Origin: a virus
Virus record (IMG/VR): IMGVR_UViG_3300025009_000210
Coordinates: 1 to 41,916 of that record
Strand: one strand, 5' to 3'
DNA length: 41,916 bases
In this document: positions 1 to 41,916 of the stretch, one piece after another
Position numbering within the stretch: the first letter of the stretch is position 1
Layout: every line of letters starts with the position of its first letter
Made by a program: the position numbers and the translations under genes
The notes under the pieces: generated by a model
The model's database searches: none
Told to the model about the DNA's origin: nothing
The model's input: the letters and a program-made list of their open reading frames with translations, nothing else

Positions 1-301
1 CATTGTACGCGCTTTGATCAGCTTCGGTGCTTTCTGCATTCCACATTGGCACCATGTCCTCCCGGTCCTTGCATATCTGTGGATATTCCGGAGCAACTGG
101 CAGGATAGTTTTAGCTTCTTTGCTCTGTTGAATCTTTTCTTTTTGGGACAGTGAATATTCAAACGAACTTGGGAATAGTAAAGCTCCATCTTTTTTGTCC
201 AACACAGACAGAGAAAAACCTACTATCTCTTTATCACAATCAATCCAGATGCGCCTGATCTTGGAGTACGTTCCTGTTTTTATAAAATTCTTTAAAGCCA
301 T
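1..301 (-). CDS. Tail-fibre-associated hypothetical protein, N-terminal part (cut by window edge)
   Basis: One hundred codons are open from the ATG at 301 to the window edge with no stop. The ATG follows a good ribosome binding site (AAAGGAGATCAGC). The product has a basic N-terminus and a Tyr/Trp/Asp-rich first half and ends in a charged stretch. I do not recognise a domain. It lies directly downstream of the tail fibre gene, 11 nt away, where tailed phages often carry a fibre chaperone or second fibre subunit; that role is inferred from position only. The right end of the window carries a 55-codon end of an ORF on the same strand, which may be the rest of this gene. Confidence 0.7.
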   Translation of the reverse strand, partial: MALKNFIKTGTYSKIRRIWIDCDKEIVGFSLSVLDKKDGALLFPSSFEYSLSQKEKIQQSKEAKTILPVAPEYPQICKDREDMVPMWNAESTEADQSAYN

Positions 302-312
302 GCTGATCTCCT

Positions 313-1401
313 TTATGCGTATGCGTTTTTAATTGCAGCTATAACAATAGTATAAACTGGATTATATGTGCTTTGAGTGACTGAGTGCGTTAAAGTGGCT
401 GATGGGTTTCCAGTGTTTCCAGTTCCAGCAGCTGCGGTTATCTCAGAAGAGCCACCAGTAGACCCTGTACTATTTGTATATGCTCCACCGTTATTAGACC
501 CCTGAGAACAAGCTCCTGTGACTGCCTCAACCCCTGTAACAGACCAATTACCTTGCATGGGTATGGTGTGGGTGTGCGCAGTAACGGCACTATACCCATG
601 CGTATGACTTGGCCCAGTGTGCGTATGAGCAGCGTGGTTTGCAACCGCAATTGAAGTTGCCCATGACGTTGGACTGTTTGATCCACCTGAGCCGTAGGTA
701 TTACCGACAACTAAACTTGCATTTGCTGCCCAATCGGATTTCTTTGTCCAAGACACAGGGGGCGAAGCTTGATTAAACAGAATGGAACAACCTTCAGGTA
801 AAACATTTGCTACCGCCGTTGGAGAAGTAGATACTAAGGTGGAGTCCACATAGCTTTTAGATGCAACTTCCTGATCTTCAGTAGGGTTCGGTACAATAGG
901 TGAAGAACTAAAAGTCTTAACACCTGAAATTGTCTCGTCTTCGGTTGTTCTAACTCGGTTCACGATTGTTAATAGTAGCGACTCGTTTGCTGCATCATTA
1001 AGTTCTGTGAATTGAATACCATCACCAGCTACAAGTTTACCATTTAGTATGCCAGGCGTAGTGTCATTAGCTGATACAAGGATACTGTAAACATCCGTAT
1101 TTCCAGGAACAGGATCAAAAGACGCTATTTGAACATCAGGAACATCGTTTATAGGGTCATTAGAATAGTATACAACCTTATAACCACCAGTTCCAAACAC
1201 ATTTGGACAACGACCTTCGGAATCTAATTGCAGTGGATTTGGGTTAGGTATTGTTTCAAGAAGGTCTGAATACGTGTCTTTAGGCGTACTGGTTGTTTGC
1301 GTGGCGTAAAACTGTAGCCAACCGTTTACAAGAGGCTCAAGGACACTTGTTACTGAATTGAACGCAAAGAACTGCTTGAACGCCGGTATTACTCTGGGCA
1401 T
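313..1401 (-). CDS. Tail fibre / tail-collar type protein with His-rich tip
   Basis: A 362-residue protein. The N-terminal 120 residues resemble virion-attachment modules of proteobacterial phage tail fibres, including the segment PLQLDSEGRCPNVF followed by GTGGYKVVYY. The C-terminal third is the typical fibre tip: residues 256-280 are full of HTH triplets, which in related fibres bind a metal ion along the trimer axis, then Gly/Ser/Thr-rich repeats, and it closes with NPVYTIVIAAIKNAYA. It is probably a trimeric receptor-binding or short tail fibre. The start has the best Shine-Dalgarno in the window (AAGGAGGTAAATA before ATG). It is the last large late gene, after the ejection proteins, which matches the place of the P22 tailspike gene. 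Confidence 0.8.
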   Translation of the reverse strand: MPRVIPAFKQFFAFNSVTSVLEPLVNGWLQFYATQTTSTPKDTYSDLLETIPNPNPLQLDSEGRCPNVFGTGGYKVVYYSNDPINDVPDVQIASFDPVPGNTDVYSILVSANDTTPGILNGKLVAGDGIQFTELNDAANESLLLTIVNRVRTTEDETISGVKTFSSSPIVPNPTEDQEVASKSYVDSTLVSTSPTAVANVLPEGCSILFNQASPPVSWTKKSDWAANASLVVGNTYGSGGSNSPTSWATSIAVANHAAHTHTGPSHTHGYSAVTAHTHTIPMQGNWSVTGVEAVTGACSQGSNNGGAYTNSTGSTGGSSEITAAAGTGNTGNPSATLTHSVTQSTYNPVYTIVIAAIKNAYA

Positions 1402-1412
1402 TATTTACCTCC

Positions 1413-3071
1413 TTAGTACAGCTTACTGTTACTGTATTTACTGTTATATGCGCCTATTTCTTTATCAACCTTTTCATACATAGACTTAATCTTTGGATCA
1501 GGGTCTAACATAATTTTCTTCATGTAAGACAAAGCTGCCATCGCACCACCGGAAGGCAGTTTTCCAATGGCTCCTACAGTATTACCTGCTGCAAGATTAG
1601 CAAGACCACTTATAACTTGATGAGCTGAAATTATGTCAGTGAAATTAGGTATAGCCTTATTTCCTTGCATGTTACGCGCTTTATGTGCTGATCTTGCAAT
1701 ATCATCTTCTACAGCCTTATACGAGCCATACAAGTTCTTTATTGGTTGATACTGTTCTCCTGTAGCTTGTTGAACAGTATCATCAAGCTTTTTTCTAAGC
1801 TTATTAGCAACAAGCGCGTCCACCATAGCTTCTCCAAAGTTGTCTCTACTTGGATTTTGTAAATACGCTTTCTGAGACACGTTTGCAGCGGCAACCGCAC
1901 GTTGTGCTTCAGTGGCAGAGTATCCGCCCTCTTCGCTACGTTTTAAATATGATTCTGCTTTTTTAAGGGCGTAATTTATAGTTGAAGGATACTCATCTTT
2001 TAGCACTTTATCATCTGTTAATTTTAAAAGCTCATCACTTATGTCTTCCGTATCAACTTTAAATTTACCTTTGGCGTCTGTCTCTTTTACAAGCGCGTCA
2101 GCTTGTTCAAATAAGTTTATTTTACGTTGATTTACAGCCTCTTGCATTTCAATACGACTTTCTGGCAACTTGGACACTTTATCGCCTTCGATAGTTTCAA
2201 ATACAAGTTTATCTTTATTTTTTACAGTGTCAACAATAGTATCCAATAGATGGTTATTATACTTTTCAACTTGTGCAACAGTTTGTTTGGTTTTAAATTT
2301 TGGAGCTATAGCTTTATTATATGTAGATATTACGCTGTCAGCAGTTTTTGCAGATAAACCCTTAGCTGCTTGTCCAAGGGAAGCTATAGACTTTAATACT
2401 CCAAGAGTTGCTACATCTGGCGCAGCCTCTATTCCAGTTGCTACTGTTGCAGCAAGATTAGGATAACCGGCGTCTGTTATAGCTTCACCTGCGCTCTTTG
2501 AGGCGCCCTTAGCTATTTCTCCAATAAATCCAGCAGGTGCAGAGGCATTTAACAATTGCTGTCCACCCTGTGTGAAAGGTTTATGCGTAAGCGCGTTTTG
2601 AACTATGTTTTTATTATCTTCCGCACGAGATAAAGTTGCATCGGTAGACTCTTTTTCACCACCAAAGAACTCTGCGCCTTTCTGTAATGCCATTGTACCT
2701 AAACCTGTAAGCCCTCCTGCTATAGTTCCAATTGGAGTAGTAGCAACGGCAGTACCCGCGTCAAGAACAGGATATCCTTTAGCTATATTAGCTACAGTTG
2801 GAATAACCTCCTTAGCCATTGCTTTGTAATCTGTATCAGGTATATCAGTTGACGCATCTGGCGAAATACCCAACATTTGTTGCTGCATAGCAATAGGATT
2901 CGGTTGCGTCGGAGTTACCGTCTTAATTTCCTCTGTAGCTTTAACAGGTTGTCTTTCAAACTGAGCCGCATTTTCATTAACATAAGCCTTTATTTCCTCA
3001 GGAGTAGTGCCTTCAGAAACTTCAAATTTAGCTATTCTACCATCCGGTAGTTGGACTTTGGCTATGGGCAT
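1413..3071 (-). CDS. Internal virion / DNA ejection protein
   Basis: A 552-residue protein. Its first 40 residues (MPIAKVQLPDGRIAKFEV, then EGTTPEEIKAYV) are a small domain that recurs at the start of many podovirus internal virion proteins. Residues 90-240 are rich in Gly and Ala with amphipathic stretches, and the remainder is a charged, probably helical region. In P22 the three proteins ejected with the DNA (gp7, gp20, gp16) sit at this place, after the head-tail joining genes and before the tailspike. I infer that this is the largest ejection protein. No lytic transglycosylase motif is visible. It overlaps the upstream gene by one base, consistent with coupled translation. Confidence 0.65.
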   Translation of the reverse strand: MPIAKVQLPDGRIAKFEVSEGTTPEEIKAYVNENAAQFERQPVKATEEIKTVTPTQPNPIAMQQQMLGISPDASTDIPDTDYKAMAKEVIPTVANIAKGYPVLDAGTAVATTPIGTIAGGLTGLGTMALQKGAEFFGGEKESTDATLSRAEDNKNIVQNALTHKPFTQGGQQLLNASAPAGFIGEIAKGASKSAGEAITDAGYPNLAATVATGIEAAPDVATLGVLKSIASLGQAAKGLSAKTADSVISTYNKAIAPKFKTKQTVAQVEKYNNHLLDTIVDTVKNKDKLVFETIEGDKVSKLPESRIEMQEAVNQRKINLFEQADALVKETDAKGKFKVDTEDISDELLKLTDDKVLKDEYPSTINYALKKAESYLKRSEEGGYSATEAQRAVAAANVSQKAYLQNPSRDNFGEAMVDALVANKLRKKLDDTVQQATGEQYQPIKNLYGSYKAVEDDIARSAHKARNMQGNKAIPNFTDIISAHQVISGLANLAAGNTVGAIGKLPSGGAMAALSYMKKIMLDPDPKIKSMYEKVDKEIGAYNSKYSNSKLY

Positions 3072-4309
3072 TATTCAAATCCTATAAATTTTATTTTATT
3101 AGCTACTGGTTTAGACGGTGACGTAGCTCCTTTATACTCTGGTAACGCTACTTCTAAATCAAACAGTAAAGAACTATTATTATCTTTAGATTTTATCTGC
3201 TTTGCCATAGAGTTATGCGCATTAATTACATTTTTATAAGCGCGCTCATTAATGTCCATTACACGTCTAAGTGATTGTTCGTTCATACTGATTTTTCCAC
3301 CAGCGATTTTTTCAGCGTACTCTCTATCAGCATCGGACAACCCTGTACCAGAGCCAAACTGTTTTATAACTTCACCAACTTGACGCCCTAAAGCTGCGGA
3401 ATAAGCTTGTGTGTTAGCTACAGGATCATCAAAAGCTTTAAAACCAAGGCGAGATGACAACGCATTACCTACACCAGTTAAAAATTCAGCGCCGGTTCCA
3501 GTTATAATGCCTGAGTCAAGGAGCGGTCTAACTTCGTAAAGGTTTTCTAAACCACTTCTTGCGCCTTTAGCAGCCTCTAATGATGTAGTAGCAGATTTAG
3601 CCATCTCTTCTGCTAATTTACCTAAGCCTTTCTCCCCGACATTTACGTTGACTTCCGTTTTGCCTTTGTTTGGGTTCTCTCTACCAGTTAAACCCTCTAC
3701 AGGTGTTACATACTTCCATCCACCATCGCCAGTATCTACTTTTTGAGGCGTAAGCCCTTTCTCAGCGGGCGCTAATACCTTCATCTGTTGAAGCATACCA
3801 ACAGCTTTAGTTAAGGCTATAGTTTTTTCTTTTCCTACAGGTAACTCGATAATAGCTTTAATAGCTTCAGACGCGGGGCTTCCTTCTTTAGCGTTCCGCA
3901 AACCATACTCAAGGATGTCGTTCTGCTTATCCCCGCTTGCAGCAAGCGCGCCAGCTACGCTAAACCCAACTGCTTGAATTGCGCGAGTATCATTTGTTTG
4001 AAATACTTCAGCCAACTGTTTAGCAGCTTCAGGGTCTTGAACTGCATAAGCAGAGTGCGCTGTATTAATCGCTGTTTGATCGCCGCTCTGTACAGCACTA
4101 AGCATTGTCTGCTTTGCAGCGTCTTGTTCAGCTTGACGTTTAAGATTCAAACTGCGATCCTCAAGAGCTATATTACGATCTTCCATAGCTGTTTTAAGTG
4201 CTATGTTTTTAAGTGCACTGTCTTGCGAATCTTGAAAAGCATCGTTATAACTTTTCAAAGGGTTTGAAGTTACTGGATTCGCAATTAAATTTAATATAGA
4301 ATTAGCCAT
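3071..4309 (-). CDS. Ejection / internal virion protein
   Basis: A 412-residue protein that I place among podovirus DNA-injection proteins by position and composition. Residues 15-90 are Gln/Ala/Asp-rich and helical, residues 200-330 hold a mixed Gly/Ala segment, and the last 60 residues are basic. The segment around residue 315 (QFGSGTGLSDADREYAEK) is a pattern I associate with phage internal proteins. It lies between two other predicted ejection proteins, and its ATG follows AAGGAGATCTA. The exact P22 counterpart cannot be decided by eye. Confidence 0.6.
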   Translation of the reverse strand: MANSILNLIANPVTSNPLKSYNDAFQDSQDSALKNIALKTAMEDRNIALEDRSLNLKRQAEQDAAKQTMLSAVQSGDQTAINTAHSAYAVQDPEAAKQLAEVFQTNDTRAIQAVGFSVAGALAASGDKQNDILEYGLRNAKEGSPASEAIKAIIELPVGKEKTIALTKAVGMLQQMKVLAPAEKGLTPQKVDTGDGGWKYVTPVEGLTGRENPNKGKTEVNVNVGEKGLGKLAEEMAKSATTSLEAAKGARSGLENLYEVRPLLDSGIITGTGAEFLTGVGNALSSRLGFKAFDDPVANTQAYSAALGRQVGEVIKQFGSGTGLSDADREYAEKIAGGKISMNEQSLRRVMDINERAYKNVINAHNSMAKQIKSKDNNSSLLFDLEVALPEYKGATSPSKPVANKIKFIGFE

Positions 4310-4318
4310 TAGATCTCC

Positions 4319-5527
4319 TTAATACGATTTAGGATCATAGTAAGATTTATACTGCGGTTGCTGTGTAGTTTGTTGATTTCCGTAATAGTTACCTGCGACA
4401 CCAGCTAAATTACTTACTGTGCTTTGCAAAGCATTAGACTGGCCCAAGGCGGAGGCTGCATTGACATCTCCCTGTGCTAAAGCTAAAGAAGACGCGTTTG
4501 TACCTTGTTTAACACCAAGATTGGCAAGAAGTGTGGCTAATTGCATACGTAAATCTGCTTCACCGGTTCCGGCTGCTGTGTAATTATTTGCTACACCTGT
4601 CGTAGTACCTTTAGCAATTTCAGACAGATTCGTGCCAAGTGTTTGAGCGTTTCCAGACAATGCAGTTCCGATATTTTGTTGTGCAGTGGCGAGAGCATTA
4701 CCTGTATTACTTGCGAGATTAGATAAATTAGCTCCCGTTGTTTGATTGACTTCTACACCTAATCCTGTAGCGTCCTGGCCTCTTGTAGCAAGGCTTCTAT
4801 AATTCTCAAGAGTTCTTTGTTGATCTGTTGCTGCTATTTGCATAGCCTGTTCTTGTAACGCTGTTAGAACACCGCCACTACCTAAACCGCCAATAGCTGC
4901 CGAGTTTCTAAGTAAAGACTGCTCCTGTTTCTCCCTTAAATATTTCTGACCAGGAGATTCTATAAAATCGTCTATAGCCGTCTGTTGAGCTTCAGCGCCA
5001 AGCGCACCGGACAAACCAGCTTCTTTATTAAGCGCAGCTTCACCAGTCTCAATATAAGGATTCAATAAACCCATTGAAGCATCTCTTGAATCAGTAAGGG
5101 CTTTTGATGCACCAGCAAAACCTGTTTGACCAGCTGTATTCGTAGTTGCACCAGGAACATATTTACCGTTACTGTCGTAGTATCCAGGAGATGTTATATT
5201 ATTACCTAACAATGCTGACGTAATAGCTTTACCAGTATCCATCAGTATTCTATTAGCGTCTCCGGTTGAGCTTTTAAGAATATCGAAAATCTCAAGTTTA
5301 CCTGATTTTAACTCCGCAGAGCTTTTGTCTAACGCAGATAGAAATGATTTTAAAGAAGGATCAAATTGTTCAAGCACGTCTTGTCGAGCTTGCTCTGCGG
5401 ATGCTTCTGATAATTGTGTTGCTGTGTCAATTGATTGTGTCTGCGCCTGTGCCGCATCTTTAGAACCTTTTGAAGCTATTAAGCCTCCTGCTATTGAACC
5501 TACTGCACCTATAATTGCCGTTGGCAT
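4319..5527 (-). CDS. P22 gp7-like DNA transfer (ejection) protein
   Basis: A 402-residue protein. The N-terminus (MPTAIIGAVGSIAGGLIASKG) is a Gly/Ala-rich amphipathic or membrane-active segment. Residues about 190-250 carry the pattern GQKYLREKQEQSLLRNSA followed by IGGLGSGGVLTALQEQA, typical of the DNA transfer protein family of P22-like podoviruses. The rest is an Asn/Thr/Gly/Ala-rich repetitive helix, and the C-terminus is Gln/Tyr-rich. Family members leave the capsid during infection and help DNA cross the periplasm. It comes first of the three ejection genes, as gp7 does. A clear Shine-Dalgarno (GAGAGGTGTAAT) precedes the ATG. Confidence 0.75.
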   Translation of the reverse strand: MPTAIIGAVGSIAGGLIASKGSKDAAQAQTQSIDTATQLSEASAEQARQDVLEQFDPSLKSFLSALDKSSAELKSGKLEIFDILKSSTGDANRILMDTGKAITSALLGNNITSPGYYDSNGKYVPGATTNTAGQTGFAGASKALTDSRDASMGLLNPYIETGEAALNKEAGLSGALGAEAQQTAIDDFIESPGQKYLREKQEQSLLRNSAAIGGLGSGGVLTALQEQAMQIAATDQQRTLENYRSLATRGQDATGLGVEVNQTTGANLSNLASNTGNALATAQQNIGTALSGNAQTLGTNLSEIAKGTTTGVANNYTAAGTGEADLRMQLATLLANLGVKQGTNASSLALAQGDVNAASALGQSNALQSTVSNLAGVAGNYYGNQQTTQQPQYKSYYDPKSY

Positions 5528-5528
5528 A

Positions 5529-6005
5529 TTACACCTCTCTCATTTCTTCGTAAGTTAGTCCAAAAAGCTCTAAATCCCAAACCGTACCATTTTTTGAATA
5601 CGCTGATCTCCGTGTCCCTTCATGTACAAAACCAAGCTTTAACACATGGTTTATAACATTCTTATATAAAAAAGGTATAAAACATTCTAATTTTTTACAG
5701 GACTGCACATTATCAATAATCCAATGAACAACAGCTTTAGCTGCAAGTAAGCTATACATTTTTCTGTGTTTTTTAAATATTAAAGAGTGTATAGTGTACG
5801 CTACAGACGATGTTCTATGAAGTTTGTATGCTCCTATAATTCCAAGTGTATTATGCACCACACCAAGCCAATGTTCATTAAGTACATCGGGTATGCTATC
5901 TGCAACACCGTCCTCATGAACGTCCTCCCAAAGAGATTCGTCATGTAGGACAGCATAAGCTACTGCATAATCCGTCAGTCTAATAATTTTTAAACAAGTA
6001 TCCAT
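5529..6005 (-). CDS. P22 gp14-like protein, GNAT-like fold (DUF2824 type)
   Basis: A 158-residue protein with the outline of a GNAT acetyltransferase. The C-terminal GFVHEGTRRSAYSKNGTVWD followed by LELFGLT is the usual last strand-turn-strand of that fold. The central part carries a helix where acyl-CoA would bind, but without a clear R/Q-x-x-G-x-G/A loop. In P22-like phages a protein of this kind (gp14, annotated DUF2824) sits exactly here, between the head-completion genes and gp7, and is linked to head assembly. I therefore read it as a structural or assembly factor rather than an active acetyltransferase. Its start overlaps the end of the upstream gene by 16 nt. Confidence 0.65.
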   Translation of the reverse strand: MDTCLKIIRLTDYAVAYAVLHDESLWEDVHEDGVADSIPDVLNEHWLGVVHNTLGIIGAYKLHRTSSVAYTIHSLIFKKHRKMYSLLAAKAVVHWIIDNVQSCKKLECFIPFLYKNVINHVLKLGFVHEGTRRSAYSKNGTVWDLELFGLTYEEMREV

Positions 6006-6235
6006 CCTTGCGTCCTATCCTTTGCTATACTTTCATCACGTTTGATATACAGAATGTTTCCCGCAGTCCCATCAGTGTCCATATACAGCCTTGTTGAACT
6101 GGCTGATACTACTCCTTCAGGAGAGCCGCTACCTGTGATTATAGGCAGTTGTAATAACTTAAGCATCATTGTGTGAAAGCGAGGCTCAACTTTGCCGTCT
6201 TTATTGACAATGGGCACAGAAGGATCTAAGTACAT
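5990..6235 (-). CDS. Small conserved virion-associated protein
   Basis: I chose the ATG at 6235 (81 residues, beginning MYLDPSVPIVNKDG). The Shine-Dalgarno GGAG lies 10 nt before it, whereas an in-frame ATG at 6244 would leave only one base of spacing. The C-terminal half (STRLYMDTDGTAGNILYIKR, then TQGWILV) is a short motif I associate with small proteins next to phage head-completion and fibre genes; it is probably a beta-structured virion domain. It occupies the place of the P22 tail needle gene (gp26) but is far too short and lacks the long trimeric coiled coil, so I do not call it a needle. Confidence 0.6.
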   Translation of the reverse strand: MYLDPSVPIVNKDGKVEPRFHTMMLKLLQLPIITGSGSPEGVVSASSTRLYMDTDGTAGNILYIKRDESIAKDRTQGWILV

Positions 6236-6236
6236 T

Positions 6237-7670
6237 TTATTCATACTCCAATTTTATAAACACAGGTTTAACAGGATCAGACATTTCAAACTTCAACACT
6301 GCAAAACGGGTATACCTCCCGTTCTTACGCCAAATGACACGTTTGCTATATTCTCCTACTTTTCCAATAGCGCGTAACCTTGGCGGTCCCCAGGTCTTGC
6401 CGTCTTTAGATATAGACAGCGCGACCTTAGGATTAGGTGCATCTTCATTTCCTATACCAGACTCCATAGTAAGCTCTAAAATAGTGCTAACTACCTCTTC
6501 TCCACTATTAGTGAAAGGTTGCGAAGAGAACGCACGAATTATAGGTTCATCGTATTCAGTGTAAGCGTCTTCGTTTAGGTATCCAATTCTACCATCAAAC
6601 AAATCACCAACAATAAGGCGCTCATAAGCTTTTTCAATTGAGCTTACTCGCCATCTACGCGACTCTTCCGCTGTATATGAAGAGCGTTCGTGCCATTTAC
6701 CTGTACTCAAATTAAGCACAAACGTATGCTCAGGAAACGTAAAGCCCACAAAAGTGGCACCTTTTGATGAGTAAGACCAGCCAAAGCTTTTAGCTAAATC
6801 GGTTGAAGAATACCTTTGTATAACGCCGTCTATAACAGGAGTTGAGACCGTAGACATGTCTCCGCCTGTAAAGCCTAATATAGTCACGTTCTCGCGTTTG
6901 CCTGCGCCAACCATAAAAAATGTTCCAGCTGCACTTATGATAGAAAAAGGTGCTGTAGAGCCTTTGTCAATATTAACACCGTTACGCAAGAAAGGTTGAT
7001 ACGAGTCTCCCCCAATATTTTGAAAACCTTCAACGGTCTCGCTTCCAACTAAATAGATTTGATTTCGTGTTACAATGGGCGCGGTTATAGTGTCAGGATC
7101 ACTTTCAGCAGATAAGAAGTCTAAAGCATCCCATGAAGTTCCATCGTTCAATGCTGATAAAATCCATTTTTTAGTGTCTGTATTACAAGCAAAATAACCA
7201 TCAATAAACACAATCATTTGCGGATTGCCGCTTGCTGTAAAATCTGAGTCAGATATAGTTACAAGTACATTAGTGGACGGCGTATAAATGTACCCGTCTC
7301 CCCCTGGAACAAGAATAGCTATTTGCGTAGGGTTGTGTGCTATTGATACCCTACCTGTTCCGCTAATCGTTCCAATTAGTGAATAAGAAAATACGTCTGA
7401 ATTATAAGGACCAAAAGTCCTAATTAACTTATAAAAAGAGTTTCCATTTACAAAGTAGTATATGTCGTCTTTAACGACGGAACCTCTGTTAGAGTCTTGA
7501 GTAAGGTTAGTAGTTATAAGTTGCGTAATGCCCGGAGTACCTACTAATTGTTTGGTAGATAATGCTGCTTCATTAGGAATCTGTTCATATAGGTTTACGC
7601 ATTGTTGATGAGAAACAGGCAACGACTCGTCTATATAGAACCCACTAATTAAAGGAATTTCTTTAAGCAT
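6237..7670 (-). CDS. Head completion / packaged DNA stabilisation protein, P22 gp10-like
   Basis: A 477-residue protein, close to the length of P22 gp10. It begins with the characteristic pattern of that family: a short N-terminus ending in GFYIDESLPVSHQQCVNLYE, followed by VGTPGITQL, then a beta-rich body with propeller-like strands. In P22, gp10 sits under gp4 and closes the portal channel after packaging. The order gp4-like, then gp10-like, downstream of coat matches P22. The ATG follows GAGGACGAATAATA and comes just after the stop of the gp4-like gene. Confidence 0.8.
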   Translation of the reverse strand: MLKEIPLISGFYIDESLPVSHQQCVNLYEQIPNEAALSTKQLVGTPGITQLITTNLTQDSNRGSVVKDDIYYFVNGNSFYKLIRTFGPYNSDVFSYSLIGTISGTGRVSIAHNPTQIAILVPGGDGYIYTPSTNVLVTISDSDFTASGNPQMIVFIDGYFACNTDTKKWILSALNDGTSWDALDFLSAESDPDTITAPIVTRNQIYLVGSETVEGFQNIGGDSYQPFLRNGVNIDKGSTAPFSIISAAGTFFMVGAGKRENVTILGFTGGDMSTVSTPVIDGVIQRYSSTDLAKSFGWSYSSKGATFVGFTFPEHTFVLNLSTGKWHERSSYTAEESRRWRVSSIEKAYERLIVGDLFDGRIGYLNEDAYTEYDEPIIRAFSSQPFTNSGEEVVSTILELTMESGIGNEDAPNPKVALSISKDGKTWGPPRLRAIGKVGEYSKRVIWRKNGRYTRFAVLKFEMSDPVKPVFIKLEYE

Positions 7671-7672
7671 TA

Positions 7673-8119
7673 TTATTCGTCCTCTTCTGCAATCTCGCTA
7701 TAAAAAACTGATCCAGCGTCAGTATAGTAAGTATTTCCAGAGCCTACTGGTAAAATATCTGGATAAGTCGGCGTCATATCTTTATCAACTAACGATATCA
7801 TTAATAGAGTATTAATAGCTTGACTTGCGTTAGCTGACAAGATTTCAGGCATAGGTGCTGATCTGTATTTAGGCCACAACCTAAATGCAAGTAGTTGAAT
7901 GATAGGGTCTATTGCACCATCGTCAACTGTAATTTCACTTGACAACGTTGTTACAGGTGTAAAGCCGAAAAAGATGCTTCGAGACTCTAATGTTGCCATC
8001 ATTCTGTTTAGGGTTCTTATAGCTGTTCTTGCATCAGCAGCTTCTAAAGAATCTTCGTCAATACCTGATACAATATCTTCAAAAGCATCTAATATAATTC
8101 CCTTAGCTTGCTCAGTCAT
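7673..8119 (-). CDS. Head-tail adaptor (tail accessory factor), P22 gp4-like
   Basis: A 148-residue, mostly helical protein with family features: an N-terminal helix (ILDAFEDIVSGIDEDSLEAA), then ALxxLNxMMAxLE-like spacing in RTAIRTLNRMMATLESR, then a central DGAIDPIIQLLAFRLWP helix. These match the P22 gp4 family, which binds the portal after packaging and starts tail assembly. Length is close to gp4 (166 residues). I see no lysozyme motif. A Shine-Dalgarno (AGGAG) lies 8 nt before the start, and the gp10-like gene follows within 3 nt. Confidence 0.8.
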   Translation of the reverse strand: MTEQAKGIILDAFEDIVSGIDEDSLEAADARTAIRTLNRMMATLESRSIFFGFTPVTTLSSEITVDDGAIDPIIQLLAFRLWPKYRSAPMPEILSANASQAINTLLMISLVDKDMTPTYPDILPVGSGNTYYTDAGSVFYSEIAEEDE

Positions 8120-8133
8120 CTTTTCGGCTCCTG

Positions 8134-8373
8134 TTAATATGTACTTCTACGACTTTTAATAACATCGGGTTTTTTAACTGCCTTTTCTTCCTTTTCTTCC
8201 TTTTCTTCCTTTTCTTCCTTTTCTTCCTTTTCTTCCTTTTCTTCCTTTTCTTCCTTTTCTTCCTTTTCTTCCTTTTCTTCAAGCACCCAACCAAGCTCAA
8301 TAGCTTTTACTACGGTAGCAGGTTCTTCGTTGAGTTTAATCTTGCGTCCATCTTTTTTAATCCAGGTTTTCAT
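8134..8373 (-). CDS. Small protein with an 11-copy Glu-Glu-Lys repeat
   Basis: I place the start at 8373 (79 residues, MKTWIKKDGRK) because AAAGGAG precedes it at normal spacing; the in-frame ATG at 8400 has no such site. Residues 1-31 form a small basic domain (KLNEEPATVVKAIELGWV) seen in short phage proteins next to coat genes. Residues 32-64 are eleven perfect Glu-Glu-Lys triplets, a single charged helix, and the last 15 residues are basic. Function is unknown. The position between coat and gp4-like genes suggests a virion or assembly protein. The repeat is probably prone to slippage. Confidence 0.65.
   Translation of the reverse strand: MKTWIKKDGRKIKLNEEPATVVKAIELGWVLEEKEEKEEKEEKEEKEEKEEKEEKEEKEEKEEKAVKKPDVIKSRRSTY
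8182..8280. repeat. 9-bp tandem repeat, 11 perfect copies
   Basis: Eleven uninterrupted copies of CTTTTCTTC on the plus strand, read as GAA-GAA-AAG on the coding minus strand. All copies are identical, which points to recent expansion or continuing slippage. The plus strand is a pure pyrimidine tract of about 100 nt, so triplex formation is possible. Confidence 0.95.
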
Positions 8374-8436
8374 TATAACTCCTTTAGTAAGGCTCGCCAT
8401 ATTTCAGACGAGCCTTTGATTAAGGTTATTGGTTAA

Positions 8437-9720
8437 TTATTCAGTGCCGTAGCAATGGCCGGCAAAGAACGGATTAAGAACTGCGTAAGCAGGACGGAAG
8501 TCGATCCTTACCTTGTTCACGTTCTCAAGGAAGCCTGCGCCTTTGGAAACGCGGAACTGCAGACCGTCTTTAGTGGTAGCAAGCGTATCAGTTGAGTACA
8601 GTTTCTTGATAGGAACTGAGCCAATAGCGAACGCGTCTTTATGCCAGAACAAATTAGGCTGGTACGTTGTTGAAGCACTTCCAAGCAGTGTAACAACGTC
8701 ACCAGAAGCGGCTGCGGTGGCGGTTGTATTGTACTGCCCACCAGACTCGTAAATTGCAGGGCCAGTTACAACCAAGTTACCTTCACCAGATGCCCCAAGG
8801 GTAACACCAGCAGTTACCGTACCAGTGAATAGTATAGCTGCGCCAAGGTCGTCAAGAATCATCTGACGTGTGGCGAGATTCAATCTGTAACGTCCAGCTA
8901 TCTGAATAACTTCGCCGGCAGCTACTACCAAGTTCGCTTGAAAACCTGTTACAGGTAGTGTAATTGTCATTGTGTCTTTAGCTCCGACATAAGTTACAGT
9001 CGGATTTCCAGACAACGTACCTGCCCGATCCGCACCAGCACCGGTGGTATAAGAGGCAAGTGTGGTAGCTGTAAGAACAGAATCAAAACCAGCAAAGTTC
9101 TGTGTAATAATAGCTTTTTTGTGTGCTTCAGATATCATTCCACCAACGACACCACCTGCGCCAAGCGATCTTTGAGTAGCTGCGAGTTTACGTTGCGTGT
9201 ACGGATTAACTGCAAAGTACCATGGAGAATCCATAGGAACACCAGTGGACTGTAATACAGCACCAGCGTTAGCTACTTCTTCCCAAGTGTTTACATAGTA
9301 TCCAGGAGTACCTGCGAGCAGACCGCTGTTTTTCATCATGAACGCTGCAAAATCCACTTCAAGATCGTTCTTCATTCGAGTAGCCATAGGCCTCAGAAGT
9401 TCGTCAAGCTCATCCATTTTTAGAGCTTCATCAGCTTCATTGTAGTCAACAAAACTTGTGAAGTAGTTCTGTACCGTGCCGGAAGCTTTACCCGTAATGA
9501 TGTCGGACTTCGTTTCAGATGAAACATCGCCTGTAGCTGTGCGCACAGTGTTGTAATCAGTAGGACGTTTGAAATACACAACTGTTCCAGTTGACGGGTC
9601 AAACTTACCGTCAAGTTTCTGCGTATTTACGTTCTTGGAAAGAACGCGCTCTGCTTCAAAAGCAGAAAGAAATCCTTTCGCGAGTTTAGCGGTAAAGTTG
9701 CTATCAAAATTGTTAGCCAT
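8437..9720 (-). CDS. Major capsid protein, P22 coat-like
   Basis: A 427-residue protein against 430 in P22 gp5. The N-terminal region carries the HK97-type start seen in P22-like coats (LSKNVNTQKLDG, then GTVVYFKRPTDY). Residues 95-150 form the long spine-helix region (DELDELLRPMATRMKNDLE), followed by PWYFAVNPYTQRKLAA, a segment well conserved in the family. Residues 235-345 form a Thr/Gly-rich beta insertion, the place of the P22 I-domain. The C-terminal NLFWHKDAFAIGSVPI also fits. It lies directly after the predicted scaffold gene, as in P22, and AAGGAG lies 12 nt before the start. Confidence 0.9.
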   Translation of the reverse strand: MANNFDSNFTAKLAKGFLSAFEAERVLSKNVNTQKLDGKFDPSTGTVVYFKRPTDYNTVRTATGDVSSETKSDIITGKASGTVQNYFTSFVDYNEADEALKMDELDELLRPMATRMKNDLEVDFAAFMMKNSGLLAGTPGYYVNTWEEVANAGAVLQSTGVPMDSPWYFAVNPYTQRKLAATQRSLGAGGVVGGMISEAHKKAIITQNFAGFDSVLTATTLASYTTGAGADRAGTLSGNPTVTYVGAKDTMTITLPVTGFQANLVVAAGEVIQIAGRYRLNLATRQMILDDLGAAILFTGTVTAGVTLGASGEGNLVVTGPAIYESGGQYNTTATAAASGDVVTLLGSASTTYQPNLFWHKDAFAIGSVPIKKLYSTDTLATTKDGLQFRVSKGAGFLENVNKVRIDFRPAYAVLNPFFAGHCYGTE

Positions 9721-9736
9721 TTTGTTTTAAATCTCC

Positions 9737-10579
9737 TTATTCAAAAGTTGCACCTTCAAGATTAGCATACTCTGCCACGTTCTTAGCGCGACCTCTTGGA
9801 GTATACGGTGGATCAGGGGTGCTTGATTGTTTTGGTTTTAAAGAAGCAGCCTTGGGAGCTACAACAGTAGCTATATATACAGCAGCCTGCACTTCGGACA
9901 TTTTACTTATTTTATCCAACTCTTGTGCATTATCAGCGTTAGCAAGATAAAGTACATTGAGAGGACCGTCGTCAGACTCAAGCAGAAACCGAGCCAAAGC
10001 TGTTTTACCAGGGATAGCTGAACCAACTACCATTGAACTTTTTTCTACAGACGTTTTATCAAGCTTCAACGTGGCTGTTGTGGTATCAAACTTATCAATA
10101 ATAGTTTTTACATATTCTTGATCAGTCTTCAACTCAGCCTGAACTGCTGCTTTCTTAGCGTCTTCAAGTAGTTTCTGTTCATGCTCTACTGCACCATGCT
10201 GACGTATAATTTCGTCCCTTTCTTGGAGCTTTTTTGTGTACTCAGGATCAAGTACGTCAGGCAATGGAGGTATGTCTGGTAATTTAGTTTTAGTAAGCTC
10301 CTCAAGCTTAGCCTCAAGTTCTGCTCGTTTTGCAGATTCTTGTGTGGCTTTTTCTTCAGCCTGTTTCTTTTCGCTGTATAACTTGTTTATCTTCTTGTTG
10401 ACTGCTTCTTGGTTAATCTTTTTTTTCGGCTCTTCATCAGTTTTTCCCTCAGCGTCAGAGGTCTGCTCCCCGGATTCAGAATCTTCAACATCTTCAATTT
10501 CTTCTGTACCAGCGTCAATAGTGATGCCATCATCTTCTGTTTCTTGTCCGTCAAGGTTAGGGTCAGTATTGTCTGCCAT
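9737..10579 (-). CDS. Scaffolding protein
   Basis: The start MADNTDPNLDG at 10579 is preceded by GGAG at proper distance, giving 280 residues; an in-frame ATG at 10591 lacks one. The protein is very acidic at the N-terminus (residues 10-50, Asp/Glu-rich). Residues 50-100 are a Lys/Glu/Ala coiled coil (EEPKKKINQEAVNKKINKLY), followed by helical segments and a basic C-terminus (PKQSSTPDPPYTPRGRAK). Acidic start, coiled coil and basic coat-binding tail are typical of podovirus scaffolds, and the gene precedes the coat gene. It would direct procapsid assembly and leave before packaging. Confidence 0.8.
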   Translation of the reverse strand: MADNTDPNLDGQETEDDGITIDAGTEEIEDVEDSESGEQTSDAEGKTDEEPKKKINQEAVNKKINKLYSEKKQAEEKATQESAKRAELEAKLEELTKTKLPDIPPLPDVLDPEYTKKLQERDEIIRQHGAVEHEQKLLEDAKKAAVQAELKTDQEYVKTIIDKFDTTTATLKLDKTSVEKSSMVVGSAIPGKTALARFLLESDDGPLNVLYLANADNAQELDKISKMSEVQAAVYIATVVAPKAASLKPKQSSTPDPPYTPRGRAKNVAEYANLEGATFE

Positions 10580-10643
10580 GTTTAGCTCCAATCCGTGATT
10601 AAAAGTTCACGTTACTTATATCCGAGAAAACGTCTCGTTCGTT

Positions 10644-11102
10644 TTATTCTACTGCAAAAGTAATATTTACATCAATGTGTGTGGCTGTAGTTACTGAACT
10701 TCCAGTTTTGCCAATTGTAATAGCGGTGTTGTTATCGCATTTTACATAGCTCGCACCATCAGCTAAAACAGCTGCACCAGTTCCACCGTCTTTAAGGACT
10801 GCACTTTGTGTTAAAGAAGCTTGCGCAAAAGTTACAAGTTTAACTGACGATGTTTGCGTACCAAGAATATCAACAGTAGTAACTGCACCAGCGGCTCCAC
10901 CAACAGCAAGGGCTTTACAAGCAATTATCCTGTAGCCTTTACCTACACGAGCAGCTAACAACGTAGCACCTGCGTTTACTTCTGCAATTGTGAATCGCTG
11001 ACGCTTGTTGTAAGTCACTTCAACTAAGTTTGCGTCTACAGCTTTAAACATAGCTTCTGTAGGTACATGCTTACCTGCGTTTGTAACCGTATTCTTTGCC
11101 AT
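10644..11102 (-). CDS. Small head protein, possible capsid decoration protein
   Basis: A 152-residue protein rich in Ala, Thr, Gly and Val with predicted beta strands (RIIACKALAVGGAAGAVTTV, then AVLADGASYVKCDNNTAITI). No transmembrane or enzyme motif is visible. It lies between portal and scaffold. Composition and size resemble phage head decoration or minor capsid proteins, but no specific family is recognised, so the role is an inference. AAGGAG precedes the start. Confidence 0.55.
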   Translation of the reverse strand: MAKNTVTNAGKHVPTEAMFKAVDANLVEVTYNKRQRFTIAEVNAGATLLAARVGKGYRIIACKALAVGGAAGAVTTVDILGTQTSSVKLVTFAQASLTQSAVLKDGGTGAAVLADGASYVKCDNNTAITIGKTGSSVTTATHIDVNITFAVE

Positions 11103-11113
11103 TCTAATACTCC

Positions 11114-13258
11114 TTATGTTAATTGTTTGTCGCGCTTTACCTGCGCGCCGATTAATAGTTCTGCTTGTTCTTCATATGCTGCTGTTGTAGCCTTGGACAT
11201 TATAACATCTACACCCATAGCGTCTTTAATGGCTTTAAGCGTTTCTGCTAAGGCTTTAAGCTGCGCGTCTTGTGCAGCCATCATCTCTAACATCATTTTT
11301 TGTTGCTCTTGTGCAGTCTTAATTTCAAGCTGTTTATTCTGTAAAGCCAACTTGTCCATTTCATTAGCAGACTTCATTTGTCGTTCTTCAATCTTGCTCA
11401 TTGTATCTTGAGTCTCAGCTTCAGCTTTCTTCGCCTCTGCTTCAGCCGTAGCGATAAGCGCCTGATCCATTGGAGAAAGCTGTGGGGGTTGCTGTTTCTT
11501 AGCTTCAAGTTTATCTTTTTCTTCATCTGTCAACTCTTCTTCAAGCAATAAACCTGCGTCAACCATTCTTGCACGTTTTCTCTTAGCAAGGATATTAATT
11601 CCTGGTGCAGAGATATTAGAAAGAAGCACATCAGACCCAAGCTCCATTATAGTAGGATCAAATGCAGCAATCTCAGTTATTGCTTTAGCCGTTTCTTGCT
11701 GTCTACTGTCGAATGAAGCAGAAGCGTTACAAGTTACGTTATATTGTCCAAGCGATAGGTTGTTAAGCTCTACCGTCTTCTGTGTCTGCTCGTCAAATAC
11801 TTGGTCATTTATAGTTATAGTTTTAGTAGTGCCATCCTGCTGCGTTAAACGCATCTCCATCTTAGTATCATACACTTTTGGAATAGCGTCAATAAGGATT
11901 CTTGCAGTGTGGCAAATACCTATTTCAAGGGCGTTAAAATATTCGTAACTTGCATTGTCGCTTCTACGGTCTAACGCACTTAAAGCCACGCCACTCTGGA
12001 TAGCCATTGCGTCTGGTCTTGACGGATCAACACGATTAGACAACGATCTAATATGATTCAGCATTGCCTCTGAAGTATCTTTCAAACCCGCATTGATCTG
12101 CGCGCCAGGCGTAGACGATGGCGGCGGCTGTTCTGGAACATGGTTATAAAATTGTACAGGATCAGTGTTAGTGTTCATTGTTCTAAGTTTTTCTTCGTGA
12201 CCTGATGCTTGCTTAGGTGTCATCCATACTTTAGCTCTTGGAGCAAGTGCGCCCTCTTCAATTCTTCTTGATTCAGAATAATTTAATACGCGTTGCGGGT
12301 CCATTAACTTCTCAACCGGACCCCAGTATATTACCTTATCTTCTGATATTTCAAAATTAGCAAACACTGGTACAAGAGGAACATATGCAAATACTGTTTT
12401 AGTTGCATCAGTTAGCCAATCTTTTCCATCCAGTAGTTGGTGATACACACAAGCTATCGAAGATTTTCTTGTCTTAATAACGGATATGTTCTTTGCTGAA
12501 AGTTCTTCACGAACCTTTTCAAATTTATCATCTATAATGTATACAGCATTATTAGACATCAGTGCAAGTTCTTTATTTTCGTACTTTTTTATATACCGCT
12601 CTGCTACTACAACTTCATCAGGCTTCTTCTGAGAATATACATTGTTAGTTTTGTCACGACTAATTGATGCTCTGCTACCTTTAGGAAAGTCTCTTTTATA
12701 GTCAGGTAACGACATTGCAGTTAAAATAAAACCATAATCTGCATCAGACATATCTCTTTCTTCTGCACCAGGATCAAACCAAACCCTATCCATGAAATTT
12801 GATACAGCTTTAATTATTAAATCCTGATTAAAAGATGTTGTATCTTTATAGCCAACTATGACTCTCCAACCACCTATTCCTGTGGTTATCATTTGCTTTC
12901 CAGCTGCACGGTATACGTACTTAGCTTTAATAGGGCCATTAGTTTCTATAGTGCGTATAATACCGTCGTAGTGCCCCGCTATTTCTGCTGTAGCTGCTCC
13001 GCCGCCAGGTGTAACTTTAATATCAAAATCCATAGCGTTTATTTCGCCACACAAATCAGATACTATCGTGCTAACTTTATCGAATGTATAACGTGGTTTA
13101 TCTGATCGCTGTTGTAAAACATTTGGCTCCCACTGCCCATCACGTTTATTGACAAAGTGGTCAGCTTCTCTTGCACGCTCACGACCATCTTGGTCAGCTT
13201 CAAAACAATCTGCAAGGTCTTTAACAGCGTTCGAGTGTGTATCATTTAACTTTGACAT
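11114..13258 (-). CDS. Portal protein, P22 gp1-like
   Basis: A 714-residue protein (P22 gp1 is 725). The N-terminal half shows the P22 portal family pattern: ADHFVNKRDGQWE near residue 35, RPRYTFDKV-like text as KPRYTFDKVSTIVSDL, then residues 130-175 with GIGGWRVIVGYKD and RVWFDPGAEERDMSDADYGF. The C-terminal 150 residues are a long Glu/Lys/Gln/Ala helix, matching the barrel of P22 portals. It would form the dodecameric DNA channel at one capsid vertex, binding terminase first and the gp4-like adaptor later. AAGG precedes the ATG at normal spacing. Confidence 0.9.
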   Translation of the reverse strand: MSKLNDTHSNAVKDLADCFEADQDGRERAREADHFVNKRDGQWEPNVLQQRSDKPRYTFDKVSTIVSDLCGEINAMDFDIKVTPGGGAATAEIAGHYDGIIRTIETNGPIKAKYVYRAAGKQMITTGIGGWRVIVGYKDTTSFNQDLIIKAVSNFMDRVWFDPGAEERDMSDADYGFILTAMSLPDYKRDFPKGSRASISRDKTNNVYSQKKPDEVVVAERYIKKYENKELALMSNNAVYIIDDKFEKVREELSAKNISVIKTRKSSIACVYHQLLDGKDWLTDATKTVFAYVPLVPVFANFEISEDKVIYWGPVEKLMDPQRVLNYSESRRIEEGALAPRAKVWMTPKQASGHEEKLRTMNTNTDPVQFYNHVPEQPPPSSTPGAQINAGLKDTSEAMLNHIRSLSNRVDPSRPDAMAIQSGVALSALDRRSDNASYEYFNALEIGICHTARILIDAIPKVYDTKMEMRLTQQDGTTKTITINDQVFDEQTQKTVELNNLSLGQYNVTCNASASFDSRQQETAKAITEIAAFDPTIMELGSDVLLSNISAPGINILAKRKRARMVDAGLLLEEELTDEEKDKLEAKKQQPPQLSPMDQALIATAEAEAKKAEAETQDTMSKIEERQMKSANEMDKLALQNKQLEIKTAQEQQKMMLEMMAAQDAQLKALAETLKAIKDAMGVDVIMSKATTAAYEEQAELLIGAQVKRDKQLT

Positions 13259-13261
13259 AAG

Positions 13262-13552
13262 TTATGTACCTTCTTCGTATATTTTAACTGTAGCGGGTTC
13301 TCCGGCAGATTCTCTACCATCAGAGAACACAACATAGGCCCAAAATGTCCACACACCGGCTTTATCAATATCACTTGAAGACGCAATAATGTAGTTAATA
13401 ACGCCCTTTGTAGCGTCTACAATTGTAGCAGCAAATTTGCCAGTTACACCGTTAGGCTTTTTATATTTAATACTGCAAGTTGCACCTATTATATTTTGTT
13501 TAACTGTGGCAGTAATAGTAAGCGCGGTTTGTCCTACATATATCTTACCCAT
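13262..13552 (-). CDS. Small Ig-like / BppU-like virion protein
   Basis: A 96-residue beta-rich protein. Its pattern is that of small Ig-like domains in phage baseplate or head-associated proteins: GQTALTITATVKQNI, then KYKKPNGVTGKF, then AGVWTFWAYVVFSDGRESAG and an ending with VKIYEEG. It may be a decoration or adsorption subunit. The start lies 3 nt after the upstream stop, suggesting coupling. Function is not established. Confidence 0.5.
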   Translation of the reverse strand: MGKIYVGQTALTITATVKQNIIGATCSIKYKKPNGVTGKFAATIVDATKGVINYIIASSSDIDKAGVWTFWAYVVFSDGRESAGEPATVKIYEEGT

Positions 13553-13554
13553 AG

Positions 13555-13812
13555 CTAATTATCCAATTTACTGTTAAAGTTTAACTTTTTTATTATAATA
13601 CTAAAAAATGAAAATGTAGCTGTTGCAGTTGTAATAAAGCTATTGAAATTAATATACTTAGTTATACTGCTTACAAACACGAAATCCTCATAAAAAAGTT
13701 CTAATGGTGCGTCTAAAGCAATATCAAAGCCAAATAAAAGAAATTGCGCTTGTTCAGTTGTAGTAATGCTGCTATCTATATCTGCTGCATTTGAAAATTC
13801 ATCAATTCTCAT
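13555..13812 (-). CDS. Small hypothetical protein, late accessory block
   Basis: An 85-residue protein rich in Phe, Ile, Thr and Asn, with no recognised motif. The start codon overlaps the stop of the upstream gene (TAATG), which is good support for translation. Two hydrophobic patches (residues 23-50 and 58-73) are too mixed for confident membrane spans. Function is unknown. Confidence 0.45.
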   Translation of the reverse strand: MRIDEFSNAADIDSSITTTEQAQFLLFGFDIALDAPLELFYEDFVFVSSITKYINFNSFITTATATFSFFSIIIKKLNFNSKLDN

Positions 13813-14771
13813 TAGGTAGCAATGTCCTTTGTCTGAGTTGTTCCGTCATCAGATACAGTCATTGAAGCGATTTGAGTATTAGAGTCGTTCATTACAATCT
13901 GTGCAGACGATGTCTGCGTTACTTTTCTAAAGAACCTGTTAAACAAGGCTCTGAGTATTTTTCTTGGGGTCATGGATTCGCCAGCGTTCAGGGAATTATC
14001 AGCCAAGTCGGGAAGAACTTCATCCAGCACAGCGGCGGCTACTTCTGAAGCTGTGGGAGCAGTGATCGCAGTGATCGCAGAGATCGCGGCTTCAACTGCC
14101 GATTGGTCAGCAGGATCTGTAGGGAGATTGACAGTCTTTGCTCCTATGGCTGCAATACTTGCCGTATGATCTGCGGTCTGAACTGTTCCAAGGTCCGAAA
14201 CAACTGTATAATCAGCAGCAGGTAGTGTGCGTAATGCGAATTCATCATTTGTTGGAATAGCTTTGATGAGTGTATCCAATGTTGTTCCAGTATCCTCAAG
14301 AATACTATCCACAATTCCGTCGACAGTGGCTAAAGCTGCCGCAGTTGCAAGGGCTGCATCAGAAATAGCAGTATCACAAGCTGCATTAATTTGATCGGTA
14401 GCGTCTGAGCCCTCAACCTGGACAGTATCCGTTTGCAGATAATCTGAACCACCAATCAATGAATCATATACATTAGACGGAAGAACCATGAAATGTTCCC
14501 AAACCGGCAAAGCACCCGCAACAATTATTTGGACTGTTAATGAGCCAAGAGTTTCGGTATCAGTAGCAGTTAGTGGGCATTGATACCAACCATCTACATC
14601 ATGTGTTGTTGTAGGCGCAGCTGAAGTCTGTGCAAAAGCTCCCCCTGCCTTAGATATTTGAATATCTGCCTGGGAAATAGTTAATCCGGTTTCAGCAGTT
14701 TTACCGTCAGTATCGTCCAGGAAAGGTCCAATCCGAAAAGTAAATGCTGTAGATTGCTTTAAAAACCTCAT
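13812..14771 (-). CDS. Conserved virion accessory protein with N-terminal beta domain
   Basis: A 319-residue protein. Residues 1-115 form a conserved phage module (MRFLKQSTAFTFRIGPFLDD, then GLTISQADIQISKAGGA, then PVWEHFMVLPSNVYDSLIGG) that I recall from virion proteins of several unrelated phages. Residues 125-265 are an Ala/Asp/Thr-rich low-complexity linker, partly a short 9-nt tandem repeat near 14061-14090. The last 40 residues form another small domain. The start has AAAGGAGAGCTTC, and the upstream gene's stop overlaps it. The base composition looks richer in GC than the coat region. It is probably a surface or adsorption component. Confidence 0.55.
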   Translation of the reverse strand: MRFLKQSTAFTFRIGPFLDDTDGKTAETGLTISQADIQISKAGGAFAQTSAAPTTTHDVDGWYQCPLTATDTETLGSLTVQIIVAGALPVWEHFMVLPSNVYDSLIGGSDYLQTDTVQVEGSDATDQINAACDTAISDAALATAAALATVDGIVDSILEDTGTTLDTLIKAIPTNDEFALRTLPAADYTVVSDLGTVQTADHTASIAAIGAKTVNLPTDPADQSAVEAAISAITAITAPTASEVAAAVLDEVLPDLADNSLNAGESMTPRKILRALFNRFFRKVTQTSSAQIVMNDSNTQIASMTVSDDGTTQTKDIAT

Positions 14772-15658
14772 GAAGCTCTCCTTTGTTTGTAATAATTAAT
14801 GATATTAGGCGATAAAGTTGAACCACCACTCTCCGCTTGATCGAAATAAGTCACCGGCGCTACCCGTTGCAGGAGGGCGTAAGGATTGTCAAATAGGTTG
14901 GAGGCTATTGATGGTGCTTTATTAACAAGGTTTTCTGAGGACATCCAGATCGAATCAATATTGCCTCGATATCCATAATATTTAACTGGGTTATAACTGC
15001 CACGTGCCCCCAAGAGGAAATCAGCCGAAAAATTCTCACCGGCATTATACCTCATTCCATTGCCCGTTGCAGCCCCGAGAGGCAACCCATTCAGAAAGCC
15101 ATAAAGCCCTAATGGGGTTCTGCGGTCCCACAGAACAAAGAGCGATAGTTTCTCACCGTACACGTAAGGGAACGTCACCTGGGCATAGTACCCCCCGGTG
15201 TCTGTTATCTTTACATAACCAGTTAAGTTGTTATAAAATAGGGTTAACGTGCCGTTGTACGCAGTAGCAGGCGCATTCAGGATAAAATGTTGTGACCCAG
15301 CTAAGGCCTGTCCGGTAATGTCGAATAATAGGTGCATGGCTCCGGTTGGTGTCCCCTTGATAAATGCACCGGCATTAATCGTGACCACATCACACATTCC
15401 ACCATGACTGGTTTGATAGAAGTACGAGCGGTCATTTCGCCATTCCGGGGCACCACCAGAATTATACCCCCGCTCCGTGGGTGTACCAAATATGTCCTTT
15501 CCAAAAAAACCGGCTCTATCCCACAATGGGAAGTAGAAGGGAAACAAGCGGGGATCAATGCCCATCCTCTCAGCATTCTTGAAGATCGAACTCTTAACCT
15601 CGGAGGGCGGCCCCCACTGTTTAGGCTTGACCTTATGTGATTGCCGAAGAAATATCAT
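14768..15658 (-). CDS. LamG-like (concanavalin A-like) virion protein
   Basis: A 296-residue protein. Residues about 60-260 look like a jelly-roll lectin domain: SYFYQTSHGGMCDVV, then LLFDITGQALAG, LFVLWDRRTPLGLYGFLNG and GYRGNIDSIWMSSE, which correspond to the strand pattern of LamG domains. The end (LFDNPYALLQRVAPVTYF, then a Gly/Ser linker) is the usual C-terminus of such phage proteins. It may bind host or environmental glycans. The gene overlaps the next by 4 nt, and its composition looks GC-rich against the portal and coat genes. Confidence 0.6.
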   Translation of the reverse strand: MIFLRQSHKVKPKQWGPPSEVKSSIFKNAERMGIDPRLFPFYFPLWDRAGFFGKDIFGTPTERGYNSGGAPEWRNDRSYFYQTSHGGMCDVVTINAGAFIKGTPTGAMHLLFDITGQALAGSQHFILNAPATAYNGTLTLFYNNLTGYVKITDTGGYYAQVTFPYVYGEKLSLFVLWDRRTPLGLYGFLNGLPLGAATGNGMRYNAGENFSADFLLGARGSYNPVKYYGYRGNIDSIWMSSENLVNKAPSIASNLFDNPYALLQRVAPVTYFDQAESGGSTLSPNIINYYKQRRAS

Positions 15659-15661
15659 CCA

Positions 15662-16051
15662 TTATGCCCCAGGAACCATCGGGACGACAACCAGACTGGC
15701 AGTAAACCCATAGTCCTCAGCGACCAGCTTCACCTGACTGAGTTCAGCCGGTGTATAGATGTCCCCAATATCAAACTCTCCGGTCTCGCCATCCGGTATT
15801 TCAACACATATTGACCCATTGTCGAACTTCTCAGGATTCCCGGCACTGATACCAGCATATTTTACCCGTGCAACTGCGGCCCCACCAGATGGAGCAACAG
15901 TTACGTTCACAAAGCACTTGTATGCAAAACACCCACCACCGTTCTGTGCCGGATCATTGTTGATGGTTGTCAATGCGCCTGCACTGTCTGATCCTGCTAT
16001 AATGGCTGCGCTGGCCTGTGCTGTGATAGGGTCTTTATAAACGATTCCCAT
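15662..16051 (-). CDS. Small beta-rich virion accessory protein
   Basis: A 129-residue, Gly/Ala/Val-rich protein with alternating hydrophobic strands (CFAYKCFVNVTVAPSGGAAV, then GETGEFDIGDIYTPAELSQV). There is no transmembrane segment and no recognised catalytic motif. Its gene abuts both neighbours within 4 nt, which makes it part of the same transcription unit. I infer a structural role from context only. Confidence 0.5.
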   Translation of the reverse strand: MGIVYKDPITAQASAAIIAGSDSAGALTTINNDPAQNGGGCFAYKCFVNVTVAPSGGAAVARVKYAGISAGNPEKFDNGSICVEIPDGETGEFDIGDIYTPAELSQVKLVAEDYGFTASLVVVPMVPGA

Positions 16052-16503
16052 TATTCAAAGTCCTCCGCTGTAATTTTTCGCCCAAACAATTCCTCGGCCC
16101 GGCTGATTTTACGTTCGCCCAGGCGCTTGATAGCCGTGACGATATCGGTTGAAAGCAATAGAGGGGTTGCCAGATCGTCAATCATGCTTCGAAATGTCGG
16201 ATGATTAACAAAAAACACATCGTCAGAGTGATAAATCGTTGCAAAGTCTTGCAAATCTTCACCGGCTTCCGGCTGTTCCGCAGAGGTCAGCATGTTTCTA
16301 AGGGCTGTCCGTTGAGATTTATCCAGATAGGTGGTCAAAAGGAAAGCTTTTGATAGTCTGATTGGGTTTTCCGAAACCGGTATGACATCATTAGTTTCAA
16401 CCATGGCTGATCCATCAGCATTCAATTTCTGCATCACAATTTCTTTGGATGCTGTGACCAGGTCAGGATGATTATTTATCTCGTTTTGTAATCCTTCAAG
16501 CAT
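16051..16503 (-). CDS. Hypothetical protein, late accessory block
   Basis: A 150-residue, mostly helical acidic protein (MLEGLQNEINNHPDLV to RAEELFGRKITAEDFE). No family is recognised. AGGGAT lies at suitable distance before the ATG. The stop and the next start share a base. Its predicted soluble, helical nature contrasts with the beta-rich neighbours, so it could be an assembly factor rather than a surface protein. Confidence 0.5.
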   Translation of the reverse strand: MLEGLQNEINNHPDLVTASKEIVMQKLNADGSAMVETNDVIPVSENPIRLSKAFLLTTYLDKSQRTALRNMLTSAEQPEAGEDLQDFATIYHSDDVFFVNHPTFRSMIDDLATPLLLSTDIVTAIKRLGERKISRAEELFGRKITAEDFE

Positions 16504-16531
16504 ACTCTTTATCCCTCATTAAGTTTATTTT

Positions 16532-16711
16532 TTAATCGCCCTTCTTAACCTGCCCTTTTGCAAACCACATATCAATTAAAACACGCCACCCTTTTACTGG
16601 TTTATCCGGTTGCCAGTGCTCACCATTTATTATTCCATCTGCCCTGATAACATGCGGGATACACCTGCAAAATTTTGATTCTCTAAACTGAAACAGATGT
16701 TTGAGAGTTTG
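16532..16711 (-). pseudogene. Gene remnant without a start codon
   Basis: An open frame on the minus strand ends at the TAA at 16532-16534 and is closed upstream by a TAG beside the preceding gene. It encodes plausible protein text (CRCIPHVIRADGIINGEHWQ, then PDKPVKGWRVLIDMWF) but has no ATG, GTG or TTG before residue 45. A CTG at 16696 has no ribosome binding site. The remaining space between 16503 and 16719 holds nothing else. I read it as the decayed end of a small gene, left by an exchange in the accessory block. Confidence 0.35.
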
Positions 16712-16718
16712 ATTCTAA

Positions 16719-17693
16719 TCACGGGTTAGTAGTTATCGTTACTCCCATTCCTTGCAGGGTAGCTACCGCAGCGTCAGAAGCAGAAGTTCTTGGAGCATTT
16801 CCTGTACCGGTTAAATCAATATCTTTTAATGTACCAGCCCATGTGGTAGTCGATAAATCTATTAATAACTGATCCACTTCAGCCGACGACAAGCCTCCAA
16901 TACCCTCTAAATTTATGAAACTCATATCCGCAGGCCATGACTTTGAAGTGTACGAGTCAATAGTGTTAAAACCATCAGCAGCAAAACTTGTCATGATGGA
17001 TGGAATTAAACCCATATCACCATAGAGTGTATTATTCCCTCTACAATAAAAAGTAGCCAAGGCGCTCTTTAAATTAGCTATGTCGCCAGTGATTATATTA
17101 TTTCCAGTAATATAAAAATACGTTGTGAGTACTGATATATCATTAACATCCCCGCCAATTGTATTGGCGCCCTGTATTCTAAAGGTAGCGATGCTGCTCA
17201 AATTCTCACCTATATCACCAGAAAGAGTATTATTCCCGGCAACATATAAATAAGTTAAAGCACTTGGAGCTTTTGAAATATCCCCATAGATAGTGTTGCT
17301 TCCTAATATATAAAGCACAGTTACATTTCTTGGCAACTTTGCAATATCAAAAGAGATATTAGCTCCTACAGTGGGCACATAAAAATAGGTAAACGCATTT
17401 GCGTTATTTATTGTAACAATCCTGTTGCCTACAGATCCATAATCTTTACTAAACGCTTGATATCCAGAATACGTTGTACTTGTTCCGTCCCCCCATTCAA
17501 TAGTGATTGTTTTCCCAGTTTTTGTACTGATATATCCGTCAACAGTTTGCGTGTCTATAATATTGAAACTAAATTTATTGTACTTGGTAAAAAAACTAAT
17601 CCCTTTTTTCGGCGCTTCTATTTGTAGTATCTCGCAGTAAACCTGTCCAACCAGCCCCAAAATTATGACGATGTAGAGTAAGAGTTTTTTCAT
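16719..17693 (-). CDS. Secreted repeat protein with signal peptide (PKD / leucine-rich-like)
   Basis: A 324-residue protein. Residues 1-20 form a Sec signal peptide (two Lys, a hydrophobic core, then GQVYC). A WGDGT motif near residue 68 resembles PKD-type domains. Residues 110-260 contain about six degenerate 22-24 residue repeats built on GNNTLxGDI, like bacterial leucine-rich or BspA-type repeats. The C-terminus (LSSAEVDQLLIDLSTTTWAG, ending in AVATLQGMGVTITTN) is one I recall from phage and bacterial surface proteins. A signal peptide on a late phage protein suggests export to the envelope before lysis, or a host-derived adsorption gene. AAGGAGTCTTC precedes the start. Confidence 0.6.
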   Translation of the reverse strand: MKKLLLYIVIILGLVGQVYCEILQIEAPKKGISFFTKYNKFSFNIIDTQTVDGYISTKTGKTITIEWGDGTSTTYSGYQAFSKDYGSVGNRIVTINNANAFTYFYVPTVGANISFDIAKLPRNVTVLYILGSNTIYGDISKAPSALTYLYVAGNNTLSGDIGENLSSIATFRIQGANTIGGDVNDISVLTTYFYITGNNIITGDIANLKSALATFYCRGNNTLYGDMGLIPSIMTSFAADGFNTIDSYTSKSWPADMSFINLEGIGGLSSAEVDQLLIDLSTTTWAGTLKDIDLTGTGNAPRTSASDAAVATLQGMGVTITTNP

Positions 17694-17702
17694 GAAGACT
17701 CC

Positions 17703-18101
17703 TTAATACAACACAAGTATTGCGACTTTATAGCCTGTAGCAGCGCGAACAAACCCAAGGGACCCGGTAGTTTTACCTATATTGATAATGATTCCGCTTT
17801 CAGGAGCTACAACCCAATCGGCAGCGGCACCGCCTGTTGACGAATAGTGAAAAGATATAGGGTCGTAATTTGTTGCTGTCGAGTTTACCACCTGGAGCAA
17901 TACAGCTTTACACTCTGTACCAGAAGGCAGCAATACTTCGTGCATATCTCCATCGGTTGTTGTGCTATCCCACCAGGTTTTGATAGCAGAACCACTTGCA
18001 GCGATCTTATCGTACGTGTCTGTAGGTATGGGAGACAAGTTGCCTGAGAAAGAATTAACAGCTATAAGTAAAAAAATTATAGTAAAAATAAAATGTCTCA
18101 T
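17703..18101 (-). CDS. Small secreted protein, partner of the repeat protein
   Basis: A 132-residue protein with an N-terminal signal peptide (MRHFIFTIIFLLIAVNSFSG). The mature part begins with the pattern IPxxxYxxIxxxGSxIxxxW and continues as a beta-rich domain ending GYKVAILVLY. GGAGG precedes the start, and the gene follows the terminase stop immediately (TAAATG). The same pattern after a signal peptide occurs in the 64-residue ORF at 39383, so the two look like paralogues. The function is unknown; an envelope or virion-surface role is an inference. Confidence 0.55.
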   Translation of the reverse strand: MRHFIFTIIFLLIAVNSFSGNLSPIPTDTYDKIAASGSAIKTWWDSTTTDGDMHEVLLPSGTECKAVLLQVVNSTATNYDPISFHYSSTGGAAADWVVAPESGIIINIGKTTGSLGFVRAATGYKVAILVLY

Positions 18102-19535
18102 TTATGCATACCTCCACCCTGCGTAATTAATTTCTGGTATATAGTCTATGCCTTCATCGTAATCCTCAAAACACATAACTGTTGAATCAAACAAGTTAGG
18201 ACTCACAATTTTAAACTTAGCCTTCATTTCAGGCTTAGAGTACAACTGAATCATGCCGCCTGATGGTTTTCTGGGTATTCTACAAGTTTCAGCGCGTAAA
18301 ATTTCAATTTCCTCAATTTCAGAAGAAATTGATATCATTCTATCAGGATCACTATAAATATTTTTAGTTACAGCTAACCAAGTATTATAATAACGATCTC
18401 TTAGACGCCAAGACTTCTGTGCACGTTTATTTTTAAACAAGTCCCTGTTGGTTTTTCTTTGTTTACTGTCGTTTTCTGCGCCTTCATAAATTTCTTCAGG
18501 ATTGTCAGGAGATTCGCTGCCTTTGTACATCGTGTGTGATATTTTTTTACCGTGCAGTGCGTCTTCTACCTGTCGATTTAGTGCAACCCCCATCCCATCG
18601 CAATCCCAAGTGAACAAATCAACGCTGTTAGCAATAGCATAATCCAAAGCCCAGTCCATACCTTCATTTACGTCTCCTGTAGTCTTTCTAAGCACTTGTT
18701 TAACTAACGAACCGTGTCTATGAGCTAAGCCTTTATCGTCTGGACCTAAGTCCGAAGGATCAAACGCTACAACTTCAATTCCACGAGGTTTCCAACCAAG
18801 TTTTATATGCGCATCTACAGCCGCGTCAAACCAATCAGCTTTAATAATAGCATTTTCTACAGAATCGTTAAAATAACCTAACCACTTATGGTCATATTCC
18901 GCTCGGTCAAGGTATTTAAAATCCCAAAGCCGTTCAGCCTCTAATTCTGGTGGAAACCAAGGGTTTTCGTCGTAGTTTGTCCAGCAAACGTAGTGAATAT
19001 CGTCACGATAAACGCCGTCTTTTAACAATTCTTTATAAAAAGGGACTAAGAAACGCTTAGATACAGCGTCCTCTCTTGATTGCGGATTAAAAATTACCCA
19101 CAATTCGGACTTTTCCTTACGTAAAGTAGGTGTTAAGTCGCGTATTATCTCGTCTGTTAAGAAATCGCCTTCCTCAACTAAAAAAATATCAAAACCTGAG
19201 TACGATTTAACAGATTTTGAATCTCTACCCAATCCTTTTGATTTAAAAAATCCACCAGAACGGTGCTGAATTTTACGATCTGTTATGCTAAAGTCTGGAA
19301 CATTCAGCCGAACAATCTCGTCTTTAATAAGCATCCAAACAGAGTCGTCTATAGATGAGCCAAATTCTCTAAAAATACAAACACGCTTCTTTTGCGTCTG
19401 CACTTTGTGTATTAAAATATCAACGGCTGTCTGTGATTTTGTACCTGCACGCCCTCCTACCGCAACTTTAAACCTAACCTCGTCATTAAGGAATGGAAGC
19501 ATCTTCGGTGTTAAGTTAAGTTCAAATTTAGGCAT
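18102..19535 (-). CDS. terL: Terminase large subunit
   Basis: A 477-residue packaging ATPase-nuclease. The ATPase shows an atypical Walker A (GGRAGTKS, residues 27-34), Walker B with catalytic Glu (FDIFLVEEGD, about 115-124) and a coupling motif (WVIFNPQS, 146-153). The nuclease half has the first metal-binding Asp in AFDPSD (Asp259), the second in TWDCDGMG (about 311-313) and LFDSTVM near the C-terminus. The architecture fits the Terminase_3 family found in P22-like and PBSX-like phages. The start overlaps the small subunit stop (TAGATG), so translation is likely coupled. The product would cut concatemers and drive DNA into the procapsid through the portal. Confidence 0.92.
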   Translation of the reverse strand: MPKFELNLTPKMLPFLNDEVRFKVAVGGRAGTKSQTAVDILIHKVQTQKKRVCIFREFGSSIDDSVWMLIKDEIVRLNVPDFSITDRKIQHRSGGFFKSKGLGRDSKSVKSYSGFDIFLVEEGDFLTDEIIRDLTPTLRKEKSELWVIFNPQSREDAVSKRFLVPFYKELLKDGVYRDDIHYVCWTNYDENPWFPPELEAERLWDFKYLDRAEYDHKWLGYFNDSVENAIIKADWFDAAVDAHIKLGWKPRGIEVVAFDPSDLGPDDKGLAHRHGSLVKQVLRKTTGDVNEGMDWALDYAIANSVDLFTWDCDGMGVALNRQVEDALHGKKISHTMYKGSESPDNPEEIYEGAENDSKQRKTNRDLFKNKRAQKSWRLRDRYYNTWLAVTKNIYSDPDRMISISSEIEEIEILRAETCRIPRKPSGGMIQLYSKPEMKAKFKIVSPNLFDSTVMCFEDYDEGIDYIPEINYAGWRYA

Positions 19536-20069
19536 CTAATCTTCATCCGATTCTTTTTTATCAGACAAGCTTTTATGAACAACGTTTACAACCCAAGCGT
19601 TTTCTTCAACCTTTGCCAATCTGTCTTCGATTCCGCCACCCTTAGGACCATACTCTTCAGGATACAACTTCTCCAGCAAGGTAAGAGAAACTCGCCAGGC
19701 TTTCGTACCAGTCGCCTCTCTAATATCTTTAAGCAACTTTGCTTTACACTCAGCACGACTAAACAATTCCTGCTTAATCAAATCAACGAATTTTTCTAAC
19801 GATAAACCTTCGCCGTTAAGTAACGCAGTGAGTTTAAAATTACTAATGTTCATAGCGTATGCCGTGTCCGAGACGGTAAGTCCAATAGACCTATAGTACC
19901 CGTATTGTTCCAAATTAAAGCCGTCAAGGATAGGATCATTTATTCCAGAGTCTTTGAACAAAGGAAAAAGGCTGAGAGCTACGCTACACGCCTGTCTGCG
20001 ATCATTATCTTCAAAAGCAGACAGAACCTTGTCAAACTTTTCAACGGATATTTCTTTATATTTGTCCAT
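19536..20069 (-). CDS. terS: Terminase small subunit
   Basis: I start the gene at the ATG at 20069 (177 residues, MDKYKEISVEKF). A longer frame opens at 20132, but the promoter of the operon lies inside it. The middle part holds a probable helix-turn-helix (YRSIGLTVSDTAYAMNISNF), then a helical oligomerisation segment, and the C-terminal 40 residues are charged. Assignment rests on position just before the large subunit and on this layout. It would recognise the packaging site. No Shine-Dalgarno is seen, in keeping with the predicted leaderless transcript. Confidence 0.75.
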   Translation of the reverse strand: MDKYKEISVEKFDKVLSAFEDNDRRQACSVALSLFPLFKDSGINDPILDGFNLEQYGYYRSIGLTVSDTAYAMNISNFKLTALLNGEGLSLEKFVDLIKQELFSRAECKAKLLKDIREATGTKAWRVSLTLLEKLYPEEYGPKGGGIEDRLAKVEENAWVVNVVHKSLSDKKESDED

Positions 20070-20105
20070 GAGTGCACAATACAACAAAAAGCAAACCTTT
20101 GTCAA
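20070..20105 (-). promoter_or_regulatory. Predicted late promoter, start point at or next to the terS ATG
   Basis: On the minus strand TTGACA (20105-20100), 18 nt, then TATTGT (20081-20076), with the terS ATG only six bases further on. Normal sigma-70 spacing puts +1 at the A of the ATG or within a base or two. The hexamer context CTTGACAA is shared with the three plus-strand promoters of the window. Confidence 0.6.
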
Positions 20106-20125
20106 GGTTTTTGTAAAAATAAAAA

Positions 20126-20136
20126 TGTACACTGCG
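20126..20136. repeat. 11-bp direct repeat, copy 1
   Basis: TGTACACTGCG, repeated exactly at 20556-20566. The two copies bracket the G-rich stretch and both overlap AATGTAC/TGTGTAC text related to the palindrome family of this genome. Confidence 0.7.
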
Positions 20137-20160
20137 CGAAATATGTGAAAAAATTTCCGG

Positions 20161-20520
20161 GTGTTCTCATGATTGGGTTTGTAGGAAAAAGGAGGTGGGG
20201 TGTTTACAATGGGTTTGAAGTGAGTCGATTGGTCTTCCGGGATGGTTTGGGTTAATTTGAGGTCTGAAGAGGGTTGATTGGCGCGGATCTTGAGGAATCT
20301 TCGATTTAAGAAGGGTTTGAGGAAGGGTTGGATTGGTAGTATTCGGAAAGTTTGAAAATGAGAATTTGGGCACGTTTTGAGGGTCGGATTTTTAGGGTTT
20401 GGGTGGAAAATGTGAGAGGATTGGGTTTGGGTGTTTGACGTGAGTTAAGAGGGCTTGGTCGTGGGAAGGAGGGCTACGTACGTGAGGGATTTGACTAAGG
20501 TTTAGAGTTAGACCTAATCA
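20161..20520 (+). other. G-rich, C-poor stretch
   Basis: Only 27 of the 360 plus-strand bases are C by my count, while GGG runs and GGGTTTG-type words are frequent. A transcript of this strand would form stable R-loops, and several four-run G tracts could fold as quadruplexes. The opposite strand has a proline-rich open frame that I reject as a gene. Confidence 0.7.
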
Positions 20521-20555
20521 TAATCAGGTGGAAAATTTTCTTCGGGTTTGGTTTG

Positions 20556-20566
20556 TGTACACTGCG
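20556..20566. repeat. 11-bp direct repeat, copy 2
   Basis: TGTACACTGCG, identical to 20126-20136. It could be a protein-binding site or the duplicated target of an old insertion. Confidence 0.7.
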
Positions 20567-20611
20567 GCAATGGTCAACCGGCACGTATCGCAGTGGGAAT
20601 TGTAATGTACA

Positions 20612-20681
20612 CCAAGGACCAAGGACCAAGGACCAAGGACCAAGGACCAAGGACCAAGGACCAAGGACCAAGGACCAAGGA
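20612..20681. repeat. Heptamer tandem repeat, 10 perfect copies
   Basis: CCAAGGA is repeated ten times without error and followed by CC. It directly follows the half palindrome TTGTAATGTACA. Iterons of this kind occur in replication origins, but simple slippage can make them too. Confidence 0.95.
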
Positions 20682-20820
20682 CCTGTGCTATTAGTTACGC
20701 GCGAACAAGCGTTAAACGCAAGATTTGTGTTTTATGAAATTTGAGCTAAGTGAAATAATTTACAATTAGGTGTATAACGTTGGTACGCATCTTGCAGTCC
20801 TTATTATAGGTGTGAGGTAG

Positions 20821-20872
20821 TGAGCTAAGCTTAACAGCGCTGAGTTAAGCCTAACGACACTAAGCTAACGTC
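20821..20872. repeat. Degenerate 20-bp direct repeats
   Basis: TGAGCTAAGCTTAACAGCGC (20821-20840) is followed by TGAGTTAAGCCTAACGACAC (20841-20860), 14 of 20 bases the same, and by a partial third copy TAAGCTAACGTC. A related GAGCTAAG lies near 20742. This may be an array of initiator or regulator sites. Confidence 0.6.
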
Positions 20873-20873
20873 A

Positions 20874-20933
20874 TTAAGGTAGTGGTTTTGCGTGACGGGA
20901 CAGGTTGTTTTATAGGGTGAATTTGTAACAGTT
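20874..20933. repeat. Long imperfect inverted repeat, left arm
   Basis: The strong part (TTAAGGTAGTGGTTTTGCGT, then GACGGGACAGG) matches the reverse complement of 21403-21433 at about 28 of 32 positions. Weaker matching continues, and a TTTGTAAC site sits at the same distance in both arms. Confidence 0.65.
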
Positions 20934-20938
20934 ACAAA
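20922..20938. promoter_or_regulatory. Palindrome TTTGTAACAGTTACAAA
   Basis: Perfect 8+1+8 palindrome. A second copy with a C in the centre is at 21317-21333, and single half-sites TTGTAAC or GTTACAA lie at 20999-21006, 21011-21017, 21055-21061, 21263-21269 and 21377-21383. It is a likely binding array for a dimeric protein. Confidence 0.65.
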
Positions 20939-21122
20939 ACTAACATATAACATATTGAATTTATAATATAATATTGTCACTAAGTCTTTTTTATGACCTT
21001 TGTAACCACCTTGTAACACCCCGTGAAACACGTGAAACGCCCGTGGTTATTGGCTTGTAACTTGTAATCAAAATTTAAAACCTCGATTTTTGACCTCAGA
21101 AAAAATAATCTCATTTCAAAGA

Positions 21123-21137
21123 CCGTGCCAGGCACGG
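21123..21137. promoter_or_regulatory. Palindrome CCGTGCCAGGCACGG
   Basis: Perfect 7+1+7 palindrome. An inverted, slightly shorter relative (ATGCCTGGCACGG) lies at 21186-21198. The pair could be operator sites or a remnant REP-like element; GTGCCAGGCAC words are common in bacterial REP sequences. Confidence 0.5.
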
Positions 21138-21316
21138 AATATGCATCGTCAAATAATTATATTTTTATTACACTATGCAACTATCATGCCTGGCACGGAT
21201 TTTATATCAACTATATTTTTTTTCAGGCCCTCCGAAATTTTTCCAGAAAAAGTGATTACAAAGTTACAAACCCCGAAACCCTTGTCCCTCAACGGTCTAC
21301 ACGTAATCAAAAATAA

Positions 21317-21333
21317 TTTGTAACCGTTACAAA
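21317..21333. promoter_or_regulatory. Palindrome TTTGTAACCGTTACAAA
   Basis: Second copy of the TTTGTAAC-N-GTTACAAA palindrome, 395 bp from the first. Both are followed by similar AT-rich text (TAACATATAACATATTG and TAACCTATTGTATTTG). Confidence 0.65.
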
Positions 21334-21374
21334 TCATAACCTATTGTATTTGTTATATATTTTTTTTTGAAAAA

Positions 21375-21433
21375 TAGTTACAAAAAAAGCCCTCTGCAAA
21401 ACCCGTCCCGTCCCGCAAAATCACTACCCTTAA
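21375..21433. repeat. Long imperfect inverted repeat, right arm
   Basis: Reverse complement partner of 20874-20933. It begins at the half-site TAGTTACAA and ends in CTACCCTTAA. The C-rich, G-poor stretch that follows (21401-21500, 47 C against 6 G by my count) mirrors the G-rich stretch on the left. Confidence 0.65.
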
Positions 21434-21526
21434 CACCTAACAAACGCCACATACCCACTCAAAACCCGCTGTACAACCACCATCCACCCAACCCACAAAC
21501 TATTTTAAATTTATTTTAAAAAGTGC

Positions 21527-21560
21527 TTGACAACAATTAAAACCTATGTAAGAGTAGGAT
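21527..21560 (+). promoter_or_regulatory. Predicted early promoter P1
   Basis: CTTGACA, 12 nt, TATG, then TAAGAG; the layout matches P2 and P3 (CTTGACA-N12-TATG), although the -10 box is poorer. It stands 80 bp before the first early gene, which has the leader site AAGGAGAACAACACC. Confidence 0.6.
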
Positions 21561-21611
21561 ATACAACGATAGTATTTAATAATTAACCTTATCACAAAGG
21601 AGAACAACACC

Positions 21612-22856
21612 ATGGCAACCGTAAAACAAAACAGATACCTATGGGCATTTGAAGTCCGTAACTCAACCACACCTGCAATCAATTGGACAAAACTGGACTT
21701 GCCAGTACAAGCAGCGTCTGACCTGATTAAACTATGTGCAGTATACGAAAAGGATAAAGCCAGCAACACTGTGAAAGAATCCACAACCTGTGCCGTGGAC
21801 TATGCTATGCAGCGCTATAGCTTTAATTTTAACCTCAAACCCATTGTAAACCAGAACCAAGAGCCAGAAACCAAAACCATTGTAAAAGAAATTGAAGTCA
21901 TTAAAGAAATTGAAGTCGAAGTAATTAAAGAGATAACCAAAACCGTCACAATAACCGACGATATGACTCTTGACACCATAATTGAAACAATCTACCCCTT
22001 TGTAAAAGGCGCCGCTATTATAAAGGATATATATGAAGCAAAGCTTCCTGAACCCCAACAATTCAACACAAAGAAGAACTATTTCAAACCGGACAATTTT
22101 GATCTCATTGCCTCTGTTGTCAAGACCGGCGCTCATGTTTTAATCAAAGGCCCGGCGGGATCAGGCAAAACTATGTTATGTGCTCAAATTGCCGCCGCCT
22201 TTGAAATACCGTTCTTTTGTTTTTCTTGCTCCGAAGGCATGAAATACGGCCATGTTTATGGGGCTGACGAATTGTACACCGATCCCACAACACAGCAAAC
22301 TGTATCCAGGTTTAAACTGTCACGCCTCATGGAAGAGATACAAAAACCCGGCCTTATCCTTATGGACGAAATGTTTGCATTAGAACCTGGGCTGCTTATG
22401 GGCCTTAACGGCTTGTTTGAACCAAGCACCCGGCAGATAGAAACTAAAGGCGGGCTTGTAGCAATGCACAAAGACTGTTTAATCATGGCTGCTACCAACA
22501 CCGACGGTCGGAACCTGGATCGCTCCCACATAGGCGCAAAAAAGGTTGACGGCTCATCCCTTGATAGGTTTGTAACATTTTACTTTGGATACAGCGAGCA
22601 AGCGGAAAAAGGTATTTTAAACCAGTTGCCAACAAAGCCAAGGAAATTTATAGCAGAGACGCTCACAAAATTCCGAAAAGACCTGGAATTGAATAACATT
22701 GCTTTTAGTGCTTCAACCCGGCGCTTATCCTCTTGTGTTAAGCTCTGTTTACACGGCATTAATCCGATTGACGCTTTTACAGCCTGTTTTACCGGGCAGT
22801 TGTCACAAGGCGAGATAAAAAAGCTCAATCTTGATAATCTGACCTATACTATATAA
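21612..22856 (+). CDS. MoxR/CobS-type AAA+ ATPase
   Basis: A 414-residue protein and the first early gene. Residues 85-112 form a Lys/Glu/Ile/Val repeat linker. The ATPase domain has Walker A GPAGSGKT (180-187), Walker B LILMDE (248-253), sensor-1 ATN (294-296) and a likely arginine finger in LDRF (317-320). The spacing fits the AAA_5 (MoxR/CobS) class, whose members remodel partner proteins and are usually encoded beside a VWA protein. Phage members are widespread but poorly understood. Here the next genes are a VWA-less protein and a SprT-like protease, so it may form a remodelling or proteolytic unit with them. Confidence 0.8.
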   Translation: MATVKQNRYLWAFEVRNSTTPAINWTKLDLPVQAASDLIKLCAVYEKDKASNTVKESTTCAVDYAMQRYSFNFNLKPIVNQNQEPETKTIVKEIEVIKEIEVEVIKEITKTVTITDDMTLDTIIETIYPFVKGAAIIKDIYEAKLPEPQQFNTKKNYFKPDNFDLIASVVKTGAHVLIKGPAGSGKTMLCAQIAAAFEIPFFCFSCSEGMKYGHVYGADELYTDPTTQQTVSRFKLSRLMEEIQKPGLILMDEMFALEPGLLMGLNGLFEPSTRQIETKGGLVAMHKDCLIMAATNTDGRNLDRSHIGAKKVDGSSLDRFVTFYFGYSEQAEKGILNQLPTKPRKFIAETLTKFRKDLELNNIAFSASTRRLSSCVKLCLHGINPIDAFTACFTGQLSQGEIKKLNLDNLTYTI

Positions 22857-22870
22857 TAAGGATACAAACC

Positions 22871-23635
22871 ATGTTGACACCTTCAGAATATTTAAAAGAA
22901 AGCTTTCCTGAAAACAATACTTTGTGGCTTTCAGGCATGGATATTATCAGGCATTGCCTGCAAAAAGACGTTAAGCAGACGTTTTTTAATGATAACAGCC
23001 CACACACAAATTACTGGGATGCGTTTAGCGAGGCAATGCAAGACCGAGCACAAGCAGAAGACAATTTTCAGGAGATTTATGATAATACATATCAGCCAAA
23101 ACAAAAACCCCTTATAATACAAGATGACAGTGGCATACTGGATGTAAGTGCCTTTATTGCTAAAGAAGAACTTTGTTTTGAATCTGAAATAAACTTTATA
23201 GACAATACTGACGCTGTCTCAGTCATTATGGATATGTTTATCCCGTTTAGAGATAGTGAAGAAACGTACATGGTAACACGGCATCAAAAAGTTTATGATC
23301 TGATAGCGCAATGTGATGCAGAAAATAGACCTATTCAGGTAGTAGGGGCGCTTAGTCTTGAAATCCCTGAACTATCAGAGCCGTTTAAATGTTTCATTAT
23401 TATCAAAGATTATTCGGACCCTATTTTCCCTACTCTTTGGGGTGTACTTAAAAATAACAAAACAGCTAACAATTTTTTAAATGTAATAATGGACTTTTTT
23501 ATAGGCACACGGGATGAAGGCAACGGTACACTTAAAGAAATAAACAATGCAGAACAGTATTTTGCAGACCACGAAAATTTGATAATTTTCGGTGAGAAAA
23601 TTGCAGCTAATGGCGCAACATATATCAAAGACTAA
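22871..23635 (+). CDS. Putative partner protein of the AAA+ ATPase (DUF7192-like)
   Basis: A 254-residue protein with no signal or membrane segment. Residues 85-210 show a pattern I associate, from memory, with the DUF7192 proteins encoded beside phage MoxR/CobS ATPases: a VSAFIAKEELCFESE segment, then alternating strands around IQVVGALSLEIPEL and CFIIIKDYSDPIF, then a helix. No VWA metal site (DxSxS) is present. The gene stands 14 nt after the ATPase gene with AAGGA before the ATG, so the two are surely co-expressed. The assignment is tentative. Confidence 0.5.
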   Translation: MLTPSEYLKESFPENNTLWLSGMDIIRHCLQKDVKQTFFNDNSPHTNYWDAFSEAMQDRAQAEDNFQEIYDNTYQPKQKPLIIQDDSGILDVSAFIAKEELCFESEINFIDNTDAVSVIMDMFIPFRDSEETYMVTRHQKVYDLIAQCDAENRPIQVVGALSLEIPELSEPFKCFIIIKDYSDPIFPTLWGVLKNNKTANNFLNVIMDFFIGTRDEGNGTLKEINNAEQYFADHENLIIFGEKIAANGATYIKD

Positions 23636-23650
23636 AAGGAGAATAAACAA

Positions 23651-24340
23651 ATGGAAACCAACAAAGAATTGAACCCTACGGAACAAATGGCAAAGAGTTT
23701 TAAAGACATAACCGAATACCTTAACGCCCACTTGTTTGACGGACAGTTGCCGCCGGTTTTTATTACGCTGACACGTAACAATAAGGTCACTGGTGGATAC
23801 TTTGCAAGCGATCAATGGACAAACAATGACACGTCCGAACAAGTAGCAGAAATCGGCATAAACTCAAACTTGTTAGCTGATGGCGATCCGTTGACTTTTT
23901 ACAACGTTTTGCTCCATGAACTAATCCACCTGGAACAGTATGAGACCAAAACAAACGGCAGAAAAGGATATCACAATCAAGCTTTTGCAGACAGGTGTGA
24001 CGCAATGGGCTTTGATATCAAGGTATCGGACAAAGACGCTGTAGAAGGTCAGAAAACAGGGCAGGCCGTAGCCACGTATCTACGGCCCGGCGGCAAGGCT
24101 GAATTAATAATCGCTAATTGTCCTTATGACTTAGACTATTCAAATAGTCAAGCCTTGACTATTGATGACGCAGGGCAGCCGCAAGCAATACCGGAACAGG
24201 AACCTAAACAGGAAGAACCAAAAAAATCAGGTGTAAGAGTAAAATACACCTGTCCTAAATGTGGTACGCGTTTGTGGGGTAAAAGCGGCCTTGATATAAT
24301 ATGCTCACCTTGCTACGAACATTTTATTGAAGCACGTTAA
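23651..24340 (+). CDS. SprT-like zinc metallopeptidase
   Basis: A 229-residue protein. The zinc protease motif is HELIH (His89, Glu90, His93), and the third ligand is His108 in GYHNQAF, as in the SprT/Spartan family. The N-terminal helix DITEYLNAHLFDGQLPPVFI is typical of SprT. The C-terminus has a zinc ribbon (CPKCG at 201-205 and CSPC at 218-221). A Glu/Pro-rich linker separates the two. Spartan proteins digest proteins crosslinked to DNA; in a phage this could clear crosslinks or bound host proteins from the genome. That role is inferred from the family. Confidence 0.8.
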   Translation: METNKELNPTEQMAKSFKDITEYLNAHLFDGQLPPVFITLTRNNKVTGGYFASDQWTNNDTSEQVAEIGINSNLLADGDPLTFYNVLLHELIHLEQYETKTNGRKGYHNQAFADRCDAMGFDIKVSDKDAVEGQKTGQAVATYLRPGGKAELIIANCPYDLDYSNSQALTIDDAGQPQAIPEQEPKQEEPKKSGVRVKYTCPKCGTRLWGKSGLDIICSPCYEHFIEAR

Positions 24341-24362
24341 ACCATAAGAATTTTAACCTAAG

Positions 24363-24386
24363 AGCCTATGTCTAATAGCATAGGCT
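24363..24386 (+). other. Intercistronic hairpin
   Basis: AGCCTATG and CATAGGCT form an 8-bp stem with an 8-nt loop, about 20 nt after the SprT stop. There is no T run after it, so it is more likely a processing or stability element than a terminator. It also hides an ATG at 24368. Confidence 0.5.
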
Positions 24387-24412
24387 TACTAAACAGAAAA
24401 GGATATCCAACC

Positions 24413-24613
24413 ATGCAAAAAACACTTAATAATCCAGCTTACGCCTGCCTTGACAATTACTTCAACGATGCCACAGACTACAGCACCCTTAACACCTTGG
24501 GAAAAAACTTTGACGGCATAGATTTTGATAAACTGACAGACGATTATATCAAAACTTATTGTAATGTACATTACACTAAGTCAAACAATAAACAAGCTGA
24601 TAACAGGAGCTAA
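24413..24613 (+). CDS. Small hypothetical protein
   Basis: I start at the ATG at 24413 (66 residues, MQKTLNNPAYACLDNYF) because AAAGGA lies 9 nt before it; the in-frame ATG at 24368 lies in a hairpin and has no ribosome site. The protein is acidic and Tyr/Asp-rich, with no known motif. Its codons for CNVHYT contain a full TTGTAATGTACATTACA palindrome of the family seen elsewhere in this genome. Confidence 0.55.
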   Translation: MQKTLNNPAYACLDNYFNDATDYSTLNTLGKNFDGIDFDKLTDDYIKTYCNVHYTKSNNKQADNRS

Positions 24614-24618
24614 AGACC

Positions 24619-24855
24619 ATGGATAAAATACGACTCGTTAAAGCCGCTATAAAGCTTAAGCAGGTGTACACTTGTATGATCTGCGGTAAAGAAAAGTTAG
24701 GCGATACAGTTACGTTTGCAACTACAGCGCACAATGTCTATACGCTCACGACTGATATTTATGCCGTACCTAAAAGGGCAGCTAATATGCCTTGTGGATG
24801 GTCGTCATATACGGACGGTTATAAATGTAAACATTGTACAACCAAAAGGAGATAA
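24619..24855 (+). CDS. Small zinc-finger-like protein
   Basis: A 78-residue protein with two Cys pairs, CMIC near residue 18 and CKHC near residue 72, plus a single Cys near residue 57. The pairs could bind one zinc ion across a beta-rich middle. It is basic at the ends. AGGAG lies 10 nt before the ATG. Function is unknown; a nucleic-acid or regulatory protein is possible. Confidence 0.55.
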   Translation: MDKIRLVKAAIKLKQVYTCMICGKEKLGDTVTFATTAHNVYTLTTDIYAVPKRAANMPCGWSSYTDGYKCKHCTTKRR

Positions 24856-24858
24856 GTC

Positions 24859-25044
24859 GTGAACGAAAATACCCTTGAAATATTTTATCAAACAAAACCA
24901 GAATATTATACAGGTGACGACGTGGCCATAACAATCCACTATAAAGCTAAAGGCCAAGGTATGGCTGAGGACATAGCCAACCAGGTAAAGGACTACGTAG
25001 CAAAAACCTACGCTATTAAAACCCTGATACATAACTATGCATAG
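24859..25044 (+). CDS. Small hypothetical protein, GTG start
   Basis: A 61-residue protein that starts at GTG, with AAAAGGAGATAAGTC before it at good spacing. It has a beta hairpin-like N-terminal half (LEIFYQTKPEYYTGDDVAIT) and a helical C-terminal half. No family is recognised. It is placed tightly between neighbours in the early operon. Confidence 0.5.
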   Translation: MNENTLEIFYQTKPEYYTGDDVAITIHYKAKGQGMAEDIANQVKDYVAKTYAIKTLIHNYA

Positions 25045-25057
25045 GAGAGATAAAACC

Positions 25058-25156
25058 ATGACCGAAAATCAAAAAGAAGTCTTTAAGACTATTATAGAGA
25101 TTGTATTAATAACCGTTATCGGATATCCTTTAATGATATTCTTTCTAACATTATAA
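25058..25156 (+). CDS. 32-residue single-span membrane protein
   Basis: A small frame with AGGAGAGATAAAACC before the ATG. Residues 1-10 are charged (MTENQKEVFK) and residues 11-32 are one hydrophobic helix (TIIEIVLITVIGYPLMIFFL). The stop is at 25154-25156, and the next gene starts 14 nt later with its own ribosome site. This spacing makes translation likely. Early one-span proteins of this size often act on host membrane proteins, but nothing specific can be claimed. Confidence 0.55.
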   Translation: MTENQKEVFKTIIEIVLITVIGYPLMIFFLTL

Positions 25157-25170
25157 AGAGAGGTTAGACC

Positions 25171-25659
25171 ATGCAAATTTTTTGGCCGGAAAACAGCTAT
25201 ACACTATCAGCACAAGCCTTGGATGATAAAAGGCTTAACAAGCAAATTGTAGAACTTGGTCAAATCTTATCGACTGCTATATGGATAGAGGACTGTAATA
25301 TAGCAGAGACCTTGTACGCTAAGGGTGAGATTTATTTACCTGCCTATGAGAATCATCCTGTAGTAAAGGACTGTAAACACTACTACTATAAAGCTGTAGC
25401 TTATCAAGCCTATCTATGTATGGAATACACCTGTAGATATCGTAAACAACACTCTTTACACGTCACAAATGTATTCTATCAGAAACTCTACAGTTTGTTT
25501 ATACACCATTCTGAAAGACCTTTTCAAAATTATACAACAAACCATAAACATATAAAGGATGTGAACGAAGCATACCGACAATGTTTAATTGCAAAATGGA
25601 AGTCAGATAAAAACCCGCCTAAATGGACCCGAAGAAATATTCCAATTTGGGCAAAATAA
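25171..25659 (+). CDS. Pyrimidine dimer DNA glycosylase-like protein
   Basis: A 162-residue protein. The N-terminal segment ALDDKRLNKQIVELGQIL and the following NHPVVKDCKHYYYKAVAYQA match the layout of the phage and bacterial Pyr_excise (T4 endonuclease V-related) proteins: a KRLxKQ-type helix, then a NHP turn and an aromatic helix. Family members remove UV-damaged bases. The C-terminal end (PPKWTRRNIPIWAK) is basic and aromatic. The assignment is from pattern memory and the catalytic residue is not identified, so activity is uncertain. Confidence 0.55.
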   Translation: MQIFWPENSYTLSAQALDDKRLNKQIVELGQILSTAIWIEDCNIAETLYAKGEIYLPAYENHPVVKDCKHYYYKAVAYQAYLCMEYTCRYRKQHSLHVTNVFYQKLYSLFIHHSERPFQNYTTNHKHIKDVNEAYRQCLIAKWKSDKNPPKWTRRNIPIWAK

Positions 25660-25662
25660 CTC

Positions 25663-25691
25663 TTGACAAAAATAAAAAAGTATGATAGTCT
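25663..25691 (+). promoter_or_regulatory. Predicted promoter P2
   Basis: TTGACA (25663-25668), 17 nt, TAGTCT (25686-25691), with an upstream TG (extended -10). The outline CTTGACA-N12-TATG is the same as in P1 and P3. It serves the single gene that follows. Confidence 0.65.
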
Positions 25692-25759
25692 GTTAACCAT
25701 AGAATGAAACACGGCCAAAAGGCCACACAACCAAACACCATTATGAAAGGATTAAAATC

Positions 25760-26272
25760 ATGGCTGAAAAATCACCCGAACAAAAAGAGAGAGACAACGC
25801 CCGAAACGCAGCAATTCGCACCGCAAAAGAAACGATCAGGGCATTTTTCGCAAACAAACTATTCGGCAAGCTGCCGGAAAACATTCAGGAAGCCCTTAAA
25901 ATCCTGGCCCCTACTGCCCGGCTTGCAACCAGTACACTTTCCCAGGAATTGCGCGATCTGTTTGGTGACAAAACCATGCTGACCGAGCTTGAAGTATTTA
26001 AGGCTCTCAAGGTCGGCCCGAACGAGTTCAAAGCCAAGGTCAATCATGTTCTGAAACAGGCGCTTCCCGAAGAAAGAATGTGGATCAGTTACGATCCCCA
26101 GGAATGTACGTGGACACTGGTTTCCACAGGCGCACTTTGCCCCGAAGGTTTCAGGATGGACAACCTTATTCCTTCTGTTCAAGATTATCTGGATCACCCT
26201 GATTTTGAGACCCTGACAGTTTCTCAGTTGATTGCCGGATCAAAAACAAAAACAGAAATCCAGCCTGAATAA
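25760..26272 (+). CDS. Hypothetical protein in its own transcription unit (moron-like)
   Basis: A 170-residue soluble protein. Residues 1-40 are charged and helical (EQKERDNARNAAIRTAKETI). Residues 65-110 could hold a winged-helix-like segment (ELEVFKALKVGPNEFKAKVN), so a DNA-binding role is possible but not shown. The C-terminal part is acidic. The gene has its own promoter P2 and a strong terminator, and its codons look much richer in G and C than those on either side. This is the pattern of a moron, a recently acquired extra gene. AAAGGATTAAAATC precedes the start. Confidence 0.6.
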   Translation: MAEKSPEQKERDNARNAAIRTAKETIRAFFANKLFGKLPENIQEALKILAPTARLATSTLSQELRDLFGDKTMLTELEVFKALKVGPNEFKAKVNHVLKQALPEERMWISYDPQECTWTLVSTGALCPEGFRMDNLIPSVQDYLDHPDFETLTVSQLIAGSKTKTEIQPE

Positions 26273-26299
26273 AAATTCCCTGTTCTTCTCAGGTCTGGT

Positions 26300-26335
26300 A
26301 CCCCTCATGGAAATCGTTTCATGAGGGGTTTTTTA
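26300..26335 (+). terminator. Rho-independent terminator
   Basis: A 10-bp perfect stem (ACCCCTCATG with CATGAGGGGT), a 10-nt loop and a run of T (TTTTTTATT). It closes the single-gene unit begun at P2. The 100 nt that follow hold no gene. Confidence 0.9.
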
Positions 26336-26433
26336 TTCCTTGAACCCTGCCGAATAGCTCAAGACCTGCCCAATGCGCCTTCATAGAACCCGCCAAAAAG
26401 CCTTTTAAATCAGGCAATTATATTTAAAATCAC

Positions 26434-26462
26434 TTGACAAAACAGAATTTATATGGTAGTAT
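26434..26462 (+). promoter_or_regulatory. Predicted promoter P3
   Basis: TTGACA (26434-26439), 17 nt, TAGTAT (26457-26462) with an upstream TG. It restarts transcription after the terminator at 26300-26335 and would drive the genes from 26548 on. Confidence 0.7.
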
Positions 26463-26504
26463 TAAAATAAATGAAGAACAATGCAATACCTATAGCAGCA
26501 TTCG

Positions 26505-26547
26505 ATTGTAGTGTACATTACAAACTTTAACGTATGGAGGTTTAAAC
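26505..26547 (+). promoter_or_regulatory. Leader element L1: palindrome plus ribosome site
   Basis: ATTGTAGTGTACATTACAA followed by ACTTTAACGTATGGAGG and TTTAAAC before the ATG at 26548. Nearly the same text precedes the gene at 27003 (L2), and a more diverged version precedes that at 27640 (L3). As RNA the palindrome can form a 7-bp stem with a GUAC loop. Confidence 0.7.
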
Positions 26548-26886
26548 ATGGAAAATTCAGTTATTATAAACGGCGTAAAGTACGTCAAAGAAATTAAGAC
26601 AGACTCAAACAAATGCATAATCAGAACCTATTCAGCAGGGGTGCATTTTGGACAGGTAAAGAGGCGCGACGGCAAAGAAGTAGAGTTAATAAATGCCAGG
26701 AGGTTGTGGTACTGGGCAGGGGCTGCATCTTTATCGCAACTCGCTGTAGCCGGCGTCAAAAAGCCTAAAGAGTGTAAATTCTCGGTAGCTGTTCCGTTAA
26801 TAATTTTGACCGAGGCCATTGAGATTATCCCGTGTACCAGCGAGGCAGTAACAGTCATTGAAAGTGTGCAGACATGGGAAGTTTAA
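26548..26886 (+). CDS. Conserved phage protein (DUF6948-like)
   Basis: A 112-residue protein. The pattern IIRTYSAGVHFGQVKRRDGK, ELINARRLWYWAGAASLSQL and ILTEAIEIIPC is that of a widespread small phage family I recall as DUF6948. Its function is unknown. Some members, as I remember them, end in a Gly/Ser/Asp/Tyr repeat tail. Here the frame stops at 26886, and a Gly-Asp/Gly-Tyr repeat follows directly in another frame (26892-26945). The leader L1 gives it a strong ribosome site (GGAGG). Confidence 0.65.
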   Translation: MENSVIINGVKYVKEIKTDSNKCIIRTYSAGVHFGQVKRRDGKEVELINARRLWYWAGAASLSQLAVAGVKKPKECKFSVAVPLIILTEAIEIIPCTSEAVTVIESVQTWEV

Positions 26887-26945
26887 TAAGAGGAGACGGA
26901 GACGGATACGGATACGGAGACGGAGACGGATACGGATACGGATAA
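26874..26945 (+). CDS. Detached Gly-Asp/Gly-Tyr repeat tail (23 codons, -1 frame)
   Basis: An ATG at 26874 in the -1 frame of the preceding gene opens a 23-codon frame ending at TAA 26943-26945. After six residues it reads as Gly-Asp and Gly-Tyr pairs (GDGDGYGYG, twice). It has no ribosome site of its own. It could be reached by frameshifting or by re-initiation, or it may be the dead tail of the gene before it. Confidence 0.35.
   Translation: MGSLIRGDGDGYGYGDGDGYGYG
26892..26939. repeat. Hexamer repeat (GGAGAC/GGATAC)
   Basis: Eight hexamers in the order GGAGAC x2, GGATAC x2, GGAGAC x2, GGATAC x2, that is a 24-bp unit repeated twice, followed by GGATAA. All codons in the Gly frame are GGA plus GAC or TAC. 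Confidence 0.95.
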
Positions 26946-26956
26946 CTTTACTATAA

Positions 26957-27002
26957 AATGTACCGCACATTACAAATTTTAACGTATGGAGGTTTAAAAC
27001 TA
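26957..27002 (+). promoter_or_regulatory. Leader element L2
   Basis: ATGTACCGCACATTACAAA, then TTTTAACGTATGGAGG and TTTAAAACTA before the ATG at 27003. The 3' 30 bases are almost the same as in L1, while the left half of the palindrome has drifted. Confidence 0.65.
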
Positions 27003-27596
27003 ATGAAGCTTAAAAAAAACAGGTGGGTAGATAAAAAAGGCAACTCATGGGATGGCGAGATTCGGGAGGCAGAAGCTGAAAGACGAAGTAATACTTTGAT
27101 AAACTGTTCCAACTGTTCCAACTGTTCCAACTGTTCCAACTGTTCCGACTGTTCCAACTGTTCCGACTGTTCCAACTGTTCCAACTGTTACGACTGTTCC
27201 GACTGTTCCGACTGTTCCGACTGTTCCCGCTGTTCCGACTGTTCCCGCTGTTCCGACTGTTCCGACTGTTCCCGCTGTTCCCGCTGTTACGGCTGTTCCA
27301 ACTGTTCCAACTGTTACGGCTGTTCCCGCTGTTCCGACTGTTCCCGCTGTTACGGCTGTTCCAACTGTTCCGGCTTTACAGCAAACCCTGCTCGGTACAC
27401 ATCTAAGCCGTTAGGCAGTAGAGCGGATCAGACTACAACATATTGGTTAACCCCTGAAAAAACCTGGGTTGTTTGCGGATGTTTTAAAGGTGATCTGGTT
27501 GCTTTTGAAGCGGCTGTAGACAAAACTCACGGGACCACAGTACATGGAATAGCTTATAAAGAGTATATTAAACAAGTAAAAAGGCTTATAGATTAG
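27003..27596 (+). CDS. Cys-triplet repeat protein with conserved C-terminal domain
   Basis: A 197-residue protein from the ATG at 27003 (GGAGG before it). Residues 1-33 are basic (KLKKNRWVDKKGNSWDGEIR). Residues 34-123 are thirty tandem triplets x-Cys-Ser or x-Cys-Tyr, where x is Asn, Asp, Arg or Gly. The last 70 residues (LGSRADQTTTYW, then VVCGCFKGDLVAFEAAVDKT and HGIAY) form a domain that I recall at the C-terminus of many phage repeat proteins. The spacing of Cys every third residue would suit a beta-helix or a metal- or redox-active array. The function is unknown. Confidence 0.7.
   Translation: MKLKKNRWVDKKGNSWDGEIREAEAERRSNTLINCSNCSNCSNCSNCSDCSNCSDCSNCSNCYDCSDCSDCSDCSRCSDCSRCSDCSDCSRCSRCYGCSNCSNCYGCSRCSDCSRCYGCSNCSGFTANPARYTSKPLGSRADQTTTYWLTPEKTWVVCGCFKGDLVAFEAAVDKTHGTTVHGIAYKEYIKQVKRLID
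27102..27371. repeat. 9-bp coding tandem repeat, 30 copies
   Basis: Each unit reads NNC-TGT-TMC. Codon 1 is AAC, GAC, CGC or GGC, codon 2 is always TGT, and codon 3 is TCC or TAC. No synonymous difference occurs among the thirty units. Confidence 0.95.
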
Positions 27597-27599
27597 ACA

Positions 27600-27639
27600 G
27601 TGCAATGTGCGCTACAATTTTAATGTATAGGGGGTTTAA
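27600..27639 (+). promoter_or_regulatory. Leader element L3
   Basis: GTGCAATGTGCGCTACAATT, then TTAATGTATAGGGGGTTTAA before the ATG at 27640. It aligns over its whole length with L1 and L2 and keeps the palindrome core and the GGTTTAA after the ribosome site. Confidence 0.6.
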
Positions 27640-27855
27640 ATGTCTAACTTAATAAAAGGAGCTATTTATGTGAGGCTCCAACCAATAGCGGGTTTAAAGG
27701 CTGATAAGTATGCCTCTAAAGACGAGATTATTAAAATAGAAGCCAATGCGCAAGCAAGTCTTCTTTTTAAAATCGAGCACTGGTTGAACAGTGAAGTTTC
27801 CACGCAAGCATTTGAAAAATTTGGAGCAGGTGTCCGGCTCCATTTACCAGAATAA
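27640..27855 (+). CDS. Small hypothetical protein
   Basis: A 71-residue soluble protein (MSNLIKGAIYVRLQPIAGLK) with no recognised motif. It is controlled by leader L3 with an AGGGGG ribosome site. The ligase gene follows 14 nt later. The strand pattern at the N-terminus and a helix in the middle suggest a compact fold. Function is unknown. Confidence 0.5.
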   Translation: MSNLIKGAIYVRLQPIAGLKADKYASKDEIIKIEANAQASLLFKIEHWLNSEVSTQAFEKFGAGVRLHLPE

Positions 27856-27868
27856 AGGAGTTAAACCA

Positions 27869-29119
27869 ATGGCAATACGCATAACGGAACTATTAAAAGT
27901 CATGGAAGCTAATAATATAAAGCTTCCAAAAACAGGTACAGGGCGAAGCAAGCAAATAACAGTTAGAGACCTTGAAACCTGTATAGGTGATTATTACGTT
28001 AATAAAGGTTTTTGCAAAGACTCTGACGACTATAAGCATTTAGAAGTCAGACGAGCCTGGACCCCGATGAAAGCTTATAGATTTAACGATCTTAACGCAG
28101 ATATACAAGATACTATTTTTGACGATTTAAATGATTGGTTGGCCGAAGAAAAGTTCAACGGATGGCGTATGATGATTACTTGCCTGCCCGGATCAACCCC
28201 AAGATTTTGGGGAGGTAACATATCCCAAGTCAATTTCCTGCCTGTAAATTATACTGAACACGTCTTATTAAAACAAAACTCAGACGGCCTTGAACAAGCT
28301 TATAAAGCTACCGATTGTAAATTCATATCTATACTTAAAGAGCCTTGTATACTGGACTGTGAGGTTCTTGTGCATGACGGTATGGAGATTTTAACAGGAC
28401 ATACAGGACTTTTAAAAGTACAAGAAATATTAGGTTCATCGCCTGATAGAGCAAGGATGTTGCAAAAAGACGCGACATTGTTGTTTAAAGTGTTTGACTG
28501 TATAAGATTAAAGCATCCGTTTGAGCCTTTGTTACAACGAAAAAACACTGTAAGGGAAGTTGTGACCGCCCTCAATAATCCAATAGAATTGAACCTTCAA
28601 CAGTTTTCAACGGTATCTTTTTATGCCACAAATAAAAAAGCATATGTTAATTCTATTTGGAAATCCGGCGGAGAAGGAATCATATTAAAGAATCAACACG
28701 CAGCATATGTTCCAGACTCAAGGTTAAAGACTCATCAAATCAAAGTTAAGCGAACGAATAGCGGAGAGATTGGAGACGATTTGGATGTATTTATCTCTAA
28801 CGTATTTAGCACGCCAGAATGGGCAAAGAAAGACTTGATAGGCGGCGTTGAATTGTCTTTGTACATTAAATCCAAAAATGTAACTACAGAACACGTCATA
28901 GCTAAAGTCACCAGTATCCCGGACCATATCAGAAAAAGCTTGACCGATGACCCTGAAAAATGGATAGGGGCTGTCGTCTTATGTGACGGTCAAGAATTAT
29001 CGGCTATTCATAGAAGACTGTTACACGCTAAAGTGCTGTGGTCTAAAGGTGTAAGGCAAGACAAGAGCCCGGAAGACTGTGTAATGGAGTTGAATGAAAT
29101 AGAAGGAGTGAAATTCTGA
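27869..29119 (+). CDS. ATP-dependent DNA ligase
   Basis: A 416-residue protein from the ATG at 27869 (AAAGGAG before it). Residues 1-60 resemble a SAP-like DNA-binding segment (KTGTGRSKQITVRDLE). The nucleotidyltransferase motifs follow: motif I EEKFNGWR with the catalytic Lys95 (the usual KxDG reads KFNG here), motif III LDCEV (162-166), motif IV EGIILK (269-274) and motif V HQIKVKR (289-295). The C-terminal 120 residues form the OB domain. It would seal nicks in phage replication and repair. The Asp to Asn change at the second residue after the Lys is unusual. Confidence 0.82.
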   Translation: MAIRITELLKVMEANNIKLPKTGTGRSKQITVRDLETCIGDYYVNKGFCKDSDDYKHLEVRRAWTPMKAYRFNDLNADIQDTIFDDLNDWLAEEKFNGWRMMITCLPGSTPRFWGGNISQVNFLPVNYTEHVLLKQNSDGLEQAYKATDCKFISILKEPCILDCEVLVHDGMEILTGHTGLLKVQEILGSSPDRARMLQKDATLLFKVFDCIRLKHPFEPLLQRKNTVREVVTALNNPIELNLQQFSTVSFYATNKKAYVNSIWKSGGEGIILKNQHAAYVPDSRLKTHQIKVKRTNSGEIGDDLDVFISNVFSTPEWAKKDLIGGVELSLYIKSKNVTTEHVIAKVTSIPDHIRKSLTDDPEKWIGAVVLCDGQELSAIHRRLLHAKVLWSKGVRQDKSPEDCVMELNEIEGVKF

Positions 29120-29310
29120 TGAAAGACACAATTGAAATATGCTTAACAATAGTTTACGAGACAGACCACGCCTACCTTGTAACTGATGACGGCGCGCAAG
29201 AAGTTTGGATTCCTAAATCACAAGCTAAGCCAGACTGTGACTGTGGTAAAGATGACACGGTGACATTTACTATGCCTGAATGGTTGGCGTTAGAGAAAGG
29301 ATTTATTTAA
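29119..29310 (+). CDS. Small conserved phage protein
   Basis: A 63-residue acidic protein. The text DHAYLVTDDGAQEVWIPKSQ and FTMPEWLALEKGFI is one I recall from small uncharacterised phage proteins beside replication genes. Its ATG overlaps the ligase stop (TGATGA region), so translation is coupled. Function is unknown. Confidence 0.6.
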   Translation: MKDTIEICLTIVYETDHAYLVTDDGAQEVWIPKSQAKPDCDCGKDDTVTFTMPEWLALEKGFI

Positions 29311-29311
29311 A

Positions 29312-29437
29312 ATGAATACGGAATTTTTTATAGCTCTGGCTTGTATAACCTTAATAAGTACGTTAAAAACGCCCAATATACTTTCGGCGGTATCCTTTGG
29401 TTTTCTTATGAGCTTATTATGGGAGCAGTGGTTATGA
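29312..29437 (+). CDS. 41-residue membrane protein overlapping the helicase start
   Basis: A short frame with GAAAGGA before its ATG. Residues 4-17 (EFFIALACITLIST) and 24-40 (LSAVSFGFLMSLLWEQW) are hydrophobic, giving one or two short membrane helices. Its TGA overlaps the ATG of the helicase (ATGA), a usual coupling arrangement. It is present on the same strand with a good ribosome site, so I accept it as a gene, with unknown function. Confidence 0.5.
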   Translation: MNTEFFIALACITLISTLKTPNILSAVSFGFLMSLLWEQWL

Positions 29438-31044
29438 TACCAGCGCCGTTTGACCACCAGACAAAGGCTAATGAAAAACTCAACCCTTTGCAATACGCAG
29501 CTTTATTCGCAGACATGGGTACAGGTAAATCAAGAATAGCAATCGACTGGTTTATACACAAACACAATACAATAGGCTCAAATCACGTCGTAATTATAGG
29601 CCCTATTGTAGTTCTGCAACAATGGTTAAACGAACAGTTACCTACCCATTGTAGTGTACATTACAATGCATACGTGTATAACTCTAAGCCGAGTATAAAA
29701 CATACTCAGCAGTTAGATAATTTCATGATGTCTGCTAAGTATAGCAAAGGGTTGCATATCTTCTTGATTAACTTTGATTCGTTTGCATCAAAGAAAGGCG
29801 CAACTCTTGTCGAACAGTTCTTGTCAACACATACATCGCCCCCTGTTATAATTATAGACGAATCGAGTCGGATAAAAAGCCCCGACGCATTGAGCGTAAA
29901 GAGCATTGTTAAGTTAAGAAAGACTTATCCTGAATCGTTTAGATTAATCATGTCTGGAACACCGGCAAGTAAAAGCCCTGTAGACCTGTGGTCACAATTT
30001 GACTTTCTTACACATAACTATTTTCAATGTGGATATGTGTTTTTTAGAAGTCAGCACACTGTTAGAACAGTAAAGAAACTACAGATAAAAGGTCGCCTTA
30101 TGCAAATTGAATCCGTACTTGACAGGCATACTTATGACAAAATTAAACTTGTTATAGACCGTAATACAAAAGACGGTAAACTTCATCCAGACGTACCTGC
30201 TATGTTACAGGCGCAGTTTCATTTAACAGCAGAAGATTTCTGGTGCATTGTCAATTCTCAAGTTTTTACAAGGTTTAAAAACACTGACAAGATAAGAGAG
30301 CAAATTAAACCGATAACGTATGCAGTAAAAAGGTCAGAATGTGTAGACTTGCCTGAGAAAATATACCAAACTATTACTTGTGAGCTCAATCCTGAACAGA
30401 AAAAGTTGATTAAAGACTTGGTGCAGTATAGTGCCGCGGTTTACGGCGAAGACGTTTTGACTGTAGAGGTAACAGCTTTGATCGGCATGAGAGTTCTTCA
30501 AATTTGCGGAGGAAATTTCAGCCATTTAACAGACTTAGAAGGTAAGTATGCTACAAAACCAATAAGTGGATCAAACAGCAAGCTACAATATATATTAAAA
30601 GATATTCCAGAAATCGGAGAACAGCAGTTCATTATTTGTGCAGTCTTCACACCTGAAATTGAACTGCTACAGAAAGAAATTTCAAAGGTTGCAGAGGTTG
30701 GCTCATTGTACGGAGAGACTTCCGATACACAAAGAGCGAAAGTAGTACAAGATTTTAAAGCTGGTTACTTGCAAGGACTTATAATGAACCCGACAGTTGG
30801 GGGGTATGGGTTAAACCTGCAAATGGCAAGCGTCCAATACTGGTACAGCCGGAACTATAGAACAGAAGCCCGGCTACAGACAGAAGACCGCATCCACCGA
30901 ATAGGCACGGACAAAAGCCCAATCTACAAAGACCTGGTGAGCAATATAAAGTTTGAGCAGGACGTTTTAGATGTATTAAGAGAAGGTAAAGAGATTAATG
31001 ACGTGTTTGTGAATAAGAAAATCAATGAAATTTTTAAACTGTAA
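29434..31044 (+). CDS. SNF2-family (SF2) DNA helicase / translocase
   Basis: A 536-residue protein. I start at the ATG at 29434 (MIPAPFDHQT) because it overlaps the stop of the small upstream gene; a TTG further upstream is less likely. The motifs are Q-like PFDHQ, I DMGTGKS (27-33), II DESS (142-145), III SGTP (174-177), V GGYGLNL (about 456) and VI QTEDRIHRIG (482-491). This set is that of SNF2 translocases of phages, which act in replication restart or repair. A TTGTAGTGTACATTACAA palindrome lies within the codons for residues 71-78. Confidence 0.85.
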   Translation: MIPAPFDHQTKANEKLNPLQYAALFADMGTGKSRIAIDWFIHKHNTIGSNHVVIIGPIVVLQQWLNEQLPTHCSVHYNAYVYNSKPSIKHTQQLDNFMMSAKYSKGLHIFLINFDSFASKKGATLVEQFLSTHTSPPVIIIDESSRIKSPDALSVKSIVKLRKTYPESFRLIMSGTPASKSPVDLWSQFDFLTHNYFQCGYVFFRSQHTVRTVKKLQIKGRLMQIESVLDRHTYDKIKLVIDRNTKDGKLHPDVPAMLQAQFHLTAEDFWCIVNSQVFTRFKNTDKIREQIKPITYAVKRSECVDLPEKIYQTITCELNPEQKKLIKDLVQYSAAVYGEDVLTVEVTALIGMRVLQICGGNFSHLTDLEGKYATKPISGSNSKLQYILKDIPEIGEQQFIICAVFTPEIELLQKEISKVAEVGSLYGETSDTQRAKVVQDFKAGYLQGLIMNPTVGGYGLNLQMASVQYWYSRNYRTEARLQTEDRIHRIGTDKSPIYKDLVSNIKFEQDVLDVLREGKEINDVFVNKKINEIFKL

Positions 31045-31055
31045 AGGAGCTTAAA

Positions 31056-31304
31056 ATGATTTCAGGAACAATAGCATTAGAGGATTATATAATAACATTT
31101 ACTGATATAGGCGACCAACGAGTGAATTACACTGTGTTTAATACAGTAGAGCAATCGCAAGAAACGCTAACAGTATACGCTTACGACTTCTTTAGAGCAC
31201 TTGCAATAGCAGTACATCCAGACGGATTTGATAATTATGAAGAAAATTACGAGCTTGCGGAGTCAGCAATGCCAAACAACCCTAAACTAAGATGGATACC
31301 TTAA
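31056..31304 (+). CDS. Small hypothetical protein
   Basis: An 82-residue acidic protein with several beta strands (LEDYIITFTDIGDQRVNYTV) and a helical middle (FFRALAIAVHPDGF). AAAGGAGC precedes the ATG. No family is recognised. It lies between the helicase and the coiled-coil protein in the same operon. Confidence 0.5.
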   Translation: MISGTIALEDYIITFTDIGDQRVNYTVFNTVEQSQETLTVYAYDFFRALAIAVHPDGFDNYEENYELAESAMPNNPKLRWIP

Positions 31305-31318
31305 ACAAAGGAGAAGCA

Positions 31319-31888
31319 ATGAACACAGATTTTTTGAAACAAGCGGCGCAAGAAGAAGGCGAAAAAGCCCAGGAGGACTCATTTTTAGTATTAACTAACC
31401 TTGCAGAATGTTGGAAGGCAGCTAAAGCAGAGTTTGAAGACCTTGAAAAACGTGCGAAGCTTGCTAAAGATAAGTTCAATAAGATTTCTCAAGAAGATAT
31501 TCCTAATGCAATGATGGACGTAGGGATTAGCGAGTTCCGTCTGTCAAGCGGAGAAAAGGTAAGCTTCAAAGAAGAAGTTTCGTGCGCTGTAAAGGACTAC
31601 GACAAACTTGATGTTTTTCTTAGTGAACGTTGCGAAGACGGTATGTTGAAAACGTCGCTTGAAATGGGAAAAGTTCCTAAAAACATTCTAAGCAAGCTAC
31701 TCCAAGAACTTAACGAGACTTATGGAATTAGCGCAATACCTAAAAGGATAGTGCATCCTCAGACAATGGTAGCGTATATTCGAAGACTCTGTGGAATTAA
31801 TGGAAAGACCGAAGCCGAAATGTCCGTGGCAGAAATTGACCCCGAAATGTTGAGTGTTTACAGGCACTATAAGACAACTGTAAAATAA
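31319..31888 (+). CDS. Coiled-coil phage protein (DUF7173-like)
   Basis: A 189-residue protein from the ATG at 31319, with AAAGGAGAAGCA before it. Residues 10-60 form a charged coiled coil (AECWKAAKAEFEDLEKRAKL). The middle pattern IPNAMMDVGISEFRLSSGEK and VSFKEEVSCAVK, followed by an IPKR segment, is that of a conserved family beside phage single-strand annealing or replication genes, known to me as DUF7173-like. The function is not established; a DNA-binding role is plausible. Confidence 0.6.
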   Translation: MNTDFLKQAAQEEGEKAQEDSFLVLTNLAECWKAAKAEFEDLEKRAKLAKDKFNKISQEDIPNAMMDVGISEFRLSSGEKVSFKEEVSCAVKDYDKLDVFLSERCEDGMLKTSLEMGKVPKNILSKLLQELNETYGISAIPKRIVHPQTMVAYIRRLCGINGKTEAEMSVAEIDPEMLSVYRHYKTTVK

Positions 31889-31899
31889 AGGAGCGCGCT

Positions 31900-32118
31900 A
31901 TGGACACATCAGGGAATATAAGAAATCTGGTTCAAAATGAACAGCCAAAAGATAATGAGTTGCTTTTGACGGAGGAAGAAGCTGCTGAACTAAGAAAATA
32001 TACGTTATCAAAGCGCAAAAATTGGATGCGCAACAAGCCTTGCAGATGCGGTTCAGGTAAGAAGTTCAAGAAATGTTGTTGGTCAAAAATAGCAATTTTG
32101 AATCACCAAAATAATTAA
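31900..32118 (+). CDS. Small SEC-C motif zinc protein
   Basis: A 72-residue protein. Its C-terminal half carries the SEC-C zinc motif (NKPCRCGSGKKFKKCC), as at the end of SecA and many small bacterial proteins. The N-terminus is acidic. SEC-C domains bind zinc and often protein partners. It stands in tight series between the coiled-coil and ssDNA-linked genes, with AAAGGAG before the ATG. Confidence 0.7.
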   Translation: MDTSGNIRNLVQNEQPKDNELLLTEEEAAELRKYTLSKRKNWMRNKPCRCGSGKKFKKCCWSKIAILNHQNN

Positions 32119-32130
32119 AGGAGAACAACC

Positions 32131-32898
32131 ATGACAAAGAAACAAACACCCGAGGAATTAGCCTCAATCTTTAAAAACTTTGAAGGCGACACAACCGGAT
32201 TTGAGGACATGGACGGCAATACGCAGTCTGTACCCTTCTTGAGATTGCTTCAAGACCTGTCACCGGCAGTTAGAAAGAAACATGCTGATTATGTAGAAGG
32301 TGCTGAGGCTGGTATGATCATGAACACCATCACAAACAGGCTTTACACAGCACCTTTGAGATTTGTTGTTGGAAAGTTTGAGCGGTACTATATCGAATGG
32401 GGCGTAGACCGAAGCGGATTCAAGGGCGCACACGCTGTTGACCTTATTGAAGAGCGCATAGGCAGAGACTTGCTTATTGACGACAAATTGAAAGTAGTTG
32501 ATCCTAAAACAGGGAACACTTTTTCAGATACATATGTCTATTATGTTCTGTTACCTGATTATGTAGCGGATGGTGTTTGCATTATTAGCCTGTCATCCAG
32601 TCAGTTGAAAGAAGCTAAACGACTTAATCGCAATCTCAGATCAACAATGATTCCAGGCACAACTCAAAGAGCATTGCCTTTCTTCATGGTCTGGAACTAT
32701 GAAGTAGTTACACAGAGCAATGATAAAGGAGAATGGTGCGGTCCAAAGTTCACGCTCAACGGATTTGTAACACAGGATCAATTGGAATACGTCGCAAAAG
32801 AACGTAAAGAACTTCCAAACAAACCTATCAATTTCGCATTGCTTGAGGAAGACGCAGGTAAAGATCACGTTTCTGACGATGGAACAGTCAAGTTTTAG
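32131..32898 (+). CDS. Conserved phage replication/recombination-associated protein
   Basis: A 255-residue protein of a widespread phage family without a firm function. Conserved-looking text includes FKNFEGDTTGFEDMDGNTQS, VPFLRLLQDLSP, GRFERYYIEW-like text as VGKFERYYIEWGVDRSGF, and IISLSSSQLKEAKRLNRNL. The family is typically encoded with primase, nuclease and polymerase genes, as here. A role as single-strand DNA-binding or annealing factor has been suggested for such genes by position; I only infer it. AAAGGAGAACAACC precedes the start. Confidence 0.6.
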   Translation: MTKKQTPEELASIFKNFEGDTTGFEDMDGNTQSVPFLRLLQDLSPAVRKKHADYVEGAEAGMIMNTITNRLYTAPLRFVVGKFERYYIEWGVDRSGFKGAHAVDLIEERIGRDLLIDDKLKVVDPKTGNTFSDTYVYYVLLPDYVADGVCIISLSSSQLKEAKRLNRNLRSTMIPGTTQRALPFFMVWNYEVVTQSNDKGEWCGPKFTLNGFVTQDQLEYVAKERKELPNKPINFALLEEDAGKDHVSDDGTVKF

Positions 32899-33373
32899 CG
32901 TTAGCGAGTATGAATTTTTTAGTGTGCGAGTAGCTTGTGTTGAACTGCAAGCTACTCGACGTTTCAGATTAGAGAGCGAAAGCTATACGTTTTTAAAGAG
33001 CTGCTTTAATCTTAACAAGTATAAATTCATACGAGTTGACACAACAAATCAGATCGGTTTTCCAGATTGTATGTGTTTAAGAGAGTCAGAATACTCGTTA
33101 ATCGAAGTCAAGAGGCTCAAGACCAAAAAGCTTACTAACATAGCTACAAACATTGAATTTCAACCTGGACAAATACCGTTTATGCTTAAAGCGTTACTAA
33201 ATAAACTAAACTACCTGCTTACTGTAGTTAAAGATAACAGGCTTATGATAATAGGGGATAAAAACTATGTACGGACAATGCTTGATAACACCCACAATTT
33301 TGGATGCTTACGAATTTGCAACGAGCGCCCCGCCATCATGGAAAGAAAGAGCAGAAGCAAGCTTCATAGCTAA
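32879..33373 (+). CDS. PD-(D/E)XK nuclease, VRR-NUC / resolvase-like
   Basis: A 164-residue protein starting at the ATG at 32879, inside the end of the upstream gene. The nuclease signature is GFPDCMC (Asp63) followed by IEVKR (Glu76, Lys78), the D-ExK arrangement of VRR-NUC proteins. A later helix with Gln (QPGQIPFMLKAL) fits the fold. Such proteins cut branched or flapped DNA in replication. Its end overlaps the next gene, which is another PD-(D/E)XK nuclease. No clear ribosome site is seen, so translational coupling is likely. Confidence 0.65.
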   Translation: MEQSSFSVSEYEFFSVRVACVELQATRRFRLESESYTFLKSCFNLNKYKFIRVDTTNQIGFPDCMCLRESEYSLIEVKRLKTKKLTNIATNIEFQPGQIPFMLKALLNKLNYLLTVVKDNRLMIIGDKNYVRTMLDNTHNFGCLRICNERPAIMERKSRSKLHS

Positions 33374-33908
33374 GTTAAAGCGCGAGAAGGAAGACTATCC
33401 TGCCTGGGTTAAACGCGGTAAAGATTTTGAAGACACGGTAACAAGGGTGTGCAACAAAAGCCTTAATAAGACTATAACACAAGGCTCAGAACACTTTAAT
33501 AAAGTAAGTAACGCTTGTCAAGGGGGTAGATTTCAAGAGAAACTAAGTAAAAGCATTATAGTAGACAATCAGAAAGTATTTTTATTCGGATATTCGGATG
33601 TCACATTCCCTACGCTAATTGTAGATATTAAGACTACACTTAAATATTCGGGTGAAGCTAAATATCTGAAAGGACACCAGCACTTAATCTATTGCTATAT
33701 GAAACAAATACCAAACTTCAAATATATTGTGGTTGAATGGTTAAACGAAACAGACGACACGATTAAAGACGTACATGAGATCAATTACACTGTTCCAGAC
33801 TTTGAATCATTAGAGGAACGTATCGTTATAAGGATTATAAGCTTCTTTGAATACCTTAGAAATAAAGGATTGTGGTTAGACTACTATCAAACATTTTCTA
33901 AAAACTAA
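33267..33908 (+). CDS. PD-(D/E)XK exonuclease, RecB/Cas4-like
   Basis: A 213-residue protein with the ordered motif set of RecB-type nucleases: GKDFED with Glu55, GYSDV with Asp111, VDIKTT with Asp120 and Lys122, and a Gln/Tyr motif KGHQHLIYCYM (Gln138). It lacks a helicase domain and the Cys cluster of Cas4. AGGGGATAAAAACT precedes the ATG. In phages such enzymes act in recombination or host DNA breakdown. It overlaps the end of the upstream nuclease gene by about 107 nt. Confidence 0.75.
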   Translation: MYGQCLITPTILDAYEFATSAPPSWKERAEASFIAKLKREKEDYPAWVKRGKDFEDTVTRVCNKSLNKTITQGSEHFNKVSNACQGGRFQEKLSKSIIVDNQKVFLFGYSDVTFPTLIVDIKTTLKYSGEAKYLKGHQHLIYCYMKQIPNFKYIVVEWLNETDDTIKDVHEINYTVPDFESLEERIVIRIISFFEYLRNKGLWLDYYQTFSKN

Positions 33909-33920
33909 AGAAGGTATACA

Positions 33921-35531
33921 ATGGAGCAATTTAGAAAATTCTCTGATGATTTTGCACTTCTATTTTCAGGTAGCAAAGACTGCTACGGTATACACGTACC
34001 TGATAAGAAAACTAAAGAGGGCGAAAAGGCTAAAGGTAGTTCGTACACTAAGACCGAACCCTTACCAGAAACTATATACCTAAAACACTTACACGGTAAG
34101 GCCAGTATAGGCATAGTTCCAATCGACAAAGAAGGTATGATTTCTTTTGCAGCGATAGACGTTGACGTTTATCCGTTGAATCCTGTAAAATATCTTACAA
34201 TGTTGCACAAGGCAAAGTTGCCCTTAATAGGCTTTAGAAGTAAAAGTGGCGGTTTGCACTTATTCTGCTTCTTTAATCCGCCAGTAAAAGCCGTAACTGT
34301 AATGCCTTTGATAGATAACATTAGATCAATGTTAGGGTTAAAGCCTGACACTGAAATATTTCCAAAGCAAACAGCAATATCTGAAAAAGGGGTAGGTAAC
34401 TGGATAAACTTGCCTTACTACAACGCGGATAAAACCGAACGGTATGCGTATAGCTTAGACGGTAAACCCTTGCCTTTGTCAGTGTTTCTTTCTCATGCGC
34501 TGTCTATGCGTACAACGCCTGCACTATTAAAGGCGGCACTTGACCATTTACCTTTATCAGAGGCTCCGCCGTGTTTACAACAATTATTTTTAGCCGGGGG
34601 TGCTGAGGCAGGTAATAGAAACTCATTCTTACTAAACTGCGGGGTATATGTAAAAGCACGTTTTGGTGAAGCCTTTGCAGATAATCTACATGCGCTAAAT
34701 AACGCTACGCTTGACCCATTAGACTACGCAGAAATGGACAAAACTGTCATAGCTTCTTTAAACAAGAAGGAATACCATTACGCTTGCACATCGCCGTTGT
34801 TAAAAACAGTTTGCAATAAGGAAGTATGTAGAGAGCGCAAGTATGGCGTAGGTGGGCAGTTTATTAGTGATTTTGAGTTTGGGCAGTTGACAAGGTACAC
34901 AGGCGAAAACGATGATGATGAGTATTACATTTGGAAAGTAAACGAAACAGATTTTACACTATACGGTATAAACGATCTAATAGGTCAAGAGCATTTCAGG
35001 ATGTTATGTGGTAGCAAACTCAACAAGATACCAAACAGACTTAAAGAACACGTTTGGATAAAGATTGTAAACACGGCACTTTCAAATGTTAAAGTTGTTG
35101 ATGATGAGCTTGGTATGGGTATGTCAGATAAATCACATTGGCAAGATAAAGTTAACGAGTTCTTATCAACCAGAAAAGCGTTAAGACCGTCACAGTTAAA
35201 CGAAGGGCTTGTGTATCTTAAAAAAGATAAGCTTTATTTTAAGCTGTCTACATTGCAAGAGTTTTTGTTACAGACACAAACTTTAAGAAGTATATCCAAA
35301 AATCAGCATAGAAGTTTACTGCAAACTTACGGAGTACATAGAGGCACTATAAGAGTAAACAATGTACCCGCAAGCTTTCATTATGTTGTATTAACTGACC
35401 AGCATAAGAAAGGGCGGTTAGTTGATATAATGGAGAACCCCGAAAAAGAAATTGAAGAAGCTAAAAAGAAAGTTATAAAAGAGAACGATTTTGAATCATT
35501 ATTAAACTTTAAAGAGGAGGAAAAGTTCTAA
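33921..35531 (+). CDS. Archaeo-eukaryotic-type primase (AEP / PrimPol)
   Basis: A 536-residue protein. The AEP catalytic set is present: the DxD pair in IDVDVYP (Asp80, Asp82), the SxxH-type motif in KSGGLHLF (His113), and the third metal-ligand region in TEIFPKQ (about 144-150), followed by GVGNWINLPYY. This matches the primase domain of phage and TOTE-type systems. A Cys-rich segment (Cys289, 298 and 303, RKYGVGG) follows, resembling the PriCT-like zinc region. No helicase motifs are present in the C-terminal part. It would prime phage DNA synthesis ahead of the family A polymerase. AAGAAGG precedes the start. Confidence 0.8.
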   Translation: MEQFRKFSDDFALLFSGSKDCYGIHVPDKKTKEGEKAKGSSYTKTEPLPETIYLKHLHGKASIGIVPIDKEGMISFAAIDVDVYPLNPVKYLTMLHKAKLPLIGFRSKSGGLHLFCFFNPPVKAVTVMPLIDNIRSMLGLKPDTEIFPKQTAISEKGVGNWINLPYYNADKTERYAYSLDGKPLPLSVFLSHALSMRTTPALLKAALDHLPLSEAPPCLQQLFLAGGAEAGNRNSFLLNCGVYVKARFGEAFADNLHALNNATLDPLDYAEMDKTVIASLNKKEYHYACTSPLLKTVCNKEVCRERKYGVGGQFISDFEFGQLTRYTGENDDDEYYIWKVNETDFTLYGINDLIGQEHFRMLCGSKLNKIPNRLKEHVWIKIVNTALSNVKVVDDELGMGMSDKSHWQDKVNEFLSTRKALRPSQLNEGLVYLKKDKLYFKLSTLQEFLLQTQTLRSISKNQHRSLLQTYGVHRGTIRVNNVPASFHYVVLTDQHKKGRLVDIMENPEKEIEEAKKKVIKENDFESLLNFKEEEKF

Positions 35532-35746
35532 TGGAAAAGAATATTACAGAAGAAGACCAGGCTATATTAGCAGAGATTGATAAGCGTTCTCATGAAGAGA
35601 TGCTTAGACTCTGGCGTTTTGCGCCAGTTGGTCACGTTTATTTTGACTCTAAAAAACATTATGCAGAGCACTTTCTAAACATATTCAATGCGTTCGGGGC
35701 GTTTAATCCAACTATTTCAAAGAAAGTAGGATGGGGTAATGATTAA
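35531..35746 (+). CDS. Small conserved phage protein between primase and helicase
   Basis: A 71-residue protein. The text EEMLRLWRFAPVGHVYFDSK and NPTISKKVGWGN is conserved, as I recall, in several phages beside replication genes. Both ends overlap their neighbours (start in the primase stop, stop in the helicase start), so the three are translated as a coupled set. The function is unknown. Confidence 0.65.
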   Translation: MEKNITEEDQAILAEIDKRSHEEMLRLWRFAPVGHVYFDSKKHYAEHFLNIFNAFGAFNPTISKKVGWGND

Positions 35747-37118
35747 GCACACAGTGTTTGGACCACCAGGCACAGGTAAGACGACACACTTAATGTCGCT
35801 TATACTGGAAGACCTGAAGACAACAGAACCTAACCGTCTTGCCTTTGTCTCTTATACAAAACAGGGAACATATGAAGGAGCGCGCCGAGCACAGGAAAAA
35901 TTTAAACTCAAAAACGCTGATATACCCTTCTTTAGAACAATACACTCCCTATGTTTTAAAGAACTTGGTATGCGTAAGTATGACATGTTTCAAGAAAAAC
36001 ACTACAAAATATTTTCAGAAAAGACCGGGATTCCATTCTTAGGTTACTATACGCAAGATTTTAACAGTCCTAACGACGCGTATCTACACGCAATAAGTAT
36101 GGAGCGCCATAATCCGGAGTTAGCCTTGAAGATGTCTAAGAACATGAACGCAAAGAAATACGAATATATAAAAGATAATTATGCGCGTATAAAGCAGCAG
36201 CTTGGCATAAAGGATTTTGACGATCTGTTGGTAGACTATTTGGTGTTATGTAAACCTTTTGATATAGACACAGCGTATATTGACGAAGCACAAGACCTTA
36301 CACCATTGCAATGGCAGGTTGTAATGCACATGTTTAAAAACGCTAAAAAGATTGTTATTGCAGGTGATGACGATCAGAGTGTTTACGAATGGGCGGGTGC
36401 GGATACCAAATCTTTCTTGGCGTTCTCGGAAGAAAGTACGATCCTAAACCATAGTTATAGATTGCCTGAGAAGATTAGAAGATTAGCGTCCACTATATCA
36501 GATGACATAACTGTAAGAAAAGAAAAAAAGTTTGAGTCTAACGGTGAAGAGGGCTCCGTGTCAAGAGCTAAAAGTATTAGGGATGTTGATATTAAAGGGG
36601 GCGAGCTTATACTTGCAAGAACAAACTACAAGTTACATGAGCTTGGAAAAGAGCTTGAAGAACGGGGCATATACTATATAAAGAAAGGTTTGCCATGTGT
36701 TAATCCTATGATATTAAAAGGAATAAAAGCTTATATCGCTTACCTTAAAGAAGACGAGGATATAAAAACAGTAAAGCAGTATGGTAACCTTTTCAGCAGG
36801 GTAGACAAGGACACTTCATGGCGTGATGCCATAGTTCAGTCAAAAGACCGTATAGTCTTTTATGACAAGCTTTTTAATGGCAATGCTTTAGAAAAAGAGG
36901 CTGTCAAGCTTGAGACATTCCACAGCGCCAAAGGTTCGGAAAACGATCATGTAATTGTGTCACCTGACTTGTCTGCCAGAGTTTCAGGGGAATTTGACGA
37001 GCAGAGGGATGCTGAATTACGCTGTTTGTATGTTGGGTTGACCAGAGCTAAAAAGAAACTGACCTTTTTGGCTCCAAAGTGGGATAGAAGTTATCCGTCA
37101 AAATATTTTAGATTGTAA
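35739..37118 (+). CDS. UvrD/PcrA-like SF1 DNA helicase
   Basis: A 459-residue protein with all core SF1A motifs: I GPPGTGKT (8-15), Ia SYTKQG, II DEAQDLTP (182-189), III GDDDQSVYEWAGAD (209-222), IV LNHSYRLP, V FHSAKGSEND and VI VGLTRAKKKL. It is shorter than UvrD (720 residues) because the 1B and 2B subdomains are reduced. With the primase, nucleases and polymerase around it, it is the best candidate for the replicative helicase, as no DnaB-type gene is found. Its TAA lies inside a TTGTAATGTGCATTACAA palindrome. Confidence 0.85.
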   Translation: MIKHTVFGPPGTGKTTHLMSLILEDLKTTEPNRLAFVSYTKQGTYEGARRAQEKFKLKNADIPFFRTIHSLCFKELGMRKYDMFQEKHYKIFSEKTGIPFLGYYTQDFNSPNDAYLHAISMERHNPELALKMSKNMNAKKYEYIKDNYARIKQQLGIKDFDDLLVDYLVLCKPFDIDTAYIDEAQDLTPLQWQVVMHMFKNAKKIVIAGDDDQSVYEWAGADTKSFLAFSEESTILNHSYRLPEKIRRLASTISDDITVRKEKKFESNGEEGSVSRAKSIRDVDIKGGELILARTNYKLHELGKELEERGIYYIKKGLPCVNPMILKGIKAYIAYLKEDEDIKTVKQYGNLFSRVDKDTSWRDAIVQSKDRIVFYDKLFNGNALEKEAVKLETFHSAKGSENDHVIVSPDLSARVSGEFDEQRDAELRCLYVGLTRAKKKLTFLAPKWDRSYPSKYFRL

Positions 37119-37132
37119 TGTGCATTACAAAG
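37115..37132 (+). promoter_or_regulatory. Palindrome TTGTAATGTGCATTACAA (L4)
   Basis: An 18-bp palindrome with one central mismatch. It contains the helicase stop codon and runs into the ribosome site (AAAGGAGC) of the next gene, the same arrangement as in L1-L3. Confidence 0.65.
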
Positions 37133-37141
37133 GAGCGCCCC

Positions 37142-37333
37142 ATGAAAAATTCTATGATAGGTTTAACATTCGTCATATTCAATATTTCTACGATTTGGAT
37201 AGCAGCGTACTTTTTCTTATTTTTTAACAACACTTGGATGGAGATTCCGTATATTTTATCTTGTACGTTTATTTGGATGGTGCTGGTGTATGTAAGTTTA
37301 GCGGTTTGTTTAGATAACTTTGACGGTATATAA
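37142..37333 (+). CDS. Small two-span membrane protein
   Basis: I start at the ATG at 37142 (63 residues), which has AAAGGAGC 8 nt before it. Residues 5-28 and 33-56 are hydrophobic helices (TFVIFNISTIWIAAYFFLFF; ILSCTFIWMVLVYVSLAV), and the ends are short. It belongs to the replication operon by position. A holin role is possible but the lysis cassette lies elsewhere, so an effect on host membrane functions is as likely. Confidence 0.55.
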   Translation: MKNSMIGLTFVIFNISTIWIAAYFFLFFNNTWMEIPYILSCTFIWMVLVYVSLAVCLDNFDGI

Positions 37334-37356
37334 AATTAGAAAAAAAGGATATAAAT

Positions 37357-37518
37357 ATGAGGTTAATATGCTGGTACTGCCATAAACGAGTAAGTTCCGA
37401 ACTTCCAGAACATACAGTATTTAGAGCAATAGCTGTTTGCCCCGAATGCTTAAAAGACTCTGTAGAAGCCGAAGACTTACAAGTAGAGTTGGAAAACAAG
37501 GAGAAGGAGTCTAAATGA
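37357..37518 (+). CDS. Small zinc-finger protein
   Basis: A 53-residue protein with CWYC at residues 5-8 and CPEC at 29-32, a four-Cys zinc site, then an acidic helical tail (SVEAEDLQVELENKEKESK). AAAAAAGGAT precedes the ATG. The stop overlaps the start of the polymerase gene (ATGA), which supports translation. It may be a small DNA- or protein-binding adaptor. Confidence 0.6.
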   Translation: MRLICWYCHKRVSSELPEHTVFRAIAVCPECLKDSVEAEDLQVELENKEKESK

Positions 37519-39377
37519 CACATATCACAGAACAAGATATAAACCTGTATAAGCGTACTCCAAAGTTAGCATTAGACATTGAGACATATGATCCTGAACT
37601 ACCAGACAAAGGTCCAGGAACACACAGAGGACAAGGTTTTATATGCGGTGTAGGTATTGGAGCAGAGACAGTAAATGGAGATAAGACGCACTATTTGTCT
37701 TTTAAGCATCCAGATACGCCAGCAGATGAGCGAGCAAAAAACCGTCTAATTATAGCAGACATATTAAAGTCAGATAACCGTAAACTCGGAGCTAATTTAA
37801 AGTACGATATTGAATGGTTGAACCATGAAGGCATCACAGTCAAAGGTAAATATGACGATGTGCAATTAGCAGAACCTTTGCTTGACGAGTATGCAAGGTC
37901 ATACAGCTTAGAGAATTTGGCAAAAAAGTATTCTGTTAATAGAAAGCTGACAAAAGTATTAGACGACTATAACACAATAATGGGTTGGCAAGGAAAAGCT
38001 ATAACAAATATTTGGCGTATGCCTGCTAAAGTTGCAGAGGAATATTGTACAAACGATTTAATTCTTCCATTGGAAATATTCACAAAACAGAAGATGGCAT
38101 TAGAGCGTCAAAATCTTTACAATCTTTACGAGATGGAGCGCGACCTTACGCCATTGTTACTACAACTTAGACGTAACGGTGTCCGAGTGGATGAGAGGCG
38201 TTTAGCAGATGTGACGAAGTTTGTATCTAATGAGCATTGGAAAGTTAAACAAGATTTAATGTCGTGGGCAGGTTATGAAATTAACGCTAACTCAACAACG
38301 CAACTTGCAAAAGTTTTTGATTACAAAGGTATACCATATCCAAGAAAACCACCCACGGAACATATGCGTTTAAAAGGAGTTAAGACAGGCAATCCTCAAC
38401 TTGATAAGATTACGCTTGAAGTTCTATCGGTCAATTATCCTATATGCAAAAAGATACTTGAGTATAGACATTGGGACACTATGATTAATCTATTCTTATG
38501 GCCTTACAGCGAAATGATAACAGATGGCAGGCTGTACTGTCAGTTCCACCCATTAAGGTCAGACAGCTATGGTACAGTGTCAGGACGCTTTTCCTCGTCT
38601 AAACCTAACTTACAACAAGTTAGTGCTAAGAGTGAGGACGGCGAAGATGGAGAATATGAAGACGATTCAGAGTACTCAGAAATGAAGGGTAAGCTACTTC
38701 GACAGTTATTCATACCAGAGGAAGGGCATCAATGGGGTAAGTCTGACTATTCTCAAATAGAATACAGGTGCATAGCACACTACGCGAAGGGTAAAGGCGC
38801 AATTGAGTTAAGAGAACAATACAACCACGACCCTAAAACAGACTTTCATAAGTACATTATGGATTTAACAGGATTCGATAGGCGCAATGCTAAGAGACTC
38901 AATTTTGGGGGCGCCTTTGGTATTGGCGTACAGTCGGCTGCGCGTTTATTTGGTTGGACAATGGAAGAAGCAGCTACATTTATGGAGACATATCACAAGG
39001 CCGCTCCGTACATTAAAGAAACAAGAAATGTTGTATCCAGTGTAGCCAGTCAACGTGGATATATATTTACAATTCTTGGGAGAAAGGCCCGTGTACATCC
39101 GAGCAGGAAACTGCATTCAATGTTCAATAGGCTTATACAGGGTAGCGCAGCGGATTTGTTCAAGGCTGCAATGTTAGCTGCTTACAGCGCCGGTGTTTTC
39201 AATACCCTAATACCTCATTTATTTGTTCATGACGAGGTTGACAACAGCGTTCCTAAAACAAAAGCCGGAGCTGACGCTCTTGGAGAGCTTGTTTACATTA
39301 TGGAGAACACAACTAAATTAGATGTTCCAGTTAAGGTCGATACACATTTAGGTAGTAATTGGGCTGAGGCAGATTAA
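37515..39377 (+). CDS. Family A DNA polymerase with 3'-5' exonuclease
   Basis: A 620-residue polymerase. The proofreading exonuclease has DIETY (Asp21, Glu23), KYDIEWL (exo II) and the exo III region near residue 180. The polymerase core has motif A SDYSQIEY (Asp411), the O-helix RRNAKRLNFGGAFG (Arg456, Lys460, Phe464, Phe468) and motif C VHDEV (572-574). It is the size of phage Pol A enzymes without the 5' nuclease. The residue matching Tyr766 of E. coli Pol I is Phe468. It ends the replication gene set, and the ribosome site (GGAGAAGGAG) lies in the previous gene. Confidence 0.9.
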   Translation: MTHITEQDINLYKRTPKLALDIETYDPELPDKGPGTHRGQGFICGVGIGAETVNGDKTHYLSFKHPDTPADERAKNRLIIADILKSDNRKLGANLKYDIEWLNHEGITVKGKYDDVQLAEPLLDEYARSYSLENLAKKYSVNRKLTKVLDDYNTIMGWQGKAITNIWRMPAKVAEEYCTNDLILPLEIFTKQKMALERQNLYNLYEMERDLTPLLLQLRRNGVRVDERRLADVTKFVSNEHWKVKQDLMSWAGYEINANSTTQLAKVFDYKGIPYPRKPPTEHMRLKGVKTGNPQLDKITLEVLSVNYPICKKILEYRHWDTMINLFLWPYSEMITDGRLYCQFHPLRSDSYGTVSGRFSSSKPNLQQVSAKSEDGEDGEYEDDSEYSEMKGKLLRQLFIPEEGHQWGKSDYSQIEYRCIAHYAKGKGAIELREQYNHDPKTDFHKYIMDLTGFDRRNAKRLNFGGAFGIGVQSAARLFGWTMEEAATFMETYHKAAPYIKETRNVVSSVASQRGYIFTILGRKARVHPSRKLHSMFNRLIQGSAADLFKAAMLAAYSAGVFNTLIPHLFVHDEVDNSVPKTKAGADALGELVYIMENTTKLDVPVKVDTHLGSNWAEAD

Positions 39378-39382
39378 TTGTA

Positions 39383-39577
39383 ATGTTGAAACTAATAGGT
39401 ACACTACTATTTTTGATCTTGATTCCGGCAGCAATTTCATGTGCCGATTTCATACCTGATCCTGTCTATGAGCATATCAGGATTCATGGTTCCGGTATTG
39501 ACATGACTGGGATATGGACTGGCGGGAAAAGTAATAGGCAGTTAAGAAATAAAAACTTTAAATCGAAAGGAAGGTGA
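39383..39577 (+). CDS. Small secreted protein or truncated paralogue of the 17.7 kb gene
   Basis: A 64-residue frame with a signal peptide (LIGTLLFLILIPAAISC), possibly with a poor lipobox at Cys20. The mature part begins IPxxxYxxIxxxGSxIxxxW, the same pattern as in the secreted protein at 17703-18101, then turns basic and ends. It is half the length of that protein. No Shine-Dalgarno is visible, and the ATG sits in TTGTAATG, half of the palindrome motif. It may be a decayed or shortened copy. Confidence 0.4.
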   Translation: MLKLIGTLLFLILIPAAISCADFIPDPVYEHIRIHGSGIDMTGIWTGGKSNRQLRNKNFKSKGR

Positions 39578-39904
39578 ATGATGTACTCCCATTTAAAATT
39601 AAACATAGAAAATCCTCAAAACCACTTGTTGATGGCGTTTGTGGTGGGCATGCCTCCGGAAAAAGCAGACAATATATTGGTAGACCATACCGCCATGCTT
39701 ATGCGAGATCGGCTAAAAGACGCCATGGAAGAAGGCCGACATGGGTGGAACATGCCTGTTGTTGACAATAAAGACTTGATTGACAGAGCCATTAAAAATA
39801 TATCAAAAGGAGATTACCTCGATGCAATAAATCTTCTCGCAATGGTAACGGCAAGACAAACTATGTTTATTGAGGTTCCGTTTGAATTCCAAAAAGAAAG
39901 GTGA
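39578..39904 (+). CDS. Hypothetical protein, last gene of the early strand
   Basis: A 108-residue soluble, mostly helical protein (MAFVVGMPPEKADNILVDHT, then IDRAIKNISKGDYLDAINLL). AAAGGAAGGTGA precedes the ATG. No family is recognised. It ends 15 nt before the convergent hairpin, so it closes the rightward transcription unit. Confidence 0.55.
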   Translation: MMYSHLKLNIENPQNHLLMAFVVGMPPEKADNILVDHTAMLMRDRLKDAMEEGRHGWNMPVVDNKDLIDRAIKNISKGDYLDAINLLAMVTARQTMFIEVPFEFQKER

Positions 39905-39919
39905 ATAACGACATAGCGG

Positions 39920-39976
39920 TTTAAGATAGGTGCTCCGTGTAAGCTGTTTAATAGTTACCAGAGCACCTATCTTAAA
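39920..39976. terminator. Convergent hairpin, probable bidirectional terminator
   Basis: TTTAAGATAGGTGCTC (39920-39935) and GAGCACCTATCTTAAA (39961-39976) form a perfect 16-bp stem with a 25-nt loop. It lies between the ends of the plus- and minus-strand units. There is no T run outside the stem, so it may need a factor or serve as a processing block instead. Confidence 0.6.
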
Positions 39977-39982
39977 AGTCAA

Positions 39983-40144
39983 TTAAACATTTTCAAGTTT
40001 TCCAGGATCGTTGGCAATGAACTTTGCTTTTTCTTCCTGGAACACCTTTTCAATATCTTCCTCTGTAGCTCCGTTTGCTTTTGCAATGGCGAAGTACACG
40101 CCCAGTGACAATTTCAATAATTCTGCAATAGTTGTTGCATCCAT
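39983..40144 (-). CDS. 53-residue hypothetical protein, end of the late strand
   Basis: A short frame on the minus strand with AGGAGATACAATT before the ATG at 40144. The product (MDATTIAELLKLSLGVYFAI, then NGATEEDIEKVFQEEK) is helical and acidic at the C-terminus, with no membrane span long enough to be sure. It is the last gene before the convergent hairpin and part of the lysis cassette by position. The function is unknown. Confidence 0.55.
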   Translation of the reverse strand: MDATTIAELLKLSLGVYFAIAKANGATEEDIEKVFQEEKAKFIANDPGKLENV

Positions 40145-40158
40145 AATTGTATCTCCTA

Positions 40159-40536
40159 TTATAATGTTAATGCTGCGAGTTCATCAATTAGTAGAAACAA
40201 CTGCGTTTCCGTTTCTACAGAATATGGGCTTGTTCCGCTGATCATGCCGGAGTACAATTCCAACAGCGGGTGCATTTTACTCAAAATATCTTTCTTTACC
40301 CGTAGGACTTCCTTTTTGGAATCTGTAAGAGTAACTTCTCTAACTTTTTTCCATTCCCCTGCTTCGGACTGAGAATACCCAGTATCGGTCATATAAGAAG
40401 AATACTGAGAATTGTACACGCTGTATGCGATAATGAGTTTTTGTTTTGGAGTCATAGTTGAACTGTCAGTAGTTACACCGCAGCTAACCAGCGCCAAGAT
40501 AAATACCAATGCCAAACTAAATTTTAATGCTTTCAT
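40159..40536 (-). CDS. Lipoprotein
   Basis: A 125-residue protein; the start at 40536 (MKALKFSLALVFILAL) has AGGAGAGTAAAAAA before it. The signal peptide ends in a lipobox (LVSCG, Cys19). The mature part is helical (PKQKLIIAYSVYNSQYSSYM). It is too long for a typical Rz1 outer-membrane spanin, and no matching Rz gene is seen, so it may be a unimolecular spanin-like, superinfection-exclusion or lysis-control lipoprotein. It sits next to the holin-like gene. Confidence 0.6.
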   Translation of the reverse strand: MKALKFSLALVFILALVSCGVTTDSSTMTPKQKLIIAYSVYNSQYSSYMTDTGYSQSEAGEWKKVREVTLTDSKKEVLRVKKDILSKMHPLLELYSGMISGTSPYSVETETQLFLLIDELAALTL

Positions 40537-40540
40537 TTTT

Positions 40541-40774
40541 TTACTCTCCTTCTTTTGCTCCATTGTTTTCGTCTTTTCCTTTTTTGTCGGAAGAACCGAA
40601 AAAGAAAGAAATGATCGTGGTCAACCCAGTCCCAAGTAGAAATCCAATAATAAAATTGACAGTTTCTTTTTTCTCCTGGTTGATTTCAATAAAAAACGAC
40701 ACACCGTACAAATACCCAAACGTCAATAAAACTATCACACCAGCAAAAATCATTCTCTTATCATAATTGTTCAT
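40541..40774 (-). CDS. Holin-like two-span membrane protein
   Basis: A 77-residue protein with hydrophobic helices at residues 9-29 (FAGVIVLLTFGYLYGVSFFI) and 40-60 (VNFIIGFLLGTGLTTIISFF), and a highly charged C-terminal tail (SSDKKGKDENNGAKEGE). Size, two spans and a charged tail fit class II holins, which make the hole that ends the infection cycle. It follows the endopeptidase gene. GGAGGAAGAGC precedes the ATG. Confidence 0.65.
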   Translation of the reverse strand: MNNYDKRMIFAGVIVLLTFGYLYGVSFFIEINQEKKETVNFIIGFLLGTGLTTIISFFFGSSDKKGKDENNGAKEGE

Positions 40775-40804
40775 GCTCTTCCTCCTCTTGTATATACCTC
40801 AACC

Positions 40805-41092
40805 TTACGGTCTTGTCTCATAATGATTGCCGTCTGAGAATCGCCCACCCCACCTATTCTGAGGATCAAGGCTTTCCCAATAATCACCAAGAGGCTTATG
40901 GTCTTCTGACTTCTTTAACCAAACGCCATCTTTGAATAAGTTTAAATCAATCGCAAGGCGCTTATAGTGCAAAGAATTTTCCTTATGTCCGTCGTGCGCC
41001 CACAAGTCGCCTCCGGAAAGTGTGAATCCCAATTCATAAGCGCGTTGAATTAACTTTGATAAATTAAGCATAAATTTTGCTTGAGAGTTCAT
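40805..41092 (-). CDS. M15-type peptidoglycan endopeptidase (endolysin)
   Basis: A 95-residue protein with the zinc ligands of M15_4 (VanY/L-alanyl-D-glutamate peptidase) enzymes: SLHYKRLAIDLNLF (His42, Asp49) and FSDGNHYE (His90), plus the RWGGRF turn. It is short but appears complete, with the best-placed ribosome site of the cassette (AAGGAGGATT). It would cut peptide bridges of peptidoglycan after holin triggering. It has no signal peptide, so it depends on the holin. Confidence 0.82.
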   Translation of the reverse strand: MNSQAKFMLNLSKLIQRAYELGFTLSGGDLWAHDGHKENSLHYKRLAIDLNLFKDGVWLKKSEDHKPLGDYWESLDPQNRWGGRFSDGNHYETRP

Positions 41093-41100
41093 AATCCTCC

Positions 41101-41376
41101 TTACATTTTAATGACTGGCGCCCACCCTTTTATGATAGCCAATGTAACTCCCATTGAAACACCTATAGCAGCGCAGATAGATACGACAGAGTTTACCAAC
41201 CTCCAATTGGAAAGTTTTTTAATATCTTTTTCCATCGCAAAAAAAGTGTCCTTACATGTTGTCGGATGCTCATCTAATCTTATTAGAATATCTTGGCACA
41301 GTTCAAATAGCATTCCGAGTTGCACATCAACAGGAGATTTATCAAATAGGTCTTTTGAGTATCCATTTATTGACAT
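41101..41376 (-). CDS. Small tail-anchored membrane protein of the lysis cassette
   Basis: A 91-residue protein with a soluble N-terminal half that includes an amphipathic helix (QLGMLFELCQDILIRLDEHP), then a membrane span at residues 62-85 (VNSVVSICAAIGVSMGVTLA). The layout, helix followed by one C-terminal span, is like XhlA-type and other holin accessory proteins. It lies directly upstream of the endopeptidase gene with AAGGAATCTCTGA before the ATG. The exact role is uncertain. Confidence 0.55.
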   Translation of the reverse strand: MSINGYSKDLFDKSPVDVQLGMLFELCQDILIRLDEHPTTCKDTFFAMEKDIKKLSNWRLVNSVVSICAAIGVSMGVTLAIIKGWAPVIKM

Positions 41377-41395
41377 TCAGAGATTCCTTAAGTAA

Positions 41396-41758
41396 TTATT
41401 GTATAAGTTTAGTGTTGCTGTTAAGGCCATTAAATACGTTTAACAAAGCTACGGTAGCAAATGGCGATTTTGGAACTACTTTACCATCAGGGGATACTTC
41501 GCACATACCGTTTCTAAACGATTCTGTAGCTTGTTGATTACCTTCAAGTAACTTCAATGCCTCAAACTGCCAGTGTTCGGACAGCATATCTATACAGTCC
41601 TTAATCATGATAGGTTTTCCACCGTCAGTAGGAACAGTATACTCCTTCCACGCCGGGCATCCTTCAGGGGTTGCCGGGGTCCAATAAGATTGAGGGCATC
41701 CGGTTTTTCTGAAACATTCAAGCCCACGGATACAGGGGCGCACAGGTTTTTTAGACAT
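41396..41758 (-). CDS. Cys-rich hypothetical protein
   Basis: A 120-residue protein; AAGGAGTTGAAG precedes the ATG at 41758. The N-terminus is Cys-rich (CIRGLECFRKTGCPQSYW, then GCPAWKEY), possibly a small metal site. The rest is helical (EHWQFEALKLLEGNQQATES). I recall similar small proteins near phage tail and lysis genes but cannot name a function. The start overlaps the end of the upstream gene. Confidence 0.55.
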   Translation of the reverse strand: MSKKPVRPCIRGLECFRKTGCPQSYWTPATPEGCPAWKEYTVPTDGGKPIMIKDCIDMLSEHWQFEALKLLEGNQQATESFRNGMCEVSPDGKVVPKSPFATVALLNVFNGLNSNTKLIQ

Positions 41759-41916
41759 CTTCAACTCCTTCAAAAGCTGGAAGAGTTTTTAAATACAGGT
41801 ATGCTTGGGCCACAAGGTTGCTGTCCTCAAAAATCTTCTTCCTGGAAAAGAAATTATCGTATTCGTTATCAGTTTTAGCTTGAAGCTCTGCGGATTCAAT
41901 GGCTGATTCATAATCA
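41751..41916 (-). CDS. C-terminal part of a hypothetical protein (cut by window edge)
   Basis: Fifty-four sense codons and a stop are open to the right edge of the window. The product is charged and helical (DYESAIESAELQAKTDNEYD, ending FEGVEDV). Same strand, same local context and complementary completeness suggest that it is the end of the gene that starts at 301. Joining the two edges directly puts them out of frame; one extra base would restore the frame. Confidence 0.55.
   Translation of the reverse strand, partial: DYESAIESAELQAKTDNEYDNFFSRKKIFEDSNLVAQAYLYLKTLPAFEGVEDV

What the first reader, a model, noticed from the sequence alone, without database searches (positions are those of the whole stretch)
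27102..27371. Thirty Cys triplets with no synonymous variation
The gene at 27003 has thirty x-Cys-Ser/Tyr triplets. Every unit reads NNC-TGT-TMC. The differences (AAC, GAC, CGC, GGC; TCC, TAC) all change the amino acid. The lack of silent change points to very recent expansion or active homogenisation, combined with amino-acid diversification at two fixed positions. Changes centred on AAC and TAC codons resemble the adenine-targeted pattern of diversity-generating retroelements, but no reverse transcriptase is seen here. Cys every third residue could give a beta-helix with a Cys ladder, a metal-binding or a redox array.
Basis: partly seen in the sequence, partly recalled or inferred. Interest (0 to 1): 0.66.

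Follow-up and report, generated by a model that had tools for sequence, protein, structure and literature searches.

The report
Phage protein with diversified cysteine-triplet array
An uncultivated phage carries an early-region gene whose protein has a cysteine at every third residue for 30 repeats; it belongs to a large, unnamed phage family in which this repeat replaces known rod-forming repeats, and its exposed residues diversify fast while silent sites lag behind.

Summary
In detail: window 27102-27371 holds exactly thirty 9-bp units, NNC-TGT-TMC, with no silent change. One array of five unit types is weak evidence alone. Across 133 related arrays, mostly IMG/VR, the two residues beside each Cys have piN/piS 2.96 (2.41-3.55), against 0.03 for the Cys codon. 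Amino-acid diversity is already high when silent diversity is zero, and silent diversity accumulates afterwards. The protein's C-terminal domain is also found fused to hexapeptide, pentapeptide and LRR-like repeats; the penta/hexa arrays show the same signature. I therefore read the Cys triplet as a narrow beta-solenoid repeat with Cys inward. This is inferred: AlphaFold gives the array pLDDT 41-59, and no coil period was found. Near-identical phages differ mainly inside the array at constant unit number; one phage with about 15 paralogous arrays shows mosaic exchange. DGR (reverse transcriptase in 1 of 33 contigs) and radical-SAM maturation (4 of 33) are not supported. Function is unknown; a diversified binding surface is my best guess.

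The parts
27003..27596 (+). Cys-triplet array gene, 197 aa plus stop
   Evidence: ORF and translation; matches phrog_15341 over residues 1-125 (E 4e-25) and phrog_20532 / phrog_7964 over residues 133-195, all of unknown function; no Pfam and no significant NCBIfam match
26985..27002 (+). Likely ribosome-binding region (ggaggtttaaaactaATG) of the gene
   Evidence: Read from the sequence; inference
27003..27101 (+). N-terminal cap (MKLKKNRWVDKKGNSWDGEIREAEAERRSNTLI), conserved W-D-x-N-x-W pattern
   Evidence: Conserved across 30 family proteins; pLDDT blocks 94, 88, 87
27102..27371 (+). Array of 30 units NNC-TGT-TMC (x-Cys-Ser/Tyr), no silent variation
27372..27593 (+). C-terminal domain A (FTANPARYTSKPLGSRADQTTTYW...VVCGCFKGDLVAFEAAV...YIKQVKRLID)
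   Evidence: Alignment A1 with invariant N-P, G-S-R, C-G-x-F-x-G; found after Cys, hexapeptide, pentapeptide and LRR-like repeats; pLDDT blocks 86-97, three strands and two helices

Best explanation
It is an early-region, probably cytoplasmic phage protein: an N-terminal cap, a variable-length Cys-triplet rod, and a C-terminal domain. Shown here: the family, its architecture, the interchange with other repeat types, the excess of amino-acid over silent diversity, and the exchange of segments between paralogs. Inferred: each C-x-x triplet is one short face of a narrow beta-solenoid, with Cys side chains stacked inward and x1/x2 pointing out. The array is remade by recombination between units, or between paralogous arrays, which keeps silent sites uniform. 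Selection favours mixed and changing outward residues, probably because the rod is a binding surface in a conflict, such as blocking a host defence or host enzyme. That last step is a guess.
For: Same C-domain follows hexapeptide (15 ORFs), pentapeptide (6) and LRR-like (1) repeats as well as Cys triplets (48). In penta/hexa arrays core codons do not change amino acid, while outward codons have piN/piS of 5.5 and 2.4-4.2, matching Cys against x1/x2 here. piN is 0.26 in arrays with piS of zero and rises only to 0.48 as piS reaches 0.82. L336 vs L339: 3733 bp with 3 differences, all in the array and all amino-acid changing. L003 vs L155: 21 differences in the array, 13 in 2736 bp of flank. L028+465 vs L048+5715: 16 in the array, 3 in 594 bp. 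Paralogs in one phage share 39 exact 36-bp words against 0.1 in shuffles. Best PDB sequence match is the Tenebrio antifreeze beta-helix, an inward residue every third position (E 0.009, compositional, not homology). Occasional C-to-F/Y/L/M/A replacements. Neighbours include SNF2 helicase, ERF annealase, YqaJ exonuclease and SSB.
Against: AlphaFold is not confident in the array with an alignment (pLDDT 41-59) and fails without one. Foldseek finds nothing significant. No clear coil period: only a weak enrichment at four units. Function was not tested. Most arrays come from metagenome assemblies, where short repeats can be misassembled. Among isolate-linked arrays the ratio is lower, 1.79 (1.24-3.10), though that subset includes off-family pattern hits and old arrays. 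piN/piS was not corrected for relatedness.
Confidence: 0.5

Rival explanations
1. Thiolate array: the Cys residues bind zinc, copper or iron-sulphur, or buffer redox, in the cytoplasm; the residues between are incidental.
For: Cys at every third residue is nearly invariant (Cys codon piN/piS 0.03). The gene sits among early genes, so the thiols should meet a reducing cytoplasm (inference).
Against: Incidental spacer residues should show piN/piS near or below 1, not about 3. The same cap domain carries hexapeptide and pentapeptide arrays without a Cys core. The rare replacements of Cys are F, Y, L, M or A, with few polar ones and none to His, Asp or Glu in the sense-strand cases read by eye.
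Confidence: 0.13
2. Neutral minisatellite: a slippage-prone, disordered array without a role beyond length.
For: Other short tandem arrays lie in this phage: EEK at 8181-8280 and ACCAAGG at 20611-20683. Array length varies from none (L189) to about 60 units.
Against: piN/piS about 3. Short-block slippage in simulation gives adjacent-unit similarity 1.6-2.0 times random at the observed diversity, while observed arrays give 0.975. Closest equal-length pairs change content, not unit number.
Confidence: 0.15
3. Diversity-generating retroelement target.
For: Varying codons include AAC and TAC.
Against: No reverse transcriptase in the window, and in only one of 33 related contigs. Variation is not restricted to adenines. 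Paralogs share multi-unit segments, which points to recombination.
Confidence: 0.01
4. Repeat precursor modified by radical-SAM enzymes, like His-Xaa-Ser proteins or TvgA.
For: Three-residue repeats resemble His-Xaa-Ser; weak NCBIfam HxsA4 match to a relative (E 0.0005, below cut-off). Repeating-motif precursors exist (PMC9062424).
Against: Radical-SAM matches above cut-off in 4 of 33 array-bearing contigs, none in the window. Large conserved caps on both sides.
Confidence: 0.03
5. DNA-level function: the 9-bp units are protein-binding sites (iterons) inside a coding gene, as in the lambda O gene (from memory), which would explain fixed silent bases.
For: Array lies in the DNA-metabolism region; cumulative GC skew reaches its minimum around 25-27 kb.
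Against: The fixed bases differ between arrays (Ser codons AGT, TCC, TCG, TCT, TCA or AGC), and older arrays have high silent diversity.
Confidence: 0.03

Closest known systems
phrog_15341 / phrog_20532 / phrog_7964 / phrog_31265 (PHROGs v4, unknown function)
   Same: Window protein matches phrog_15341 (cap plus array) and phrog_20532 / 7964 (C-domain); the alternative C-domain B matches phrog_31265
   Different: These are unnamed clusters. The PHROGs entries as listed say nothing of the Cys-triplet architecture, the interchange of repeat types or the diversification
Pentapeptide-repeat proteins (A-[DN]-L-x-x, Rfr right-handed quadrilateral beta-helix)
   Same: Fused to the same C-terminal domain in related phages (L179, L182, L203, L205); same fixed-core, variable-outside codon signature
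   Different: Five-residue A/L core repeat; here three residues with Cys core. No sequence homology of the repeat
Hexapeptide left-handed beta-helix repeats (GDAxVYGNAxVSG type)
   Same: Fused to the same C-domain, including gp34 of cultured Ruminococcus phage phiRM10 next to Rad52-type annealase genes
   Different: Six-residue repeat with A/V core and a different N-terminal domain
Tenebrio molitor antifreeze protein (PDB 1ezg)
   Same: Cys-rich, inward-pointing residue at every third position (fold from general knowledge); best PDB sequence match (E 0.009)
   Different: Twelve-residue units with alternating Cys and Ser/Ala, disulphides and an ice-binding TxT face; insect, secreted. Resemblance is compositional, not homology
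His-Xaa-Ser repeat proteins (HxsA) and TvgA
   Same: Short residue-level tandem repeats
   Different: No linked radical-SAM maturases; His-Xaa-Ser not Cys-x-x

Membership tests
Cys-triplet phage protein family (as delimited here) | Conserved W-x-D-x-x-N-x-W cap, six or more Cys triplets with x2 mostly NRY codons, conserved C-domain | tested here: met
Pentapeptide-repeat protein | A-[DN]-L-x-x five-residue motif | tested here: not met
   Translation; no Pfam pentapeptide hit
Hexapeptide left-handed beta-helix | Six-residue [LIV]-[GAED]-x2-[STAV]-x type motif | tested here: not met
   Translation; no Pfam hit
Beta-solenoid fold in general | Regular coils with inward core ladder and outward faces | tested here: inconclusive
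   AlphaFold pLDDT 41-59 with an E--E--E pattern in part of the array; no coil period; Foldseek none
Diversity-generating retroelement | Linked reverse transcriptase | tested here: not met
Diversity-generating retroelement | Adenine-specific variation against a template repeat | tested here: not met
   Units vary among A, G and C at x2, and C against A at x1. A template repeat was not searched for specifically
Radical-SAM matured repeat peptide (HxsA-like) | Linked radical-SAM enzyme | tested here: not met
   0 in the window, 4 of 33 related contigs over cut-off
Metallothionein-like metal binder | Stoichiometric metal-thiolate binding | not testable with these tools
   Needs purified protein

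The most novel reading that the evidence does not exclude
A new solenoid class with one Cys per three-residue face, used by phages as an exchangeable, recombination-diversified binding rod. Some phages keep a bank of about 15 paralogous arrays whose segments are swapped by gene conversion, a phage analogue of cassette-based variable gene families.
Probability: 0.3. Interest if true: 0.85.

Novelty: new variant of a known kind. Interest (0 to 1): 0.62.

Why it matters
The relatives number in the hundreds in IMG/VR (107 by full protein, 174 by C-domain A, 499 by C-domain B), yet they are unnamed. In the cultured Flavobacterium phage FL-1 record a different reading frame is annotated over the array. 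If the reading is right, it adds a solenoid type with a simple three-residue code. It also suggests that phages diversify solenoid surfaces by exchanging repeat units rather than by reverse transcription. The targets of these rods may be host defence or host DNA-metabolism proteins, which makes them a route to finding such systems. FL-1 and prophages in named strains (Rhizorhapis suberifaciens DSM 7465, Kaistia dalseonensis B6-8) make it testable.

Tried and rejected
Near relatives of this phage: none in INPHARED by DNA or protein. Terminase relatives at 43-71% identity carry no copy of the gene in the 24 records searched (many are fragments), so the window array itself could not be compared with near-identical copies. 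Coil-period search: only weak lag-4 enrichment, not decisive. Structure: alignment-based model uncertain in the array, single-sequence model useless, Foldseek empty. Search for a donor of the replaced 72-bp block of L155: no exact donor in the same phage or its relatives; mosaic sharing between paralogs was found instead. In one search the pairs within one locus are trivial self-overlaps and were ignored; only pairs between different contigs are used. The Cys-position tally mixes antisense frames; only sense-strand cases were used, by eye. Literature searches found no description of the family; the library holds open-licence papers only.

Full report
WHAT IS THERE. The window is an IMG/VR-type virus record of 41,916 bases with a P22-type coat protein, a terminase and a family A DNA polymerase. 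The gene at 27003-27596 encodes 197 residues: a 33-residue N-terminal part, thirty x-Cys-Ser/Tyr triplets at 27102-27371, and a C-terminal domain of about 73 residues. The array is exact: thirty 9-bp units, NNC-TGT-TMC, no silent change. The gene lies between a DUF6948 gene and a DNA ligase gene, with one short ORF in between, near a pyrimidine dimer glycosylase and an SNF2 helicase. This is an early DNA-metabolism region with nothing to suggest secretion (inference).

FAMILY. A search of IMG/VR found 107 loci encoding relatives, and 13 bacterial genomes carry one, likely prophages or fragments. Nearly all share the Cys triplet array; two chance C-rich repeats (L008, L057) were left out. x1 is mostly Ser (2457 of 3984 units). 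x2 is 93% NRY codons, that is D, G, R, N, Y, S, H or C. The window type ends in domain A, with invariant N-P, G-S-R and C-G-x-F-x-G. A second group ends in an unrelated-looking domain B with a WHTCxTTHCRAGW motif, for which 499 loci were confirmed; 75 of the 79 distinct ORFs among the best 80 carry Cys triplets, and the other four are cut at the contig end or frame-shifted. Other members have short C-termini. PHROGs holds these as unnamed families; Pfam has no match and NCBIfam none above its cut-offs.

THE REPEAT IS EXCHANGEABLE WITH KNOWN SOLENOIDS. Searching with domain A alone gave, among distinct ORFs of the best 80 loci, 48 with Cys triplets or close variants, 15 with hexapeptide repeats (GDAxVYGNA), 6 with pentapeptide repeats (ANLxGANL) and 1 with an LRR-like repeat. 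Hexapeptide and pentapeptide repeats are known beta-solenoids (established knowledge). Variants with C-S-x-L-x-x and C-Y-N-M-I-N units (L172, L148), and C-to-F or C-to-Y changes (L018, L146, L152, L020), put other non-ligand residues in the Cys position. This supports, but does not prove, that Cys is a core residue of a short-faced solenoid. AlphaFold models both ends confidently but the array at pLDDT 41-59, with an E--E--E pattern in part of it; Foldseek is empty. The best PDB sequence match is the Tenebrio antifreeze beta-helix (E 0.009), a compositional resemblance.

DIVERSITY WITHOUT SILENT CHANGE. In 133 arrays of ten or more units, comparing units within each array, x1 plus x2 have piN/piS 2.96 (bootstrap 2.41-3.55) and 123 arrays have piN above piS; the Cys codon has 0.03. 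Silent bases are uniform within arrays but differ between arrays. Arrays with zero silent diversity at x1/x2 (28 of them) already have piN 0.26; piN rises only to 0.48 while piS rises to 0.82. So amino-acid diversity appears first and silent diversity follows with age. Pentapeptide and hexapeptide arrays from the same search show the same pattern: core codons piN 0, outward codons piN/piS about 5.5 and 2.4-4.2 (small samples, 6 and 12 arrays, one or two of them not attached to domain A). The signature therefore seems to belong to these phage solenoid genes in general, not to cysteine.

HOW ARRAYS CHANGE. Adjacent units are no more alike than random (ratio 0.975 in 199 arrays), whereas simulated short-block slippage gives 1.6-2.0 at the observed diversity. 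Simulated long-block exchange with frequent unit change is compatible. Tandem paralogs share their unit alphabet (for example all types in L021) while the order is no more similar than shuffled. In the closest pairs between different contigs, differences concentrate in the array: L336/L339, 3 of 3 differences in 3733 bp; L003/L155, 21 in 183 bp against 13 in 2736 bp of flank; L028/L048, 16 in about 261 bp against 3 in 594 bp. In these three pairs unit number is unchanged and 28 codons change amino acid against 2 silent. A related phage group (G026, G028, G029) carries 9-15 array genes per contig; paralogs within one phage share exact multi-unit segments (39 words of 36 bp against 0.1 in shuffles in G026), which is the mark of segment exchange. 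Identical arrays recur in contigs from different samples (L155/L157, L048/L049, L140/L142), so assembly noise does not explain everything.

MECHANISM. Best reading: recombination between units or paralogs continually rebuilds the array and keeps silent sites uniform, while selection favours varied outward residues. Recurrent neighbours include ERF-type annealase, YqaJ exonuclease, SSB and SNF2 helicase, and phage phiRM10's hexapeptide version sits beside Rad52-type and NinB/NinG genes, so the machinery for such recombination is at hand (inference). What the rod binds is unknown; an anti-defence or host-takeover surface is a guess.

ALTERNATIVES. A retroelement is rejected by absence of reverse transcriptase. 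Radical-SAM maturation is unlikely. Metal binding cannot be tested here and remains open. A neutral satellite is disfavoured by the codon data. A DNA-level role is disfavoured because the fixed bases differ between arrays and old arrays lose silent uniformity.

LIMITS. The window array has no close relative, so its own turnover was not observed. Most data are metagenome assemblies. Ratios ignore phylogeny. The isolate-linked subset gives a lower ratio, 1.79, and contains both old arrays and off-family pattern hits.

Noticed in passing
window 26874-26945 (+): Mini-ORF MGSLIRGDGDGYGYGDGDGYGYG directly upstream, built of GGA-GAC / GGA-TAC codons, again varying only in the amino acid. A similar mini-ORF (MESLIITSTGYGCGDGYGSG...) lies about 1.4 kb from the Cys array in L042.
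   Followed up: partly
window 8134-8400 (-), array at 8181-8280: Gene next to the coat protein gene with eleven identical 9-bp units (EEK repeat, 100% identical), a recent undiversified expansion.
   Followed up: no
window 20611-20683: Seven-bp ACCAAGG repeat, 10.4 perfect copies, apparently non-coding, close to where gene orientation switches.
   Followed up: no
L461, L462, L463 (G026), L466 (G028), L464/L465 (G029): One phage group carries about 9-15 paralogous Cys-array genes in clusters, with swapped array segments.
   Followed up: yes
L409 4482-5310 (Flavobacterium phage FL-1, KY421186.2): Cultured phage with a Cys array gene; the record annotates a different frame over the array, and the reading frame breaks within the C-domain, by sequencing error or a real frameshift.
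   Followed up: partly
L189 about 130-350: Family member in which the array has collapsed to a single Cys unit between intact ends, showing that length runs from almost none to about 60 units.
   Followed up: no
L372: Domain B ORF whose upstream array reads as ARTARTART, suggesting a frameshift inside the array.
   Followed up: no
window 25000-27000: Cumulative GC skew reaches its minimum here, several kb after the gene-orientation switch, a possible origin region.
   Followed up: no
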